A stretch of 51,634 nt of DNA, from positions 1 through 51,634 of the forward strand of contig JAUVXR010000017.1 in the NCBI GenBank assembly GCA_030603495.1, written 5' to 3'. Below the pieces are notes generated by a model, which saw only the letters and a program-made list of their open reading frames with translations, was not told the origin of the DNA and did no database searches. The stretch comes from a bacterium (GTDB taxonomy: Bacteria > Armatimonadota > Zipacnadia > Zipacnadales > Zipacnadaceae). Both the position numbers and the translations under genes were made by a program. Positions 1 through 51,634 of this stretch are shown in pieces (the first letter of the stretch is position 1; each line of letters opens with the position of its first letter).

Positions 1-44
1 TCTCTGTTTCCTGCACTGATTCCTCCTCTGTGGATCATTTAGCT
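1..44. repeat. Dispersed repeat, copy 1 (about 45 bp)
   Basis: This stretch matches 8541-8585 closely: both begin TCTCTGTTT, share CTGCACT and ATTCCT, and end GGATCATTTAGCT, with only a few substitutions and a 1-base length difference. Similarity stops abruptly on the right in both copies. Copy 2 lies just upstream of a minus-strand lipoprotein gene; copy 1 could hold the same position relative to a gene beyond the left edge, but that cannot be seen. Confidence 0.65.
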
Positions 45-109
45 AACACAACCCGGGATTAGAAGAGTTCTGCCTGCACCGCTGACCCCAATTCTAGCAA
101 ATTCAAGCA

Positions 110-139
110 TTGACTTCTACCTCCTCCCCCCGCTATAAT
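110..139 (+). promoter_or_regulatory. Sigma70-like promoter, rightward
   Basis: TTGACT at 110-115 and TATAAT at 134-139 are separated by 18 bases. The promoter points into the 3' end of the minus-strand ORF 173-1063, so it would make an antisense transcript, and it abuts the terminal-repeat-like motif at 140-156. No plus-strand gene follows. It may belong to a mobile element end. Confidence 0.5.
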
Positions 140-156
140 ACTTTTGCAGCAGTCTC
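140..156. repeat. Terminal-repeat-like motif, 17 bp
   Basis: ACTTTTGCAGCAGTCTC differs at two positions from the right arm of the palindrome at 382-416 (ACTTTCGCAACAGTCTC). Related copies sit at 382-398, 400-416, 3831-3848 and perhaps 7855-7871. The form resembles an insertion sequence end, but no transposase is present in the window. Confidence 0.45.
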
Positions 157-172
157 GACATAGGATGGTCCT

Positions 173-1063
173 TCACAGTTGAAATAGTCTGATTGCATTA
201 TCGCGCAGGATTAGCTGCTTTTCGGTGAGGCTGAGCTCGGCGTGGTCAATGCGGGCGCGCTGCATCGGGGCGAAGTAGCAGGGCGAGTCGCTGCCGTAGA
301 GCAGGCGCTCGGCACCGACCTCCTTTGCCCCCCATTCGACCAGGCCGGGCGTCATATTCATCGCGCTGGAGGTGTCAATAAGAGACTGTTGCGAAAGTAA
401 CTTTCGCAACAGTCTCATCGTGTAGAAATGGTTTTTGGCATCTACCAGTTCAACGCGTAGGTATTGGGGATGTTTGCCGCCCCACATCCGGCTTTCCCAG
501 TCAATCGTGGCCGGAATCTCCACAAAATCCAGAGCTCCCGGCAATACGCGGTTGTGCGGGTGGGCATAGTGCATAAAAAGAGGCGCGCCTGCCCAGACCG
601 AAGCACACTCCGGCAGGATGCGCCCGGGCATCGAACACATCCCATGAGTGAATCCGAGCTTGGCCAGGATGGGATAAGTGTAATCGTTGGCCGAGGCATA
701 GCCCATGGAGAAGCCCTGAGGTGGTTCCCCCATCACTTGGACAAAACGCTCCACCGCTTCCGAGATGATCTTCTCCTGTGTTTCCGGGCCATATAGACCA
801 CAGAACTCAGCATATCCCTGGGCGGCTGGGTGGACATGGAACCCTACTTCGTGTCCCCTCTCGGCTATCTCCCGGTAAAGAGCGCCGTGGGCTTCAATAT
901 CCGTGGGAATGACAAAAAAGGAGCCGCGCCAGCCTTCAGCATCGAGTATCGCAGCTAATCCCTGCGTCGCCCGTTTGCCCAGGGCGGCATCCGCCACCGC
1001 CGGGCCAGTGGCCTCGCAATCGGTACTCAGGTTAAAATAGACGACACTGTCTTCTGCGGTCAT
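173..1063 (-). CDS. Chimeric polysaccharide deacetylase / amidohydrolase-tail ORF (probably non-functional)
   Basis: Residues 1 to about 230 look like a NodB-type polysaccharide deacetylase: an early STDCEAT stretch carries the catalytic-type Asp, and GHEVGFHVHP supplies metal-type histidines. The last 65 or so residues are instead the C-terminal end of an Amidohydro_2 enzyme, with LLYGSDSP and ILRDNAIRLFQL. The two parts join in frame exactly across the perfect palindrome at 382-416, so neither enzyme is complete. The ATG at 1063 is chosen because GAGGAGAG lies a few bases upstream; an open frame continues further upstream without clear homology. I infer two truncated genes fused by an element-mediated deletion, or an assembly join. 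Confidence 0.7.
   Translation of the reverse strand: MTAEDSVVYFNLSTDCEATGPAVADAALGKRATQGLAAILDAEGWRGSFFVIPTDIEAHGALYREIAERGHEVGFHVHPAAQGYAEFCGLYGPETQEKIISEAVERFVQVMGEPPQGFSMGYASANDYTYPILAKLGFTHGMCSMPGRILPECASVWAGAPLFMHYAHPHNRVLPGALDFVEIPATIDWESRMWGGKHPQYLRVELVDAKNHFYTMRLLRKLLSQQSLIDTSSAMNMTPGLVEWGAKEVGAERLLYGSDSPCYFAPMQRARIDHAELSLTEKQLILRDNAIRLFQL
382..416. repeat. Perfect 35-bp palindrome at a gene-fusion junction
   Basis: Arms GAGACTGTTGCGAAAGT (382-398) and its exact reverse complement (400-416) are separated by one base. It is translated through in the minus frame as part of the chimeric ORF. Two abutted terminal inverted repeats of one element family would look like this; an assembly artefact joining two element ends is an alternative. 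Confidence 0.8.
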
Positions 1064-1257
1064 GAAGCTCTCCTCGCCCAGATCCACATGCCCAAATAGC
1101 TCGAAGAGACAGCGGCGGGCTTTCTGATCCGTTTGACAGCGTACTATGGGGCTGTTGAAATCACCCTGCTTGTGCCGCAAACTAAACCGGCGGTCATAGT
1201 AGGCGCAGGGAAAGTTGTGTGGATTTCGAGCCAGTTCATCATGGTCTGCCCACCCGG

Positions 1258-2586
1258 CTAGACCCCAAAACCCAGGTACCGCAGCGTATCTGCCACGTCT
1301 TCCTGCTCAATTAGTTCCCGCACTTCTTGCGCCGTCTTTCTCTCAGAGGGCAAGGGTTGGTCGTCGGTGAGCATTCTGAATAGCATACGCGCGCAGACAG
1401 TGGCATTGGCCTGGAGCCACTCGGGAGCGATCTTGTCATCGGTGTCCTCAGTGGTGTGACTCCAAGGCAGATAAGGCCCCACGTAGCTGGCTGGGCGGGC
1501 CGCCGGGATGCCCTCAAGCATGAACGGCAGGTAATCGCTGGACATACAGAAGAAGTTGCGTACATCTACCTCGCTGTCCAGATCAAGGAGCGCATCTTCA
1601 ATGTAGTCACGCATCTCAGGGGCCCACATGACGGCCACGCCTCGGGCCGTATCGTCAAAAAGACTATCCAAGTTAAGAACAAATCTAATCCGGTTCAAGT
1701 CCTCAGCGTGAGCGCGCACATACTCCTTGCTACCCAAAAAACCGCACTCCTCGCCGGTGTAGGCAATGATGCGCAAGTTGCGGACAAAACTGTCCTTATA
1801 GGGAGCCAGAGCGCGGGCAGCCTCAGTGAGGGTGACTACACCCGTGATGTTATCAAACGCACTGGGCGCGATGTGGGACCCATCCAGATGGGCACTCAGG
1901 ATGATGGTTTCGTCAGCGGGCCGGCCGCAGCCCATCTCACCTATCAGATTCACGCACTCAGCTTCTGTGGAGCGTCCTGCCGCTTCTAGTCGCACTCGTG
2001 CGTACTGCTTCTTAGCCAACTCCTCCAGTTCGGCCGCCTCCTTTCCCGGCAGGCTGAGCACGGGAATGGATACCGAACGGTACATCCACTCGTTGACCGG
2101 CAACTCCGGATGCCTGCTGGCTACCAGCACCCCGGCAGCTTCCTTCTGCTCGAGGAGGCTGATTCTCTTCTGAATAGGTTCCCAGTTGCCGCCGCCACTG
2201 AGCTCGTGGCTCTTTACCAGCACAATGGCGCCGCGGATCTGGTCACCGAGACGGTCCAACTCCTCGCTGCTGGCATCCCCCGCCCAAATCACCGGTGCCT
2301 CAACCGTGCCCGACCCGCTGTAAACGTACTGCATGCTGGCATACGAGCGCTGAACTGGAGCCTGCAACTCCACGACTGAGTCAACTTGTTCCCAGGCATT
2401 CACCGGAACTGGCTCGGTATGCACGTCCTCGGCGCCGAATCCTCGCCACTCCGCGGCCAATAATTGGGCCGCCTCCCGCATCCCCGGCGATCCAGCCGGG
2501 TGTAGCCCTACTTCTCGGCACACAGTGCTCATAAGCTGTCGCCCGTCAAATCGTACCCGCAAATCGGTTCTCTTGGCTTCACCCAT
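1258..2586 (-). CDS. M28-family zinc aminopeptidase with PA-domain insert
   Basis: A 442-residue protein of the M28 peptidase family. Residues about 55-215 form a protease-associated-like insert and about 215-420 form the catalytic domain. Visible candidate metal ligands are H233 (SAHLDGS), D245 (AFDNITG), the E279-E280 pair (TGEECGFLG), D307 (NLDSL) and H377 (WSHTTED), so the two-zinc site looks intact. AGGAGGCTTCTG directly before the ATG is a strong ribosome binding site and fixes the start. No signal peptide is evident, so it probably works in the cytoplasm on short peptides. It lies upstream of the chimeric ORF on the same strand, with the acetyltransferase gene further upstream. Substrate cannot be deduced. 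Confidence 0.9.
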   Translation of the reverse strand: MGEAKRTDLRVRFDGRQLMSTVCREVGLHPAGSPGMREAAQLLAAEWRGFGAEDVHTEPVPVNAWEQVDSVVELQAPVQRSYASMQYVYSGSGTVEAPVIWAGDASSEELDRLGDQIRGAIVLVKSHELSGGGNWEPIQKRISLLEQKEAAGVLVASRHPELPVNEWMYRSVSIPVLSLPGKEAAELEELAKKQYARVRLEAAGRSTEAECVNLIGEMGCGRPADETIILSAHLDGSHIAPSAFDNITGVVTLTEAARALAPYKDSFVRNLRIIAYTGEECGFLGSKEYVRAHAEDLNRIRFVLNLDSLFDDTARGVAVMWAPEMRDYIEDALLDLDSEVDVRNFFCMSSDYLPFMLEGIPAARPASYVGPYLPWSHTTEDTDDKIAPEWLQANATVCARMLFRMLTDDQPLPSERKTAQEVRELIEQEDVADTLRYLGFGV

Positions 2587-2783
2587 CAGAAGCCTCCTGT
2601 GACGTAAGCTGCGCTCACCCGATATCTGCTCTCTACCTATGTTTCCTGGCGGTCCTGCTCAATTCCTGCCCGTTTGATACGGGAAATGCGGGGTATGGGA
2701 GGACTGGACAGTCTGCCCTTCTGTCGTGCTTGATGGTAATGCTGCGCATCACCATCTGTATCTGCCAGCACTCACCGGGCCAA

Positions 2784-3659
2784 TCAACTCGGCATGACCA
2801 GCTTCATTTCGTCTATAACACACCACAAGCCGAGCGGCGAGAGAACAATCTTGCCAAAGTCGAGCGGGGTGAAGTAATCGGGCTTGCCTTCGGGGGTTTG
2901 GAAGATGTTGGGGTCCTTTTCCGCCTCCGCTTGGCCCAAGTCGACCAGATCCCGCATGGCGAAGCGCCGTGCGGCGCAGTTTCCAATGGCGGCCATGCCC
3001 ACCAAGTCACGTTCTTCAAGCATTCTGCCTAGGCGATTGAAATCGGGGCCGCGTGAACCGCTGTAGGTGTGGGGCTGGTAGTCGGTGATGGGTTGCTCGA
3101 CGACGGAACCGTCCTTGCACCTGAGCTTTACCTGCAGATCAATGGTGTGCCGATAGGGAACATCGCAAACCCATTCAGCAAAATGGTGACTAGTAGAGTT
3201 TTGGTAGGTCAAGCCCAGTAGAAGCACCTGGGTATCCAAAGCCAACATCACCCCGAAAGACGAGCGCAGATCAAAGACTGACAACGCGGGATCAATTTCG
3301 GTAATCACTCGGGCTCTGCGACCAACGGCAGCAAAGCTATGGCGAAAAGCAGTGCTCCTCAGAGCATCCGGACGTAAGCGGACCGTCTCGGTAATAATGC
3401 CCATCTCAGATGGGTCATTGACAGGGTCAATGATGGGATCTTCCTCGGCTTCGTGGACAAAAGTAAAGGTCGGCACGACCAGCGTCCCGCGCTCACCGAG
3501 CACTTCAAGCAGGGCGGCCACCACTGTTTCGGCACCGCCGTCAATGTGTCCGAACGTCCGCATGGCGGAATGAACGAGCACTACGTCGCCTGACTCCAGG
3601 CCTGTCTCACGCAGTCCTCGAACGATTTCGTCTCGCGACAGCCCTCCTATAAAGTCCAT
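2784..3659 (-). CDS. AAC(3)-family N-acetyltransferase
   Basis: A 291-residue member of the aminoglycoside 3-N-acetyltransferase (YokD-like) fold family. Diagnostic stretches are HSAMRTFGHIDGG, GTLVVPTFTF, and LLLGLTYQNSTSHHFAEW with the family's usual histidine-glutamate region. The family transfers acetyl from acetyl-CoA to amino groups. Chromosomal members in environmental bacteria often are not antibiotic resistance genes, and nothing here points to resistance. I start at the ATG at 3659, preceded by AAGGTGAG at good spacing; a longer frame reaches 3854 but runs through the repeat-like motif at 3831 and has no family similarity. The peptidase gene follows on the same strand after about 200 bases. 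Confidence 0.85.
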   Translation of the reverse strand: MDFIGGLSRDEIVRGLRETGLESGDVVLVHSAMRTFGHIDGGAETVVAALLEVLGERGTLVVPTFTFVHEAEEDPIIDPVNDPSEMGIITETVRLRPDALRSTAFRHSFAAVGRRARVITEIDPALSVFDLRSSFGVMLALDTQVLLLGLTYQNSTSHHFAEWVCDVPYRHTIDLQVKLRCKDGSVVEQPITDYQPHTYSGSRGPDFNRLGRMLEERDLVGMAAIGNCAARRFAMRDLVDLGQAEAEKDPNIFQTPEGKPDYFTPLDFGKIVLSPLGLWCVIDEMKLVMPS

Positions 3660-4177
3660 CGCTTGCTCACCTTCTTCCGACTCACGGTGGTAAGTGTTAT
3701 GTGCCGATGCCGCACCCTCCAACCTACTTCTCACACTTGATTCAGAGTCGATATTGAATAGAGAAAGAGTTCTTTGCGAACGACTGCATGTGTTGCGCTG
3801 TATTGCGTCATTACCAGGCTCCTTCCAATTGAGGCTGTTGCAAAAAGTACCCATATATTATGGGAGAGGAGGCTTGATGTCAAGAAGATGGTGTGCTGAT
3901 ACCCGTACTATTGTTCGCCGTGTACATAGGAAACTCCTCCCGGTCTGCTCCACTTCCGCATGACACTTCGCAGCCCTCGGCAGCCCGCACACATATCCTG
4001 AAAGCCCCCTTAAGGCGAACCGCTGCTTCCGGCGCTGGCTCCTGATAGTGCTCCGGCTAGCGTAAGTCTCTGAAGAATAACTGGTACCACTTTGGGGCAG
4101 GGGAGATCATTATGTCACGAGCGTAGAACTGGTTTGCAGTGGTACTGGCATCTACACAGACATAGGGAGGTAAGGCG
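3660..4177. other. Divergent intergenic region
   Basis: About 518 bases between divergent genes with no supportable coding sequence. It holds the repeat-like motif at 3831-3848, a small perfect hairpin CCCATA-TAT-TATGGG at 3850-3864, and an 8-bp inverted pair GTACCACT (4084-4091) / AGTGGTAC (4138-4145) just before the symporter gene. I see no convincing -35/-10 pair. Confidence 0.5.
3831..3848. repeat. Terminal-repeat-like motif, 18 bp
   Basis: GAGGCTGTTGCAAAAAGT matches the left arm of the 382-416 palindrome apart from two substitutions and one inserted base. It is intergenic, so codon bias does not explain it. If it is an element end, the element body would extend rightward, but no transposase is found before 4178. 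Confidence 0.45.
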
Positions 4178-5713
4178 ATGAAACCGGGTCTTTACGGGCT
4201 AGACATTGCGATAGTGGCCGTGTATTTGATCGTGGTGGTCGGTAAAGGCTGGCTTCTGGGTCGCGGGCAAAAGAACATCGACGACTATTTCCTGGCGGGC
4301 CGACGTATGGGCTGGTTTCCGGTAGGTATATCGCTGATAGCCAGCCTGTTCTCCGCGATAAGCTACTTGGGGGACCCCACAGAAGGATTTCTTCATGACC
4401 TCAAGTACCTTGGCGTTTACTTTACTTATCCTCCCATGGCCCTCGTAGTCGCAGTGATATTCCTCCCCTTCTTCTATAACCTGCGACTCTACACCGCATA
4501 CGAGTACCTCCAGAAACGATTCAATCTGCCCCTGAGACTCCTGGCCAGCGCTTTTTTCATTCTATGGCGTCTGGGATGGATGGCCATGGTACTGTATGCG
4601 CCATCTCTGGCTTTGTCAGAATTCTTGGGCCTTGACTGGCGCATTTCGGTGCTGCTGACCGGCCTCGGCTCCACCATATACACAGTCATGGGCGGCATGA
4701 CCGCGGTTATCTGGACTGACGTCATACAGTTCTTTGTGCTTGTCTCGGGGATGATTGCTGTGATCGTTACTTGCATCATGGGCGTTGACGGCGGCTTCGG
4801 GCGCATCTGGAACATGGCCCGGGCAGCAGGGAAACTTCGCGTATTTGATTTTCGCCTGGATCCCAGGATTCGTTTGACTACCTGGGGCTTGCTATTCGGC
4901 GGCTTTGCCAAGAGCCTCAGCGCGTATGGTGTTGACCAGGTCGCCGTGCAGAGATACCTCACTACCGCCAACTTGCGCGAAAGCATCCGTGCTCTGGTGC
5001 TCAATGCCGTGGCTGTCGTAGTCGTCCTGCCTTGGACTTTCCTGGCGGGAACCATGATATGGGCTTTCTATCAGGCGCATCCTGAGATGATAGCCGGTTT
5101 TGACATGAGCCGTCCTGACCGAATCCTGCCGTTCTTCGTAGTCCAGAATCTGCCCATGGGTCTTCGCGGGCTGCTGATCGCCGCGCTCTTTGCAGCCACC
5201 ATGTCCTCAGTAGATTCGGGCATAAACACGCTGAGCACGGCAACTCTTATGGACTGGTTCCACGGACTTGGCAAGGTGAAGAAGGGTAGCAATCTGCTGG
5301 CTCAGGCCCGTGCCTGGACTATATTCTGGGGCTTGGTTACCACCGGTCTGGCGATCCTAATCGGCTACGCCGGGAAAACGCTCGTGGAGCTGGGCAATAC
5401 CATCGGGGGGCTTTTCGGCGGTCCATTGCTCGGGATATTCCTGCTGGGCATGCTCACTTGCCGCGCCAACTCTCCGGGTGTGCTGTTGGGCGCGCTGTTC
5501 GGCTTTGCCTTTTCCCTATTCTTGGCCAACGTCACCGAAGTGAGCTTCATGTACTACGGCTTGGCCGGGTGCATTGTCACCATGGTGATAGGATGGGCCG
5601 CGAGTCATCTGAGTTCCGCGCCCCCACCTGAGAAGACCGAGAATCTTGTCTATGAACACAAGAAAGTCAGCCGTGTGTACTCGAGAGTACGGGAGCAGGA
5701 CGATTCTGCGTAA
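4178..5713 (+). CDS. Sodium:solute symporter (SSS family)
   Basis: A 511-residue integral membrane protein with about 13 hydrophobic segments, typical in length for the SSS (PutP/SGLT) family. Family marks are DYFLAGRRMGWFPVG near the first helices, GGMTAVIWTDVIQFFVL, and the AALFAATMSSVDSGINTLSTA stretch around residue 340-360 that contributes to the sodium site. It should import a small organic solute such as a sugar, carboxylate or amino acid using the sodium gradient; the sequence does not tell which. GGGAGGTAAGGCG before the ATG is a strong ribosome binding site. The tail after the last helix is charged and cytoplasmic. The stop TAATG overlaps a short downstream frame. Confidence 0.93.
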   Translation: MKPGLYGLDIAIVAVYLIVVVGKGWLLGRGQKNIDDYFLAGRRMGWFPVGISLIASLFSAISYLGDPTEGFLHDLKYLGVYFTYPPMALVVAVIFLPFFYNLRLYTAYEYLQKRFNLPLRLLASAFFILWRLGWMAMVLYAPSLALSEFLGLDWRISVLLTGLGSTIYTVMGGMTAVIWTDVIQFFVLVSGMIAVIVTCIMGVDGGFGRIWNMARAAGKLRVFDFRLDPRIRLTTWGLLFGGFAKSLSAYGVDQVAVQRYLTTANLRESIRALVLNAVAVVVVLPWTFLAGTMIWAFYQAHPEMIAGFDMSRPDRILPFFVVQNLPMGLRGLLIAALFAATMSSVDSGINTLSTATLMDWFHGLGKVKKGSNLLAQARAWTIFWGLVTTGLAILIGYAGKTLVELGNTIGGLFGGPLLGIFLLGMLTCRANSPGVLLGALFGFAFSLFLANVTEVSFMYYGLAGCIVTMVIGWAASHLSSAPPPEKTENLVYEHKKVSRVYSRVREQDDSA

Positions 5714-5877
5714 TGCGCCAGATTCGACCCCTAATCAAGCAACTGTCCACAGAGCAGATAGGCCAAGTCAGGGATGTCACAGAGCATGTCCTGGCAAGAG
5801 CGGGCCTGAAGGGTTGCACTCGGAGCTGCGTCGAAGGCTGGCAGTTGGGCCACAAGCGAATCCGGCGGCTGTGCTGA
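5713..5877 (+). CDS. Small ORF overlapping the symporter stop (doubtful)
   Basis: A 54-residue frame begins at the ATG inside TAATG, the symporter stop, an arrangement compatible with translational coupling. It starts MRQIRPLIKQLSTEQ and ends KRIRRLC. The same reading frame continues past its TGA into the hydrolase-like remnant at 5878-6216, so it may be the upstream part of that decayed gene rather than a gene of its own. I recognise no family. Confidence 0.2.
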   Translation: MRQIRPLIKQLSTEQIGQVRDVTEHVLARAGLKGCTRSCVEGWQLGHKRIRRLC

Positions 5878-6216
5878 CAAGTCCTGAAAAGCGCCGCGCG
5901 CGGTGTCATGTACCGGTCCCTGAAGCGGCTGATGAAAGACGGATGGAATCGGAGCTATCTCGAGCAGGTTGAGTGCTGGGAGAACCTCACGGAGGTCGTC
6001 GGCGAGCTTAACGAACTGATGCCGCTGCTGATCTCCACCGAGCCAGAGATGTTGCAGGCCAGTAATCACGTCCAAGTTCTAATCAAGAGCGATGGCCCCG
6101 ATACATACGTAATCTGTGCCAGCTACGAACGCGGGGCGGACAGCACGGTAATCGGAGCGCCCGGATTCGACAGAGGCGCGGCGCACACGATACACGCCCA
6201 CGCGCTATGCGGGTGA
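5878..6216 (+). pseudogene. Remnant of a hydrolase-like protein, C-terminal part
   Basis: The open frame encodes roughly 110 residues, including ARGVMYRSLKR, WENLTEVVGELNELMPLL and DTYVICASYERG. This pattern looks like the last barrel strand plus C-terminal beta domain of large glycosidase-like proteins: a GARGI-type strand, a helix ending in E-L-x-x-L-x-P, then a beta sandwich. The expected several hundred upstream residues are absent and a TGA separates it from 5713-5877. I infer a decayed gene end; the precise family is uncertain. Confidence 0.4.
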
Positions 6217-6311
6217 AAGCTCGACTGCCAGGAGAAGCCTCTCGTCACCCGGCCTCATCCCCCGCACCCGGACGTCACCAGTTGCCCCGATCTGCGGAAG
6301 CGGCATCCCAG

Positions 6312-6431
6312 CTACATGTGCAGGCTGCCGTCTACGCAGATCACCTGACCCGTGATGTAGGCAGCGTGGTCCGAGGCGAGGAAGGTCGCCAGGCCGGCCA
6401 CTTGGCCTTGGACGGATACATCATAGTCCAT
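6312..6431 (-). pseudogene. Short-chain dehydrogenase remnant (C-terminus only)
   Basis: Thirty-nine codons end in ATFLASDHAAYITGQ followed by VICVDGSLHM and a stop. This is the hallmark C-terminus of SDR enzymes (FLASD..ayiTGq...vDGG). The Rossmann fold and the YxxxK active site are missing. It is a leftover of a roughly 250-residue gene. Confidence 0.75.
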
Positions 6432-6480
6432 GGCTGGGGAGACCCATCACTGGAGACGACCGGTAGCCCGACTACGAGCA

Positions 6481-7824
6481 TCACCCCTCTTTGACATCCT
6501 CTTCGTTCAATCCGTCGGTATCAGGCTCTACATAGCGCCCAAACCACTCCTCCATCATCCCTCGGAGCTCCTCGGCACGGGCGGTGTCGGCAGCATCGTC
6601 GGCCAGGTTGACCCGCTCGTCGGGATCATTCACCAGGTCGTACAGCTCGTGCGGGCCGTCGGCATAGCGGTGCACGTACTTCCACTGCTCGGTGCGAATC
6701 ATCCGCACCGGCCCGTACTCATCGTAGACCGCGACCATCTCGCGCCCCGGCACGTCTTCGCCGTGTAGCGCGCGTGCGAAGCTGCTGCCGGGGAGATTGC
6801 GGCCCTCGGGCAACGGCAGGTCGAGATAGTCCAGCAACGTGGGGAAGAAGTCATACGCGCTGAACATCCCGCTCTCGGTACGTGCGGTGGGTATGATGCC
6901 CGGGTGGCTGAAGACAAGCGGCACGCGGACGGAGTTCTCGTACATATTGCGCGGATGGGTGCCGTTACCCTTTCCCCAGAAGCCGTGGTGGCCGCAGCTA
7001 AAGCCATTGTCGCTGGCGAAGACAATCAGCGTATCCTGGCGCAGGCCCAGCTCCTCCACCCGGTCAATGATCCGCCCCAGGTTGTTATCCATAGCCGTCA
7101 CCGCCGCGAAGTAGCCCTTAAGCATCTCGCGGTTGCCCAGGCAGCGGTCGGTCAGCGAGATCGCCCACGGGTGGCGCAGCTCCTGCGGGCAGCTGTCGAA
7201 CGGGCAGTCATCGTAGGAGTCCACGATATCCTGGGGATGGCCGGTCCACGGTGAGTGCGGCGCGGTATAATGAACGCTCAGGTAGAAGGGTGACTCGTCC
7301 CCGTGATGGACGTCAATGAACCCCAGCGCCTCATCGGTGATGACGTCGGTGATGTAGCCGGGCTCGTTGATGAGCTGGCCCTCGCGGATCATCGGCGCAT
7401 CGTTGTAGGGCCCGCCGCCGCTCTGGTGGACGTACCAGAAATCAAAACTGTGCTGCGGGTGGCGGCTGTCGCCCATGTGCCACTTACCGCTGATCCCGCA
7501 CTTGTAGCCGTGCTCGGCCATTATGTCGGTATAGCCGACCTCGCCAGCCAGAAACTGCTTGGCCTCGGGGCCGACGTTCTCTTCATTGATCCACTGGTGA
7601 ATACTGTGCTGGGAATTGATGCGCCCGGTCAGGAAGGTTGCCCGACTGGGCGAGCAGACCGGACAGGCCACAAAGAAGCGCTCAAAGCGCGTCCCGGTGT
7701 CGGCCAGGCGGTCAATACTGGGCGTGCGGATCTCGTCGTTGCCGTAGCACCCCGCCGCCCACGGCCCCTGATCATCAGTGAGCACGAAGACCACGTTGGG
7801 TCTGGGGACGTTCTCGTCGGCCAT
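6481..7824 (-). CDS. Type I (formylglycine) sulfatase
   Basis: A 447-residue alkaline-phosphatase-superfamily sulfatase. The N-terminus has NVVFVLTDDQG with the metal-binding Asp pair at 17-18, and C57 sits in CSPSRATFLTGR, the signature cysteine converted to formylglycine. GKWHMGD and ASDNGFSCGHHG are further active-site blocks. It would hydrolyse sulfate esters, probably of sulfated glycans, and needs a maturase (FGE or anSME) that is not in this window. I use the ATG at 7824 (AAAGGGATC upstream), which starts the family-like sequence; a longer frame to 7908 runs into the restriction-modification remnant. No signal peptide is visible, so cytoplasmic action is likely. Confidence 0.93.
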   Translation of the reverse strand: MADENVPRPNVVFVLTDDQGPWAAGCYGNDEIRTPSIDRLADTGTRFERFFVACPVCSPSRATFLTGRINSQHSIHQWINEENVGPEAKQFLAGEVGYTDIMAEHGYKCGISGKWHMGDSRHPQHSFDFWYVHQSGGGPYNDAPMIREGQLINEPGYITDVITDEALGFIDVHHGDESPFYLSVHYTAPHSPWTGHPQDIVDSYDDCPFDSCPQELRHPWAISLTDRCLGNREMLKGYFAAVTAMDNNLGRIIDRVEELGLRQDTLIVFASDNGFSCGHHGFWGKGNGTHPRNMYENSVRVPLVFSHPGIIPTARTESGMFSAYDFFPTLLDYLDLPLPEGRNLPGSSFARALHGEDVPGREMVAVYDEYGPVRMIRTEQWKYVHRYADGPHELYDLVNDPDERVNLADDAADTARAEELRGMMEEWFGRYVEPDTDGLNEEDVKEG

Positions 7825-7841
7825 CGTTGAAGATCCCTTTC

Positions 7842-7972
7842 TCAGTCGGTTGGCTCTTGCGCAACAGTCTCCTCGACAATAGCAATGTCTTCGTCGGCCA
7901 GCGAGCAAAGCTCATAGACCAGCTCATCAATGGCCTGGTCGGTGGCGGCGATCTGGCGCTGGAGGCGTACTT
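7842..7972 (-). pseudogene. Restriction-modification enzyme remnant (Eco57I/BREX-type C-terminus)
   Basis: This minus-strand frame ends LQRQIAATDQAIDELVYEL, CSLADEDIAIVEE, then a stop. It closely follows the C-terminal consensus of type IIG/Eco57I-like DNA methyltransferase-nucleases (atDreIDalVYeLYgLteeEiaiVE). A TAA precedes it and no methylase motifs are found upstream, so only about the last 40 residues remain. The sulfatase gene begins just downstream. It suggests a former defence gene at this locus. Confidence 0.7.
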
Positions 7973-8027
7973 ACCCTCCTTGATTGATTCACTGTTCCGC
8001 AGTGTCCCGATGAAAGTGGGCGCTTGG

Positions 8028-8486
8028 CTACTTGATATAGTAGCCTGAGACCCGCCAGACTTCGTCCGGTTCCTTCATCGGCGTGACCGTCTCGACGGCT
8101 GACTTCTTATGTTCGAAGGACGTGTCGTAGAGAATTACCACATATTCCCCGTCGGGCGCACCGGGCAGAGATGTGCGGTATTCACTGGACTTGACCTTAC
8201 GGCCTACCAGCTCACCAAGAGGTGTGCGCACCGCCGCAAGCTGTTTGTGCCATGCGGCCTTGTCCACCGCTTGCTGGAACAGGCTCGCTGACTGTTCCCA
8301 ACTCTCATCATATTTGCCCGTATCGACAAGCTCAAGCCATGCATTCACTGACACCAACGCAGCCTCTTCGGTCTCGGGGGTTACGCCAGGTCGTGCCGTT
8401 TGGGTTTCCTGGCCGCTCCGGCTGCAACCACTCCATATCACTATCACTGTCGCAACGATAACGGTGACCCATAGCGACTTTCTCAT
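8028..8486 (-). CDS. DUF4019 lipoprotein
   Basis: A 152-residue protein starting with a lipoprotein signal (hydrophobic stretch 5-18, IWSGC with C21 as the probable lipidated residue). The mature part matches DUF4019 well: AWLELVDTGKYDESW, AVDKAAWHKQL, RTPLGELVGRKV, SLPGAPDGEYVVILYDTSF and WRVSGYYIK. The family's function is unknown; it has an NTF2/SnoaL-like size. AAGGAG lies 5 bases before the ATG. The 45-bp repeat copy at 8541-8585 is just upstream. It should be anchored on the outer face of a membrane. Confidence 0.9.
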   Translation of the reverse strand: MRKSLWVTVIVATVIVIWSGCSRSGQETQTARPGVTPETEEAALVSVNAWLELVDTGKYDESWEQSASLFQQAVDKAAWHKQLAAVRTPLGELVGRKVKSSEYRTSLPGAPDGEYVVILYDTSFEHKKSAVETVTPMKEPDEVWRVSGYYIK

Positions 8487-8889
8487 CGCAACTCCTTCTT
8501 TCTCGGATTTCCCACATGCTTTGTTGCTGCGTTTAGCATTCTCTGTTTACTGCACTTATTCCTCTCAATACGGATCATTTAGCTCTAGATAGACGCTGCG
8601 GTTGAAGACAAGGATGTGCAGCGGGCAGTGGAGGCGCTGGGCACACATGATATGAAGTGTTTTTCAGTGAAGACGACCATAGGAAGTCCTTGGAGCGAAA
8701 GATGGGGCACTAGACAGGGTTTAAGGTCGGGGTAACTCACAGCTCGTGACCGGCAAGAAGCGGAAGGGAATTGCCGCTCGTAGTCGCCTGTACTCGAGAG
8801 AAGCCGCGAGGCGCACGAGGCGAAGCACCATCCGCTTGACGCTCCCCCGTAGCCACGCTACAATCGGTTTAAGAAGGGCGTCCCGTGCA
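8487..8889. other. Intergenic region with repeat copy 2
   Basis: About 400 bases between the lipoprotein gene and the end of the giant gene. The repeat at 8541-8585 occupies its left part. An 18-codon frame starting in AGAGAATG overlaps the lipoprotein ATG as ATGA, without a well-placed ribosome binding site. A short plus-strand stretch near 8590-8735 (DAAVEDKDVQRAVEALG) has protein-like composition but no start and no identifiable family. Confidence 0.4.
8541..8585. repeat. Dispersed repeat, copy 2 (about 45 bp)
   Basis: Matches 1-44: TCTCTGTTT, CTGCACT, ATTCCTCT and GGATCATTTAGCT are shared in order. It ends about 55 bases upstream of the lipoprotein start on the minus strand, so it may contain part of its promoter or leader. 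Nothing outside the 45 bases is similar between the copies. Confidence 0.65.
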
Positions 8890-11800
8890 TTAGATCTCCA
8901 CTGCATCCGCGTAGACTAGGCGCCGGGCGGTCTCCAGCCTCAAGGCCGTGAGGGTCGTGGCAGTGGCGATCTTGTCAGTGTAGTATATCTCGTACTCGCG
9001 GATGACCAAGCGGAAGGGCTGTGAGCCGCGCGGGCCCGGCAGCGTTACACTGCCGGTCCACGCTGATCCGATACGCCTCCGCTGCCGCGTGAGCGCAAAG
9101 GGCTCAGTCGAAGCCGGAACCCAACCCATGACGCCCTCGACATTCCCCTGCCTCTTTTCGACGCTGACCTCGACTTGGCTACCCCGGCTGGCTTCGGAGG
9201 CGGCATAGGTGGGACCGGTCACAGTCACGTTCACTTTGGCCTGGTCAGCCTGATCAAGAACGACGGTAGCCGTACGGTCGGGAGCAAGCTGTGCGAAGTC
9301 TGCCAGCACCACCCGCGAGAGCTTGACGTCTGCCTGTGGTCCCTTGACTGACATCGGTTGATAGCGAGCCAGCGCCAGGCGGACGAACGGGTAGTAAGCC
9401 TGGCCGCAGTCAATCTCAATGTCGCAGTACCACAGCTGGCGCTCTTCATCGTAGCCGACCTCGTGCCCGGCGACCTGAACCTTCGCTCCGGGCACCTCCT
9501 CCAGGGTCAGGCCAGACTCGGTGGCCTGCGCCGCCGTGAAGGCCTGCAGCGGGGGTGCCGAAGTCGTAACCGCCGCCGACTGCCACAAGGGGTCCTGCCC
9601 CCAGTGGCTTACGTAGTCTTTCAGGCGGGCTGTGCCTCCCACTAGCGCCCGCATGGTCAGCATCATCCGCTGCGGCTGCGCCAAGACTACACCCAGCAAC
9701 TCCCCGTCGCCCGAAGAGTACCAGGGGCGCTCCAGGTACACACGTAGGCCTTGGCCCGAGCGTGTGCTGGTAACACCCGTGGCGGTCTTTTGTTTTGTCC
9801 AGCCGAAGGTAGGTATCACGTAGAGCACATCAGGAGGCGCGGGCCGCGCCGAACTGAGCACGTCCACCGCCACCTGCTCGGAGGTACGCGTCAGATCCAG
9901 TGCCCCAGACTTGACATCATCGGGGTCGAAGTACTCCCGGAAGCGACTGCTGGCAAGCGCCTGGTACGTCACTCGCCGGTACTTGGTATCGCCGAACTCG
10001 TGGCGTTGGCGGAGATACAACATAGTCTGTTGCGGTTGGAGGGCGGTTTCACCCACGTCCGCCTTGCCCAAGAGTCGGCGCGGACCCGGCTCCGCCAGGA
10101 TGTCTACTGGCTCTTCCCACTGCGCCTGAATGTCTAGCTTCGCTGTGCTCTTGCCGCTAATAGGCACCTGATCGAGCAGCGTCGCGTACGTCTCACCGAT
10201 GCCTTTGTTAGCTCTGGGCTGTTGCCACTGGGGGATAATCAGCGGCTGCTGCACGGCGTGGACCACGACCAGGCGGCGGTGGGGCGTGAGCATCCAGTGC
10301 TCTCCCTTCTCCGCCTCTTGCTTGAGCTGTACCACCTTTTGCACCTGAGTCGGGCTCAGCTTGACCCGACCCATCCAGCCGGGCATTTGCCGCACCTCGT
10401 GCAGTTGCCTGAATACCTGTCGGCTCTCTGCCTGGGGGAGATTGGCCGCCTTGAGCGCTGGCGCGGCGATGCCCTCAACAACCCACCGCCACATCGCCAT
10501 GCGGGGCAGTTCTGTCGGCGGCGCGTAGGTGCTGATGATGATTTCGGCCATTTCGGCCTTCGGTAGCGGCACCCGCAGGGCCCGTCTGTCAGTGTCAAAG
10601 GCGACCTCAGCCTGGCTATCGGGGTCCTCGTACAACACCATGCGGAAAGGCTCGAGGTCCGGCCAGGCGCCCTCGAAGGGGATGCGCAGCACCTGCTCCT
10701 GGGCATCCCTTCCCCCGAACAGCGGCTTGAAGCGAATCAGCGCACCAGCCGCCAGCGGGTCCGGCAGGTACGGCAGCTGCAGTTGGGCTACGTCGTAGCT
10801 CTCGGCCAGGGACTGGTCTCGGCTCACGATCAGATTGTAGGTCGCCGCATCCCCTCTCATCCCATCGGCGGGATTGTCGAACATACCGTGGGTCTCCGCC
10901 AACAGCTCAGAGGTCTTCGGCGGCGCCTCGTGACGCTCGGAGACTTCCTCGGAGCGAACCCGGTCCTTGGCCGGCTCATCATTAAAGCTGCGGATTACCG
11001 CGTGCTCCAGGGACTCTCCCGGGGATCCTGACAGGCTGGTGCGGGGAACGGTGACCGGCGCCGCCACGGGCTCATGGCGGAAGTAGGTGATCGGCTCGGT
11101 GGCATGGGAGTCATCCGCCTCCTCCAGCGAGAGGCCGCTACCAGCTAGGTCCACGGCCCGCGCCCGCAAGCGGTATTCAGTGCCGAAGCGCAGCCGCGGC
11201 AAGGAGCTCGAAGACGGCACGAAACTTGCCTCCAGACCGAAGGCGGGTTGGGAGAGCGTCTCTGCACCCTCTTCCTCGACAGCCTTTCCTGGCCGCGGTG
11301 CGCACAGGCTCCAGCCCTCCCAGCGCAATAGCACCTCATGCACGCGCAGTTCCTCGGACGATCCGTCAGAGGATTCGGTTGCCGCCGTGGATACCCAGCC
11401 ATCGTCTTCCAGCGTCAGCTCCCGCCCTGACTTGGTGAAGGCGTAGGTCCCCACACGCCCGCACAGCGAGTGCCACTGCTCGCTGGCACTGTCCCAGACA
11501 TCTAGGCGATGGCCGCGCGTGAGATCTTCCGCGTAGAACGATACTTCCTCATCGGGCTGGGGGCTGGCCAGCATAAGTTGATTAAGACTCGTCGCCCGCT
11601 TCAGAATGTTCGCTAACATTACCGCCCGATCCACGCGGGCCACCCAGAGTCCCGCAGAGCGCAAGGTGGGCAGGGCGGCTTCCTCCTGCTCGGGCTCGGG
11701 CTCCGGCTGCGTCTGGGCTGCGGGGATCGCCTCGACCGTGCCCGGGCGCATCAGGCGTGGTGTTACTGTGAGGGCCCGCGGCGCCAGTGCCAGGGCAGGC

Positions 11801-12906
11801 TTAAGCGTCACCTTCCGGGCCAGTTCCATGGTCTTTATGGCAGCGCCATCCACGTCGAACTGACCTACTTCGAAGCGCTCATCGTCATCCAGCCGCAGCA
11901 TACCGTCGCCCAGGTCGGAGTCAGTCGAGCGCGTTCTCGCCCGAAAAGCCTGATTGGTGAGAACGCAGTGGGTCCGGGGCATTCGGTTGACGGTAGCCGT
12001 GGCCAGTTCCGGGCTCCACTGTGGCACCACGCGAACGGTGGTGGCTCCCACCAGGTCTGCCGTGAAAGGCACTTCCAGGTCAATGACCAGCCCGAGGCGC
12101 CGCAGCAACCCCGGATACTGGCCCAGCGACGACAGAATACGGTGGAAGTCAATGGATTCCACCAGCGCCTGCGCCGTGAGCCGCGCTACGGGCCGGGTGA
12201 CTGGTGGTTTGTGAAAAGCCTGGAGCTGATGAAATTCGACGGCTGCCGGAGCGACACCGGCAACCAGAGACTGGGGCTGCGCCACGCGGGCCTTGCCCAG
12301 GACTACACGCTGGGAACTAGCGGCCTCATAGGCGGGATTCTGTACTACCTTCAGTCCGCCAAGGCGCATGCGGCTGGCGAGTTGTTGGGAGATCTGCGTA
12401 CTGCGCTGGGGGGTCAACGAAATATCCTGGAATAGCCTGCGCACCCCCTGGAGGCTCTGGTTCTCCGGTGTCAACCGGGGGATCTCTACCGGCGATTCGA
12501 TACCGACCGCTTGATATGTTTCCTTCAGGCGAGACACGACGTTTCGCACCGGGAAGGAGAGTATCGGGCGCGCGGACATGTCGGGGAATTCGTACGGCTC
12601 GACATAGACATTGGCATCGAACAGGCTTGCCCATAGCTCCGCCGCCGGCGGTTCACCGGGTGGAGCGATGCGCTCCGCCATGATGGCTGGTCCCGCGCCG
12701 AATTGCACGGAGAATTGCATTTCAGCTACCCGCTCCGGCCAGTTCAGGAAGTCGGGGAACTGGGACAGCGTCGGCCGAGCGCCGCCTTCGTTGGTCTCCA
12801 GCCGGGGCGAGACAAATACCGAGAGCCGCACACGCGCATCACCGGCGCCTGGTGTGCCGCTCACCCCATTGGGCAGTGCTGTCCACATTACCGTCTGTCG
12901 TTTCAT
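8890..12906 (-). CDS. Giant conserved protein of unknown function (partner of the Tat protein)
   Basis: A 1338-residue protein that I cannot assign to a characterised family. The start has MWTALPNG, RLSVFVSPRLET and FPDFLNWPERV, which read as conserved motifs. The middle has an FnIII-like strand RLRARAVDLAGSG, and the last third has HEFGDTKYRRVTY followed by SSRFREYF. An acidic Pro/Glu linker (PEPEPEQEEA) separates the N-terminal third. No signal peptide or membrane segment is evident. I choose the ATG at 12906 (AAAGGGTG upstream); the TTG at 12927 would overlap the upstream gene. It follows the 1562-residue gene after only 13 bases, so the two are surely co-transcribed. Its beta-rich composition suggests a structural or binding role in a complex with its partner. 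Confidence 0.8.
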   Translation of the reverse strand: MKRQTVMWTALPNGVSGTPGAGDARVRLSVFVSPRLETNEGGARPTLSQFPDFLNWPERVAEMQFSVQFGAGPAIMAERIAPPGEPPAAELWASLFDANVYVEPYEFPDMSARPILSFPVRNVVSRLKETYQAVGIESPVEIPRLTPENQSLQGVRRLFQDISLTPQRSTQISQQLASRMRLGGLKVVQNPAYEAASSQRVVLGKARVAQPQSLVAGVAPAAVEFHQLQAFHKPPVTRPVARLTAQALVESIDFHRILSSLGQYPGLLRRLGLVIDLEVPFTADLVGATTVRVVPQWSPELATATVNRMPRTHCVLTNQAFRARTRSTDSDLGDGMLRLDDDERFEVGQFDVDGAAIKTMELARKVTLKPALALAPRALTVTPRLMRPGTVEAIPAAQTQPEPEPEQEEAALPTLRSAGLWVARVDRAVMLANILKRATSLNQLMLASPQPDEEVSFYAEDLTRGHRLDVWDSASEQWHSLCGRVGTYAFTKSGRELTLEDDGWVSTAATESSDGSSEELRVHEVLLRWEGWSLCAPRPGKAVEEEGAETLSQPAFGLEASFVPSSSSLPRLRFGTEYRLRARAVDLAGSGLSLEEADDSHATEPITYFRHEPVAAPVTVPRTSLSGSPGESLEHAVIRSFNDEPAKDRVRSEEVSERHEAPPKTSELLAETHGMFDNPADGMRGDAATYNLIVSRDQSLAESYDVAQLQLPYLPDPLAAGALIRFKPLFGGRDAQEQVLRIPFEGAWPDLEPFRMVLYEDPDSQAEVAFDTDRRALRVPLPKAEMAEIIISTYAPPTELPRMAMWRWVVEGIAAPALKAANLPQAESRQVFRQLHEVRQMPGWMGRVKLSPTQVQKVVQLKQEAEKGEHWMLTPHRRLVVVHAVQQPLIIPQWQQPRANKGIGETYATLLDQVPISGKSTAKLDIQAQWEEPVDILAEPGPRRLLGKADVGETALQPQQTMLYLRQRHEFGDTKYRRVTYQALASSRFREYFDPDDVKSGALDLTRTSEQVAVDVLSSARPAPPDVLYVIPTFGWTKQKTATGVTSTRSGQGLRVYLERPWYSSGDGELLGVVLAQPQRMMLTMRALVGGTARLKDYVSHWGQDPLWQSAAVTTSAPPLQAFTAAQATESGLTLEEVPGAKVQVAGHEVGYDEERQLWYCDIEIDCGQAYYPFVRLALARYQPMSVKGPQADVKLSRVVLADFAQLAPDRTATVVLDQADQAKVNVTVTGPTYAASEASRGSQVEVSVEKRQGNVEGVMGWVPASTEPFALTRQRRRIGSAWTGSVTLPGPRGSQPFRLVIREYEIYYTDKIATATTLTALRLETARRLVYADAVEI

Positions 12907-12919
12907 ATTCAGCACCCTT

Positions 12920-15900
12920 TCAAGCAAACGCCTCGCAGTAGGCGATCCAGTCAGCTTCGGCCATCAAGTCCTCAAAGCTCGGCGGGCTGGTTGCCGGAAC
13001 GAGCCCGCCCGCCGCACCACCGAGTTGAGCGAGCCGGAGGCCATCGAGCCGGGCGTGTCCCTCGGACGAGCCCGCAAATTGCCGCTTCACTCTCAAGGTC
13101 ACGCTGATGCTGAAGAACAGTATCTCGATGGAGACCTTCAGACTGGCCTCGCCCCAGACGCGATTGCCCGCCGACTCGTAAGTCAAGCCCAGGTAGAACT
13201 CCAGGGAGATAGTGATAATCCCCAGGATCGATAGTGAACCGCCCATTCTCAGGTACCCGGTGAGAACGGCTTCCCCATCTTCCCACTTGTAGTAGACGCC
13301 GCCCATGGCGTAGATGCCACCGCTGGCCACGCCAATATCGAGCGACAGGCTCCCACCGAATTCGAACGAGGCCTCCAGTAGCGACAGCCCCTGTGGGGTC
13401 AGCTCGATGGCGAAGAAGCCGCCCCCGCCAAACATTGATACCGTCAGCAGGAAGGGATTATGTCGCTCGCAGAAGCCGAAGCGCAAGCGCAAGGGGTTAC
13501 TGGTGAAGGGCAACTCGAAGCCAGCGATGAGGCTGATGTTCTGCAAGCTGAAAACGCCCACAGCGACCGAAGGGATGGGCAGGGTGTAGCCCAGCTTGAT
13601 ACCGGTTGGGGAGATATCCAGGTTAGGCGGGTCACTGAAGCCGTCCATGGGAATGAACTTGCTCAACGTGTTGACAAACTTCAGCGGCCCCCCGAATTCG
13701 ATCTCGCCGATCTCCGCGCTTACATCCAGCTTCTGCCCAGTCTTAGAAAGAAACGAGATCTCGTCGAAGGCAATACGTATGAAGTAGTCAATACTGCCGA
13801 AGGGGATCAGATGCAGCGCAAATCGGGTAAGCTTGCCCTCAACCTGGGCAGTCGCGTCCTGGCCAGATAGGTCAGAGCGCAGCGTCGCGCTAATTGACAG
13901 AGAGGTGCCATTGTCCGCAGCGAAGATGGGCTTGCCAAACGAGGGAAAGGACTGAACGTCGGGAGCCCATTCGAGCTTGGCCACGACCGCCTCGGGCGCT
14001 CCGTTGTCGTCGCGCTCGACGTGGCTGGTCAGCTTGGGAATCTGATCGTCCCCGAATACGGCCTTGATGATGTCGCGCAGCAGAATCGACCCCAGGATCT
14101 TGGCGGTATCACTGAAGAACTCGGTGGGGTCGAAAGTACCACCGGCGAGATCCTCGAGCACTCCGCCTACTGGGCCAAACTTGCGCGACAGGCCCTGGAT
14201 ATTGAGGTCGGGCGTGGCTAGGCCGCCGGACTGGTCTGCGCCGAACTGCAGCGGCAGCGAGTCAAGCAAACCGATGAAAACTTCACCCTTGTTCCGGGCC
14301 GAGTGCCAGGCATCATTGATGTACGTGGGATGTATCTGGATAGCGGTGCTCGCAGCACTGCCGGTCACCTGAGCAACCGCGGGCATCCGGACCTCCGCCC
14401 GCGCCAGCGTTGGATAGCAGCGCGGCTGGTTATTCTCCTCCAGCGTCTTGGCAGATACGGCATTGTCCGGAGCTGTCATCTCCGCCCCGAAGATCACCGT
14501 CTGTGTCTCCAGGGAGGTATCTCCCGGCTTCTGGGCGCTGCTGTCGGCGAAGGCTACCTTCTGGCCGAACATACCCGACTGCCGCCGACTTTCCTCGGCC
14601 TGCTCGTTGTAGTATGTTACTACGTGCCCCATAGTGTCTTCGTCGAAGGCGAAGCCGAATTTCTTGCCAGGAGCATTCTCCACGCCGATGAAGATGAGCG
14701 GGACTGAGAAATCACTGCGCTGACCGTCCCAGTCTTCAGCGACGATCTGGAAGGGGAAATCCTCGCTGCCCACGCGGGGCCAGAAGGCGGCCTGGGCCGA
14801 GGCGCCGGTGCCGGGCACTGCACTGGACTCCGGTGGGTTCAGATTGGGCGTCACCAGCGAAGTAATCCGTACCCGTCGGAAGGGTATCGCCCGGCCGTCA
14901 TTGGCCTGACCGAAAGCGGGATATGTCTTCTCGGGCTCTCGTACGACGATGAACATCCTCTGGCGCAGGTAGGCGATGGTGCCGGTCCGGCCGGTGTGGA
15001 ACTTGCGCTCCGTGACCTTGATCAGCGAAGCCCGGTGACCAAAGGGGAACAGGTAGCCCTTGTAGACCACCTTGACATACTGATCCCGGCCCATTGTCGC
15101 CTGGTGCCGCCATGCTTCAACTGACAGACCGTGCCCCAGCGGTACTTCCGCGGCATACTTGCTGTCTATCCAGACACCCAGTGGGCTCAACATCAGCCGG
15201 TCAGCGTGCACGACCCGCGACTGGGCTTCCGCTATGCTGAAGTCGGAGGTCAGCCAGACTAGCTCGCAGCGGTCGCGCCTATCCAGCGACATGCGAAAGG
15301 GGGTATTCACGTGTGTAGGAATAGACTTGGAGTAGTCCGGCGACCAGACGGCCCGCAGCGAGCGGAAGTAGGCCAGCTGGTCGCCTCCGGAAGTGCGCAG
15401 GACCCGGAAGGTACCGTCTTTCCAGCCGTACTCGTACTGCCGGTCAACGACTCGCTCCTCGCCTGAGCTGACGCCCAGGCGCGTGTGCCACAGCTCGACG
15501 CGGCCGTTATGCTCTACCAGCTTATCAGTGTGCGCCCAACCAGCCATCGAACTCGGCGAGAGCATCAGCCGGTAGGGCGCTTCGATGGCGGTCTCCGTGG
15601 CGGTCGGCTCGCGGATAATGCGGACGACTCGCGCCAGGGCGGCTGCTGAGAACGTTGTGCTCGGCACGAGCAACTCGAGCTGTGCCGGTAGGCGAGGCTG
15701 GCTGCCCTCGGTCGTTAGCCGTTGCCCGGGCTTGGACACCTTGAACCGCAGACCCCCGGGCGTCTGAAGCGGGCGGAGCTGGACTGGTGTGGGCGGCGGT
15801 AGCGCCGTTGGGGCGACTGAGAGCTTGTATTTCGTCCAGTCCAGGAGCGCACTGAGGCTGTAGTCAATGGAGTTTACGCCTTCGGGCAGTTCGAAAACCA

Positions 15901-17608
15901 GGCGGCTCGGCCCCGACAGCCGCGCCCGCACCGGCGGTGGCGGTAGCGGCTCACTCCCGCTCGCACTCGCGTCCGCATCTGGCTCGACCCCAGCTGGGCG
16001 GTAGGCATTTCCCACCGGCAGGTTGTTGTCTACCTCAAAGAAAGCCTGCTCGGCAATGTGCTGGGGTGGAAAATGCACGATTATGTACGCGGGCTCCTGG
16101 CTCTGGACGCGGACAAGCTGGGGGGCCTCGCCATTGCCAGTCTCAAGCGACAGGTTGCGGAACTCAAAACTCAGGGCGAGCAGGTCTTCGGGCCGGACCA
16201 CGTTGACGGTAAGACCCAGCAGACGGATTCCCGGCAACTGTAGACCGGGAACAGGCCTGACCTCGCCTGCGGGTGGGACTTGGACGGCGGGAGGACGCTC
16301 GATTCTCCCGGCGGGGGGCTGGCGCCGCTGGATCTGCGCCACTTGCGTGTCGCTGCTGACGAAGTGTACCTGGGCACCCTCCGGCGCCGCACTTAGCTCG
16401 ACCATCGCTCCTGCCAGCGGCGCAAACACTGCTAACAGAGCCGGCTCGCAGCGGGCCTCTCGAATCTGCCCGCCCTCGCTGACGACCTCAAAGGGCCGGC
16501 AGTCGGGCACATCGCCTAACTGCACGCTGCACCCCTCGCCGTGCAGCCACACGGGAGTGTCGCTGAAATTGGCTACCAACGCCGTCTCGTTACCCCCAGG
16601 GCTCCAGGCGACCGCGTAGCGCGGCTCGCGCAGCGGCAGCGCGAAGGCCTGGCCATCGCCGCGGGGGCACTGCTCCGAGGGCAGATAACTAAGCCGGGCT
16701 GCTTGGCCGTCACCCTCCGCCAGCAGCGTTCGCTGAGCTCTCCCCCGCTCGTCCTCGCCTGCCTCAATCTGGATCGTATCGAAGGGGCAACCTTCCGCCG
16801 TGAACTTGCCCTCCCCGGGTGCGGAGAGACTCTCGACAAGTGCCCACTCGTGCTCCTCACGCTCGAGGACCACTAGGCTCCGCCTTGCGGGAGGCTCTTC
16901 GATAATGCTGGGGGCGTCGGGCTGAAGCAGTGCGACGGTGATAGTGTCGGAAACCACAGCCTTACCCAGGCCGGTAAGCGAGGCAATCTCGCAGCCGCAC
17001 AGCTTCAGTCGCCAATCTGGCGAGAACTCCGCTTCGCCGGCCCCGCTCAACGTCAACCCGGCCCCGTCAGCCAGCGGGCAGGCCAGGCGGGACAGTCTCA
17101 CGCGCCCTCGTATCGGTTCGGCTCCGGCCAGCCAGCTTGCCAGCGGCACCTCGCCCCTCAGACCACCCAGCTTGAGCTGCAGTCTCATCCGCCAACCAGC
17201 TAGCCCCCGCCTCAGTTGACATACAAAGTCCGCGGGCAATTGCGTTCCCGGATAACGCGCCCCAGTCAGGGTAACCCGGATGAAATCGTTGTTCTCCTCT
17301 ACTTCGAGGCGGGCCTCTCCGGCAAGCCGCTGCCGGTCAATCACCCAGCGTTCGCGCCCCCCCAGCTTGAAGGCTACTCGGCCGGGCTGCCTGGCCAGCT
17401 CAAAGCGCCCCAGCAGCGCCGGACCTACTTCCTTGACCATAGGAGGCACGCTTACGGCAGCAACTCCGGCTAGGCCTAGCAGTTCCCGGCGGGAAAGACT
17501 AACGGCGCTGGGGGTGGACAGCACTTCCGACAGAGTTGGCTTAGCGTCCGTGGACCGCAACCGGGGCGTGCCGCGCAGGGCGGCGAGGTTCAGTCGGGTA
17601 CGCTTCAT
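12920..17608 (-). CDS. Giant Tat-exported beta-rich protein of unknown function
   Basis: A 1562-residue protein with a twin-arginine signal: SRRELLGLAGVAAVSV with R40-R41 after a long 40-residue n-region and then a hydrophobic core. Residues 60 to about 1200 are mixed beta-rich sequence with no recognised enzyme motif. About 1240-1510 is striking: alternating short hydrophobic strands rich in Gly and Phe (LTVSMFGGGGFFAIEL, GGSLSLDIGVASGG, RMGGSLSILGIITISLEFYL) ending in an acidic tail. In style this resembles DUF6603-like beta-repeat domains, but I cannot confirm membership. GGAGGCTCCAGG precedes the ATG. tatA lies about 230 bases upstream on the same strand, suggesting dedicated Tat export. 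It may be a large cell-surface or periplasmic assembly. Confidence 0.85.
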   Translation of the reverse strand: MKRTRLNLAALRGTPRLRSTDAKPTLSEVLSTPSAVSLSRRELLGLAGVAAVSVPPMVKEVGPALLGRFELARQPGRVAFKLGGRERWVIDRQRLAGEARLEVEENNDFIRVTLTGARYPGTQLPADFVCQLRRGLAGWRMRLQLKLGGLRGEVPLASWLAGAEPIRGRVRLSRLACPLADGAGLTLSGAGEAEFSPDWRLKLCGCEIASLTGLGKAVVSDTITVALLQPDAPSIIEEPPARRSLVVLEREEHEWALVESLSAPGEGKFTAEGCPFDTIQIEAGEDERGRAQRTLLAEGDGQAARLSYLPSEQCPRGDGQAFALPLREPRYAVAWSPGGNETALVANFSDTPVWLHGEGCSVQLGDVPDCRPFEVVSEGGQIREARCEPALLAVFAPLAGAMVELSAAPEGAQVHFVSSDTQVAQIQRRQPPAGRIERPPAVQVPPAGEVRPVPGLQLPGIRLLGLTVNVVRPEDLLALSFEFRNLSLETGNGEAPQLVRVQSQEPAYIIVHFPPQHIAEQAFFEVDNNLPVGNAYRPAGVEPDADASASGSEPLPPPPVRARLSGPSRLVFELPEGVNSIDYSLSALLDWTKYKLSVAPTALPPPTPVQLRPLQTPGGLRFKVSKPGQRLTTEGSQPRLPAQLELLVPSTTFSAAALARVVRIIREPTATETAIEAPYRLMLSPSSMAGWAHTDKLVEHNGRVELWHTRLGVSSGEERVVDRQYEYGWKDGTFRVLRTSGGDQLAYFRSLRAVWSPDYSKSIPTHVNTPFRMSLDRRDRCELVWLTSDFSIAEAQSRVVHADRLMLSPLGVWIDSKYAAEVPLGHGLSVEAWRHQATMGRDQYVKVVYKGYLFPFGHRASLIKVTERKFHTGRTGTIAYLRQRMFIVVREPEKTYPAFGQANDGRAIPFRRVRITSLVTPNLNPPESSAVPGTGASAQAAFWPRVGSEDFPFQIVAEDWDGQRSDFSVPLIFIGVENAPGKKFGFAFDEDTMGHVVTYYNEQAEESRRQSGMFGQKVAFADSSAQKPGDTSLETQTVIFGAEMTAPDNAVSAKTLEENNQPRCYPTLARAEVRMPAVAQVTGSAASTAIQIHPTYINDAWHSARNKGEVFIGLLDSLPLQFGADQSGGLATPDLNIQGLSRKFGPVGGVLEDLAGGTFDPTEFFSDTAKILGSILLRDIIKAVFGDDQIPKLTSHVERDDNGAPEAVVAKLEWAPDVQSFPSFGKPIFAADNGTSLSISATLRSDLSGQDATAQVEGKLTRFALHLIPFGSIDYFIRIAFDEISFLSKTGQKLDVSAEIGEIEFGGPLKFVNTLSKFIPMDGFSDPPNLDISPTGIKLGYTLPIPSVAVGVFSLQNISLIAGFELPFTSNPLRLRFGFCERHNPFLLTVSMFGGGGFFAIELTPQGLSLLEASFEFGGSLSLDIGVASGGIYAMGGVYYKWEDGEAVLTGYLRMGGSLSILGIITISLEFYLGLTYESAGNRVWGEASLKVSIEILFFSISVTLRVKRQFAGSSEGHARLDGLRLAQLGGAAGGLVPATSPPSFEDLMAEADWIAYCEAFA

Positions 17609-17835
17609 CCTGGAGCCTCCCGTTTACTGTAGCCTGTGCGGGACACGAGCTATGAGAGACCGTCAATGCCAATGCGCTGCGTACTGCCTACGTCAGTGGC
17701 CGTCCGACATACTGGGGGCCAAACCGACCCAGTCAACCCTTGATAACTTCGCCATCGAGGCCCACTTCTCCTCTTCAGGCGTCGAAATTAGCCAGTGCCC
17801 TCAGCTTGCCATCCAGGCTGGAGGCGGGGCAGGAA

Positions 17836-18039
17836 TCAGGTCGGCCGGTCCGAGGGCGGCAGCTCGGGGGATTGCTCCGAGTCATCGGAGTCCTCCTCCT
17901 CGGGCTCCTGCACAGCCTCCTTAAACTCCCGAACTCCCTGTCCCATACCTCGCATGAGCCGCGGAATTATGGTCGCTCCGAACAACAAGATTATGATAGC
18001 CACAATCCCGATGATCTCCCACATACCCAAGCCAAACAT
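17836..18039 (-). CDS. tatA: Sec-independent translocase protein TatA/TatE
   Basis: A 67-residue protein with one N-terminal membrane helix (GMWEIIGIVAIIILLFGAT), the FG hinge, then the amphipathic helix IIPRLMRGMGQGVREFKEAV and an acidic tail. This is the complete TatA/B/E architecture and the usual TatA length. TatA oligomers form the pore-like element through which folded twin-arginine proteins pass after TatC (or TatBC) recognition; no tatC is seen here. GGAAGGAGGCGGG precedes the ATG. The next gene downstream encodes a giant protein with a twin-arginine signal, which makes a functional link likely. TatA and TatE cannot be told apart from this sequence. Confidence 0.92.
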   Translation of the reverse strand: MFGLGMWEIIGIVAIIILLFGATIIPRLMRGMGQGVREFKEAVQEPEEEDSDDSEQSPELPPSDRPT

Positions 18040-18490
18040 GCGACCCGCCTCCTTCCATTCAACCTGTGCTGCTCATCAAGACCAGGTTGTGTTACCCTGA
18101 CCTCTTGGTATTCGCCATCGCGCTTGTCTTGTCCTGCATGGAATTGCCTCGACGATACAGTCGCACCATCGCTGCCAATTGCCGCCCGCATTTGCCCTCA
18201 TTGCCCCATGACCGAGGTATGCCGGTCTCTTTCAGGTTCGAGCGCTGCTATACATCCTCCTCGGGCATCAGCTTGACCTGCAGCCCCGCGTCCGGGTTGC
18301 CCACCAGAACGTCGGCGTCGGCACCTGGGCCGGCATCAACCGATGCCTCTCGTCCAGCGTACCCAGGTAATGTTGGGCGCTCATGCGGCTGCGCCCTTAC
18401 ACGTACGCCAGTTTCCGCGTTCCGTCTGGATTAAGCGAACCACTCAGAATTTGCTCATCTTCTTCCCGACTGAGATTGGGCAGGGGCTAA
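18040..18490. other. Intergenic region, no convincing gene
   Basis: About 450 bases upstream of tatA and downstream of the UroD-like gene. On the minus strand an open frame of some 60 codons ends at 18248-18250 with NPDAGLQVKLMPEEDV; it has no start codon and no recognisable family, so it could be a gene remnant or chance. No clear promoter is readable for tatA. Confidence 0.4.
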
Positions 18491-19591
18491 CTAGTAGACA
18501 CATTCCTTGCAAGCATTCACAAAGGCCTTGATGTTTTCCGGATTACCATGGAAGAAATGATCGGACGGTGCACAGATGTAACCGGCATGGTCTTTGGTGG
18601 CCTCGAAGCACTCGAACACAAGCTCTCGCGCCCGTTGCGGTGTGCCTTGCTCAAATCCGGCGTTCTGGTCAAAACCGCCTATGAAGAACAGCTTATCGCC
18701 TACACGCCGTGAAGCTTCCTGTAGATTGCAGTCGCCACCCATCCCGGGCGGCGTCATAGTCTCCAGGCCATCGGCGCCCGCCTGCACGACGAGATCGAGC
18801 ATCTGCATTAGACCACCGCAAAGGTGGCAGACAACCTTTAACCCCACTTCGTGGAACGCGGCATTCTGCTTCTGGTCGTACGGTACGCAGAACTCCTCGA
18901 ACATCGCCGGACTAATCACAGTATTCGAGCCGGCTCCGCCGTCGGTCTCCACGATATCCGCCGGGGTCCCTTCCCACATCTCGGTGACCTGCAAAGTCTT
19001 GCGCAGAATCGCGTCCAGCGCGTGATGCAGGAAATCTGGCGTATCGAGCGCTATGAAAATAGCCTTCTCGGTGCCGGTCAGGATGCAGAACATCTGCCAC
19101 GGGCTGCCCTGGCCGGGACCGAATGGATGGCTGCGCACAATCCCGCGATCGCCGACCTCGTTATGGGCCTTCCGTACTCGCGTCAAATCTGCCGCGACCG
19201 GTACCGGGGAGAATTCGTTCCACATCTCAAACTCCTGCTCGGTCTTGATGAGTGGTTCTGTCTTCCAGCTGGTGATCTGATTCGAGGCTCCGGCATGGTG
19301 TAGCGTGCCTTTGGGAGTGGTTATTGTCTCTTCCCAGTTGTGCTGCCCCCGCTCGTCTACGCCCAAATCGATTCGCTTAGTCTCCCATTTCGCTATGTCC
19401 TTCTCATCATAGATATAGTCCGGGGAGACATAGATAGCATGGTCAAGGCCGAACATTTCATTGGCTTCGTACCAGTCTTTGCCTCCGAGGTAGTGGTTGA
19501 GGTAGTATCCCATCCATCCGTGTACCTGGCAGGGCAACCGATCTGGCCGACCGTTTTGCAGAGCAATTAACATTCGTTCACGAGAGGTCAT
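18491..19591 (-). CDS. Uroporphyrinogen decarboxylase-like / MtaA-type methyltransferase family protein
   Basis: A 366-residue TIM-barrel protein of the UROD/MtaA superfamily. The zinc-type motif VVCHLCGGLMQML (H256, C258) near the C-terminal part and a later Cys in YICAPSDHF fit the cobamide-dependent methyltransferase branch rather than haem synthesis, whose arginine-rich N-terminus is absent. Members move methyl groups between a corrinoid protein and an acceptor, often in demethylation of methoxy or methylamine compounds; no corrinoid protein gene is nearby, so the substrate is unknown. AAGGAG sits before the ATG at 19591; a GTG 18 bases upstream overlaps that site. It lies downstream of rhaA on the same strand, about 100 bases away. 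Confidence 0.85.
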   Translation of the reverse strand: MTSRERMLIALQNGRPDRLPCQVHGWMGYYLNHYLGGKDWYEANEMFGLDHAIYVSPDYIYDEKDIAKWETKRIDLGVDERGQHNWEETITTPKGTLHHAGASNQITSWKTEPLIKTEQEFEMWNEFSPVPVAADLTRVRKAHNEVGDRGIVRSHPFGPGQGSPWQMFCILTGTEKAIFIALDTPDFLHHALDAILRKTLQVTEMWEGTPADIVETDGGAGSNTVISPAMFEEFCVPYDQKQNAAFHEVGLKVVCHLCGGLMQMLDLVVQAGADGLETMTPPGMGGDCNLQEASRRVGDKLFFIGGFDQNAGFEQGTPQRARELVFECFEATKDHAGYICAPSDHFFHGNPENIKAFVNACKECVY

Positions 19592-19691
19592 TGGAGGTCT
19601 CCTTTTCACGCTGTCGAAGCACTACATAAGTCAGCTTCCCCGAGCACCGCCATTACTCATTCCTCAAACTGAAAAGTCGATTTCGGCGTAC

Positions 19692-20978
19692 TCACGAGCG
19701 CTCAGCCAGTACCTCGGCCTCGTAGCGCTTGATCTCGGCCAGCCAGCTCAGACCACCGGCTACGTCAGCCCGAGCACACGCATAATCCCAGACTGCTCCG
19801 AAAGGTAGTTCGGCGAGTGCAAGTTTGGCGGCGCCATCACCACTCCGCTCTGCTTCAGCCGCTAATTTCCACGGTTCGAGCAAGGCATAGAGCAGGGCCT
19901 TGCGCAGCGCGCGCACACCCAGTACCCAGGCGGCCACCCGGTTGATACTGGCATCAAAGAAGTCGGTGGCCCATCGGATATGCTCAAGCGCCCCACTACG
20001 TACTGCTTCGTCGCAGACCGCCCGCACTTCGTCATTGAAGCGGGGCACGTGGTCGCTGTCCCAGCGCACGCCCCGACTGATATGCAGCAGGATGGGCTGA
20101 ACGAACGGCACAGTCGCAGAGATCTTATCGGCGACGCTTTCGGTGGGATGATAGTGGCCCATGTCAAAGCAGATTCCGATACCCCGCGTGGCGGCATAAA
20201 GCAAGTAGAATTCGTGCGAGCCGGCGGTGTAGTCTTCCAGCCCAATGCCGAAGAGCTTGCTTTCCACCGTATCAGTGACCCTCGGCAGCTTCTCTTGTAG
20301 AATTGCATCCAGCGATTCCACCAAACGCCGGCGGGGGCTGGCGCGGTCCACAGTCGCATCCTTCTGCCCATCCGGAATCCAGATGTTGCACACACAGTCA
20401 CCCAGCTTGCGGCCAATGGATTCCGCGACTTCTCGGCAGGCGATGCAGTGGCGAATCCAGAAGTCGCGCACCGACTTCTGCGGATGAGTGAGTGTCAACC
20501 CCTCGGCAGCCATCGAGTGAGCAAAGCAGGTGGGGTTGAAATCCAGGCCCCAGCCATGTTCTCCGCACCAATCCACCCAGGTGGCAAAGTGCTCCGGCAC
20601 CAGTTCATCACGGTCCACTGCCGCGCCGCCGGTCTCGGCATACATCGCGTGGAGATTGAAGCGCAGTGCCCCGGGGATGAGGCGGGCGGCCTGCTTGAAG
20701 TCCTGGCGGATTTCCTCGCCCGTGCGGGCCGCACCCGGGTAATTGCCGGTGGCCTGGAGCCCACCGGAGTCGGCTCCCTCCGCGCGCACCTCCAGCCCGC
20801 GCACATCATCCGCCTGCCAGCAGTGCACCGAAATTGGCAGACTCAGCGCCGTCTCGACCGCCCCATCAGCGTCCACCCCCAGCTCGGCAAAGCGCTCCCG
20901 CGCGCCATTGTAATTCGTTGTCGCCCGCTGCTTGTTGGCCTTGACTTTCTGCTCACCGAGCAGCTCGCGCAAGTTCAT
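19692..20978 (-). CDS. rhaA: L-rhamnose isomerase
   Basis: A 428-residue enzyme that converts L-rhamnose to L-rhamnulose, the first step of rhamnose breakdown in the cytoplasm. Length and sequence agree with the E. coli-type RhaA family along the whole protein: LPISVHCWQADDV near the N-terminus, CFDMGHYHPTESVADKI, and the metal-site stretch HISRGVRWDSDHV. No rhamnulokinase or rhamnulose-phosphate aldolase is adjacent, so the pathway is split or uses enzymes elsewhere, possibly the class II aldolase pair at 46-49 kb, although nothing shows that directly. The UroD-like gene follows on the same strand. Rhamnose is common in plant and algal polysaccharides, in keeping with the sulfatase. Confidence 0.93.
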   Translation of the reverse strand: MNLRELLGEQKVKANKQRATTNYNGARERFAELGVDADGAVETALSLPISVHCWQADDVRGLEVRAEGADSGGLQATGNYPGAARTGEEIRQDFKQAARLIPGALRFNLHAMYAETGGAAVDRDELVPEHFATWVDWCGEHGWGLDFNPTCFAHSMAAEGLTLTHPQKSVRDFWIRHCIACREVAESIGRKLGDCVCNIWIPDGQKDATVDRASPRRRLVESLDAILQEKLPRVTDTVESKLFGIGLEDYTAGSHEFYLLYAATRGIGICFDMGHYHPTESVADKISATVPFVQPILLHISRGVRWDSDHVPRFNDEVRAVCDEAVRSGALEHIRWATDFFDASINRVAAWVLGVRALRKALLYALLEPWKLAAEAERSGDGAAKLALAELPFGAVWDYACARADVAGGLSWLAEIKRYEAEVLAERS

Positions 20979-21171
20979 AGCTCATCCCACCCTGGCAAAG
21001 CTCTTTATGTTCCCGGCAGTGCTCACATCCCCTTAGAATGCCTGCCCTTGGGCAAAGACCTGCCACCCAGACTGTTCGCCGCCTCCTCAGTAATCCCTGC
21101 ATACTTGATGCTCGCAAACAGGGGAGCTTGCGCAGCCCTCACTACGAGGCGGCCAACAGTCCGTGTCATTA

Positions 21172-21200
21172 TTGACGACAACTGCCCGCCCAGGTATAAT
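21172..21200 (+). promoter_or_regulatory. Sigma70-like promoter of cysE
   Basis: TTGACG (21172-21177), 17 bases, TATAAT (21195-21200). Transcription would begin near 21207, about 70 bases before the cysE ATG and just ahead of the hairpin at 21220-21247. Confidence 0.75.
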
Positions 21201-21219
21201 CTGATACAGTATTGCCAAT

Positions 21220-21253
21220 GACCGCAGACGCCTGCCGGTTTGCGGTCTTTCTT
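21220..21253 (+). terminator. Attenuator-like hairpin in the cysE leader
   Basis: GACCGCAGAC (21220-21229) pairs with GTTTGCGGTC (21238-21247) in a 10-bp stem with one G-U pair and an 8-base loop, followed at once by TTTCTT. The form is that of an intrinsic terminator. Because it lies between the promoter and cysE, it could attenuate cysE or end a roughly 45-base RNA. Confidence 0.55.
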
Positions 21254-21276
21254 GACAACGGATAGGACTAGGCATC

Positions 21277-21963
21277 ATGTTCGGCACATTGGTGAGGGAC
21301 ATGCGGGCAGCCCAGAGCCGCGATCCCGCCGCGCGCAGCAATCTCGAGATATTGCTTTGTTACAGTGGCGTGCACGCCATCATGGCCCATCGCATCATTC
21401 ACCGGCTGTGGCAATGGAAGCTGAGATTGCTCGCCCGCTGGCTCTCTCAGATGGCCAAGTTCTTCACGAATATCGAGATTCACCCGGGAGCAACGATAGG
21501 GGAAGGCTTCTTCATTGACCACGGCACTGCGACGGTCATTGGCGAGACCAGCGAAATCGGCGACGGTGTTACCCTCTTCCAGGGGGTCACGCTGGGGGGA
21601 ACCGGCAAGGAGTGCGGCAAGCGACACCCGACGCTCGAAGATAACGTCACCGTCGGAGCCCATGCCCAGATATTGGGCGCCATCACCATCGGCGAGGCCT
21701 CCGTGGTCGGCGCGGGGGCGATAGTCGTTGACGATATCCCTCCCTATTGCACCGTGGTCGGCAGCAAAGCCTATGTGGTCCGGCGCAACGGCGAGCGCGT
21801 CTACGATTTCCGCCACGACCAGGCGATCCGCGCCGAAGACCCTGCTATGCAGCAGATTATTGACCGCATGAGGCAGCTCGAGCAAGAGATATCCACGCTC
21901 AAGGCCCAGTGCGACACCTACGGCTCCGCAGCCCGTAACCGCGCCAACAGCGAAGAACAATAG
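21277..21963 (+). CDS. cysE: Serine O-acetyltransferase
   Basis: A 228-residue protein with an N-terminal helical part (LCYSGVHAIMAHRIIHRLW) and a left-handed beta-helix of hexapeptide repeats (IEIHPGATIGEGFFIDHGTA, VIGETSEIGDGVTLFQGVTL). The DHGTATVIGET block carries the catalytic histidine region and GGTGKECGKRHP is the loop typical of the family. It makes O-acetylserine from serine and acetyl-CoA, the committed step of cysteine synthesis. The C-terminus carries a charged coiled-coil-like extension (MRQLEQEISTLKAQ) of about 30 residues, longer than in the short CysE forms. VanW-like and murJ genes follow on the same strand. The promoter and hairpin upstream suggest regulation in the leader. 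Confidence 0.93.
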   Translation: MFGTLVRDMRAAQSRDPAARSNLEILLCYSGVHAIMAHRIIHRLWQWKLRLLARWLSQMAKFFTNIEIHPGATIGEGFFIDHGTATVIGETSEIGDGVTLFQGVTLGGTGKECGKRHPTLEDNVTVGAHAQILGAITIGEASVVGAGAIVVDDIPPYCTVVGSKAYVVRRNGERVYDFRHDQAIRAEDPAMQQIIDRMRQLEQEISTLKAQCDTYGSAARNRANSEEQ

Positions 21964-22007
21964 ACAGCCACGGACAGTCTAAACAGCCAGCGAGAACGCC
22001 GCGAAAT

Positions 22008-23441
22008 ATGAAACACGAGCGGAACCGGACAATTGTGAAGTGCGCTGCTATTGGCCTGGGTATCGGCGTTGGCCTGTTCCTGGGCGCGCTGTTCGCCCTG
22101 GCAATTACTGTCCAACGCTTCCAGGCGACCAACACAATCGCCGGTAACGTCAGCGTCGCTGGTGTCGAGGTAGGCGGGCTGTCACCCGACCAGGCCCGGG
22201 CGTTGGTAGAGGCCCAGTGGCTGCCCTCGGTGCCCAGCGACGTTGACCTGGTTCACCCCAATGGCACCTACACTATCAGCCGCCAAGCTCTGGGCGCCGC
22301 TGTTCTGCTTGACCAGGCCATTGAGCAGGCCCTGCAGATCGGCCGCACTGGCGGCATATTGGGCGGAATCCGTACCCAGTTGTGGCTCTGGCGCCGCCCC
22401 CTGAACGTCAGGGTGCCGGCGTGGGTTGACCAGTACCAACTGCGCGAGACGCTTGGCGAGATCGCCGAAGAGATCAACTGCGAACCGGTGGACGCCGAGG
22501 TTTACGTCACCGCTGACGATCAGGTGGAAAAGTCGCCAGGCAAAGTCGGGGTCACTGTGCAGATTGGTCAGAGCGTGGCTGCTTTGCAGGAGGCCCTGGC
22601 CGACCCGCTCTGCTCCAGCGCTACGCTTAGCGTGGTAGCGCAGCCGCCGACGATCAGCGCAGAAGACCTGGCCGACATCGAGGTAGTCCTGGGCGGCTAC
22701 AGTACGCCGTTCAAGGCGTGGAAGCGTGACCGGACGCACAATCTGAAGCTGGCGATGGCGCGCGTCAATAAAACGGTGTTTCAGCCTGGCGAGGAATTCT
22801 CGCTCAACGAGACTGTGGGCCCCCGGCTATCCCAGGCAGGTTACCGTAACGCCCCCATCTTCAGGGAGAACGAGGTCGTCCCCGAGCTTGGCGGCGGCGT
22901 ATGTCAAGTCGCCACCACTACATACAATGCTGCACTTCTGACCAACCTCGATATCCTGGAGCGCCGTCATCATTCGCGGATCGTTGACTACTGCCCGTCG
23001 GGGCGCGATGCCACCGTCTATTACGGCCAGATTGATCTGAGATTCAAGAACTCCCTGAGTCACCCGATTCTGCTTCTCGGCGGCATCGAGGATAGCCGGC
23101 TCTGGGCCAAGATCCTGGGCAAAGCCGATGACGACTACGACGTCAAGCTCATTCGCACCGGTGTGAGCCGATTCGGCTACAGCACCAAGGAGATCATTGA
23201 CCCGGAGCTGGAGGCGGGCGAGCCCGTCGTCGAGACCGACGGCCACGGTGGTGGGCGGGCCACGCTTATCCGGGAAGTCTACAGCAAGGACGGCGAACTG
23301 ATAGCCCGCCAGACTATGCACACCGACGTCTATCCGGCGCAGACCAGAGTAGTCCGATTTGGCACCAAGCAGCCGGAAGCCGAGCTCCAGCCGGCCTCAG
23401 AGGAGTCATCTGCGCCGGCCCTGGCACCCGCTCCTGAGTAG
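22008..23441 (+). CDS. VanW family protein with G5 domain
   Basis: A 477-residue protein with a single N-terminal membrane helix (IGLGIGVGLFLGALFALAI), so most of it is outside the membrane. Residues about 50-210 resemble the putative peptidoglycan-binding (PF12229-like) region; about 220-370 is the VanW domain, with FQPGEEFSLNETVGPR and PELGGGVCQVATTTYNA; the end contains a G5-like stretch and a Pro/Ala/Glu-rich tail. VanW proteins have no settled biochemical role; their association with cell-wall peptides is known. The gene begins 44 bases after cysE and precedes murJ, supporting a cell-envelope role. Confidence 0.9.
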   Translation: MKHERNRTIVKCAAIGLGIGVGLFLGALFALAITVQRFQATNTIAGNVSVAGVEVGGLSPDQARALVEAQWLPSVPSDVDLVHPNGTYTISRQALGAAVLLDQAIEQALQIGRTGGILGGIRTQLWLWRRPLNVRVPAWVDQYQLRETLGEIAEEINCEPVDAEVYVTADDQVEKSPGKVGVTVQIGQSVAALQEALADPLCSSATLSVVAQPPTISAEDLADIEVVLGGYSTPFKAWKRDRTHNLKLAMARVNKTVFQPGEEFSLNETVGPRLSQAGYRNAPIFRENEVVPELGGGVCQVATTTYNAALLTNLDILERRHHSRIVDYCPSGRDATVYYGQIDLRFKNSLSHPILLLGGIEDSRLWAKILGKADDDYDVKLIRTGVSRFGYSTKEIIDPELEAGEPVVETDGHGGGRATLIREVYSKDGELIARQTMHTDVYPAQTRVVRFGTKQPEAELQPASEESSAPALAPAPE

Positions 23442-23483
23442 CCAGACGGCGTCAAGCAAGCCAAGCCCCAGCGGCGGCTGCCC

Positions 23484-23512
23484 TTCTCAACTGCCCCGAT
23501 TATCGGTATAAT
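23484..23512 (+). promoter_or_regulatory. Promoter with operator-like palindrome upstream of murJ
   Basis: TATAAT at 23507-23512 has a weak -35 TTCTCA at 23484-23489 with 17-base spacing. A perfect 11-base palindrome CCGAT-T-ATCGG (23496-23506) fills the spacer directly against the -10, a position where a bound repressor would block polymerase. Confidence 0.5.
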
Positions 23513-23571
23513 CTTCACCGTCCGACCTGATCTTTCCAGCCAAACACTACTGCTGACACGGACCGGGCCAC

Positions 23572-25245
23572 ATGGCCGATATCCCCAATGCCTCCAATGC
23601 CGAAGCGACCAGCTCCGCCCAACGCGGCCTGGCGGCGGCTGCGAGTCTCATGGTGGTGGCGATCTTCGCGAGCGCGATCACCGGGCTGATCCGGGTCATG
23701 CTGCTGGCCCGGCAGTTCGGCACCACCGGGGAGATCAACGCCTACGTGCAGGCGTTCAGCGTCCCCGATTTTATTTACTTCCTGATGGCCGGCGGCGCGT
23801 TGCGCACCGGCTTCGTGCCCGTCTTCACCGAATACCTGGCAACCGACAAGGTAAAGCAAGCCTGGAAGACGTTCAGCTCAACGCTCTGGCTGCTGGTCAT
23901 CGTCGGCACTGTGCTGACTGGGCTGGGCATCATCTTTGCTCCGCAGCTCGCGCGGCTGATATCCCCGGGATGGGTGACAAAGCATCCCGACCTGATGGAC
24001 CTGTGCGTGCGGCTGATGCGGATTATGTTCTTTGCCGAGATCTTCTTTGTCATCGGCGGGCTGCTGATGGGCACGCTCAACTCTCTGAAGCACTTTTTCT
24101 GGCCGGCAATGGGGCCGATTATCTACAATCTGGTCATCATCACCTCCATTCTGCTCGCGGCTGCGCAGGAGAACCTATATCTGCTGGCCTACGGGGTAGT
24201 CATCGGCGCCCTGCTGGGCAGCTTCCTCTTACAGGTCCCGCCGCTGCGCCGACTGGGTGGCCGGCTGCTGATGTCCCTTGACCCGCGTGACCCGGGTATG
24301 CACCGGGTTATGAAGCTAGCCCTGCCGGTTGTCTTCGGACTGGCGGTCGCCGAGATCAATTTGATTATCACCCGAGCACTGGCGACCCAGGTAGACCCGC
24401 TGCACGGGCCGATCGTCCTCGAATACGCCAACCGCCTGTGGAAGCTGCCCACCCGGATGTTCGGCGCAGGCATTGCCATCGTCCTATTCCCCACGCTGGC
24501 CGAACACTATGCCAAAGGCGCCACGGCGCTCTTCCGCCGCGACTTCTCGTTCGGAATGCGCAATACCCTCTTCCTGGCAGTACCGTCGGCGGTAGGGATG
24601 ATGGTCCTGCGTGAGCCGATCGTCCGTCTACTCTTTGAGGGCGGCGACTTCACCGCGCAGGACACCGCAGTGGTCGGCGATGCCCTATTGTGGTTTGCCC
24701 CCGGCATAGTGGGGCTGGCTGCGTTTTACATAGTCGCCCGGGCCTTCTACGCCCGGCATGATACCATCACACCACTGTGGGTAGGTGCGGTGTCCATCGG
24801 CGTCTGCGTCGCGACTGCCCTGGCACTGATGCAGACAATGCAGGTCTCGGGGCTGGCCCTAGCCACCTCAGTGAGCGCCATTGCCAATGCCACGATGCTT
24901 ATGTGGATTCTGCACAAGCGGGTAGCAGGACTGGTCGGGCCGCGAATGGTGCGCAGCATGGCCAAGCTGGTGCTCCCCACTGCCGCGCTGGGCATGACCT
25001 GCTGGAGCATCATGGAGTCGTGCCAATGGCTGATCAACCATGGATACTTGGATACGGCCAGCCTCGCTACTCGACTGGTCACTGTGCTAGTGCCGACAAG
25101 CCTGGGCACACTTGTATTCATCGGCCTGTGCATGCTGTTCAGAGTGGAAGAGCTCCAGTCAGCCTGGCATCTGGTCAGGCGCCGCTTCACCGGCCGCCGC
25201 GCGGAGGAGCCAGAACAGGACTTGCAGGCCAGCGACGGCCTCTAA
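23572..25245 (+). CDS. murJ: Lipid II flippase MurJ (MviN)
   Basis: A 557-residue polytopic membrane protein, about 14 helices, of the MVF/MATE superfamily. Family-typical blocks are ITGLIRVMLLARQFGTTGEINAY near the first helix, the central-cavity helix SVPDFIYFLMAGGALRTGFVPVF, and the stretch from residue 315 with VPSAVGMMVLREPIVRLLFEGG. MurJ moves lipid-linked peptidoglycan precursor across the cytoplasmic membrane. The N-terminus before the first helix is slightly extended (about 20 residues). A palindrome overlaps the likely promoter. The nucleoside hydrolase gene follows after 19 bases and is probably co-transcribed. Confidence 0.93.
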   Translation: MADIPNASNAEATSSAQRGLAAAASLMVVAIFASAITGLIRVMLLARQFGTTGEINAYVQAFSVPDFIYFLMAGGALRTGFVPVFTEYLATDKVKQAWKTFSSTLWLLVIVGTVLTGLGIIFAPQLARLISPGWVTKHPDLMDLCVRLMRIMFFAEIFFVIGGLLMGTLNSLKHFFWPAMGPIIYNLVIITSILLAAAQENLYLLAYGVVIGALLGSFLLQVPPLRRLGGRLLMSLDPRDPGMHRVMKLALPVVFGLAVAEINLIITRALATQVDPLHGPIVLEYANRLWKLPTRMFGAGIAIVLFPTLAEHYAKGATALFRRDFSFGMRNTLFLAVPSAVGMMVLREPIVRLLFEGGDFTAQDTAVVGDALLWFAPGIVGLAAFYIVARAFYARHDTITPLWVGAVSIGVCVATALALMQTMQVSGLALATSVSAIANATMLMWILHKRVAGLVGPRMVRSMAKLVLPTAALGMTCWSIMESCQWLINHGYLDTASLATRLVTVLVPTSLGTLVFIGLCMLFRVEELQSAWHLVRRRFTGRRAEEPEQDLQASDGL

Positions 25246-25264
25246 CCGGAGGCAAGTATACTTG

Positions 25265-26179
25265 ATGAGCCAGGTTAAGATGATTCTCGATACCGATATC
25301 GGTACGGACGTTGACGACGCCCTGGCCCTCGCCTTCGCGCTCAACAGCCCGGAGATTGAGTTGCTGGCGGTAACCGTGGTAAGCACCGAGGTGAAACTGC
25401 GCAGCAGGCTAGCCGCCAAGATACTGAAGGTCTGGAGCCGCGGTGACATACCGGTCGCCGCCGGGCGTGCTGATACCTTCGATGGCCGCACTGTCTCTGC
25501 CAGTCCCGTCAATCAGCAGGCCGTGCTGACCGCCGATGATCCTGTCCCACCCGGTAACGCTATTGACCTGATGATTGAGGCTATTCAATCCCATCCCGGC
25601 GAGGTGACGCTGGTCTCGATCGGCCAGTTGACCAACGTGGCAGCCGCCTTTGAGCAGGCTCCGGAACTGACCGAACAGGTCCAGCGGCTGGTGATGATGG
25701 CGGGGGCAGTGGCGCACGAAGTGAAGTCAGAGTATAATGTTCGCTGCGACCCGGCGGCCGTGGCGTACGTCTTTGACTTGCCCGTCGAGAAGATTCTGAT
25801 CCCGCTGGACGTGACGACGCGCTGCAAATACCGCCAGCACCGTCACACAGAGCTGGCGCAAGCCGGCACGGAACGTGCCAATCTGATCTGGCGGATGATA
25901 CGGGCGTGGCAACAGGCCGGTGAGCACACTGAGCCGACGCTGCACGACCCGCTGGCAGTGGCTGTTGCCTTTGCCCCGGAGCTGGTGACGCTGAAGCCGA
26001 TGGCTCTCACCGTAGCGACGGAGCCCGGGCCAGGTATCGAACCTGGGCAGCTTCGCCTGCGAGGAGGCGAGCCGAATGTCCAAGTCGCCACGGACGTTGA
26101 CGTCGAGCGGTTCGAGGAGCTGTTCGCCAAGCGACTGGTCCCAATGAACGGGGCCTACACGGACGTTTGTGGAGGGTGA
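25265..26179 (+). CDS. Nucleoside hydrolase (IUNH family)
   Basis: A 304-residue cytoplasmic enzyme. The N-terminal DTDIGTDVDDALAL is the calcium-binding aspartate cluster of inosine-uridine-type nucleoside hydrolases, and HDPLAVAVAF near residue 220 carries the conserved His-Asp. It splits ribonucleosides into base and ribose for salvage; the exact nucleoside cannot be read. GGAGG lies about 14 bases before the ATG at 25265; a TTG immediately upstream is an alternative. The gene sits between murJ and a Fic gene that begins 6 bases after its stop. Confidence 0.92.
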   Translation: MSQVKMILDTDIGTDVDDALALAFALNSPEIELLAVTVVSTEVKLRSRLAAKILKVWSRGDIPVAAGRADTFDGRTVSASPVNQQAVLTADDPVPPGNAIDLMIEAIQSHPGEVTLVSIGQLTNVAAAFEQAPELTEQVQRLVMMAGAVAHEVKSEYNVRCDPAAVAYVFDLPVEKILIPLDVTTRCKYRQHRHTELAQAGTERANLIWRMIRAWQQAGEHTEPTLHDPLAVAVAFAPELVTLKPMALTVATEPGPGIEPGQLRLRGGEPNVQVATDVDVERFEELFAKRLVPMNGAYTDVCGG

Positions 26180-26185
26180 AGATTG

Positions 26186-27373
26186 ATGGATGTAGCACAG
26201 TTCGAACAAAGTCCTGCTGGTCGTCTGGTCAAGGTGCGTCGTCCCGGTGATGCGGAGTTCTGGGCCTTTGTGCCCAACCCGCTGCCGCCTGAACTGGACC
26301 TGGACCTTCGGTTGAGCCAGACCCTTTCGGCCGCGGACCGGGCCGTGGGCAAGCTCGAAGGCCTGGCTGGGTCCGTTCCCAATCCTCACATCTTCGTGTG
26401 GCCATTGATTCGCGGGGAAGCGGTGGTCTCATCCCGCATCGAGGGTACGCAAGCGGACCTTGATGACTTGTTTGCCTACGGAGCCGGCCAATTGTCGCTG
26501 CGGCCCGATCTGCCGGCCACTCCGCAAGACGATGTCCACGAAGTCTACAACTACGTCCGTGCGATGGAGTACGGACTGGAGCGACGCGAGACTTTGCCTG
26601 TCAGCCTGCGTTTTATCCGCGAGCTACACGGAATCCTTATGGAGGGGGTAAGAGGGAAGGATCGTACGCCTGGCGAGTTCCGCACTAGCTCTAACTGGGT
26701 CGGCCCACCGGGCTCCAACTTGAATACTGCCGACTACGTTCCGCCGCCAGATGGCGACGAACTCAATAGCACCCTCAATGAGTTTGAACGCTATGTGCAT
26801 ACTGAGCTCAAGTACCCGCTGCTAGTTGAGTTAGCGCTGATACATTACCAATTTGAGGCGATTCACCCCTTCCTTGATGGTAACGGACGGGTGGGGCGGC
26901 TGCTCGTCGCTCTGCTGATAGTGCACTGGGGGATACTCCCTGAGCCACTGCTTTACATCTCGGAATATTTTGAGCGCAACCGAGATGATTACTATAACTT
27001 GCTCTTCGCAGTAAGCGCCGAAGGCGCCTGGGGCGAGTGGGTGGAGTTTTTCGTGCGAGGCGTGGCCGAGCAGGCTGAGGTGACGAACCAACGGGCTTCC
27101 GCTCTGCTGAGCCTCCAGCGCGATTGGCGAGAGCAACTGACCGCAACACGTGCCTCAGCGTTGCCGCTTAGCTTGGTCGATAGCCTCTTCGTGTCTCCTT
27201 TTATTAGCATTAAATCCGCGCAAGAGACCCTGGGGGTTACATACCATACTGCTAGGAAGCAGGTACGGAAACTAGAGGATGCTGGCATTATAGTTGAGGT
27301 TACTGGCGGAAATTACAGGAAGATCTATTTGGCGCCAGAGATTCCGAGGATAGTACGTGGACTACAAAAGTAG
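26186..27373 (+). CDS. Fic family protein with N-terminal inhibitory motif and winged-helix tail
   Basis: A 395-residue Fic protein. HPFLDGNGR at 227-235 is the complete catalytic motif, so AMP (or other nucleotide) transfer onto a target hydroxyl is expected. SSRIEG at 82-87 fits the [ST]xxxE[GN] inhibitory helix, in the N-terminal position of class II Fic proteins, which restrains activity intramolecularly. An N-terminal Fic_N-like region precedes it. The C-terminal 70 residues (SIKSAQETLGVTYHTARKQV) look like a winged helix, so it may bind DNA and autoregulate. GGAGGGTGAAG precedes the start. It lies 6 bases after the nucleoside hydrolase gene. The target is unknown. Confidence 0.92.
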   Translation: MDVAQFEQSPAGRLVKVRRPGDAEFWAFVPNPLPPELDLDLRLSQTLSAADRAVGKLEGLAGSVPNPHIFVWPLIRGEAVVSSRIEGTQADLDDLFAYGAGQLSLRPDLPATPQDDVHEVYNYVRAMEYGLERRETLPVSLRFIRELHGILMEGVRGKDRTPGEFRTSSNWVGPPGSNLNTADYVPPPDGDELNSTLNEFERYVHTELKYPLLVELALIHYQFEAIHPFLDGNGRVGRLLVALLIVHWGILPEPLLYISEYFERNRDDYYNLLFAVSAEGAWGEWVEFFVRGVAEQAEVTNQRASALLSLQRDWREQLTATRASALPLSLVDSLFVSPFISIKSAQETLGVTYHTARKQVRKLEDAGIIVEVTGGNYRKIYLAPEIPRIVRGLQK

Positions 27374-27399
27374 TGGCGCAATTTGCAGATTTAGGCAGA

Positions 27400-27432
27400 A
27401 AACTACAATTTGCCAAGCAACAATTGTAGTTT
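27400..27432. promoter_or_regulatory. 11-bp inverted repeat after the Fic gene
   Basis: AAACTACAATT (27400-27410) and its exact reverse complement AATTGTAGTTT (27422-27432) are separated by 11 bases in an AT-rich gap before lepA. It could be a weak terminator stem, although the T-run is short, or an operator for the HTH-tailed Fic protein or for lepA. Confidence 0.45.
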
Positions 27433-27589
27433 ACTTAACTTGCTGTCATGTTGTCTGATGCAGGATATGCGAATATTTGTCGAAGTATTGGTGCCGAAAA
27501 TTGTGCATGTTGCTACTTATCCTAAAACTAAATCGAATCGCCAGCTCTCCACCACTGTAAAACCACTTGATGGCATCCAACAAACAATC

Positions 27590-29389
27590 ATGACCAATCA
27601 AAAATACATCCGCAACTTCTCGATAATCGCGCATATTGACCACGGTAAGTCTACGCTGGCCGACCGGATGCTCGAGGCGACTAGCGCGGTCAGCGAAAAG
27701 GATATGCGTGAGCAGATCCTCGATGATATGGACCTGGAACGCGAACGCGGCATCACCATCAAGGCCTCGGCGGTGCGTCTACAGTATACCGCCAAAGATG
27801 GGCATGCCTACGAGCTTAATCTCATTGATACACCCGGGCACGTGGACTTCTCCTACGAGGTTTCGCGCGCCCTGCACGCTTGCGAGGGTGCGGTGCTGCT
27901 GGTGGATGTCTCCCAGGGGGTGGAGGCGCAGACCGTGGGCAACTCCTACATGGCCGTGGACGAGGGCCTGGAACTGGTGCCGGTGATCACCAAGATTGAC
28001 CTGGAGAATTTTGACCGCGACCAGGTCGCCCAGCAGTTACAGGATGAGTTTGGCTTTGCCCACGAGCAGATCCGTTTTGCCAGCGGCAAGACGGGGGCGG
28101 GTGTGGAGCAACTTCTCGAGACCATCGTAGAGCAGATCCCGTCACCCGTTGGTGACCCCAAGGGGCCGCTCAAGGCGCTGATTTTCGACTCGAAGTTCGA
28201 CCTGCACCTGGGCGTGATCGCCTATGTTCGCGTCTTTGACGGCACGGTGCAGGCGGGCGACCATATCCAGATGATGTCCACCGGCCAGAGCTTCGAGGTC
28301 ACCGGCGTGGGCGTCTTCGCGCCGCAGATGGAGAAGACAGACGAGTTGGGGGCGGGCTCGGTAGGATATCTGACTGCGAGCATGAAGCAAGTGGCCGACA
28401 GCCGGGTCGGCGATACAATCACCTCCGCCGACTGCCCTGCGCCGGAGGCACTGCCCGGCTATCGCAAGAGCCAGCCGATGGTCTTCGCCGGGCTGTATCC
28501 GGCTGAGAACGCCGACCACCCTGCGCTAAGGGATGCGCTGGACAAATACTCGCTCAACGATGCGGCGTTCGTCTACAAGCCGGAGACCTCGATGGCGCTG
28601 GGCTTTGGCTTCCGCTGTGGTTTCCTGGGTTTGCTACACATGGATATCGTCCAGACGCGGCTCGAACGCGAGTATGGCCTGGACCTGGTGGCAACAGCTC
28701 CCAGTGTCAGCTATCGAGTACTGCGTACCGACGGCGAGGTGGTCGAGATCCACAATCCCGCCGCCTTGCCCGAGCCCCAGCATGTCGAGCAGATCGAGGA
28801 GCCCATGGTCGCCGCCCGGATAACGGTGCCCCCGAGCTATGTGGGCGCGTGTATGAAGCTCTCGGAAAGCGTCCGGGGCAAGTTCGCAGAAATGAACTAT
28901 GTCGAGACCGACCGCGTAGTGCTGGACTACACGCTGCCGCTGGCTGAGATCGTCGTGGACTACTACGACAATCTCAAGACGGTCAGCCGGGGCTACGCGA
29001 TACTGGACTACGAGCCGGCGGGCTACCAGGTGGCCGACCTGGTCAAGGTGGACACACTGGTCAATGGCGATCCCGTTGATGCTCTAGCTATCATTACCCA
29101 CCGCCAGTTCGCGGAGCACCGCGGGCGAGCCATCATTAAGAACCTGAAGCGGGAAATCCCGCGCCAGCTCTTTGAAGTCCGCCTCCAGGCCAGCATCGGT
29201 AAGCGAGTAATTGCGGCGATGCGCATTCCCCCGCTGCGCAAGGACGTCATCGAGAAGCTGTACGGTGGGGACGTAACCCGCAAGCGCAAGCTGCTGGAGA
29301 AGCAAAAGGCCGGCAAGCGGCGGATGAAGCAGGTCGGCTATGTGGAGATTCCTCAGGAGGCCTTCATGGCTGTGCTGCGCACTGACTGA
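27590..29389 (+). CDS. lepA: Elongation factor 4 (LepA)
   Basis: A 599-residue translational GTPase, full length for LepA. G1 is [10 protein letters not shown]2/G3 are RGITIKA and DTPGHVDF, and the C-terminal LepA-specific domain ends with [17 protein letters not shown] and [19 protein letters not shown]. LepA back-translocates or remodels stalled ribosomes. The G4 motif is TKID (134-137) where most members have NKID, a conservative but unusual change at the guanine-contacting residue. The true start is the ATG at 27590, giving [20 protein letters not shown]; the upstream open frame lacks family similarity. No clear ribosome binding site is visible. Confidence 0.95.
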
Positions 29390-29414
29390 TGCAGCTATTC
29401 ACCCTGGTCACCCC

Positions 29415-29443
29415 TTGCCAACCGCGGCCAAATACGCTAATAT
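29415..29443 (+). promoter_or_regulatory. Promoter of the PKD protein gene
   Basis: TTGCCA (29415-29420), 17 bases, TAATAT (29438-29443), about 55 bases before the ATG at 29498. Spacing is ideal; the -35 is moderate. Confidence 0.5.
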
Positions 29444-29497
29444 AGACAGGACACAAGGCAAGACAGTTACCCAATTCTGTGCGCAAAGGTGAATCCT

Positions 29498-30517
29498 ATG
29501 CTCACGAGACGACTGGCCACGGCTTGTGCAGTAGCGGCAGTGCTGCTAGCAGCTTCCGCATCTTCCCACGCAGACCAGGCCCTGAATCTGTTCAGCGGTA
29601 CTACCGACTTCGTCAACCTCGGTCCCTGGGGCAGCGGCGAGATCAAGATCAGCAATTGGGAGCGGTTCCGCGATCGCCAGACGCTGGAGGTGCTGGCCCG
29701 GGGCTACCACGAAGGCGGCCGGCTGGATCTGAAGACGCCGGTTGATTTTGGACCCTTTGTCGGGGATCCCATTCAGACTCAGGTGGTCATGCTAGTCAAG
29801 GCGGGGCAACCTGAGCGGCCTAGGCAACCGAGGGGCTACTACGGTCCGCAGATGGGGCCAGGTATGATGCCCGGGATGGAGATGCCCCCAGGCGGAATGC
29901 CTCCTGGCGGATACCCTCCAGGAATGATGGACGAGATGATGATGGGCATGCCGGGGATGGGCGGGACGGCGGGAATGCGCGGCCAGCCGCAAGCTTCTCA
30001 GGCTCTGCCCGTTGACAAGGTGCGCGTCGTGCTCGTTACCGATAAGGGACATCTATCCTCCGGCGACCTGGCGCTGAATCCCAACCTGCTATTTGACGAT
30101 GATTGGCTGCTCATCAGCGTTGTTCTATCCGACTTTGGCATGCCTGAGGAGGACCTGGCAGGCGCTAAGCTGGAGCGCGTCGTGCTGACCGGTAACGGCA
30201 ACGGCTATATCCACGTCGCCAGCCTGCAGATCATCCAAGAGGACACCCCGTTAGTGGCCGAGATCGAAGGCCCCGAGGTCCGCACGATCCCGGCTGGCCA
30301 GCCGGCGGAGTTCACTGCCAAGCCCCAGCACGAAGGAGTAGCCGCCAGCTATCAGTGGGACTTCGATAACCTTGACGGGCTGGGCATAGACGGCTACAGT
30401 GAGAAAGTCAGCTGTCAATTCCCTGAACCGGGTTACTATGTCGCCACGCTGCGCGTTGTTGACGAGCAGGGACGGCTCCAGACCCGAATGGATACCATCA
30501 AAGTCAAGGTGCAGTAG
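29498..30517 (+). CDS. Secreted protein with Met-rich linker and PKD-like domain
   Basis: A 339-residue exported protein: a signal peptide with hydrophobic core at 8-22 and probable cleavage near SSHA-DQ, a beta-rich N-terminal domain, a low-complexity Met/Gly/Pro segment (about 14 methionines in some 42 residues, DNA 29852-29977), a second domain, and a C-terminal PKD-like fold (YQWDFDNLDGLG, GYYVATLRVVDEQGR). PKD domains mediate extracellular protein or glycan contacts. Met-rich segments can bind copper(I), but here the linker also looks purely structural. AAAGGTG precedes the ATG. A promoter upstream and a terminator downstream make it a single-gene unit. I do not recognise the first domain. 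Confidence 0.8.
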   Translation: MLTRRLATACAVAAVLLAASASSHADQALNLFSGTTDFVNLGPWGSGEIKISNWERFRDRQTLEVLARGYHEGGRLDLKTPVDFGPFVGDPIQTQVVMLVKAGQPERPRQPRGYYGPQMGPGMMPGMEMPPGGMPPGGYPPGMMDEMMMGMPGMGGTAGMRGQPQASQALPVDKVRVVLVTDKGHLSSGDLALNPNLLFDDDWLLISVVLSDFGMPEEDLAGAKLERVVLTGNGNGYIHVASLQIIQEDTPLVAEIEGPEVRTIPAGQPAEFTAKPQHEGVAASYQWDFDNLDGLGIDGYSEKVSCQFPEPGYYVATLRVVDEQGRLQTRMDTIKVKVQ

Positions 30518-30552
30518 TGGACAGCAACCCAGCATCAAGAGATGCAACTTGG

Positions 30553-30581
30553 AGAGCCTTCCCGCCAGGGAAGGCTCTTTT
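30553..30581 (+). terminator. Rho-independent terminator
   Basis: AGAGCCTTCCC (30553-30563) and GGGAAGGCTCT (30568-30578) form a perfect 11-bp stem with loop GCCA, followed by a T-run to 30581. It ends the PKD protein gene and lies 16 bases before pyrC. Confidence 0.88.
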
Positions 30582-30596
30582 GCCAGGAATCGAGTT

Positions 30597-31976
30597 ATGA
30601 GCAGGCAACCAGCTCCCTTGGCTTTCACTCTAACTGGTGGCCACGTCATTGACCCGGCCAGCGGGCGGGACGAGATCGCCGATCTGGCCGTCCAGAATGG
30701 GAAGATTGCATGGATCAAGCCGCCAGGCTCGCCCGCGGTGGGCGAAACCGTGCGTGTAGATGGTCTTGTCATCTGCCCTGGCTTGGTAGACATTCACGTT
30801 CACCTGCGCGAGCCCGGTTTCTCCCACAAAGAGACTGTTGCCACCGGCACCCAGGCGGCGGTGGCGGGCGGCTTTACCTCTGTCTGTTGTATGCCCAACA
30901 CCGATCCCGCGCTGGATCGCCCCGAGCGCATTAGGCAGATTCGCGAAACGATCACCCAAGACGCCTGGTGCAACGTGCACGTGCTGGCGACTGCTACCGT
31001 GGACAACCAGCGCAGGGAACTGAGCGACTTTGCCGGCCTGCTCGCCGTCGGCTGCCCGGGCATCACTGACGATGCCGTGCCCCTGCAGACTGTCGCGCAG
31101 ATGCGGACGGTGTTCCAACGGCTGGGCGGGACCGGACGGCCCTTTCTGGCGCATCTTGAGTTGGAAGAGCTAAGCGGCGACGGCGTGATGACTAAAGGCC
31201 CGGTAAGCGAGCAGTTAGGGGTGGCCGGCCAGGAGGCCCGGTCCGAAGCCGAAGCCCTGCGCTGCTGGGCGCAGGCCGCCGCCGGACTCGACGAGGCCCG
31301 CTTGCATCTGCTCCATCTGAGTACCGCCCAAGCAGTTGGGGAGCTGCACAGACTGTGGGAAGCTGGCACCTTCACGTCACTCACAGCAGAGACCGCGCCG
31401 CAGTATTTCTGCCTCACCGACGAGGCTGTTCTCCGGTTCGGTGCCAACGCAAAGACCAATCCGCCGTTGCGCAGCGAGGCGGACCGGGCAGCCATACGCC
31501 AAAGTGTGGTCAGCGGCGACATCTCGATAATCGCCACCGACCACGCCCCTCACACTCCGGACGAAAAGGCCGCCGGGCTGGACGACGCACCCTTTGGCCT
31601 GATAGGGCTGGAAACCTGCGTTGGTCTAGTGCTCACCCACTTGTACCACTCGGGCGATTTGAGTCTGCCCGAGATTTTGGCCAAACTGACGTGGCACCCC
31701 GCCCGGCTGCTTGGCCTACCTGCTGGCGCTCTGCAGTCCGGGGGCACAGCCAACATCACGATCATTGACCCGAACAAGCACTGGATAGTGGACCCTGACC
31801 AGTTCTACTCCAAGGGCCGCAATACGCCCTTCGCCGGCAGCCCGTTGAGGGGCCGGCCCTGGGGCACTATTGTCTGCGGACAATTGGTGATGCGGGAAGG
31901 AGAGCTGCTAGCTCGTGCCGAAGTTACCCCTCCAGCACAAAGGTCGTGCGCAGGCGGCGGCACCCAGGAGCAATGA
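30597..31976 (+). CDS. pyrC: Dihydroorotase
   Basis: A 459-residue amidohydrolase of the class I (PyrC/allantoinase-like) branch. VDIHVHLREPG is the HxH metal motif, GGFTSVCCMPNTDPALD the substrate loop, NPPLR and ATDHAPHTPDEK the catalytic Asp block. It closes carbamoyl-aspartate to dihydroorotate in pyrimidine synthesis. The start at 30597 matches the family N-terminus; a frame running through the upstream terminator is discarded. The stop overlaps the carA start as ATGA, so the two are translationally coupled. The C-terminus has a short Ser/Gly/Gln tail. Confidence 0.94.
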   Translation: MSRQPAPLAFTLTGGHVIDPASGRDEIADLAVQNGKIAWIKPPGSPAVGETVRVDGLVICPGLVDIHVHLREPGFSHKETVATGTQAAVAGGFTSVCCMPNTDPALDRPERIRQIRETITQDAWCNVHVLATATVDNQRRELSDFAGLLAVGCPGITDDAVPLQTVAQMRTVFQRLGGTGRPFLAHLELEELSGDGVMTKGPVSEQLGVAGQEARSEAEALRCWAQAAAGLDEARLHLLHLSTAQAVGELHRLWEAGTFTSLTAETAPQYFCLTDEAVLRFGANAKTNPPLRSEADRAAIRQSVVSGDISIIATDHAPHTPDEKAAGLDDAPFGLIGLETCVGLVLTHLYHSGDLSLPEILAKLTWHPARLLGLPAGALQSGGTANITIIDPNKHWIVDPDQFYSKGRNTPFAGSPLRGRPWGTIVCGQLVMREGELLARAEVTPPAQRSCAGGGTQEQ

Positions 31977-33226
31977 CCACGTCAAACGATAGGAAACCGG
32001 CAATCCTAGCCCTCGAAGACGGTATGGTCTTCCAAGGCTGCGCCTTCGGTGCGGACGGTGAGCGCACTGGTGAGGTAGTCTTCAACACTGGCATGACCGG
32101 CTACCAGGAGGTTCTCACTGACCCGTCCTATCGCGGCCAGATCGTCACTATGACTTACACCGAGATAGGCAACTACGGCATCAACTCCGAAGATGTCGAA
32201 TCCGGCCAAATCTGGGTGGAGGGCTTCGTGGTGCGGGAGAACTCGCCGATATACAGCAACTGGCGAGCCGAGCAGAGCCTGAGCGAGTATCTGCGTCAAC
32301 ATGGCATTGTCGGTATTGAGGGCATTGACACCCGGATGCTCACGAAACACATCCGCGACGTCGGGGCGCAGATCGGCGTTATCTCGACCGAAGACCTGGA
32401 TGCAGACAGCCTGGTCGAGAAAGCGCAGCAGGCCCCCCGGCTGGTTGGCCGTGATCTGGTGCAAGAAGTAACCTGTCGGCATCCCCGCCGCTGGGGGCAA
32501 AGTGGCTACGAACAAGACCTGCCGCCTGCCGGGCAACTTAGCCTGGAAATCACCGCACCCCCGCGGCGCTGGGTCTCGGAGCACGGCCCCAGACCGGTCA
32601 GCAGCCTGCGCGGCTACTGGGAGACCTACCGCGTCGTAGTAGTTGACTGCGGGGTAAAGCAGAACATTTTGCGCCACCTGTACCGACGCGGTTGTGATCC
32701 GATCGTTGTGCCCGCCAGCACAACGGCGCAGCAGATTCTCGCCTGGGAGCCTGACGGTGTTGTCCTCTCCAACGGTCCCGGCGACCCTGAGGCCTTGCCC
32801 TACGTTATTGACACCACCCGCCATCTCATCGGCAAGGCCCCGATATTTGGCATCTGCCTGGGCCAGCAGATCCTGGCGCTGGCCTTCGGCGGCGAAACCT
32901 ATAAGCTGAAATTCGGTCACCGTGGCGGCAACCACCCGGTCAAGAGCTTGGAGACCGGACAAATAGACATCACCACTCAGAACCACGGCTTCTGCGTGGA
33001 TTTGGACAGTATCGAAGGCACCGGCCTGAAGCTGACCCACGTTAACCTTAACGATATGAGTGCCGAGGGCCTGTGCCACGACGAACTGCCCATTTTCTCC
33101 GTCCAGTTCCATCCCGAAGCCGGACCCGGCCCCCACGACGCGAGCTACTTATTCGGAGATTTCATCGAGGATATGGGCCAGTTTGGCACGCGCGACCAAA
33201 CCAGCGGCGAGCTCCCACCACCATGA
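31973..33226 (+). CDS. carA: Carbamoyl-phosphate synthase small subunit
   Basis: A 417-residue glutamine amidotransferase subunit. The N-terminal domain begins LALEDGMVFQGCAFGADG and contains GMTGYQEVLTDPSY; the class I amidotransferase domain has VLSNGPGDP, the nucleophile loop FGICLGQQILALAFGG (Cys in GICLG), and FSVQFHPEAGPGP with the catalytic His and Glu. It supplies ammonia to CarB for carbamoyl phosphate, feeding pyrimidine and arginine synthesis. The ATG overlaps the pyrC stop (ATGA) with AGGAG upstream. A 20-residue insert around GYEQDLPPAGQ is longer than in E. coli. carB is not adjacent. Confidence 0.95.
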   Translation: MTTSNDRKPAILALEDGMVFQGCAFGADGERTGEVVFNTGMTGYQEVLTDPSYRGQIVTMTYTEIGNYGINSEDVESGQIWVEGFVVRENSPIYSNWRAEQSLSEYLRQHGIVGIEGIDTRMLTKHIRDVGAQIGVISTEDLDADSLVEKAQQAPRLVGRDLVQEVTCRHPRRWGQSGYEQDLPPAGQLSLEITAPPRRWVSEHGPRPVSSLRGYWETYRVVVVDCGVKQNILRHLYRRGCDPIVVPASTTAQQILAWEPDGVVLSNGPGDPEALPYVIDTTRHLIGKAPIFGICLGQQILALAFGGETYKLKFGHRGGNHPVKSLETGQIDITTQNHGFCVDLDSIEGTGLKLTHVNLNDMSAEGLCHDELPIFSVQFHPEAGPGPHDASYLFGDFIEDMGQFGTRDQTSGELPPP

Positions 33227-33281
33227 GGGCCGCTTGGTCGGACAGTCAACTGAAAAACTCGTCGGGAAGAGGCTACAGGAT

Positions 33282-34265
33282 ATGGCCGGGCCAAGAGTTG
33301 CTCTAGCTGTGGGGATAGTTGCTCTAGCTGTTCTCCTATCCGGCGGCTGCCAAGGCCAGAAGCCCTCGGAGATTGACACCGCCTGGCGTCAGGTCCACGC
33401 CAATCCTGAGTCCGCCAAGGCACTTATTAAGCTAGCCGAGGCGTACACAACCGAGGAGCAGTACAACGACGCCTTCATCCACTGTCGCCGCGCTTGGGCG
33501 ATTGACGCCAGCTCGTTTGACGCCGCCTACCAGCTTGCCTATACCTCGCTGCGCCTCAACGACCCCCACACCGGCCTGACCTGGATTGACCGGGCGTTGG
33601 CCATCAATCCTCAATCCTCCCAAGCCGTCGAACTCAAGGCGCGGCTGAAAATGACCAGCGGTGACCCCCGCGGGGCTATCCCGCTGTTCAAGAAAGCCTT
33701 GCGTCTTGATCCCCAGCTAGGCGCTGCCCTACTCAACTTGGTCTCGGCCTACAAAGCCCTCGGCGACAGGCAAGCCGCCGTGGCCGCCGGCGCTCAAGCG
33801 ATAGGAATTCTGCCGGAGCAGGCCGCCGCCCATTTTGCCTACGCCGATGCCCTCGAGGTAGCCGGCCAGGACCAAGAGGCCGAAGAGCACTATCGCCAAG
33901 CCATCGAGCTGCAGTCCGATATGGCTGCCGCCAAGGTCCGGCTGGCCCAACTGCTTACTCGCCATAACAAGTTTCTGGAAGAAGCCCATGAGCTGGCCAA
34001 GGAGGCCCACAAGGTCGATCCTGGCGACGGTGCTGCCGAGGCCACCGCCGGATGGGCCCTGTTTCTGATGGGTGAGGAGTTCGAGGGTATTAGGACCATC
34101 GAGAGCGCAGCTCGAGCCCATCCCTTTAACCATCGCATCTGGATCCTATTCGCCCAGGCGCTGCAGCGTGCCGGCTATGAGGAAGAGGCCAAGCAAGCGG
34201 CCGCCTTCGCCGTACGGGTGGGCCCCAAACCCGCACGCCCGCCGCAGCCCTTCCCACGCCCATAA
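33282..34265 (+). CDS. TPR-repeat protein, probable lipoprotein
   Basis: A 327-residue protein with an N-terminal hydrophobic segment (VALAVGIVALAVLL) and a lipobox-like SGGC at 20-23, followed by at least seven tetratricopeptide-type helical pairs (ALAINPQSSQAVELKARL, ALRLDPQLGAALLNLVSAYK, AIELQSDMAAAKVRLAQLL). TPR arrays are protein-protein scaffolds; the position outside the membrane suggests an envelope role. The C-terminus is Pro/Arg-rich. The start at 33282 is the only one giving a clean signal; a longer frame overlapping carA is discarded. The histidine kinase gene follows after 57 bases on the same strand. Confidence 0.82.
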   Translation: MAGPRVALAVGIVALAVLLSGGCQGQKPSEIDTAWRQVHANPESAKALIKLAEAYTTEEQYNDAFIHCRRAWAIDASSFDAAYQLAYTSLRLNDPHTGLTWIDRALAINPQSSQAVELKARLKMTSGDPRGAIPLFKKALRLDPQLGAALLNLVSAYKALGDRQAAVAAGAQAIGILPEQAAAHFAYADALEVAGQDQEAEEHYRQAIELQSDMAAAKVRLAQLLTRHNKFLEEAHELAKEAHKVDPGDGAAEATAGWALFLMGEEFEGIRTIESAARAHPFNHRIWILFAQALQRAGYEEEAKQAAAFAVRVGPKPARPPQPFPRP

Positions 34266-34322
34266 TAGTATCGGTCCTGAGTTCTGCCATCTTGCGTCAT
34301 CTGCACAGGGGAGGCTAAGAAG

Positions 34323-35666
34323 ATGACAAACATCAACGACGATCACATAGCTGAGTTGTCCGCGACCGTTGGCGAACTCGAACGGCAGCTTGACGCCGCC
34401 CACACGATCGCCGTGGGGCTAAGCTCCATCACCAACGTGGAAGAGCTGGTACAGCAGGCCCTGGATATCTGCCTGGAGATTGCGGAGGCCGACGCCGGAT
34501 CCATTCTCTTGTACGACTCGGAGATAGGCAAACTGCGCTTCGAATATGTAGTCGGCGAGAAGACGGACGAGCTAATCGGGATGGAGATTGCCTCCGACGA
34601 GGGCATTGCCGGCCTGGTTTTCCAGAGCGGTGAGAGCCACATATCGGAGGATGTCAGCACCGAGCAGGCTCACCGTCGCGATATTGGCGAGAAGCTCGGC
34701 TATCTAACGCAGAACATGGCGGCCGTGGCCCTGAAATCCTCCGACGGTACGCCCACCGGCGTCATCGAGGTACTCAATAAGCGCACCGGTTCCTTCGACG
34801 AGAATGACGTCAGCCTAATTGAGATAATGGCCGCTCAGATCGCTGTCGCCATTGAAAATGCTCACTTACACAAAGAGGCAAGGCTGGCCGAGATCGTCAA
34901 GTTCATCGGCAATATCAGTCACGACGTTAAGAACATGGTCACGCCCGTGCAAACCGGCGCGGAGACGCTACAGATGATCGCCGACGACGCTTACAGACAG
35001 CTTGACGAATCGCTTACCCAACTCCAAGCATATCCCGCAGCAGCCAGTTCGGTGAGTGCAGCGATGAGCGAATTTCGCGAGATCTATCCGGAAATGGTCG
35101 AACTGATTCTCGAGGGCACCGATGTCGTCCAGCAACGCATGGCGGAGATATCCGCCGCTGTCAAGGGCATTGTCTCCGAGCCCCATTTCGAATCGGCGGA
35201 TGTCGTCGCCATCGGCGATCGTGTAATCAGCATGCTTCAGCAGCAGGCACGCAGCCAGGGCATCGCCCTATCCATGGAGGCCGAAAGCGACATACCCGAA
35301 GCGACGGTGGACACCAAGCAGATCTACAATGCCATCTATAACTTGATCAACAACGCCATTGACGCCTGCGAGTCCGGCGACTCGGTCACCCTGCGACTGG
35401 GCATCAGGCCGTCGGCCGAGCCTGACCAGCAGTCCCAACTGGTCATCGAATGTGCTGACACTGGTCCGGGGATACCCGAGGAGATCCGCGCCAAGCTATT
35501 CACCGAAAACGCAGTCAGCACCAAGCCCATGGGCACCGGGCTGGGCACCCGCATTGTCGCCAATGTGGTTCAGGCACACGATGGCTCGATCGAGATAGAA
35601 AGCGAAGTCGGAGTCGGCACGACCATTAGGGCCATAATTCCGCTGAATAGGTCTCAGCCAGAGTAA
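34323..35666 (+). CDS. GAF-domain sensor histidine kinase
   Basis: A 447-residue soluble kinase. Residues 1-30 form a short coiled coil, about 30-185 a GAF domain (LDICLEIAEADAGSILLYDS, GIAGLVFQSGESHIS), then an HisKA-like helix with candidate phosphorylated H200 in FIGNISHDVKN, and an HATPase_c domain with N-box NLINNAIDA, G1 ADTGPGIPEE and G2 MGTGLGT. No transmembrane segment, so it senses a cytoplasmic ligand. No response regulator is adjacent, making it an orphan kinase. GGGGAGG precedes the ATG. An unusually long helical spacer between the phosphoacceptor region and the ATPase domain suggests an extended dimer. Confidence 0.9.
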   Translation: MTNINDDHIAELSATVGELERQLDAAHTIAVGLSSITNVEELVQQALDICLEIAEADAGSILLYDSEIGKLRFEYVVGEKTDELIGMEIASDEGIAGLVFQSGESHISEDVSTEQAHRRDIGEKLGYLTQNMAAVALKSSDGTPTGVIEVLNKRTGSFDENDVSLIEIMAAQIAVAIENAHLHKEARLAEIVKFIGNISHDVKNMVTPVQTGAETLQMIADDAYRQLDESLTQLQAYPAAASSVSAAMSEFREIYPEMVELILEGTDVVQQRMAEISAAVKGIVSEPHFESADVVAIGDRVISMLQQQARSQGIALSMEAESDIPEATVDTKQIYNAIYNLINNAIDACESGDSVTLRLGIRPSAEPDQQSQLVIECADTGPGIPEEIRAKLFTENAVSTKPMGTGLGTRIVANVVQAHDGSIEIESEVGVGTTIRAIIPLNRSQPE

Positions 35667-35668
35667 GA

Positions 35669-35674
35669 TATAAT
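35669..35674 (+). promoter_or_regulatory. Possible -10 box upstream of the EamA gene
   Basis: TATAAT at 35669-35674, right after the kinase stop codon, with no good -35 partner. It lies about 118 bases before the transporter ATG. Confidence 0.25.
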
Positions 35675-35791
35675 CTGCTCGTGCAGGATCTCCAGCGTCG
35701 CACCGTTCCTCGGTTGGTCTCAACAGGTTGCGAACTAGCATCCCAGTCTCCCTAACGACAATGCCAGCAAGGCAGAATAGCAGTAGCGCTT

Positions 35792-36775
35792 ATGAGCTTC
35801 CCAGACAATTGCAGCAAACCCGAATCCATGCCAGGACATCAGGAGGAGCGAAGTGGATCCCAAATCTCCAATCCCAGTCCCCTTGCACAGCTGAACTTGG
35901 GTGCCTTGTCCGTAGCTATCGTCTGGGGTATCACCAATGTCACCAACAAATTCCTGCTCGACACGTTCACGCCATTTGCACTGCAATGCTTGCGCGGCAC
36001 AGTGGCAAGTATAAGCCTGCTGGGGCTAGTTCTGATGCTCGGCCGCAATCTGCGCACGGCACTGTCGGCGAGCTTCATTTACCTTCTGGGGGCGGGTCTA
36101 CTGGTCGGGGTACAGATGTTAGCATTCTTCTATGCACTTAGCCTCACCTACGCCGCCGAAGGTTCCCTTCTGATCAGCACAGCACCGGTGTGGACGACTA
36201 TTATTGTCGCGGCAGCGCGCATCGAGACGGTTTGTTCCAGGAATTGGATAGGCATCTTTGTGGCCCTGGGCGGCGTAGCGATGGTGGTACTGGGGGCCGC
36301 ATCAGTTGGCACCGGGCAAGCGCCGCAGCGGATTACCGGTGACTTGATAATGATCGGCTCGGCATTCTGTTATGGACTGTATATGGTCCTGAGCCGACCC
36401 CTGATGCAACGTCACGGCTCACTGACGGTAACCGCTCTCGCTCTATTCTTCAGCAATATCATAGTTGTGCCCCTAGGCCTGCATCAGCTCATCAGTACGC
36501 CGTGGCGCAATCTGACTTCGCTGCACTGGGCCCTGCTGGGATTTGGCATATTCGTCGGAATGGTCTACGGAATGGGGATGTGGTATCACAGCATAAAAGT
36601 GCACGGGGCAGCCCGCACCGCGGTCTACCAATACCTGGTGCCACTGGTATCCCTGGGGACTGCGGTGGTCTTCTTGCATGAGCAGCCCACGCGGTGGCAG
36701 CTCGCGGGTATGGTGATAACCCTGTGCGGCATCTACCTGGCGCACCATCGCCCCCCTGAATCCCTGCCTGCCTAG
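35792..36775 (+). CDS. EamA/DMT-superfamily transporter
   Basis: A 327-residue membrane protein with ten hydrophobic helices in two EamA halves: first half from LNLGALSVAIVWGITNVTNK, second from ITGDLIMIGSAFCYGLYMVL. The end of each half has the family's Gly/Pro-marked helix (YLVPLVSLGTAVVFLHEQPT). Drug/metabolite transporters export or import small organic molecules; specificity cannot be inferred. The N-terminus before the first helix is hydrophilic (about 35 residues); a second ATG at 35828 would remove 12 of them. It is convergent with ribB. Confidence 0.9.
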   Translation: MSFPDNCSKPESMPGHQEERSGSQISNPSPLAQLNLGALSVAIVWGITNVTNKFLLDTFTPFALQCLRGTVASISLLGLVLMLGRNLRTALSASFIYLLGAGLLVGVQMLAFFYALSLTYAAEGSLLISTAPVWTTIIVAAARIETVCSRNWIGIFVALGGVAMVVLGAASVGTGQAPQRITGDLIMIGSAFCYGLYMVLSRPLMQRHGSLTVTALALFFSNIIVVPLGLHQLISTPWRNLTSLHWALLGFGIFVGMVYGMGMWYHSIKVHGAARTAVYQYLVPLVSLGTAVVFLHEQPTRWQLAGMVITLCGIYLAHHRPPESLPA

Positions 36776-36784
36776 TTCGCGGCT

Positions 36785-36807
36785 TGCCCGGGGCGAGTCA
36801 CCGGGCA
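36785..36807. terminator. Stem-loop between convergent genes
   Basis: TGCCCGG (36785-36791) pairs with CCGGGCA (36801-36807) with a 9-base loop, midway between the EamA transporter and ribB stop codons. There is no T-run on either strand, so it is only a possible bidirectional terminator. Confidence 0.35.
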
Positions 36808-36857
36808 GTGATACTGGGGGCACCGCCACAGACCGGGAAATACACGCGCCCGAACCG

Positions 36858-37484
36858 CTACTCAACGACCGGCTCGACACCCAGGGCTTCGGCTATCTCC
36901 TGGACAGCCACCAGCGGGACGCTGTGCGTCTGTAAGAACTCCTGTAAACTGGAACCCGCGGCCATGTGACCATCGGGGGCCATAATCTCGCACAGTACTA
37001 CCACGGGCGCCAGTCCAGCCAGTTCGGCCAGGCCAACGGCGCCTTCAGTGTGGCCCGCGCGCTCTGCCAAGCCACCCTCGGCCGCCGCCAGAGGGAAGAC
37101 GTGGCCGGGTCGAGCGAAATCCTCGGGACGTGCGTGGGTAGCGAGCAGAGCCCGGATAGTCATGGCACGATCAAACGCCGATACCCCAGTCGTTGTTCCC
37201 GGCGTGTAGTCCACCGGCACGGCGAACCGGGGCATATTGGGCGCACAGTACTGGGCGTCAATGACTGGAACCTGCAACTCCTCGAGCCGCCGGGGAGTCA
37301 TTGCCACGGTAATAAGCCCGCGCGCGTGCGTGACCATAAAGTTTATACTCTCGCCGGTCACGTGCTCGGCGGCTTGTAGCAGGTCGGCTTCGCTCTCGCG
37401 CTGGGCCGAGTCCACCAGCGCCACAAAGCCGCCCCTCCGAAAATGCTCAACTACCTGCTCGAGAGCCGTATTCTCTGTATGCAA
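36858..37484 (-). CDS. ribB: 3,4-dihydroxy-2-butanone-4-phosphate synthase
   Basis: A 208-residue RibB, monofunctional length. Matches run throughout: FVALVDSAQRESEADL (the acidic loop, usually DxxxRENEGDL; here N to S and G to A), THARGLITVAMTP, VDYTPGTTTGVSAFDRAMTI, RPGHVFPLAAAEGGLAERAG and HTEGAVGLAELAGL. It converts ribulose 5-phosphate to dihydroxybutanone phosphate plus formate for riboflavin synthesis. The GTP cyclohydrolase II half (RibA) is absent, as in E. coli RibB. No FMN riboswitch signature is visible in its short leader. A consensus promoter lies 70-100 bases upstream. It is convergent with the EamA gene. Confidence 0.93.
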   Translation of the reverse strand: MHTENTALEQVVEHFRRGGFVALVDSAQRESEADLLQAAEHVTGESINFMVTHARGLITVAMTPRRLEELQVPVIDAQYCAPNMPRFAVPVDYTPGTTTGVSAFDRAMTIRALLATHARPEDFARPGHVFPLAAAEGGLAERAGHTEGAVGLAELAGLAPVVVLCEIMAPDGHMAAGSSLQEFLQTHSVPLVAVQEIAEALGVEPVVE

Positions 37485-37507
37485 GGTCCCTGTTCACCTG
37501 TGAATCT

Positions 37508-37513
37508 ATTATA
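37508..37513 (-). promoter_or_regulatory. Second -10 box for ribB
   Basis: TATAAT on the minus strand 24 bases before the ATG, within GCTATAATAGATTC, echoing the CTATAATAG context of the promoter at 37553-37581. The -35 region is poor. Confidence 0.3.
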
Positions 37514-37552
37514 GCAGTTGGACTGTTACTCATCTGGTGCTGACCCAGCGCT

Positions 37553-37581
37553 ATTATAGATTCGCGCCGAGAGGGTGTCAA
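37553..37581 (-). promoter_or_regulatory. Consensus sigma70 promoter of ribB
   Basis: Read on the minus strand: TTGACA (37581-37576), exactly 17 bases, TATAAT (37558-37553). Both boxes are perfect consensus. It points at ribB, whose ATG is 69 bases downstream of the -10. Confidence 0.85.
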
Positions 37582-37669
37582 CGGTAGGGCAACCGGGGGC
37601 ACCACCAGGTGGGCGGCGGTCTACTTAGGGCTGGCTATTACGAGCCGCCGACAGCCTCCCCTTGCCTGG

Positions 37670-37698
37670 TTGCACGAAGCAAGACAGTGGGGTATAAT
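37670..37698 (+). promoter_or_regulatory. Promoter of the CAT tRNA gene
   Basis: TTGCAC (37670-37675), 17 bases, TATAAT (37693-37698), ending 36 bases before the tRNA. Confidence 0.75.
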
Positions 37699-37734
37699 GA
37701 AAGCTGCGGAAAGCTGACAAAAAGAGGCAGCGAG

Positions 37735-37809
37735 GGGCCTGTAGCTCAGCGGCAGAGCAGTCGGCTCATAACCGATCGGTCGGTGGTTCGAATCCGCCCA
37801 GGCCCACCA
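37735..37809 (+). tRNA. tRNA with CAT anticodon (elongator Met, or Ile2), CCA encoded
   Basis: Complete cloverleaf: acceptor GGGCCTG pairs with CAGGCCC, D-arm GCTC-AGCGGCA-GAGC, anticodon loop CTCATAA with CAT, T-arm with GGTTCGAATCC, discriminator A and encoded CCA (37807-37809). The G1:C72 pair rules out a bacterial initiator tRNA, which has an unpaired first position. Met elongator and lysidine-modified Ile2 tRNAs cannot be told apart with certainty by eye. Confidence 0.95.
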
Positions 37810-37827
37810 CCTAACCTTGACCATCGC

Positions 37828-37877
37828 ACCACTCCTCATTTGACTCAAGCCCCATCCCAGCTCACAGGAGTGGTTTT
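37828..37877 (+). terminator. Terminator-like stem after the tRNA
   Basis: ACCACTCCT (37828-37836) pairs perfectly with AGGAGTGGT (37866-37874), followed by TTT. The loop is long (29 bases), so it is less typical, but its place after the tRNA fits termination. Confidence 0.5.
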
Positions 37878-37925
37878 GGTATTGCTGAGGCTTAACCGGT
37901 AACCATCAGGCCTCAGGTGACTATA

Positions 37926-40900
37926 ATGCTCAGAATCATCGCCGATCACATTATGTCGGGGCGTCACCGGCTCGGCCGGCACGTGCTCTTCATCGGCAGC
38001 GCGGTGCGCATACCCCCCAGGGATCTGCCCGTCTACCGGATCCTGGAAGCCCTCGTGCGCGAGCAGGTCGCCGACTCTTTCCAGCATCTGCCCGTCGAGC
38101 GTCGGGAGGCCGCCGCCCTGGCACAGTTTGCCTCCCAAGTGCCCGGCCATGACCATCGCTGTCAACTGCTGCGCACAAAGCTCGCCGATAGCCGGCCCGC
38201 CCAAGGACACATACAACTGGCTCATCTCGTTCAGGAGGGCTACTTCTCTACTATCTTCACACTCGAGCCCGACAATCTGCTGGAACAGGCCCTCAGCGCC
38301 CAACACTTAGAACCGGAAACTGACTACCACCTGCTGGTGGCCGGCGTTGATGAGCCCGATGTCATGTCGGTGGCTCTGGAGGACTCTTCACGTGTCGTGG
38401 TGATCAAGTGCGGGGGAGACCTGGACAGCAAGTATCTACCCCTTACCTCCGACGAAATCCGTGATGGACTGGAGCCGATCCGCGCCATCCTCGACCACGC
38501 CTTCCGGGTCCTGTCCATCTTCACTGCCTACAGCGACCGCGACGAACCGTTCCTGGACTTCATGCCCGCCGAAGGCAGCAAGGTCTTCTGGGTAAACACC
38601 CAGGTCCCCACTGCTGACGAAGAGATGTACAAGCAGTTCAAGCTGGAAAGCCCCGGCAGCGTGGAATACCACAATCTTCAGCCCAAGGTGGTGGAGTGGC
38701 TAGACAAGCGCCAGTCGCAACGACACCTGCTTGTACGAGAGGCGGGCTCATTCGACGACTTCTTCGGGCGGCTTCGGGACCGCTTCCAATACCGGCAGCA
38801 CAACAGCCGCCGGCAGCGCAACAGCCGCCGGCAGCGCAAGGATCTCAGCATTTTGCGCGGGGGGCCATACCGCTTCCTGGACTACTTCGATACCGAGGAC
38901 GCTGAACTGTTCTTCGGCCGCGAGCAAGCAATACAGGACATGTGTAGCCTGATCGCCGACCAACCCCTAACCGTGCTGTTCGGCCGCTCCGGTATCGGCA
39001 AGACCTCCCTGATCAAAGCTGGGGTCATCAGCCGGCTCGAGGGCCACGAGGAGCAGCACCTCGAGGAGGCCGATATCTGGCTGCCGATCTATGCCCGTTG
39101 CGAGGACGATCCCGTCGCCAGCATTCGTCAGGCCGCCCTCCTCAGAGCGGAAGAAGATGGCTATGACCCGGAGGAGTCTAGCCAGCAGGCCAGGCTCGGC
39201 GACCTGCTGATACATATCGCCACGGCCACCGGAAAGCACGTGGTTGTTTTCCTGGACCAGGCGGAGGAGCTGTTTGTCAAGCTCGGTCGCCAGGTTCGAG
39301 ACGCTTTCGTTCAGCAGGTCAGGGAGTGCCTGGAACTAGCCCGCGACGACCTGCACCTGGTGCTCAGCATCCGCGAGGACTACATCGGCGAACTGTACGA
39401 GCTACGCGCCGACCTGCCCGACATACTGCAGAACATCTACCGGCTGCGTCGGCTCGACCGCGCCCAGGCCGAAAGGGCGATCGTCCAGCCCGCGGTGAAT
39501 TTCGGCCTGCAAGTTGAACGGAAGCTGGTAGACCAACTACTCGAGGACCTGGCCCGCGAAGGGATCGAGCCGGCCCAGCTTCAGATAGTCTGCCACCGGC
39601 TCTACGAGGAGATTCCGCCGGGTTCGGAGGTCATCACCCTCCGCAACTACCAGAAGCTGGGCGGTGCGGTGCGGATATTGCGCGAGTACCTGGACTACGC
39701 GCTGCGCCAGTTGCCCATGCTCGAGCGGGGTATCGCCCGGGCTATTCTCAAGCAGATGGCCGTTTCCTCCGAATTGAAGGCCACACGCTCGCTGGCGCGC
39801 ATCGCCCAGGAAGTCGGCCAGCAACAGCGTACCGTCGAGCGCGTCTTGGCGAAGCTGGTGGATTACCGGCTGCTGCGCGGCTTGGGCAAGGACCGGCAGC
39901 GCAACTATGAATTGGTCCACGAGCAACTAGCCGAGCAGGTGGACGAGTGGGCTTCCGAAGAAGAACTGAGACTACGCGATGTCCAGGACCTGCTCACCCG
40001 CGAATTGAACAACTTCGAGAAGTTCGGCTTGCTGATGGGCAGCGAAGAACTGCATATCATTGACGACCACCGCGAAGACCTCAGTATATCCCCGGAAGAG
40101 CTGGAATTGATCATGCGCAGTGCTGCTACTCACGATATCGAGGCGGAATACTGGTTCTTGCGGGCCGACGAACTGGACACAGGTAAGCACTCGGTTTTGA
40201 GTTCCCTGCTGCGCGATGAAGCCCCCGAGGTTCGGCGGGTGGCGCACCGGTACTTGAAAGACAATTTGCACGAAGATCTTATTCCTGTCCTGGTGGCTGG
40301 CCTGGACGACGACCAGCCTGACCTGCGCCGCCAGGCCGCCGAGCATCTCCAGTCCCTGAAACGTGAGTTAACTGCTTGGCTGCGAAATGGTGATGCGCGC
40401 CAGCAGGTGGCCGCGGCCCGGGCCTTGGGAGGAATAGCCGCCGGTGACCAACGTTCGAGCATAGCTCTGATCGAAGCTCTCAGTGATGATAACGCCGAGC
40501 TTGCTGAGCACATTGCCCGCGACCTAAAGAAGTCTGACAACCCCCGGAATCTACCGGCGCTGATGCATCGGCTCACCTCCGAATCCGAGCCGCCGTGGGC
40601 CGTCGCATACGTCCTGGGGCAGCTTTGTGCCGCAGACACCCAGTTCAGCCAGTTGCAGGGGAGCCTGCGTAGTCACCCGAGGCTGGCGCAGTTGCGCTAT
40701 GCCGTTGCAGTTGCCCAGGGGCTGCGCCGTGAATCGCAGCAGGCGCACGCCAGCCTGGATCGTGCGCGCGCCCTCAGCTCTGGTCAGATCGCTCAAAGCC
40801 GGATTGAGGAGGCCGAGCAGGCCATTGCGGCCGCTCAGCAGGAAGTCGCAGCCGGCGTAGACCAGTGGCCTATGTTCGGGGGCGGGCCGGCCCACGGGGC

Positions 40901-41888
40901 CTTCACCCCAGAAGCCCTCCGTCCGCCGCTGCAGGAGCTGTGGTCAGTGCGCACCGGTGCCCCCGTGGTGGCCTCACCGGTGGTCGCTGATCATGTGGTC
41001 TATGTCGGCTCACGTGACGGCGTCTTCTACGCGCTGGACAGCCGGGAAGGAGATACGCGCTGGCGCTACGAAGTAGGCGAGCATGTTGAAGCTGCTGCGG
41101 TTGTGGCTGGCGACCTGGTCGTCTTTGGCGCTGCCGACGGTCAACTCCGGGCCCTGCATCGCACTACTGGCCGCCTCCAGTGGCAGCAGGCCGTGGCCGG
41201 CCCGATTAGGTCAGCATGCACTGTGCAGGACAACCAGCTCTTTGTCGGTGACGAGGCGGGCGGCCTCTGGGCGATTGATTGGCTTTCGGGCGAGGTCAAC
41301 TGGCAGATGCAGACCAAGCAGGAGATAGTGGGCGCTCCGGCCGCCGGCGGCGACGTGGTGGTGGTGGGCTCGTGGGACAACGGGCTTTACGCTGCTGGCA
41401 CGGCTGACGGCACGCTGCGTTGGCAACTCGACACGGACGGCCCGATCTCGTCTTCGCCGGCCCTAGTTGGGCCGACGGTCTTCTGCGGGTCGGATGACTC
41501 GTGCCTCTATGCTGTGGAGCTAGCTTCGGGTGAGCTCCAGTGGCAGGCTAAGCTAGGCGGCATGATTAGGTCCACACCGGCAGTAGCCGGCGAGCGACTA
41601 GTAGTTGGCTGTGCCGACGCCAAGGTCTACTGCCTCGATGTCACCTCTGGAGCGCCAATCTGGCAGTATGAAACCGGCGAGGAGGTCCTGGCCTCAGCGG
41701 TCATTACCGGAGATTTCGTCTACATCGGATCCAAGGACGGCGTACTGTACGCTCTAAACTTGGTCGATGGTCAAGTAGAATGGGAACACCACACCGTCTA
41801 CGGCATCTACTCGACGCCGGCTGTAGCCGAAGCTACTCTGTACATCGGCATTGCCTACTATCATGTATCGGCCTTCAGGTCACAGTAA
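37926..41888 (+). CDS. Degenerate-SIR2 / nSTAND1 NTPase / helical repeat / PQQ-type propeller protein
   Basis: A 1320-residue multidomain protein. Residues about 15-265 follow a SIR2-like layout, but the NAD loop is only IGSAVRIPP, the TxNxD site reads TLEPD, and the usual KLHGD is KCGGD (161-165), so the catalytic His is lost. GPYRFLDYFDTEDAELFFGR (313-332) is the nSTAND1 entry motif, then Walker A GRSGIGKTS (353-361) and Walker B VVVFLDQAEE with D444. After the NTPase come helical HEAT-like repeats (about 740-990), then eight propeller blades of the PQQ/BamB type (SPVVADHVVYVGS...YALDSREGDTRW and so on). No signal peptide or membrane helix. Fold classes are those of STAND sensors, including SIR2-STAND antiphage proteins; function is inference. 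The start at 37926 is preceded by AGGTG. Confidence 0.85.
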   Translation: MLRIIADHIMSGRHRLGRHVLFIGSAVRIPPRDLPVYRILEALVREQVADSFQHLPVERREAAALAQFASQVPGHDHRCQLLRTKLADSRPAQGHIQLAHLVQEGYFSTIFTLEPDNLLEQALSAQHLEPETDYHLLVAGVDEPDVMSVALEDSSRVVVIKCGGDLDSKYLPLTSDEIRDGLEPIRAILDHAFRVLSIFTAYSDRDEPFLDFMPAEGSKVFWVNTQVPTADEEMYKQFKLESPGSVEYHNLQPKVVEWLDKRQSQRHLLVREAGSFDDFFGRLRDRFQYRQHNSRRQRNSRRQRKDLSILRGGPYRFLDYFDTEDAELFFGREQAIQDMCSLIADQPLTVLFGRSGIGKTSLIKAGVISRLEGHEEQHLEEADIWLPIYARCEDDPVASIRQAALLRAEEDGYDPEESSQQARLGDLLIHIATATGKHVVVFLDQAEELFVKLGRQVRDAFVQQVRECLELARDDLHLVLSIREDYIGELYELRADLPDILQNIYRLRRLDRAQAERAIVQPAVNFGLQVERKLVDQLLEDLAREGIEPAQLQIVCHRLYEEIPPGSEVITLRNYQKLGGAVRILREYLDYALRQLPMLERGIARAILKQMAVSSELKATRSLARIAQEVGQQQRTVERVLAKLVDYRLLRGLGKDRQRNYELVHEQLAEQVDEWASEEELRLRDVQDLLTRELNNFEKFGLLMGSEELHIIDDHREDLSISPEELELIMRSAATHDIEAEYWFLRADELDTGKHSVLSSLLRDEAPEVRRVAHRYLKDNLHEDLIPVLVAGLDDDQPDLRRQAAEHLQSLKRELTAWLRNGDARQQVAAARALGGIAAGDQRSSIALIEALSDDNAELAEHIARDLKKSDNPRNLPALMHRLTSESEPPWAVAYVLGQLCAADTQFSQLQGSLRSHPRLAQLRYAVAVAQGLRRESQQAHASLDRARALSSGQIAQSRIEEAEQAIAAAQQEVAAGVDQWPMFGGGPAHGAFTPEALRPPLQELWSVRTGAPVVASPVVADHVVYVGSRDGVFYALDSREGDTRWRYEVGEHVEAAAVVAGDLVVFGAADGQLRALHRTTGRLQWQQAVAGPIRSACTVQDNQLFVGDEAGGLWAIDWLSGEVNWQMQTKQEIVGAPAAGGDVVVVGSWDNGLYAAGTADGTLRWQLDTDGPISSSPALVGPTVFCGSDDSCLYAVELASGELQWQAKLGGMIRSTPAVAGERLVVGCADAKVYCLDVTSGAPIWQYETGEEVLASAVITGDFVYIGSKDGVLYALNLVDGQVEWEHHTVYGIYSTPAVAEATLYIGIAYYHVSAFRSQ
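38802..38837 (+). repeat. Perfect 18-bp tandem duplication inside the STAND gene
   Basis: AACAGCCGCCGGCAGCGC occurs twice head to tail (38802-38819 and 38820-38837), encoding two copies of an N-S-R-R-Q-R unit in the basic linker between the SIR2-like and nSTAND1 domains. It is in frame, so it can expand or contract by slippage without breaking the gene. Confidence 0.9.
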
Positions 41889-42825
41889 CCGGTCGCCGTA
41901 TCATCATTCGCCCAGGCAGCGCAGTCGGCAGGCGCTAAAGCTGGTCATCGTGCCCGCCGCCGTGCTTGCCGCCGTGCTTGCCGGCTGCCAGCCACTTGAG
42001 CAGGCCGACCAGATGCGTACCGATTTCATCGCGCTGCGATATACCAAGAGTGCCATGCAAGCCCTTGCTGAGCCGGTGGATGCGGGCCAAGCTAGCCGTT
42101 ACGCAACTCGGGCCCTCGAGCTGGCTCCCCATAATGAAATAGTGCTCGACCGAGTTGGCAAGGCATACCTGCACGTCGGGGCCTATGAACAGGCCCTCAC
42201 GGTAGTGCAAGAAGCGCAGCTGATGACTGGTCGCGACTACTACTACGAGTTAGGCACCTGCTACCTGCACACTGGCCAACAGGAGCTGGGCGCAGAGTAT
42301 CTGGCCAAACATCTCCAATGGGTAAGGTTTGGGTTCGCTGCGGAAGCAGTCGGTGAAGCAGTCTACGCTGTTGAACTCAATAACGTGGGCTATACCTACG
42401 CCGAGGCAGACTTCAACCTGTCCGAGGCTCTGAAGCTGACCAAGCAGGCAGTCCGGTACGCGCCGTTGAACCCCGCATTCACTGACAGCCTGGGGTGGGT
42501 CTGCTACAAGCTGGGCGATTTCAGCAACGCCGCTTTTTATCTGGAGCGGGCGGTTCGCCAGTCCCGTCAGCAGCCTAACGCCGAACTGCACTACCATCTG
42601 GGCGTCGTCTACGCGCGCTCGGGTCAGCGGGAAGCAGCCGTGCGCGAACTGCGAGAAGCTCTGGATATCCGGCCTAAGTATTCTCAGGCAATGCGCGAAC
42701 TACGCAAACTCAACTGGGAACTCGCTCCGCCCTGGCATGCTATGGCCACGGATCTGACATTAGTCGTAAACAGCATCCCGACATCAAGGGGGTATCCCTG
42801 TGAAAATTTCCCGACGAGCAGCTAA
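41863..42825 (+). CDS. TPR-repeat lipoprotein
   Basis: A 320-residue protein overlapping the end of the STAND gene by 26 bases and the next gene by 26, a compact operon-like layout. After a long basic N-terminal stretch comes a hydrophobic segment and a good lipobox LAGC (C42). The rest is TPR-like helical pairs (YATRALELAPHNEIVLDRVG, YYELGTCYLHTGQQELGAEY, LHYHLGVVYARSGQREAAV). The 40-residue n-region is unusually long for a lipoprotein signal, so a downstream start is possible but none is obvious. It should face the periplasm or cell surface; no function can be assigned. Confidence 0.75.
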   Translation: MYRPSGHSNRSPYHHSPRQRSRQALKLVIVPAAVLAAVLAGCQPLEQADQMRTDFIALRYTKSAMQALAEPVDAGQASRYATRALELAPHNEIVLDRVGKAYLHVGAYEQALTVVQEAQLMTGRDYYYELGTCYLHTGQQELGAEYLAKHLQWVRFGFAAEAVGEAVYAVELNNVGYTYAEADFNLSEALKLTKQAVRYAPLNPAFTDSLGWVCYKLGDFSNAAFYLERAVRQSRQQPNAELHYHLGVVYARSGQREAAVRELREALDIRPKYSQAMRELRKLNWELAPPWHAMATDLTLVVNSIPTSRGYPCENFPTSS

Positions 42826-43987
42826 CATCCAGCCCTCGGCGACCCTCTCCATGGCCGCCCGAGCCAAGCAGATGGCTCGTGAAGGACTAGACGTGATAGC
42901 CTTCGGAGTTGGCGAGCCCGACTTTCCCACCCCCGAGCATATCTGCGAGGCCGCCCGGGAGGCCATCGAGGCCGGCCATACCAAGTACACGCCCGCAAGC
43001 GGTATCCCTGAGCTGAAAGAGGCCATCGTCGGCCGCTTGCAGGCCGAGTTCGGTCTGACTTATGCCCCCGACCAGGTCTGCATCAGCAACGGCGGCAAAC
43101 ATGCACTTATGAACATTTGGGAGACACTGTTGGACCCGGATGATGAGGTCATCATCTTCGCGCCGTATTGGGTCACCTATCCGGTCCAGATTGAACTGTG
43201 CGGCGGCCGACCGGTCGTTATCATGACCGATGCCAGTCGCAACTTCCAGCCCGACCTGGACCAGCTCCGCGCGGCCGTAACCCCGCGTACTGTGGCCATC
43301 CTCGTTAACAGTCCCAGTAACCCCAGCGGGGGTATCTTCGAGCCGGAAATGCTCGAAGGAATCGCGGCTATCGCTGCGGAGCACGACCTGACTATCATTT
43401 CCGACGAAATATACAAGCATCTTGTCTTTGACGATCGCCAGCACCTGAGCATCGCCATGCTGGATGACGAGACCCAGGCGCGTACGATCCTGGCCGACGG
43501 CGTGGCTAAGAGCTATGCAATGACCGGCTGGCGGATCGGGTGGCTGGTCGGGCCGAAGGAGTTCGCCGTGAAGGCCGGGAGCATCCAGAGCCAGGAGACG
43601 TCGAATCCCTGCTCTATCGCCCAATATGCCGCCGTGGCTGCTCTAACCGGCCCGCAGGATTGCGTGGCCGAGATGCGCGACCAGTTCGAGCAGCGTCGGG
43701 ACTTCTTCGTCGAGGGGCTGTGCGAAATCGAGGGCATCCAGTGCAATATCCCGGCCGGCGCCTTCTACCTTTTTCCAGATATCTCAGCACACCTGGGCCG
43801 CGAGCTGGGCGGCCAGCAGATAACGACCTCGCTCGAGTTGGCTGAGTACATCCTGGAAGAGACCCTCACCGCCACCGTTCCGGGCTCGGCCTTTGGCGCA
43901 GAGGGGTTCCTGCGCCTGAGCTTTGCCTGCTCAGTGGAAGATATTCGGCGAGGAGTGGAGCGCCTACGTTCGGTGCTGACTGGATAG
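42800..43987 (+). CDS. Class I PLP aminotransferase (aspartate aminotransferase type)
   Basis: A 395-residue fold-type I aminotransferase of the Ib (thermophile/AspC-like) group. VIAFGVGEPDFPTP opens the family, SNGGKHALMN and NSPSNPSGGI bind cofactor and substrate, and K237 in GVAKSYAMTGWRIGW is the Schiff-base lysine; the late Arg in FLRLSFACS binds the carboxylate. It probably makes aspartate from oxaloacetate and glutamate; members may also use prephenate. A GTG start at 42800 follows AAGGGGG. It overlaps the preceding gene by 26 bases. Confidence 0.92.
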   Translation: MKISRRAANIQPSATLSMAARAKQMAREGLDVIAFGVGEPDFPTPEHICEAAREAIEAGHTKYTPASGIPELKEAIVGRLQAEFGLTYAPDQVCISNGGKHALMNIWETLLDPDDEVIIFAPYWVTYPVQIELCGGRPVVIMTDASRNFQPDLDQLRAAVTPRTVAILVNSPSNPSGGIFEPEMLEGIAAIAAEHDLTIISDEIYKHLVFDDRQHLSIAMLDDETQARTILADGVAKSYAMTGWRIGWLVGPKEFAVKAGSIQSQETSNPCSIAQYAAVAALTGPQDCVAEMRDQFEQRRDFFVEGLCEIEGIQCNIPAGAFYLFPDISAHLGRELGGQQITTSLELAEYILEETLTATVPGSAFGAEGFLRLSFACSVEDIRRGVERLRSVLTG

Positions 43988-44016
43988 ATACCTGGGGGGA
44001 GAACCATCGGGCCGAC

Positions 44017-44715
44017 CTAACCCAGCGGGGTTGGCCACAGCCCGTACGTCACCGGATAAACGTGGCCATAGTGGGCCAGTACCAGGGCCTTCACTGCGAA
44101 GAGGATGAGCAGCAGAAGCAGGCCAGCCGCCTGTTCACCAATCCCGTTGTACCTGGCGAGCAGCCAGGTGAACTGGCCGCTGCCTTGGACAGCCGCGGAG
44201 CGTGGGGTCCACGGGAACACACACGGCGTGTGCCGGCGGTAACGAGCATAATCCTCGCCAAAGAGGTAGTGAAGCAGAACCTCCTCCCGGCGAATGGCGA
44301 AAACCTGGACCAGAATCGTGAGCAGCAGGCCAGTTACGGTCATATAGACATTATTTCCGGCCAGGAGTATGCCCGCCACGATAATGAAGTTAGCCAGGTA
44401 CATGGGGTGTCGGCAGTAGGCGTAGGGGCCGGTGGTGCAAAGCTCGGTGTTCTTAGCGAGGTATCCCGAGCACCACGCCCGAATGGCCAGACCCAGGGTG
44501 ATCAGCGGCAACCCCAGCAATACTTGGGGAAAGCGCGGCGTCGCCCAGGCAAGCGCCAAGAGAAAAGCCAGCAGGTGCAGCTTGCCACGATGATGGCGCA
44601 CAAAGCGGTCAATCGGTCGCTCGAAGCCGCTCACCATCCTGTCAACTTCGTCATTGCTCTGCCGAATGGTGCGCGTATCGGGTATGCTCTTGGGCGTGGT
44701 ATCAGTGATAGGCAT
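44017..44715 (-). CDS. Isoprenylcysteine carboxyl methyltransferase-like membrane protein
   Basis: A 232-residue protein with four or five hydrophobic helices (LHLLAFLLALAWATPRF, YLANFIIVAGILLAG, MTVTGLLLTILVQVFAI, AAGLLLLLILFAVKALVLA). GPYAYCRHPMYLANF followed by FGEDYARYRRHTPCVFPW is the RHP...E/Y-R signature of the ICMT/PEMT methyltransferase fold. It is expected to methylate a lipid-like or membrane substrate with S-adenosylmethionine; the substrate in bacteria is generally unknown. It is divergent from the isocitrate dehydrogenase gene and convergent with the aminotransferase. Confidence 0.85.
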   Translation of the reverse strand: MPITDTTPKSIPDTRTIRQSNDEVDRMVSGFERPIDRFVRHHRGKLHLLAFLLALAWATPRFPQVLLGLPLITLGLAIRAWCSGYLAKNTELCTTGPYAYCRHPMYLANFIIVAGILLAGNNVYMTVTGLLLTILVQVFAIRREEVLLHYLFGEDYARYRRHTPCVFPWTPRSAAVQGSGQFTWLLARYNGIGEQAAGLLLLLILFAVKALVLAHYGHVYPVTYGLWPTPLG

Positions 44716-44840
44716 AGGTGCACGAGCCGTCTGCAGTCAATTCCCTTCCCTTCGGAACACGTTCGGAACATAAACTCAACCACAAGCTACTACTTCTGCG
44801 CCAATTTGTCAAGATTGACGTTGCCAAGGAGAGAAGATCT

Positions 44841-45929
44841 ATGTATACCATAACGCTGATTCCGGGTGATGGTACCGGGCCAGAAGTCACCGAAGCCATG
44901 CGTAGATGCGTCGAAGCCACCGGTGTACCCATCCAGTGGGATGTCCAGTACGCCGGCTGCGAGGTTATGGAACAGTACCAAACGCCACTGCCCGAGGGAG
45001 TGCTCGACTCAATCAGGCAGAACAAGGTCGCCATCAAGGGGCCGATAACCACACCGGTGGGCACCGGCTTCCGCAGCGTCAATGTGGCGCTACGCAAGCA
45101 ACTCGATCTCTACGCCTGCCTGCGCCCCTGCAAGTACTATGAGGGGGTCAAATCCCGGTATCCCCAGGCCGACTTGGTTATCGTCCGGGAGAATACCGAA
45201 GACCTCTATGCGGGCATCGAGTTCCCTCGCGACTCCGAGCAGTGTGCCGAGATGATCGAGCAGATTCACCGGCTTAGCGGCGTACGTATCCGGGAGGACT
45301 CAGCTATCAGCATCAAGCCGATCTCCCAGTTCGGCTCCGCCCGCATCGTGCGCTTCGCTTTTGAATACGCCCGGGCTAACGGCCGCCGGAAGATTACCGC
45401 CGTTCACAAGGCCAACATTATGAAGTATTCCGATGGGCTGTTTCTCGATACAGCCCGCCAGGTCGCCGAGGAATACGCCGACAGCGGCATCGAGTTCGAA
45501 GACCGCATAGTTGACAACATGGCGATGCAGCTCGTCCAGAAGCCCGAACTGTACGACGTGCTGGTCCTGCCCAACCTCTATGGCGATATCATCAGCGACT
45601 TGGCCTGCGGGCTGGTGGGCGGTCTGGGCGTAGCGCCCGGCGCCAATATCGGCGAGAACATCGCTGTCTTCGAACCTACTCACGGCAGCGCCCCCAAGTA
45701 CAAGGGCCAAAACAAGGTCAATCCCGCCGCGACAATACTGTCGGCGGTGATGATGCTGCGCTATCTCGACGAAGAAGCAGCCGCCGACCGACTCGAACAG
45801 GCGGTAGCCACGGTCATCCGCAGGGGTGAGCAAGTCACCTACGATCTGAAGCCCAGGCGCGACGACCCGACTGCCGTAGGCACCAGCGAAATGGCCGACG
45901 CCATTATCGCCGAACTCCAACACAGCTAA
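44841..45929 (+). CDS. NAD-type isocitrate dehydrogenase (isocitrate/isopropylmalate dehydrogenase family)
   Basis: A 362-residue beta-decarboxylating dehydrogenase. It opens [13 protein letters not shown], has [16 protein letters not shown] (with the substrate-contacting Ser/Asn region before it), [25 protein letters not shown], the metal Asp block DNMAMQLVQ and [14 protein letters not shown], and the coenzyme loop [16 protein letters not shown]. The pattern fits the NAD-dependent isocitrate dehydrogenase (IDH3-like) group rather than LeuB. It would oxidise isocitrate to 2-oxoglutarate in the citric acid cycle. AAGGAG lies 10 bases before the ATG at 44841; an upstream open frame is non-conserved. 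It is a stand-alone gene. Confidence 0.9.
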
Positions 45930-46007
45930 TGGTCACGGTCAGCGCTAGCTGACTCGCGGTTGCCTGCGACCCGTTGGGCTTGGAACCAGATGACTGCCCC
46001 AGGGTAT

Positions 46008-46036
46008 TTGACAACCCCAGGTGATTCTGCTAAAAT
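46008..46036 (+). promoter_or_regulatory. Strong promoter of the aldolase operon
   Basis: TTGACA (46008-46013), exactly 17 bases, TAAAAT (46031-46036). Transcription would start near 46044, leaving a leader of roughly 215 bases before the aldolase ATG. Confidence 0.8.
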
Positions 46037-46043
46037 CTGCATG

Positions 46044-46257
46044 CTCTTATGCCGTGGGGCGAGACGGTTGTGGGACGACAGCCCGCAGAGCTATCCCCCC
46101 GACTTGAGAACACAATCATGGCACGCATTCTCCCGATTCCGGCTTAGCAGGCCGGCATTCCGTGTGTATGTAGTAACCGCTCGGGGGGTCAGACCGTTCC
46201 CCCAGTTCTGGACCCGAATGTACCAGGTAGAATCTACTAAGACGAGGAGCAGATAAG
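46044..46257 (+). ncRNA. Structured 5' leader of the aldolase operon (uncharacterised)
   Basis: CCCCCCGA (46095-46102) is complementary to TCGGGGGG (46181-46188), closing a 78-base domain that contains a CCGGC-loop-GCCGG hairpin (46139-46155). Smaller hairpins such as GGG-ACGACAG-CCC precede it. No known riboswitch class matches by eye and no convincing ORF lies inside. The intergenic space from 45930 holds only this leader and its promoter. Confidence 0.4.
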
Positions 46258-47490
46258 ATGGGTAAGCTCTTGACCGGCAGACACCTAAGGAAGATTTTCG
46301 ATTACTACTGTCCCTTTGACGAGGCTGGCAACCTCCGGCCCGTAGACGAGCGGGCCACGATAGTGGCCAACAACTCAAACAACTGGTGGGAGACGCGGGC
46401 ATTTGTCCAAGCCGCCGCCCAGGGCGACCAGTCGCCTGTTATCGTTCAGTTCTCCTACAACTCCAACAGCAAGGTCGGCGGCGATCCGACGACCATTTAC
46501 GTGCCTGATGGGGTGAATTATTACGCCAACCCGGTGACCAATGGGGCCAGAGCGATGTCCAGTTGGATCGAGATGGAGGCCGACGCCTGGGGCGCTGACT
46601 TTGTCGCCGTTTCCCTGGACCACTTCAAGGTGCCCAAGTTCGCCGCCGACGCCAGCTACGAGCGCGCAGCAACGCCAGTTAACTACGAAGAGAAGATTGA
46701 GGCGGCCATCAGCTACTTGCGCAGCAAGGGCCTCGATAAGTTCGCCGCTGATGTGGACGACGCTCTCTTCGCCGCGTATAGCAACTATCTGTGCAGCGTT
46801 GAGTACCAAGGCTTCCGGGCCGACTTCCTGGATACTGTGCGGCTCATGCACCCGGCCTGGGGTATGATTGACACCGAGGGTATCGCGCCGGTGCTCGACT
46901 TCATCATCACCCAGGATATCGCCTGCGGCGTGCGCTTCGATCTTAGCAACAATGATATGATGCTGGAGGCCGAGCTGGGCGCAACCGGCACCAGCGGGGA
47001 TGAAGTCGAGTATGAGGCAATGTCGGACGCAGAACTCGACGAGTTCGCGCATCTGGCTGCCGCCTTCGTCGGCTACACCGGCGCCGAGGGCATTGCCTAT
47101 GACATCGGCATGAAACATTCCGCCAAAGCCGGCGAGAAGCATGCCACCGACGTCAACAAGCTCGAGGTCGTCCAACGGACCATCATCGAGGATACCGGCG
47201 TATACGCGCCCTTCGCCCAGCACGGCGGAACTGGCGCTGCCGACGTCCCGCGCAGCCTGATCGGGAAGACCAACCTGAACACCTGCTACCTGGTGGCCGG
47301 CACCCAGGCCCGCTTTGAGTATATGAGTGAGCATGCCGAGAAGGTCAGGGCCGGCGACAAGAAGATCTGCGGGACCGATGTGGAAACCCACATCTATCTG
47401 AAGGGCGTCTACGAGGAGGCTGCGCGCCGCTACGAGGGGACGGGCTCCTGGCAAATCGGCCCGCAGCTTGCCGAAGTACTGGCACTGTAG
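46258..47490 (+). CDS. Class II (zinc) aldolase, fructose-bisphosphate aldolase-like
   Basis: A 410-residue metal-dependent aldolase. ANNSNNWWETRAFVQAA and SPVIVQFSYNS match the N-terminal strands of class II aldolases; VAVSLDHFKVPKF has the Asp-His pair, GIAYDIGMKHSA the second zinc His, and FAQHGGTGAADVPRSLIGKT with NLNT the HGGTG phosphate/zinc block. All metal ligands of the family are present. It is longer than the usual 300-360 residues and the region between strands carries extra helices. It likely cleaves a ketose (bis)phosphate giving DHAP-type product, but the true substrate is uncertain. AGGAG lies before the ATG, and the transaldolase-like gene follows after 43 bases. Confidence 0.88.
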   Translation: MGKLLTGRHLRKIFDYYCPFDEAGNLRPVDERATIVANNSNNWWETRAFVQAAAQGDQSPVIVQFSYNSNSKVGGDPTTIYVPDGVNYYANPVTNGARAMSSWIEMEADAWGADFVAVSLDHFKVPKFAADASYERAATPVNYEEKIEAAISYLRSKGLDKFAADVDDALFAAYSNYLCSVEYQGFRADFLDTVRLMHPAWGMIDTEGIAPVLDFIITQDIACGVRFDLSNNDMMLEAELGATGTSGDEVEYEAMSDAELDEFAHLAAAFVGYTGAEGIAYDIGMKHSAKAGEKHATDVNKLEVVQRTIIEDTGVYAPFAQHGGTGAADVPRSLIGKTNLNTCYLVAGTQARFEYMSEHAEKVRAGDKKICGTDVETHIYLKGVYEEAARRYEGTGSWQIGPQLAEVLAL

Positions 47491-47533
47491 CCCTGCTTGC
47501 CGCCGAAAACACGAGTTGAGGGAGACAATTCCT

Positions 47534-48961
47534 ATGACTGCAGAGGACATTCAACTTCTCCAAGACCTGATGTTCAAGAGTGCTCCCGGTAACCTGTCCA
47601 GCACACTCGACTCCTGGCGCGGGGAACTGACCAGTGCATACGCCAGCGCCTGCGAAGAGCGCCAGGGCGAGATTGCTCAGTTGCTCTGCGAGAACGCTAT
47701 TGACCTGCGATCGGTACTGGCCGACTGGAATCTGAAGAAGAACGTCCGGGTTGACTGTGGCGATGAGCAGAAGCTAACCGACGACGAACTGAGCGCGGAG
47801 GCAGCCGAGAACTACGCACTGCTCGCCCAATGGGGGCGCGATGATCTGGTCACCACGGCCAAGCAGGCAGCCGCTGAGATCGAGAGCAGCAACCTCGCCC
47901 GCCTGGCCCGGATGGCACTGCAGGGCGAAACAAACACCTTCTGGGGCAACGATTATGCCGCCCATCTGCGCGAGACTATGCGCAGGGGTGCCAGCCTGGT
48001 TACCACCAATCCTCAACTGGTCAACATCGCCCGCGAGGAAGACCCCGAATACTGGACCGCAGTGCGCGACCGCCTCCGCCAAGAGAACCCCAATATGGAC
48101 GCGCTCGAGCTGGCCTACAAGATGACTATTGAGGTCGTCGTGGCCAACTGCAAGCTGATCCGTCCGATCTGGGAGCTTACCGACGAGCGCATCGGCTACG
48201 TCAGCCTCCAGCTCAATCCTAAGAACTCCGACGACGCCGACAGTATGATCGAACAGGCCAACTACGTCTGGCCCCAGCTCGAGGAGGCTCTGGGCGGTAT
48301 TCCCAACACCGTCTTCAAGGTCCCCGGGACCAAGGCGGGCTTGACCGCAGCGGCTGAGCTGACCAGCAGGCGGATGGGCGTGAACATCACCGTCAACTAC
48401 TCGCTGCCCCAGCAGATTGCCTTTGGCGCAGTCATCGAGAAGAACAGCACCGCCCCAGTCAGCTTCCGCACCCAGATGGACGGTCGGCTCGACGACCCGG
48501 TCGGCGAAGAGCTTCAGGAAGCGGGCGTCAGCGACTGGGAGGAAGTCAAGACCTGGTGCACGACCGCTATTCGTCAGCGTGAATACCGGCTGCTGTGCAT
48601 GGACCCGCTGCGCGGCGGCATGGGCCTGAAGAAAACCTGTATGCTCCCCGCATCGGGGCGGGGCCCGTGGAACATCTTACGCTCAATCCACCGTGAACCG
48701 GAAGTCTCCTGCTTCATCACGATCTTCCCCAACCGCCAGGAGGAGTTTGACAGTGGACCACGCGAACTCAACCCCGACGGGATGTGGACACCGGTGCCAC
48801 CCGACGTAATGGAGAAGCTCTACAAGAGCAAGCTCTTCCGCATGGGTTATGAGCCCGACGGAATGACGGTAGACCAGTTTGACAGCTACCTGCCATGCGT
48901 CCAGACCCTCCAGGGCTTCTCGGAGCAATTCGACGACTTCGTTGCGTGGGTCGCTGAGTAA
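47534..48961 (+). CDS. Long transaldolase-family protein
   Basis: A 475-residue protein. From about residue 150 it carries transaldolase marks: LVTTNPQLVN (TTNP), GYVSLQLNPKNSDDA, FKVPGTKAGLTAAAEL with the Schiff-base lysine candidate, and NITVNYSLPQQIAFGAV. About 140 N-terminal residues and 130 C-terminal residues have no counterpart in ordinary transaldolases (220-380 residues). It should transfer a dihydroxyacetone unit or act as an aldolase. Coupling to the class II aldolase under one promoter and one terminator suggests that both enzymes act on one sugar. GGGAG precedes the ATG. Confidence 0.85.
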   Translation: MTAEDIQLLQDLMFKSAPGNLSSTLDSWRGELTSAYASACEERQGEIAQLLCENAIDLRSVLADWNLKKNVRVDCGDEQKLTDDELSAEAAENYALLAQWGRDDLVTTAKQAAAEIESSNLARLARMALQGETNTFWGNDYAAHLRETMRRGASLVTTNPQLVNIAREEDPEYWTAVRDRLRQENPNMDALELAYKMTIEVVVANCKLIRPIWELTDERIGYVSLQLNPKNSDDADSMIEQANYVWPQLEEALGGIPNTVFKVPGTKAGLTAAAELTSRRMGVNITVNYSLPQQIAFGAVIEKNSTAPVSFRTQMDGRLDDPVGEELQEAGVSDWEEVKTWCTTAIRQREYRLLCMDPLRGGMGLKKTCMLPASGRGPWNILRSIHREPEVSCFITIFPNRQEEFDSGPRELNPDGMWTPVPPDVMEKLYKSKLFRMGYEPDGMTVDQFDSYLPCVQTLQGFSEQFDDFVAWVAE

Positions 48962-48989
48962 CCCTAGAGCCATTCCCAATCGGCAGCCA

Positions 48990-49020
48990 AGCCTCCGGTC
49001 GTCTGGCCGGGGGCTTTTTT
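48990..49020 (+). terminator. Rho-independent terminator of the aldolase operon
   Basis: AGCCTCCGG (48990-48998) pairs with CCGGGGGCT (49007-49015) in a 9-bp stem with one G-T wobble and an 8-base loop, followed by a T-run (TTTTTTCTTTC). Confidence 0.9.
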
Positions 49021-49124
49021 CTTTCTTCCGCTACTGGCGAAGGCCTGTTGCCTGCCGGAAGCGAAACTAGTACGCCGGTAGGCAGACCCAAGCTGGAATA
49101 CGAATCAAGGCGGGTGACATTGCG

Positions 49125-49996
49125 ATGTGGAGTTCACGCACAAGATCTGTAATCTTCCAAGGAGTCAGCAATGCAGTCGTCGGGGAGATTGACCTGCCCC
49201 AGCCTACGGCTGACGATCTGAAGGACAACGCGTCAATTTCTCCCGCAGCCGGGTGCTGCCGCCGTGCGACGGAAGCTGGATGAGCACCCATCTAGCCCGG
49301 GCGGTGGTCAATGTTAACTATGAATACTCCCCGGATGCCCTGGATGCGCACGGCTGCGTGCCCGTGCCTGACGGCCTCTCTCCCCGCGAGGCCAGCCTGA
49401 CCGGTTTGTGCGCGGTAGCCCTGCGCGGGATCGAGATGGCCAGTATTCCCGTCGGCGCAAAGGTGCTGGTCTGCGGGCTGGGTCTGATTGGCCAATATGC
49501 AGCGCAGATAGTGCGGCTTAAGGGCGCGCAGGTCTGCGTAGCTGAGATTAATGAGAGCCGGCTGGAGCTAGCCCGCGATCTTGGCGCCGATTGGGTAGTC
49601 AATCCGGCCGAGCAAGACCTGGCCGAAGTCCAGCAGGGAATTACGCCGCCTGGCTTCGATATCATCATTGATACGTCCAGCATACCGGAGGTAGTAAACG
49701 GTCTCTTTCCACTGCTACGCCACCTCGGCAAGTTTGTCTTCCAGGGCTGGTATCCGCCGCCCTCGGCAATGAACATCAATGCCATGCATAGCGTGATGCC
49801 GACCTGCTACTTCCCCTGCTCGCACAATGATGCGTGCGTGGCCACGGCAATGCGCTGGGCGGCAGAGGGCAGACTAAATGTCGAGAGCCTCATCACACAC
49901 GTGGTCAAACCGGAAGAGGCACCCGCGATCTACCGGATGATTGAGGAAGACGCCGAGGATTTCCTGGGCATTGTCTTCGAATGGCGGGGTGAGTAG
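49125..49996 (+). pseudogene. Decayed zinc-type alcohol dehydrogenase (MDR) gene
   Basis: The ATG at 49125 opens with SVIFQGVSNAVVGEIDLPQ, a normal MDR N-terminus, but the frame stops at 49281-49283. Another frame continues with SPDALDAHGCVPVPDGLSPR, then an intact Rossmann half (KVLVCGLGLIGQYAAQIVRL, GFDIIIDTSSIPEVVNG) to 49996. The GroES-like, zinc-binding part of roughly 90-100 residues is missing in between. So an internal deletion plus a frame change destroyed the gene; the Rossmann half alone could not be an active enzyme. It lies after the aldolase operon terminator and before another broken gene. Confidence 0.8.
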
Positions 49997-50059
49997 TAGA
50001 GCCGCTGGTACGGCAGAAGACCCACCGAGTTGGCAAATCATAGAAGAAAGCTCGTTGGG

Positions 50060-50275
50060 ATGAAGAAGCGTATCTTGGGCCGGACTAATCTGGAAGTATC
50101 GGAATTAGCGCTGGGCGGGAACTTCATCACATCCACGTGCAGTGGTGGACGGGAACAGTCCCGGGCCACCATCCACCGGGCTATTGACTTGGCTGCAATT
50201 ACATTGACAGCGCCCCGACGTATGGTGACAGCGAGAGTGGGCGACTACAAAGGCCCAGGTCAGGCTGGTCGGTAG
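50060..50275 (+). pseudogene. Aldo/keto reductase remnant with frameshift
   Basis: MKKRILGRTNLEVSELALGG from the ATG at 50060 is a textbook aldo/keto reductase N-terminus. After ...ATIHRAIDL the frame leaves the family, while a neighbouring frame reads GCNYIDSAPTYGDSES, the expected continuation including the catalytic Asp and Tyr. A one-base loss near 50195 explains this. Only about 60 of some 300 residues remain; the next gene starts 12 bases after the stop. Confidence 0.8.
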
Positions 50276-50287
50276 GAGGACCAAGCT

Positions 50288-51319
50288 ATGAAAGCCGCGA
50301 TTGTAGAGAAGCCGGGAGTGCTGGTCGTGCGGGACATACCGCTGCCGGAGATGGGCGAGTACGAGGCCCTGTGCGAGATCCTGTGGGGGGCGACGTGCAG
50401 TGGCACTGATACCCACATCATCGCGGGCTGCTTCCACGTGCCCGTTGCCTATCCCACGGTGCTGGGACACGAGAGCGTCGGCCGTGTGGTCGAGGTCGGT
50501 CCCCGGGTGCGAAACCTCCAGGTCGGCGACATCATCACCCGTGTGGGCACCCCACCGGTAGGCGAGTGCAGCGTCACCTGGGGCGGCTTCGCCGAGTTCG
50601 GCATTGCCTGCGATCACTGGGCCGCGAAGGAGGACGGCCGCCCCGCCCAGGAATGGCGGGGCTCGCGCTGGAACCAGCACGTGCCCTGCGGAATTGATCC
50701 CGCCCGCGCCACGATGATCATCACCTGGCGGGAGACGCTCAGCTATATCACCCGTATGGGTTTCGGCGCGGGTGCCAGCTTGCTGGTCATCGGCTCAGGG
50801 GGCAACGGGCTTTCTTTTGCGGCGCATGCGGTCAACTTGGGGGCCTCTTGTGTGGCGATGATCGGCAACGCTATGCGCGAGGAGGTCGCACGCGCGGTGG
50901 GCGTAGCAGACTGTTTCGACTATAAGGCGGAATGCCTAGAGACTGCTGTAAGAGAAGCCTACCCGGAGGGCTTCGACTTCATCATTGACGCCGTGGGCAA
51001 GCGGGGACTACTCGACGCAGCGCTTCCTCATGCCAAGGATAGCGGGACGGTGACTATCTACGGCGTGGACGAGTACGGTTCCTGTCTAATCAATCCGGTG
51101 CACGCTCGCGGCAGCTTCACCTATGCCGACCGTGGCTATGATGAGGAGGAAGCTCACGAGCAGGTTGTTACCTTCATCCAGCAGGGCAAACTGGATGCCG
51201 GTCTGTGGCTGGACCTGGCGCATCCCTTCCCCCTCGAGCGCATCGGCGATGCATTCCAGGCTGTTGTGCAGCGCAAATGCGTAAAGGCGCTGGTGCAAAT
51301 CTCAGAAAACGCCGGTTGA
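50288..51319 (+). CDS. Zinc-type medium-chain alcohol dehydrogenase (MDR)
   Basis: A 343-residue dehydrogenase. ATCSGTDTHIIAG holds the first catalytic zinc Cys, PTVLGHESVGRVVEVGP the GHE zinc/fold motif, and ASLLVIGSGGNGLSFAAHAV the GxGxxG cofactor fold; FDFIIDAVGKRGLLDAAL is the usual second Rossmann part. The four-cysteine structural zinc lobe is not apparent. It would oxidise a polyol or sugar alcohol, or reduce the corresponding ketone, with NAD(P). AGGAGGACC precedes the ATG. It follows two decayed oxidoreductase genes, so this locus once held a cluster of such enzymes. Substrate not readable. Confidence 0.92.
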   Translation: MKAAIVEKPGVLVVRDIPLPEMGEYEALCEILWGATCSGTDTHIIAGCFHVPVAYPTVLGHESVGRVVEVGPRVRNLQVGDIITRVGTPPVGECSVTWGGFAEFGIACDHWAAKEDGRPAQEWRGSRWNQHVPCGIDPARATMIITWRETLSYITRMGFGAGASLLVIGSGGNGLSFAAHAVNLGASCVAMIGNAMREEVARAVGVADCFDYKAECLETAVREAYPEGFDFIIDAVGKRGLLDAALPHAKDSGTVTIYGVDEYGSCLINPVHARGSFTYADRGYDEEEAHEQVVTFIQQGKLDAGLWLDLAHPFPLERIGDAFQAVVQRKCVKALVQISENAG

Positions 51320-51634
51320 TTCCTCCCAGGGCCGGTCGGGAATCTGCACGATACGGCTGGCAAACCCCACTTCGTTTATCTGGGAGGGATGGCCCTCGCG
51401 ATATCCCTTCGCTATCAGCTCAGCACACTGGGTGCCCTTTACCGCAGCTACCAGATAGTCCACCCGCCGTCTACTACCAGATTATGTCCAGTAACGTGAG
51501 ACCGTTGAGAAAGCCTTCGATGATTGCCAGCAGACGGTTTCGTCGCAGAAACGGAGTTAAGAGACTTAGGATTTCAGCTTCAGATTAGTTCAGATGTCGC
51601 GTCCTTATCTGCTGCTGACCACCTATCAGGGCGG
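51320..51634. other. Gene-poor end of window with dehydrogenase remnant
   Basis: No intact gene is seen. On the minus strand, 51448-51495 encodes VTGHNLVVDGGWTIW and a stop (see that entry). An overlapping minus-strand frame (51302 to about 51470, GTQCAELIAKGYREGHPSQ) looks protein-like but overlaps the dehydrogenase end and has no known family. The rest shows nothing recognisable. Confidence 0.45.
51448..51495 (-). pseudogene. Short-chain dehydrogenase remnant (last 15 residues)
   Basis: VTGHNLVVDGGWTIW followed by TAG is the invariant SDR tail. Upstream codons in this frame (HRRLSQRSH) do not continue the family, so only the extreme C-terminus is in frame; more may lie in another frame or have been lost. 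It is the second SDR fragment of the window. Confidence 0.65.

Follow-up and report, generated by a model that had tools for sequence, protein, structure and literature searches.

Among the complexes that use the Tat pathway by hitch-hiking is hydrogenase-2. The PaoABC complex of E. coli is another hitchhiker on the Tat pathway (PMC4273604), and the size of Tat cargo has been put at up to 150 kDa in a review (PMC6708511). TatA proteins specific to a substrate have also been described, namely TatAd with PhoD in Bacillus subtilis and TatE with NosZ in Pseudomonas stutzeri (PMC4361764). Here we consider a locus that bears on both themes, in which a tatA gene is followed by two very large genes, designated G1 and G2, in the genome of a member of the Zipacnadia, a class of Armatimonadota described from marine sediments (PMC10290634). 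The window, by which we mean the whole stretch of DNA analysed, measures 51,634 nucleotides. A sequence-only reading of it had proposed that the two giants form one folded, Tat-exported complex. We report that G1 and G2 constitute a genuine two-gene system with a wide distribution and, to the extent of our searches, no earlier description.

The locus and the distribution of the pair

The window carries the three genes on its minus strand, in the order tatA-G1-G2 (Table 1), and the open reading frames, together with the family match of the first gene, bear out the order and lengths given by the sequence-only reading (tatA, a 1562-residue giant and a 1338-residue partner). Its spacing of 13 bases between G1 and G2 is likewise correct when G2 is taken from its conserved ATG. 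The mechanical list of open reading frames opens G2 at a TTG (12927) that is not conserved, and the 13-base gap holds because the G2 of close relatives begins at an ATG. The N-terminus of G2 is itself conserved among close relatives (MKxQTxxWTALPNG), and three motifs singled out earlier, FPDFLNWP, HEFGDTKYRRVTY and RARAVDLAG, are present and all located in G2. G1 and G2 have masses of 169 and 148 kDa, such that a heterodimer would be 317 kDa. The flanking genes are unrelated in kind (a sulfatase, a DUF4019 protein, a uroporphyrinogen-decarboxylase-like protein and a rhamnose isomerase), and scans for promoters and terminators returned matches at chance level only. The genome, a 2.67-Mb assembly in 62 contigs, carries G1 and G2 once each, along with three TatA-family genes and one tatC. 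Elsewhere in the window (37917-41888), a 1323-aa protein joins an nSTAND1 NTPase to HEAT repeats and a PQQ-type beta-propeller, an architecture known from sensor or defence proteins.

Table 1. Coordinates of the genes and of the features within them, numbered along the window.
Feature	Position	Strand	Description and basis
tatA	17836-18039	-	67 aa; TatA/E family, PF02416 E 2.6e-14
G1, first gene of the pair	12920-17608	-	1562 aa, ATG start; open reading frame and homologues
G2, partner	8890-12906	-	1338 aa; open reading frame and homologues; signal peptide absent
G1 twin-arginine motif and hydrophobic stretch SRRELLGLAGVAAV	17453-17494	-	residues 39-52; position kept across lineages
G1 predicted amphipathic beta-meander	13073-14008	-	residues 1201-1512; beta hydrophobic moment and low-confidence model
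G1 conserved C-terminal tail WxxYCxAFA	12923-12952	-	alignment; tails of distant relatives
G2 putative fibronectin-III-like sandwich	9847-10245	-	ORF residues 895-1027; structure matches, model mean pLDDT 45

G2-type genes occur in 22 of 291 Armatimonadota genomes, in 17 of 396 Acidobacteriota genomes and in 14 plasmid records from Streptomyces, Cupriavidus, Diaphorobacter and rhizobia; a plasmid search with G1 led for the most part to the same records, with the hits immediately upstream of G2. Wherever room allows, G1 stands before G2 on the same strand in the loci read, and it directly precedes G2 in 37 of the 37 loci tabulated, the pairing being seen in Armatimonadota, Acidobacteriota, Actinomycetota and Pseudomonadota. 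The sequence-only reading had asked for profile searches of both giants and for counts of their adjacency, and had held that families failing to occur together would tell against it; the outcome was the opposite. In most loci the two genes overlap slightly or are separated by up to about a hundred bases, and the larger apparent gaps, of about 800 bases in four Acidobacteriota, are an artefact of the automatic G2 start, as the open frames overlap. In Streptomyces sp. NBC_01334 (L080, 12001-15996) the annotated G2 start at 12769 is about 250 codons late, with homology running from near 12007. Either G1 or G2 is split by a frameshift in several assemblies (L050, L054, L055 and L081), which may reflect assembly errors, decay or phase variation. 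Distant rhizobial and Ruegeria forms are also adjacent and larger, with a G1 of 2277-3311 aa and an unbroken G2 of 1560-1899 aa; in Sinorhizobium meliloti LMB1 the masses are 331 kDa (G1) and 192 kDa (G2). In a tree of G2, one Acidobacteriaceae copy groups with Zipacnadia, while one Armatimonadota copy from outside Zipacnadia groups with Acidobacteriota, and several of the plasmids that carry the pair are conjugative. The best reading of this distribution is a two-gene cassette that has spread horizontally among several phyla.

Neither protein has credible relatives in Pfam, NCBIfam, PADLOC, PHROGs or the sequences of the PDB, each of which was queried with single proteins and, where the resource allowed, with a profile or a full alignment; for Pfam, the scan also covered all members of the two alignments. 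A profile comparison detected no relationship between G1 and G2, a search for phage relatives of the pair found none, patterns drawn from G2 found none in IMG/VR, and our literature search returned no description of the pair. The earlier remark that the giants have no recognised enzyme motif agrees with this absence of family matches, on which their apparent status as no known enzyme is based, the folds being predicted at low confidence. Two giant, unnamed families that always occur together across phyla represent a real gap in annotation.

Clustering of the neighbouring genes for a common third partner showed that none recurs between distant lineages apart from tatA; close Acidobacteriota loci have flanks in common. 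Directly after the pair, some plasmids of rhizobia and Ruegeria encode small proteins whose N-termini look Sec-like (L177, 22907-23242; L178, 21102-21482; L179, 26405-27391), and these match no Pfam family. Rhizobial plasmid copies also lie beside defence-type genes, including dpdE/dpdF, an N-6 methylase and an HsdR-like gene (L177, 23570-28812; L178, 1-7019; L180, 28875-29984), and the dpd, restriction and methylase surroundings of some plasmid copies amount to a defence-island setting.

The twin-arginine motif of G1 and the linked tatA

Of 37 G1 proteins, 27 have a twin-arginine motif in the first 150 residues of the open frame, against 1.33 on average and 4 at most in shuffled sequences; none of the 37 G2 proteins has one. 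The window copy runs from the motif into a hydrophobic stretch, SRRELLGLAGVAAV, as expected of a Tat substrate; the earlier assignment of a Tat signal to the first giant and of none to the second is upheld on both counts. Since the pair is conserved across several phyla and the motif stands far above shuffles, chance is ruled out for the observation. It occurs among Armatimonadota and Acidobacteriota, in one Streptomyces and in each of the five rhizobial and Ruegeria forms read. Diaphorobacter, Cupriavidus, a second Streptomyces and several Acidobacteriota are without it, and the majority of these motif-less copies also have no N-terminal part of G1. The distribution of the motif needs about five changes on the G2 tree, and Tat targeting therefore seems to have been lost or gained several times. 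As judged from the letters, Tat targeting of G1 would thus be the common form and not a universal one, about nine of the 37 having no recognisable motif. No AxA-type cleavage site is evident by eye after the hydrophobic stretch in the window G1 or in most Acidobacteriota; for this reason the window protein may remain anchored through its signal. The rhizobial signals, with an AxA-type site evident by eye, look cleavable. Ahead of the twin-arginine motif, an RLNLxALR element conserved in Zipacnadia and relatives opens G1 (residues 1-36, window 17500-17608), and it probably has a separate role of some kind, because an Acidobacteriaceae copy (L143) without the twin-arginine motif retains it.

The tatA of the window is a member of the TatA/E family, scoring 52.7 bits against PF02416 (cut-off 21), whose architecture is a short N-terminal membrane helix, a hinge and an amphipathic helix. 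In 14 Zipacnadia loci the sequence ahead of G1 is readable, and in seven of these tatA lies directly upstream, a linkage with a chance of about 3e-18 under a simple model, and on plasmid pC of S. meliloti LMB1 an annotated tatA lies directly downstream of the pair. In Acidobacteriota, the loci read showed no tatA close to the pair. The linkage is real but optional, and the association claimed for tatA by the sequence-only reading has to be narrowed accordingly: it recurs in half of the Zipacnadia loci and in S. meliloti, and is absent from the other half and from the Acidobacteriota loci read.

Most Zipacnadia genomes carry a single TatA-family gene, and at least two are present in 8 of 16 genomes with the pair versus 4 of 30 without it (p 0.013). 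In a TatA tree that is small (about 50 columns) and weakly supported at most inner forks, a supported group that holds the other copies takes in two of the seven linked TatA proteins and excludes the remaining five. The residue that follows the hinge “IP” is acidic in the 28 other copies compared, one of which is identical to the linked copy of a sister genome, and is R, K or A in the five diverged linked proteins. The window tatA is of this diverged, pair-linked type, with IPR in place of IPE or IPD. Linkage and divergence together mark an additional member of the TatA family that differs from the housekeeping copy and sits beside one putative substrate. The comparison suggests that some lineages have a specialised paralogue as their linked TatA, and that others recruited theirs separately. 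One could object that both features, the adjoining tatA and the RR motif, are incidental, and that a cytoplasmic pair merely occupies the same genomic spot as tatA. The lineages that are missing the motif and the Zipacnadia loci that are missing tatA would fit such a coincidence, which we nevertheless consider highly improbable given the excess of the motif over shuffles, the strength of the linkage under the simple model, and the recurrence of both features in S. meliloti.

Predicted folds and a possible mechanism

Family-averaged hydrophobicity places the pair's longest stretch of strongly amphipathic beta character at residues 1201-1500 of G1, and residues 1201-1512 are also the best conserved part of G1. 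AF2 models of G1 residues 445-1562 and of G2 ORF residues 8-1207 reached mean pLDDT values of 40.4 and 45.0, probably because just eight sequences went into the modelling, and fold matches to these low-confidence models are therefore hints only. Foldseek gave no match to the models at E 0.001. The C-terminal part of the G1 model is a meander of long antiparallel strands that matches porins with Z up to 11.7, although the matches are partial, mostly at 5-9 A rmsd, and made with a model of mean pLDDT 40; weaker matches are to lipid-carrying sheets, such as that of triglyceride transfer protein. The predicted strand pattern would also be compatible with a lipid-lined groove or with a module that inserts into membranes. 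That G1 is a resident porin of the outer membrane is unlikely, because Streptomyces has G1 too and Tat carries folded proteins.

The pair might instead act on membranes as a contact-dependent or secreted factor of a pore-forming or toxin-like kind, with the G1 meander inserting into the membranes of target cells and G2 acting as its carrier. Its sporadic, plasmid-borne, cross-phylum distribution, the porin-like strands predicted for G1 and the defence genes beside some plasmid copies are all compatible with this reading. It is set back by the failure to find an immunity gene or any other common neighbour, by the lack of a match to PADLOC systems or known toxin families, and by the low confidence of the G1 model, and we rate it as improbable.

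In the better-modelled region of G2, the predicted structure resembles fibronectin type III domains, the best matches having Z 8-9.3 and aligning about 95 residues at 2.5-2.8 A, from a model of mean pLDDT 45. A seven-strand sandwich of about 95 residues defines this fold; a Pfam FN3 match is absent. These putative sandwiches bear on a further alternative, in which G1 alone is Tat-exported or membrane-anchored and G2 is a cytoplasmic chaperone or assembly factor for it. Tat substrates often have dedicated cytoplasmic chaperones, and the uniform absence of a signal from G2 would follow naturally. Known Tat chaperones are small, however, whereas G2 is as large as G1; fibronectin-III-like sandwiches are usual for extracytoplasmic proteins; and the pair is retained in lineages where G1 has lost its Tat signal. 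We regard a cytoplasmic G2 as unlikely, if the most credible of the alternatives weighed here.

We favor as rather probable the explanation in which the pair is a Tat-exported cassette, with G2 as a hitchhiker and sometimes with a dedicated TatA. A partner without a signal, always encoded beside the signal-bearing subunit, is what hitch-hiking would predict. From the observed pairing, signal distribution and tatA linkage we infer that G1 and G2 would fold together in the cytoplasm, that the signal of G1 would bring the complex to TatC, where the linked TatA would serve this oversized cargo, and that G2 would cross the membrane as the hitchhiker of G1. Where an AxA-type site is not visible, as in the window, G1 may then be held by its signal. 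Beyond the membrane, the beta-meander of G1 may bind a hydrophobic ligand or a membrane, with the fibronectin-III-like modules of G2 as the binding or scaffolding part; such a secreted assembly, drawn from low-confidence models, is the weakest step of the proposal and should be taken as tentative. Several facts weigh against the explanation as a whole: a folded complex of this mass would be twice the limit usually quoted for Tat, the motif is missing in several lineages and the linked tatA in half of the Zipacnadia loci, the window G1 has no clear cleavage site, and the AF2 models are of low confidence. The sequence-only interpretation nonetheless finds partial support, in that its pairing, its signal on G1 and not on G2, and its linked tatA all recur in unrelated bacteria, tatA and the motif without being universal.

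A bolder version, in which a dedicated and diverged TatA adapts Tat to a folded two-protein complex of >300 kDa (over 500 kDa in one rhizobial form), far larger than the cargo known for Tat, within a mobile secretion cassette, is possible but doubtful. The presence of a diverged TatA beside the pair would make the folded-cargo size limit of Tat testable, and the linked paralogue would do the same for any control that TatA paralogues exert over cargo size or specificity. As forms of the pair reside on plasmids of cultivable S. meliloti, Streptomyces and Cupriavidus metallidurans, the uncultured host is dispensable for such experiments.

Comparison with described Tat systems

Like OmpF, CymA and microsomal triglyceride transfer protein, G1 is predicted to contain long antiparallel amphipathic strands in its C-terminal region; there is no sequence similarity to porins or lipid carriers, and the likeness is partial and comes from a low-confidence model. 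PaoABC-type complexes differ from G1-G2 in being redox enzymes with cofactors and in being much smaller, whereas G1 and G2 match no redox or other family. They are alike in that one subunit bears a twin-arginine signal and a partner encoded adjacently does not (PMC4273604), and co-export of G1-G2 would be a prediction of the favored reading. The pair-linked TatA differs from TatAd with PhoD and from TatE with NosZ in having no tatC beside it and in being confined to part of the lineages, its use for the pair being surmised from linkage and divergence. The PaoABC, PhoD and NosZ precedents establish the principle, and its extension to G1-G2 is conjectural. What the linked tatA has in common with TatAd and TatE is that each is an extra TatA-family gene serving, or linked to, one substrate.

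Follow-up and report, generated by a model that had tools for sequence, protein, structure and literature searches.

The window analysed here (51,634 nucleotides) carries a gene for a protein in which a SIR2-like domain is followed by an nSTAND1 NTPase and a PQQ-type propeller. In bacteria, STAND proteins with NADase effectors are mainly known as patchy defence genes, and an earlier note on this DNA had placed the protein in an antiphage frame while reading its SIR2 part as catalytically dead. The locus hence raises the question of what a STAND protein with a degenerate effector domain does for its host, and whether this role lies in defence at all.

Gene model and domain architecture

The window spans an entire contig from a genome of 2.67 Mb (93.5% complete), and the gene starts at ATG 37926 on the forward strand (Table 1). 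The open reading frame is not a chance frame, because full-length orthologues occur class-wide and dN/dS values lie at 0.06-0.13. ATG 37926 was favoured as the start over GTG 37917 based on an AGGTGA located 5 bases upstream of it. On the reverse strand, the window additionally holds two neighbouring, overlapping and very long open reading frames (1,345 and 1,562 aa, positions 8890-17608).

Table 1. Features of the STAND gene and its surroundings in the window
Feature	Position	Strand	Remark
tRNA-Met	37735..37809	+	directly 5' of STAND gene
AGGTGA, ribosome-binding-like site	37915..37920	+	read from sequence
CDS, pseudo-SIR2 / nSTAND1 / HEAT / eight-bladed PQQ-type propeller	37926..41888	+	1,320 aa
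SIR2-fold domain	37926..38801	+	residues 1-292, catalytically degenerate
Shortened NAD loop, GSAVRIPP	37995..38018	+	residues 24-31
TLEPD replacing TxNxD	38259..38273	+	residues 112-116; Asn missing in 39/39
KCGGD replacing KxHGD	38406..38420	+	residues 161-165; no His or Asn in 39/39
nSTAND1 NTPase	38865..40010	+	residues 314-695
Walker A, GRSGIGKT	38982..39005	+	residues 353-360
Walker B region, VVVFLDQAEE	39240..39269	+	includes D444
All-helical HEAT region	40011..40850	+	residues 696-975 (about 280 residues)
Eight-bladed PQQ/BamB-type propeller	40929..41885	+	residues 1002-1320
Ring-closing propeller strand, LQELWSVR	40929..40952	+	residues 1002-1009
TPR protein with lipobox (LAGC)	41863..42825	+	ATG overlaps end of STAND gene
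PLP-dependent aminotransferase (aspartate aminotransferase-like)	42800..43987	+	kept neighbour
Isocitrate dehydrogenase-like gene	44838..45929	+	neighbour often kept

Pfam assigned residues 314-695 to nSTAND1, residues ~758-812 to HEAT repeats, and residues ~1004-1317 to a PQQ/BamB-type propeller; the HEAT stretch between NTPase and propeller, supported by both Pfam and the predicted structure, had been absent from the earlier description. Structures were predicted with AlphaFold2 in two overlapping parts that were modelled separately (residues 1-745, mean pLDDT 85; residues 690-1320, mean pLDDT 92.9). The NTPase matches nSTAND1 (PF20703) with 197 bits against a Pfam cut-off of 27 (E 8e-58), its modelled residues 313-690 resemble NLRC4, MalT, and Apaf-1, and G353, K359, and T360 of Walker A as well as D444 of Walker B are intact, as had been read from the sequence. 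In family f9, the NTPase additionally has an altered sensor arginine (RED).

The model of the second part comprises a helical arm (residues 696-975) and eight four-stranded blades, each ending in a tryptophan, with the ring closed by the N-terminal strand, so that the predicted fold bears out the proposed blade count and closure. The best fold match of this half was the designed eight-bladed propeller Cake8 (TM 0.94 on target), closely followed by BamB. WD40-type arms are the usual partners of nSTAND1 proteins, and a PQQ-type propeller had been regarded as out of place in such a protein. The propeller itself is present; it is less odd than supposed, since NCBIfam matches include the kinase AfsK (BamB scores below the cut-offs) and many further PQQ-propeller genes exist in genomes of the class. 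Unlike BamB, which is an outer-membrane lipoprotein, the 1,320-aa protein has no N-terminal signal visible by eye in its sequence, and its propeller is C-terminal.

The SIR2 fold and its lost catalytic site

The assignment of the N-terminal domain to the SIR2 fold is supported by the predicted structure, as residues 1-292 match solved SIR2 folds with Z-scores of 15-20. The best match was the SIR2 domain of SPARSA (Z 20.4, rmsd 3.1 over 257 residues), and further matches were ThsA (Z 16.9), DSR2 (about 15), and KomC. Foldseek placed the SIR2-STAND protein EfAvs5 (9jap) at the top for residues 1-745, and SIR2-Ago models of PADLOC matched residues 55-211 (E 1e-13). The Pfam family SIR2_2 matched five of 18 relatives; the window protein itself had no match, and the orthologue in genome G044 scored above the cut-off.

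The catalytic Asn and His are missing not only here, as the earlier note had observed, but in all 39 aligned orthologues. The position of the Asn in TxNxD is occupied by E, D, G, S, C, T or A, and that of the His in KxHGD by G, A, C, L or P, i.e., neither by His nor by its known substitute Asn. The NAD loop reads GSxVxxPP, compared to the longer GSGVSRSSGIP in an ordinary SIR2 protein of the same phylum. The Asp of TTNxD is retained in 22 of the 39 sequences, and the framework residues G24, K161, and G164 were kept. The loss of the SIR2 catalytic residues is thus old and fixed in every orthologue. The domain is nonetheless in use, because its dN/dS in three close pairs (0.057, 0.084, and 0.113) is about that of nSTAND1.

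That the domain remains an NADase through a non-standard route is highly improbable. Single-residue rules are not absolute, given that PaAvs5 is functional with Asn instead of the His of its HG motif (PMC12931631). However, Asn153 can be replaced by neither Ala nor Gln, the exchanges N110A and D112A in TTNxD abolish immunity (PMC12931631), and each of the 39 present orthologues has lost both the catalytic Asn and the His, with a variety of residues in their place. The solved folds closest to residues 1-292 belong to proteins that hydrolyse NAD+ (SPARSA and Thoeris ThsA), whereas the residues needed for catalysis are gone here.

The earlier note had alternatively considered the SIR2 part as a scaffold or as an NAD sensor. 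Binding of NAD+ or ADP-ribose without cleavage, through which the cellular NAD state would set the STAND switch, would fit the retained framework with G24, K161, and G164 and the binding of NAD by ThsA-type relatives. We consider it quite unlikely, as the NAD loop is shortened and the sites of the catalytic Asn, Asp, and His differ from family to family and are of only average conservation, which argues against a retained catalytic or sensing pocket. A conserved NAD-sensor pocket was sought and none was found. Of the two proposed roles, the sensor is consequently disfavoured, and a scaffold-like role, which the SIR2 fold would take over as a non-catalytic module, is retained.

Distribution, inheritance and neighbouring genes

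Full-length orthologues, for which the earlier note had suggested a profile search, occur throughout the class Zipacnadia (described in PMC10290634). All genomes sampled were MAGs. The N-terminal domain was detected in a single strong copy in 45 of 46 Zipacnadia/WS1 genomes, the gene in the 46th being cut at a contig end, and the other 245 Armatimonadota genomes had no strong match to this domain. A contig scan with a 10-row alignment and two DNA patterns, by which diverged relatives elsewhere would be missed, likewise placed all of its full-length orthologues in MAGs that carry the names Candidatus Zipacnadia, candidate division WS1 or Armatimonadota. The gene tree requires 11 changes for 12 groups when compared to the GTDB families, which is the minimum possible, and purifying selection is strong on all domains including the dead SIR2 (dN/dS 0.06-0.13). 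As controls, ordinary SIR2_2 genes were patchy (17/46 genomes of the class), and MreC was present in 45/46. The distribution of the STAND gene resembles that of MreC, unlike that of a defence gene.

Irregular gene copies were also encountered. The orthologues of genomes G012 and G013 (L044:5100-9077 and L016) are interrupted by one in-frame TAG, which is due to a sequencing error or else to a recent disruption of the gene. An apparent STAND-TPR fusion in G025 (1,599-aa frame, L034:773-5569) was rejected, as an unread contig base shifts the frame, and a different frame encodes the remainder of the propeller and ends in a stop codon of its own.

The neighbours in the window are housekeeping genes and had zero matches in PADLOC. 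The separate effector whose search in the neighbourhood had been recommended was found neither in the window nor by PADLOC, and the linked genes are metabolic or envelope-related. In the order and in families f7 and f8, the TPR gene lies directly 3' of the STAND gene wherever the contig is long enough (with a lipobox in many cases), followed by the aminotransferase and then often by the isocitrate dehydrogenase-like gene. Families f9 and f10 branch off first, and in them the STAND gene is followed by one or two MreC genes. In f9 these form a tandem pair directly 3' of the STAND gene (L037:6210-7975, L038:11794-13757), and two MreC genes were also observed in f10 (genome G045); in the other members of the class, MreC occurs once and at a different location.

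These results bear on the reading as an antiphage SIR2-STAND receptor of the Avs5 kind, in which the dead SIR2 would recruit a separate effector encoded elsewhere. This reading draws on the EfAvs5 match, on the naming of nSTAND1 from conflict systems (PMC8195603), and on inactive enzyme domains already described in the effector position of such systems (PMC7159879). Against it stand the single copy class-wide, the vertical descent, and the housekeeping neighbours without any defence gene nearby. The SIR2 plus STAND part was covered by no plasmid or phage record, and a mobile origin was rejected, as the plasmid and phage matches listed reach nSTAND1 only. Moreover, as the other SIR2_2 genes are patchy, this family does not supply an active partner that is constantly present. 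The antiphage framing of the earlier note is therefore not upheld: a defence receptor of this kind is unlikely, and antiphage function is now less likely than the role of a core gene.

Origin and possible role of the STAND gene

The core of nSTAND1, HEAT region, and propeller is shared with Armatimonadota families f24 and f41 (L156, L157, L158, L159, L164), whose proteins are homologous over the entire core (residues 314-1317) at 31-36% identity. Where covered, their N-terminal domain is HD-like instead of SIR2-like (HD-CE, E 4e-9 for f41 and a weaker match for f24). Family f24 retains the H and HD motifs, which f41 (L156) has lost. NfeD and SPFH genes follow the STAND core in f41 and two genomes of f24 (L156, L157, L159); only the f41 NfeD was identified by Pfam, and the remaining NfeD and SPFH genes were named from their sequences. 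The tree places f41 as the sister group of the class and leaves f24 outside if f24 serves as the root, so the direction of the N-terminal exchange depends on this rooting. Most simply, an old core had its N-terminal effector position swapped, and catalysis was lost in two lineages. Other nSTAND1 proteins of the Armatimonadota carry unrelated N-termini (L163:1585-4890, L160:401-3520), of which, judged by eye, one resembles a cyclase and the other contains a TIR-like segment.

Taken together, the protein is probably a cytoplasmic, NLR-like STAND ATPase that was domesticated as a vertically inherited single-copy core gene of Zipacnadia, which suggests an everyday role instead of fighting viruses. 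Certain immune genes can themselves be core genes, which counts against this reading, as does the altered sensor arginine of f9. As a domesticated switch, the protein would bind an internal ligand or partner via its propeller and HEAT arms, the nSTAND1 switch would open in an ATP-dependent manner, as in the STAND family, and thereby assemble the protein, and the SIR2 fold would relay the signal as a non-catalytic interaction or assembly module. Second, and more weakly, the TPR lipoprotein, MreC, and NfeD-SPFH neighbours hint that this signal may concern the cell envelope. We regard this link as possible, if doubtful; it may be chance operon context, since the linked genes vary by lineage. Direct contact with the TPR lipoprotein is unlikely, because the lipoprotein is predicted to be exported and the STAND protein has no visible signal peptide.

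The comparison with known systems delimits what is distinctive here. Avs5 (SIR2-STAND, AVAST type 5) likewise combines a SIR2 fold at the N-terminus with a STAND NTPase behind it that has Walker A and B. The present protein differs from it by the missing TxNxD Asn and HG/NG and by its HEAT and PQQ-type propeller arm; Avs5 is a patchy defence gene, whereas the gene here is a class-wide, vertically inherited core gene without defence neighbours. In conflict systems, nSTAND1 is paired with diverse effectors (PMC8195603), usually active ones, as opposed to the dead SIR2 of a gene fixed in its class. The human sirtuins FAM118A/B likewise represent an antiphage-type SIR2 fold as a resident cellular gene, but keep Asn and His, process NAD, and have no STAND NTPase or propeller (PMC12700824). 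The proteins of f24 and f41 share the core, with the HD-like domain in place of SIR2 and, in three genomes, NfeD-SPFH 3' of the gene. Among the papers searched, none described an inactive SIR2 domain of this type.

A bolder version of the core-gene reading, which we offer tentatively, is that an NLR-like immune receptor has been an essential housekeeping switch since the class ancestor, with the effector position changed from HD to SIR2 and catalysis lost in two lineages, and that this dead-effector STAND protein might run a resident pathway, for instance one that controls the envelope or the cell shape.

A class-wide, vertically inherited member with a fixed dead SIR2, and with sisters carrying another N-terminal domain, provides a case in which the path from an immune-type receptor to a core gene can be traced, and it permits a direct test of the role that such a STAND switch has after loss of the toxic step. 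The case is also a warning for annotation, as a SIR2-STAND architecture is by itself insufficient for calling an antiphage NADase.
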